NCBI GenBank assembly: GCA_017438085.1
Contig: JAFRWH010000353.1
Location: 1 to 5,116 of the forward strand
Origin: Bacillota bacterium
Lineage (GTDB): Bacteria > Bacillota_A > Clostridia > Peptostreptococcales > Anaerovoracaceae
Length of the DNA stretch: 5,116 bases
Direction: 5' to 3'
A model generated the notes under the pieces. It was not told the DNA's origin. It did not search any database and worked only from the letters and a program-made list of their open reading frames with translations. Both the position numbers and the translations under genes were made by a program. Position 1 is the stretch's first letter; every line of letters begins with the position of its first letter. Below, in pieces: positions 1 through 5,116 of the stretch.

Positions 1-635
1 AGGTCAAAACCCGTAGTCCAGTGATGATTCAGATGAGTCAGAGCATAGGACCTGGCGGTGAGAGCCTGAGCTTTCAGGGCTTCGATCGGGTAATTGTAGC
101 CCATTTCGTTGCCCACAACTCCCCAGACATAGTGTTCCAGAGTAAGATAGCTTATGGGATGGATCTTTTGTGCTTCGTTTGTATAGAAAATGAAACCATC
201 GCGGTAGTTATTGCCGTTTATCCTTACATTTCTGGTCGCCGGATCCTGTCCTTTGCTTAAAAATACAGTTCCATTGGGATAATCTCCCGGGTTCAGACTG
301 AGGCTTGTCACCCCATCGATCTCTGCAGTCAGTTCTCTGTCAAGAATGAAGGTATTGTTGACTGCTTTTCTGTCTACCTGACCGACATAAAAGCCATCCT
401 TGCAGTAAAGCTCTACGCTCTCAACTGCATTGTCACCCCACTGGATCCCAATGCGCATCCACTGGCCGTCCATTCCGGAAGGATATTCTATGCTTTCGGC
501 AACGATGGCAGCTTCGGTAGTGCCGGTCGTTTCAGGATCGGGATCTTCGGCAAAGCAAAGCTGCCCGAAAGCCCCAAGAATCAAACAGAATATTAGAGTG
601 AAGACCGAAGTTTTCTTTAAGAATCCCTTTACCAT
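1..635 (-). CDS. SpoIID/LytB-domain protein, secreted, C-terminally incomplete in window
   Basis: Only the first 211 codons lie in the window; the frame is open through the left edge. The start is the ATG at 635, which overlaps the end of ruvB by 7 bases (ATGGTAA), with a GAGGAG ribosome binding site at 652-647, 11 bases upstream. Residues 1-29 form a signal peptide: basic start (K3, K7, K8), hydrophobic core about 11-24, and a likely signal peptidase I site after C-F-A at 29. There is no convincing lipobox. Residues 40-160 resemble the variable N-terminal part of SpoIID-type proteins. Residues 165-199 carry the family hallmark, [10 protein letters not shown] followed by P-I-E-A-L-K-A-Q-A and A-R-S-Y-A-L. 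E177 in the NEM triplet matches the essential glutamate of Bacillus SpoIID, a lytic transglycosylase acting on denuded glycan strands during engulfment. Family assignment is secure. Whether it is true SpoIID or a vegetative LytB/amidase-enhancer paralogue cannot be told without the C-terminus. It lies last of the visible ruvCAB transcript genes. Confidence 0.9.
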
Positions 636-1699
636 AGCTTCATCTGCTCCTCGCTGTCTTCAGCTGCTTCGGCCGAAACGCTGCCCGGCTTCATGTAATC
701 AGGCACAGGAAGGCCCAGATGCGAATAGGCCTTTGCAGTCACTATCCTGCCCTTCGGAGTCCTGTGGAGCATGCCAAGCTGCATAAGATAAGGCTCGTAC
801 ATATCCTCTAAAGTGATGCGTTCCTCGCCCAGGGATGCGGCTATGGTGTCTATTCCCACAGGACCGCCCTGGAAGCTCTCGATAATAAGCCTCAGTATGC
901 GGCGGTCGAGGTCATCCAGCCCGAGTTCGTCCACTCCGAGCGCATTCAGAGTCGAGTTTACGATATCAACATTTATGTTACCATTATATTTAACCTGGGA
1001 GAAATCGCGCACTCTCTTCAGCATCCTGTTGGCCACACGCGGAGTTCCTCGGGATCTCTTGGCAAGCTCCATAGTAGATGCATCGTCTATCTCTATCCCC
1101 AGTATTCCTGCAGTGCGCTTGATTATCTGGCACAGTTCCTCGTTACTGTAAAGGTCGAATTTTGCAAGAACGCCGAAGCGGTCCCTCAGAGGCGCCGAAA
1201 GACTGCCGGATCTGGTTGTAGCCCCTATAAGAGTGAAGTGCGGAAGTCCGAGCCTTAAGGTCTCTGCCATAGGCCCCTTGCCCATTACGATGTCGATTGC
1301 GAAGTCCTCCATGGCAGAGTACAGAGTTTCCTCCACATTGCGGCTCAGGCGGTGGATCTCGTCTATAAAGAGCACGTCCCCTTCCCCGAGATTGCTTAAA
1401 ATGGCGGCAAGATCTCCCTGCCTGGTTATAGCAGGACCGGCACTGATCTTAAGCTCTACACCCATCTCGTTGGCTATGATGCCGGCAAGCGTGGTCTTTC
1501 CAAGGCCCGGAGGCCCGAAAAACAGCACATGATCCAGTGTCTCGCCTCGCATTTTGGCAGCTTCTATATATATTTTCAGCTGATCTGTGACGCCCTTCTG
1601 CCCTATATAATCCTCCATGCGCTTGGGGCGTATGGATTTTTCGAGCAGCTCCTCATCCTGCATCAGTTCAGCATCTGTTATCCTCTGTTCGTATGCCAT
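629..1699 (-). CDS. ruvB: Holliday junction branch migration ATPase RuvB
   Basis: 356 residues, slightly longer than the usual 330-350. RuvB is the hexameric AAA+ motor that, loaded by RuvA, pumps DNA through Holliday junctions. Visible motifs: Walker [10 protein letters not shown] at 62-70, Walker B LFIDEIH at 110-116, sensor 1 GATTRSG at 159-165, the PLRDRFG box at 170-176 with R174 as likely trans-acting arginine finger, and sensor 2 arginine R221 in [10 protein letters not shown]-terminal winged-helix DNA-binding domain spans about 260-333. The last roughly 20 residues form an acidic tail ending in QMKLW. The ATG at 1699 is chosen because an AGAGG ribosome binding site (1709-1705) lies 5 bases upstream and directly abuts the ruvA stop codon, implying coupled translation. 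All catalytic motifs are intact. The 3' end overlaps the start of the SpoIID/LytB-domain gene. Confidence 0.98.
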
Positions 1700-1701
1700 A
1701 A

Positions 1702-2301
1702 TTACCTCTGATTTCTGGCTCTGAGTGCCAGTCTTACATATTCTTCGGTGCTGTAATCGCCATCGGGTACCGATGCCATGGCCTCCATAGCTTCAGTCCT
1801 GGAGAAACCGAGCGCCATAAGAGCCTTGGCTGCCGCATCTCTGTTGCTGCCCTTCTCCGGCTGAGGCGCGCTGATATCGGAGGCGAGAGTCTCGAATATC
1901 TTGACCTTGTCCTTGAGGTCTATGACAACTCTCTGGGCGGTCTTTTTGCCCACGCCGGGAGCCTTGGTTATGGATGCATCATCGCCGTATGCAATGGCCT
2001 GCACCAGCTGCTTCAGTGTCATGGAAGAAAGGATGGCCAGGGCTGCCTTTCCTCCTACGCCCGAGACTGTCAGCAGCATTCTGAACATGGCAAGGCTGTC
2101 TCTGTCTGCAAAACCGTAGAGGCTGACATCGTCTTCCCTGACCAGCATTGCCGTATAAATGCACACGGTCTCTCCGGTCCCGGCCTTAAGATAAGCCGGG
2201 CTGTTGGCAGGAACATTGATCTCATAGCCTATGCCGCCGCATTCCAGAACTATCATGCCGGCGAAACTGTCCGTTACAACGCCTTTTATAAAGTGGATCA
2301 T
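1702..2301 (-). CDS. ruvA: Holliday junction branch migration subunit RuvA
   Basis: 199 residues, the normal family length. RuvA tetramers bind the four-way junction, hold it open and square, and recruit RuvB rings. Domain I (OB fold) covers about 1-63 and carries the acidic pin E56-D57 in [11 protein letters not shown] that separates strands at the crossover. Domain II has two helix-hairpin-helix motifs, SGVGGK at 80-85 and PGVGKK at 115-120. A flexible linker at about 141-153 leads to domain III (154-195), the RuvB-contacting three-helix domain with A-L-M-A-L-G-F at 160-166. The ATG at 2301 follows a strong CAGGAG site (2313-2308) with 6-base spacing. The gene begins 42 bases after the ruvC stop and ends 2 bases before ruvB. 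Nothing is missing or unusual in the protein. Confidence 0.98.
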
Positions 2302-2343
2302 ATAAATCTCCTGTTAATATGCTTTCGCGCTCCAGAAAGGCTC

Positions 2344-2856
2344 TCAGCGCCTCTGGCGGGCTTTTAATTCCTTAAGCCGCTTCATGGCTGTACCGGATTT
2401 GGCGTGACAAATGGCCGCAGCCACTGCATCTGCCGCATCATCGGGCTTTATGATCTCGTCCATTCCAAGCAGCAGCTTTACCATGCTCTGGACCTGCTTC
2501 TTTTCCGCTCTGCCGTTTCCCGTTACCGAGGTCTTTATCTGAAGCGGAGTGTATTCAAAAATAGGAAGACCACTGTTGGCGCATGCAAGTATGGCAACGC
2601 CTCTTGCTTCTCCCACAAAAATAACTGTCTTGGCGTTGGTGTTGAAGTACAGCTCTTCTATAGCCACCTCTTCCGGCTGATACTCGGCGATTATCTCCAT
2701 GAGAGACGAATAAAGCACCTTAAGACGGTCGGACATGTCCATGTCCTTATCCGTGGTTACCGCGCCCACATCCACCAGTTTAAGACTGCTTCAGTTTTTC
2801 TCCAGTATCCCGTAGCCCATTATTGCGTAGCCCGGGTCTATGCCTAAAATCCTCAA
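2344..2856 (-). pseudogene. ruvC: Holliday junction resolvase RuvC, interrupted by an in-frame TGA at codon 22
   Basis: Read from a TTG start at 2856 the frame begins (M)RILGIDPGYAIMGYGILEKN, the classic RuvC N-terminus with catalytic D7, then meets TGA at 2793-2791 and continues in the same frame as SSLKLVDVGAVTT through to a TGA at 2346-2344. Total 170 codons counting the stop, normal for RuvC. The other catalytic residues are present: E67 in AIEELYF, and D140 and D143 in PDDAADA. RuvC is the dimeric RNase H-fold endonuclease that resolves Holliday junctions on RuvAB. The TTG is supported by AGAGG (2866-2862) 5 bases upstream. The only sizeable open frame after the stop could begin at GTG 2775 (143 residues); it lacks D7 and the first beta strand, and has no good ribosome binding site, so an active product from it is unlikely. 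Everything but the TGA looks under normal constraint, so the lesion is very recent, a sequence error, or read through. Identity is certain; functional state is not. Confidence 0.9.
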
Positions 2857-2869
2857 AAGAGCCTCTTTT
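2855..2869 (-). promoter_or_regulatory. ruvC ribosome binding site inside an inverted repeat
   Basis: On the minus strand the sequence AAAAGAGGCTCTTTT contains 7-base arms (AAAAGAG and CTCTTTT) around a single G. The AGAGG Shine-Dalgarno element (2866-2862) lies in the left arm and centre, and the right arm runs into the TTG start codon (2856-2854). In RNA it could fold as a short 6-bp, A-U-rich stem with a 3-base loop that hides the initiation region, though the stem would be weak. The element mainly serves to fix the TTG start. Confidence 0.5.
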
Positions 2870-2886
2870 CCGTACGCTAAAAACAG

Positions 2887-2900
2887 CAAACATTTGCTCG
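2887..2900 (-). promoter_or_regulatory. Putative LexA (SOS) box upstream of ruvC
   Basis: The minus strand reads CGAGCAAATGTTTG. Against the Bacillus-type LexA/DinR consensus CGAACRNRYGTTYC, 12 of 14 positions fit: position 4 is G instead of A, and the last base is G instead of C (the G preserves the CG...CG outer symmetry). It lies just downstream of the ruvC extended -10 element and covers the predicted transcription start near 2899, a typical operator position for blocking RNA polymerase. ruvAB or ruvCAB are LexA targets in many bacteria, which supports the call. LexA itself is not in the window. Confidence 0.65.
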
Positions 2901-2905
2901 CAAAC

Positions 2906-2934
2906 AGTATAGCACAAAAAAGCCATATTGCACT
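2906..2934 (-). promoter_or_regulatory. Predicted promoter of the ruvCAB operon (extended -10)
   Basis: The minus strand carries TGCTATACT at 2914-2906: a TATACT -10 hexamer preceded by the TGn extension. No good -35 hexamer is found; AGTGCA at 2934-2929 sits at a 17-base spacing but matches TTGACA poorly. The extended -10 probably compensates. The predicted start near 2899 gives a leader of about 43 bases and places the LexA-like box across the start site. Confidence 0.6.
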
Positions 2935-2943
2935 AAAAAAAGC

Positions 2944-2972
2944 ATTCCAAAATATAGAAATAGTGGTATACT
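2944..2972 (+). promoter_or_regulatory. Predicted promoter of argR-recN (extended -10)
   Basis: TGGTATACT at 2964-2972 gives a TATACT -10 hexamer with a TGn extension. The best -35 at 17-base spacing is ATTCCA (2944-2949), which matches only three positions of TTGACA. The predicted start is near 2979, giving a leader of about 31 bases. It is back-to-back with the ruvC promoter, with the two -35 regions about 9 bases apart and no overlap of core elements. Confidence 0.6.
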
Positions 2973-2984
2973 TAATTAAAATGA

Positions 2985-2998
2985 TGCATTTTTATTCA
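2985..2998. promoter_or_regulatory. Putative ARG box (ArgR operator) in the argR leader
   Basis: TGCATTTTTATTCA fits the ArgR/AhrC operator core TGAAT-WWWW-ATTCA at all but one position (C for A in the left arm). It lies downstream of the predicted argR -10 element, inside the leader, and its last base is the first base of the Shine-Dalgarno AAGGAG (2998-3003). A bound ArgR hexamer here would block transcription of argR and recN. No second ARG box at the usual 3-base spacing is visible upstream. Confidence 0.65.
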
Positions 2999-3009
2999 AG
3001 GAGCGAGAT

Positions 3010-3459
3010 ATGAGCTACAGCAGAAGAGAAAAGATACTGCAGATCATAGCAGAACAGCCGGTCCAGACCCAGCAGCAGCTGGCGGAACTGCTGGTAAAAG
3101 AAGGCTTTGAGGTGACTCAGGCCACCGTTTCCAGAGATATCAAAGAACTTAAGCTGGTGAAGATCCCAAGAGCCGGAGGCAAGAGTTGCTACAGTGTTCC
3201 GCCGGTCCCCGAGACACGCATGAGCGACCGCTTCTCCAGAATACTAAGCCAGACCGTACAGAGCATAAAATCATCAGGAAATCTGATAGTTGTGAACACT
3301 CTGAGCGGCTGTGCCAACGCCGCGGCGGAAGCTATAGACTCTGCCAAATTCCAGGATATACTGGGGTCCATCGCAGGAGACAACACCATATTCCTTGTGG
3401 TGGACGGCGAGGATCATGTCCAGAGTATAGTTGAAAAACTTAATTCGTACATCGGATAA
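3010..3459 (+). CDS. argR: Arginine repressor ArgR/AhrC
   Basis: 149 residues, full family length. ArgR is a hexameric, arginine-sensing transcription factor that represses arginine biosynthesis genes and in Bacillus also activates catabolic ones. The N-terminal winged helix-turn-helix (about 3-66) contains the recognition helix TQATVSRDIKEL at 36-47 with S41-R42 as DNA contacts. The C-terminal oligomerisation and arginine-binding domain (about 75-149) has GNLIVVNTLSG at 90-100 and the pocket motif GSIAGDNT at 119-126. In Bacillus and E. coli the last motif is GTxxGDDT, so the second Asp is Asn125 here; likewise the Gln of the PGxAQ motif is Asn103 (SGCAN). The ATG at 3010 follows AAGGAG (2998-3003) with 6-base spacing. 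recN starts 6 bases after the stop, as in the ahrC-recN arrangement of Bacillus. An ARG box in the leader implies autoregulation. Confidence 0.97.
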   Translation: MSYSRREKILQIIAEQPVQTQQQLAELLVKEGFEVTQATVSRDIKELKLVKIPRAGGKSCYSVPPVPETRMSDRFSRILSQTVQSIKSSGNLIVVNTLSGCANAAAEAIDSAKFQDILGSIAGDNTIFLVVDGEDHVQSIVEKLNSYIG

Positions 3460-3460
3460 T
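3431..3460 (+). promoter_or_regulatory. Possible internal promoter before recN
   Basis: TTGAAA (3431-3436) and GATAAT (3455-3460) each match the sigma-A hexamers at five of six positions, with an 18-base spacer, inside the end of argR. The predicted start would fall at about 3467, practically on the recN ATG, so a transcript from it would be leaderless. AT-rich sequence produces such matches by chance; confidence is low. Confidence 0.25.
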
Positions 3461-3465
3461 TCAAA

Positions 3466-5116
3466 ATGATCGAACATATTTCAATCAAAAACTTCGCAAT
3501 TATAAAGGAGCTGAGCCTGGATCTCAAGCCGGGACTGAATATAATCACCGGCGAAACAGGTGCAGGAAAGTCCATTATAATCGAAGCAATAAGCATGGCG
3601 CTGGGTGCACGGGCAGATACGGATTACATACGCACCGGTGAGGACAAGGCTGTGATCAGCATGGCGCTGGATCCTGAGGACGCCGCTGTTTCCGGCATTC
3701 TTGAGGATGCGGGAGTCGAAGATGAAGGCATGCTGATACTCCAGAGGGACATAAGTTCCCAGGGAAGAAGCCTTTGCAGGATCAACGGGAGCATGGTCCC
3801 CCTATCCGTTCTGAACAGACTCTGCAGAAATCTTGCGGACATACACGGCCAGTACGACAACCAGAACCTGCTTGACCCGGAGAACCATACAGATATACTG
3901 GATCTTTACGGCGGCCCTGCTCTTTCTGAGCTCAAGGGCCTTGTTTCGGGTGCTTATAAGGAATATGTTTCAGCTTCCGGAGAACTCATGAAGCTTCGCA
4001 AAAGCATAGCTGAGACCCGTCGTCAGAAGGAGCTCCTGAGCTTTGAGCTTGGTGAGATCCGGGCTGCGGGCCTTGCCATCGGCGAGGATCAGGAGCTGGA
4101 GGAACGGGTAAGGCTGATGCAGAACAGCGAAAGCATCTACTCCGCCCTCTCCCAGGCTTATGAGGCGATATACGGCGGAGACAATGATATGGATGCTATG
4201 AGCCCTCTTGGCCATGCAATGGATCAGCTCGGCTCAGTCGAGGACTTTTCCGCCGACATCAAGGCCATATCCGAAGCCGTCAGCGATGCATATTATAAAC
4301 TTGACGATCTCAATTCTTCCATAAGAAAGCTCAGGGATTCCATCAACTTCGAGCCCGAAGAGCTGAACATGGCCATAGAGAGGCTGGAAACAGTCAATTC
4401 CATGAAAAAGCGCTACGGCGGAAGCATAGAAGCGGTCCTTGCCTATGCCGAAGAGGCGGAAGAGAAGCTTAAAACAGCTGAAAATGCAGAAGAAAGGGTC
4501 TCGCAGCTGGAGAAAATGATATCCGAGAGCTTCAGCCGTTACAGCGGTTATGCAGGAAAGCTTACTCAGGAGCGTCAGAAGACTGCTTTGCTTCTGTGCC
4601 GGGCTGTAAACAAAGAGCTTGCAGAGCTGAATTTCCGCAATGCGGATTTCAAAGTATCGATCGAAAGCAGTTCGCCGTCCGAAAAAGGATCTGACAAGAT
4701 TGAATTCCTCATCACTACAAATAAAGGCGAAGCCCATAAGCCGCTTGCAAAGATCGCCAGCGGCGGCGAGCTTTCCCGCATCATGCTTGCCCTTAAGAGC
4801 ATCCTCGGTGAACTGGACCGCATACCAACCATGATATTCGATGAGATCGACAGTGGTATTTCGGGGGCTACAGCAGGAATAGTAGGAAACAAACTGAAGG
4901 CCATATCAAAGGACCATCAGATAATCTGCATCACTCACCTGCCCCAAATCGCAGCTCTTGGCGACCACCCCTACCGCATAGAAAAGACCAGCGATGAGAT
5001 AAGCACCAGCACCACAGTGGTGCCCCTCGACGAAGCTGAGCGCGTAGAGGAACTCGCGCGTCTGCTTTCCGGCACCGAAATAACGGATACCGCAAGGCTG
5101 CAGGCCAGAGAGATGA
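3466..5116 (+). CDS. recN: DNA repair protein RecN, C-terminal end cut off by window
   Basis: 550 codons are present and the frame is open at the right edge; RecN is usually about 550-570 residues, so only a short tail is missing. RecN is an SMC-like ATPase recruited early to double-strand breaks, where it tethers ends and aids RecA-dependent repair. Motifs: N-terminal IKNFAII typical of the family, Walker A GETGAGKS at 29-36, Q-loop region DIHGQYDNQNLL at about 124-135 (Y where many relatives have H), a long charged coiled-coil region about 155-370, ABC signature SGGELS at 432-437, Walker B MIFDEID at 456-462 with catalytic E460, D-loop SGISG at 463-467, and the switch histidine H491 in ITHLPQIAALGD. 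The ATG at 3466 is chosen because the family begins exactly there (MIEHISIKNF). Its ribosome binding site is weak (CGGA at 3453-3456), which suggests translation coupled to argR, 6 bases upstream. All ATPase motifs are intact. Confidence 0.97.
   Translation, partial: MIEHISIKNFAIIKELSLDLKPGLNIITGETGAGKSIIIEAISMALGARADTDYIRTGEDKAVISMALDPEDAAVSGILEDAGVEDEGMLILQRDISSQGRSLCRINGSMVPLSVLNRLCRNLADIHGQYDNQNLLDPENHTDILDLYGGPALSELKGLVSGAYKEYVSASGELMKLRKSIAETRRQKELLSFELGEIRAAGLAIGEDQELEERVRLMQNSESIYSALSQAYEAIYGGDNDMDAMSPLGHAMDQLGSVEDFSADIKAISEAVSDAYYKLDDLNSSIRKLRDSINFEPEELNMAIERLETVNSMKKRYGGSIEAVLAYAEEAEEKLKTAENAEERVSQLEKMISESFSRYSGYAGKLTQERQKTALLLCRAVNKELAELNFRNADFKVSIESSSPSEKGSDKIEFLITTNKGEAHKPLAKIASGGELSRIMLALKSILGELDRIPTMIFDEIDSGISGATAGIVGNKLKAISKDHQIICITHLPQIAALGDHPYRIEKTSDEISTSTTVVPLDEAERVEELARLLSGTEITDTARLQAREM

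Follow-up and report, generated by a model that had tools for sequence, protein, structure and literature searches.

The window, by which we mean the whole 5,116-nucleotide stretch of DNA that was analysed, carries six genes, among them a ruvC-ruvA-ruvB cluster (Table 1). A spoIID-like gene follows ruvB on the same strand, and argR and recN are divergent from ruvC, the latter being presumably recN from its place beside argR and from its sequence. The five genes other than ruvC have no internal stop. Of the 12 loci closest to the window, 8 (L001, L002, L006 to L010, and L012) have all six genes in the same arrangement, including the divergent argR-recN pair. The closest loci belong to Clostridia and Bacillota genomes, mostly metagenome-assembled, with a similar gene order, which makes the organism of the window one of their relatives. 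Across the 80 loci kept from 522 confirmed relatives, the order is whole in 12, lacks a spoIID hit in 21, and comprises only ruvC-ruvA-ruvB in 29, within the stretch covered.

Table 1. Features of the window, with the evidence for each.
Feature	Position	Strand	Evidence or remark
spoIID-like gene	3..635	-	continues past the window edge
ruvB	629..1699	-	without internal stop, terminal TAA
ruvA	1702..2301	-	without internal stop, terminal TAA
ruvC frame, starting with TTG 2856, closed by a terminal TGA of its own (2346-2344), broken at codon 22	2344..2856	-	PF02075 match, E 2.7e-52
In-frame TGA, codon 22 of ruvC (2793-2791)	2791..2793	-	translation
Leading piece, 21 codons and the TGA, containing the catalytic D7	2791..2856	-	translation, alignment
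Downstream open reading frame, 143 amino acids from GTG 2775, without D7	2344..2775	-	ORF listing
argR, divergent from ruvC	3010..3459	+	terminal TAA
recN	3466..5115	+	PF02463 match; continues past the window edge

The uninterrupted reading frame expected of a ruvC gene is broken here by a TGA at codon 22, which a single substitution separates from a glycine codon. The minus-strand translation of 2344-2928 reads ...LRILGIDPGYAIMGYGILEKN-stop-SSLKLVDVGAVTT..., and 148 codons are open after the TGA. With the stop written as X, the product matches PF02075 in one stretch, from residue 3 to residue 151 (177.1 bits), and covers positions 1-148 of the 148 of the profile. D7, E67, D140, and D143, which we take to be the catalytic acids of RuvC, are all kept and all stand in invariant columns of a 21-sequence alignment. 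The earlier note was therefore right both in describing an otherwise intact ruvC with a TGA at codon 22, matching RuvC in register on both sides, and in counting these four residues as retained. Because the profile match is in register, the acids are kept, 148 codons are open, and the alignment with the nearest protein is gapless, the continuation of a homologous ruvC frame across the TGA is well beyond chance. The locus shares with known RuvC (PF02075; 1hjr) the full in-register profile, the four catalytic acids, the ruvC-ruvA-ruvB order, and the divergent argR-recN. It differs by the TGA at codon 22, opposite which the solved RuvC 1hjr (5.8e-35), which we take to be the E. coli RuvC structure, has a glycine and the next solved relative, 7w8d, a valine.

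The same site was then read in relatives. The nearest protein found (P0001), which stands for six member sequences and two contigs, has 97% identity to the window RuvC across the entire query. It ends at the same residue, and over 170 positions it differs at five (19, 22, 50, 100, and 133), one of which is the stop itself, with no gap around it. At site 22 it has a glycine, so that, at the protein level, there is a related sequence of the kind for which the earlier note had asked, with a sense residue in place of the stop. Of 8000 candidates scored, 7967 were homologues, and among the 120 of these that were listed, site 22 is glycine in 116, alanine in two, glutamate in one, and arginine in one, with no stop. 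At the nucleotide level, 55 of the 80 loci have a glycine codon, most commonly GGA (24), followed by GGC and GGG (13 each) and GGT (5); the other 25 encode alanine (10), serine (7), asparagine (5), histidine (2), or glutamate (1), and none has a stop. These counts bear out the proposal that the stop occupies a position where glycine is common, a single change away from a glycine codon. We infer an ancestral glycine, and the direction of the change, from this distribution, in which 4 of the 120 homologues and 25 of the 80 loci carry other residues.

The family of G001 (the genome of locus L001) extends this comparison. A RuvC match is present in 277 of its 296 genomes (150 listed without inner stops, plus 4, plus 123, without overlap) and absent from 19. 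No stop interrupts the match in any of the 274 genomes whose match spans site 22; in the other three (G012, G175, and G233) only the later part of RuvC is matched. Several other short RuvC matches in the family lie at contig ends. Lesions elsewhere in ruvC were seen in two family genomes. In G012, a TGA (L091:1069-1071, minus strand) stands at the position corresponding to residue 150, which is cysteine in 111 of 120 homologues and threonine in nine; the preceding residue is also unusual, so that a local error is likely there. In G036 (L092), ruvC lies in two frames on one 61-kb contig, and the frame appears to shift between the positions that correspond to residues 84 and 105. When the downstream piece of the window ruvC was compared with viral contigs, 115 stretches matched and there was no relative among them. 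As far as searched, the codon-22 TGA thus appears to be private to the window.

Apart from this codon, the gene is undecayed. The window RuvC has no deviation at any of the 58 columns with a conservation of 97.5% or more among the other sequences, as is the case for 94 of the 120 homologues, the remainder having one to three; site 22 itself, with 116 of 120, falls below the 97.5% bar and outside the 58 columns. Likewise, none of 32 near-invariant columns deviates in the window RuvA. Judging from these alignments, ruvC shows no sign of relaxed constraint, which would mean that the change is recent or was never in the cell.

The TGA is present, it is absent from the relatives examined, and the rest of ruvC is undecayed. 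The reading that we favor, with a probability of about 0.93, is that one private base change, G-to-T as read along the coding strand and C-to-A along the plus strand, converted a glycine codon in a normal ruvC to a TGA that would have no function, an error being a likelier origin than a nonsense mutation. In our judgement, which was not computed, a consensus or read error is favored over a genuine nonsense mutation by about 60 to 35. The earlier note had listed an error or a fresh nonsense mutation among its options, and the private change and the undecayed remainder make this the likely cause.

Several observations bear on an error. Of the 14,697 single changes possible in these genes, 512 (about 3.5%) create a stop. 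A stray stop produced by error is therefore unremarkable when much sequence is scanned, and a reader will pick out just those windows that contain one. The context of the plus-strand change, C-C-G to C-A-G, can be compared with known damage: the part of a mitochondrial DNA study available to us (PMC6337315) names the C[C>A]G context as a target of oxidation and gives a twofold rise for it among heat-induced artefacts, and the accessible part of another paper names 8-oxoguanine C-to-A artefacts without naming the CCG context (PMC5759201). The match is a weak hint because 9 of the 34 GGA codons of the window have the same C-C-G context. Moreover, oxidative G-to-T changes arise in living cells as well as in libraries. 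Private stops and frameshifts in draft metagenome genomes likewise consist of one lesion on one contig with no decay around it; two other such lesions are found in ruvC among the 277 family genomes, and in the window an error would be the likelier cause. A literature search on pseudogenes arising from sequencing errors in metagenome genomes found nothing, and a search on premature stops in ruvC returned a Wolbachia paper in which the stop, in the part seen, is in addA and not in ruvC (PMC4224334).

The main competitor is a genuine nonsense mutation, in a real lineage with ruvAB intact and ruvC dead that either lives without the resolvase or was soon to be lost. We hold this to be possible, though it is the less probable origin. 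Translation would then yield 21 residues before stopping. Were it to restart at GTG 2775, upstream of which no clear ribosome-binding site was seen by eye, the product would be a piece without D7, and the cell would therefore be without RuvC resolvase. The undecayed remainder of ruvC is what a fresh mutation would leave, and the private lesions of G012 (TGA) and G036 (apparent frameshift) could be counted in its favor, but these may be errors too. A substitute enzyme would also help: RuvX/YqgF is present in six of nine close relatives, and YqgF has been proposed to take over in genomes that lack both RuvC and RecU (PMC1193525, in the part consulted). However, the same text states that YqgF and RuvC/RecU are not simple analogues. 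In Deinococcus radiodurans, YqgF is described, in the portion of the article at hand, as a putative resolvase, and YqgF and RuvC are both essential there (PMC9601230).

The earlier note had further proposed RecU as a replacement for RuvC. This found no support: RecU was detected in none of the nine close relatives (G001 to G009), while the control search found the RecU of Bacillus subtilis and Lactococcus lactis. These Clostridia may therefore rely on RuvC, and a real ruvC null would probably be costly. It would also be expected to be rare, since RuvC or RecU is nearly ubiquitous and only ten genomes in the set of a comparative study were without both, according to the part of it that we could use (PMC1193525). 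Given this expected cost, a null that lasts is less likely than an error or a transient mutant.

Functional readthrough, in which the UGA would be read as an amino acid, possibly selenocysteine, so that some full-length RuvC is made, is far less probable. Among E. coli reporters, UGA is indeed the stop that is read through most, with 14 of 40 premature-TGA reporters above threshold in the part of the study seen (PMC11126739), and selenocysteine machinery exists in kin, with SelB over the curated cut-off in four of nine relatives (G001, G006, G007, and G008; weaker SelB matches, present in all nine, were not counted, as control genomes show the same). Against this, readthrough of UGA in E. coli inserts mainly tryptophan (PMC11126739, same part), and site 22 is mostly glycine and never cysteine, tryptophan, or a stop in the 120 proteins and 80 loci. 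A selenoprotein would have its UGA opposite cysteine or selenocysteine in relatives, whereas 116 of 120 have glycine here and no cysteine occurs in the 80 loci. It would also have a stable hairpin just downstream, whereas the 50 nt counted from the TGA show no more folding stability than shuffled sequence (z 0.26; 114 of 200 shuffles as stable) and Rfam gave no match at the gathering threshold in the window. No tRNA gene lies within the window. A programmed readthrough stop would be conserved, and this one recurs in 0 of 80 loci and 0 of the 274 family genomes spanning the site. The leaky TGA-A context invoked in favor of readthrough is not backed either: the part of the E. coli study at our disposal has a G after the stop lowering and a T raising termination accuracy, and does not name A (PMC11126739). 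With no stop in relatives, no local structure, and no tryptophan or cysteine at the site, the idea of functional readthrough is not supported. Of the earlier interpretation, the glycine site and the error-or-mutation cause are thus supported, whereas readthrough or recoding, the leaky TGA-A, and the double indel discussed below are not.

A change of the genetic code, with UGA meaning glycine, is a very remote prospect. Absconditabacteria and Gracilibacteria, which use a UGA-to-glycine code (NCBI table 25), likewise have TGA at glycine positions, and relatives of the window do carry glycine at site 22 of ruvC. Nevertheless, under that code TGA would be widely a sense codon and not a stop, whereas the window ruvC itself ends with TGA and the 1,639 codons of the six window genes include 129 GGN glycine codons and no second internal TGA. 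Both facts are evidence against a code change. In addition, the code was reported only in these two phyla as of 2021, in the part of the source available (PMC8629427), and the loci nearest to the window are from Clostridia/Bacillota, a different phylum.

Two compensating indels at the A runs close to the TGA, which would make the stop an out-of-frame illusion, can be dismissed as extremely improbable, since the flanks of the stop align with the nearest protein without a gap and only five of 170 positions differ.

Overall, the TGA most probably reflects a slip in sequencing or a copy broken by chance, and not a new reading of the code. As such it matters little, except as a worked case of how an isolated TGA, in frame and at a site of glycine, can resemble recoding; the apparent recoding was largely settled by a close relative, by the gene's own stop codon, and by a family-wide count. 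There is a slim chance that the window represents a natural Clostridia population in which ruvC is interrupted, ruvAB intact, and RecU absent; the resolution of Holliday junctions would then fall to YqgF, to an enzyme not yet recognised, or to small amounts of RuvC produced by UGA readthrough. If this were true and lasting, the ruvC null would point to another resolvase in Clostridia without detected RecU.
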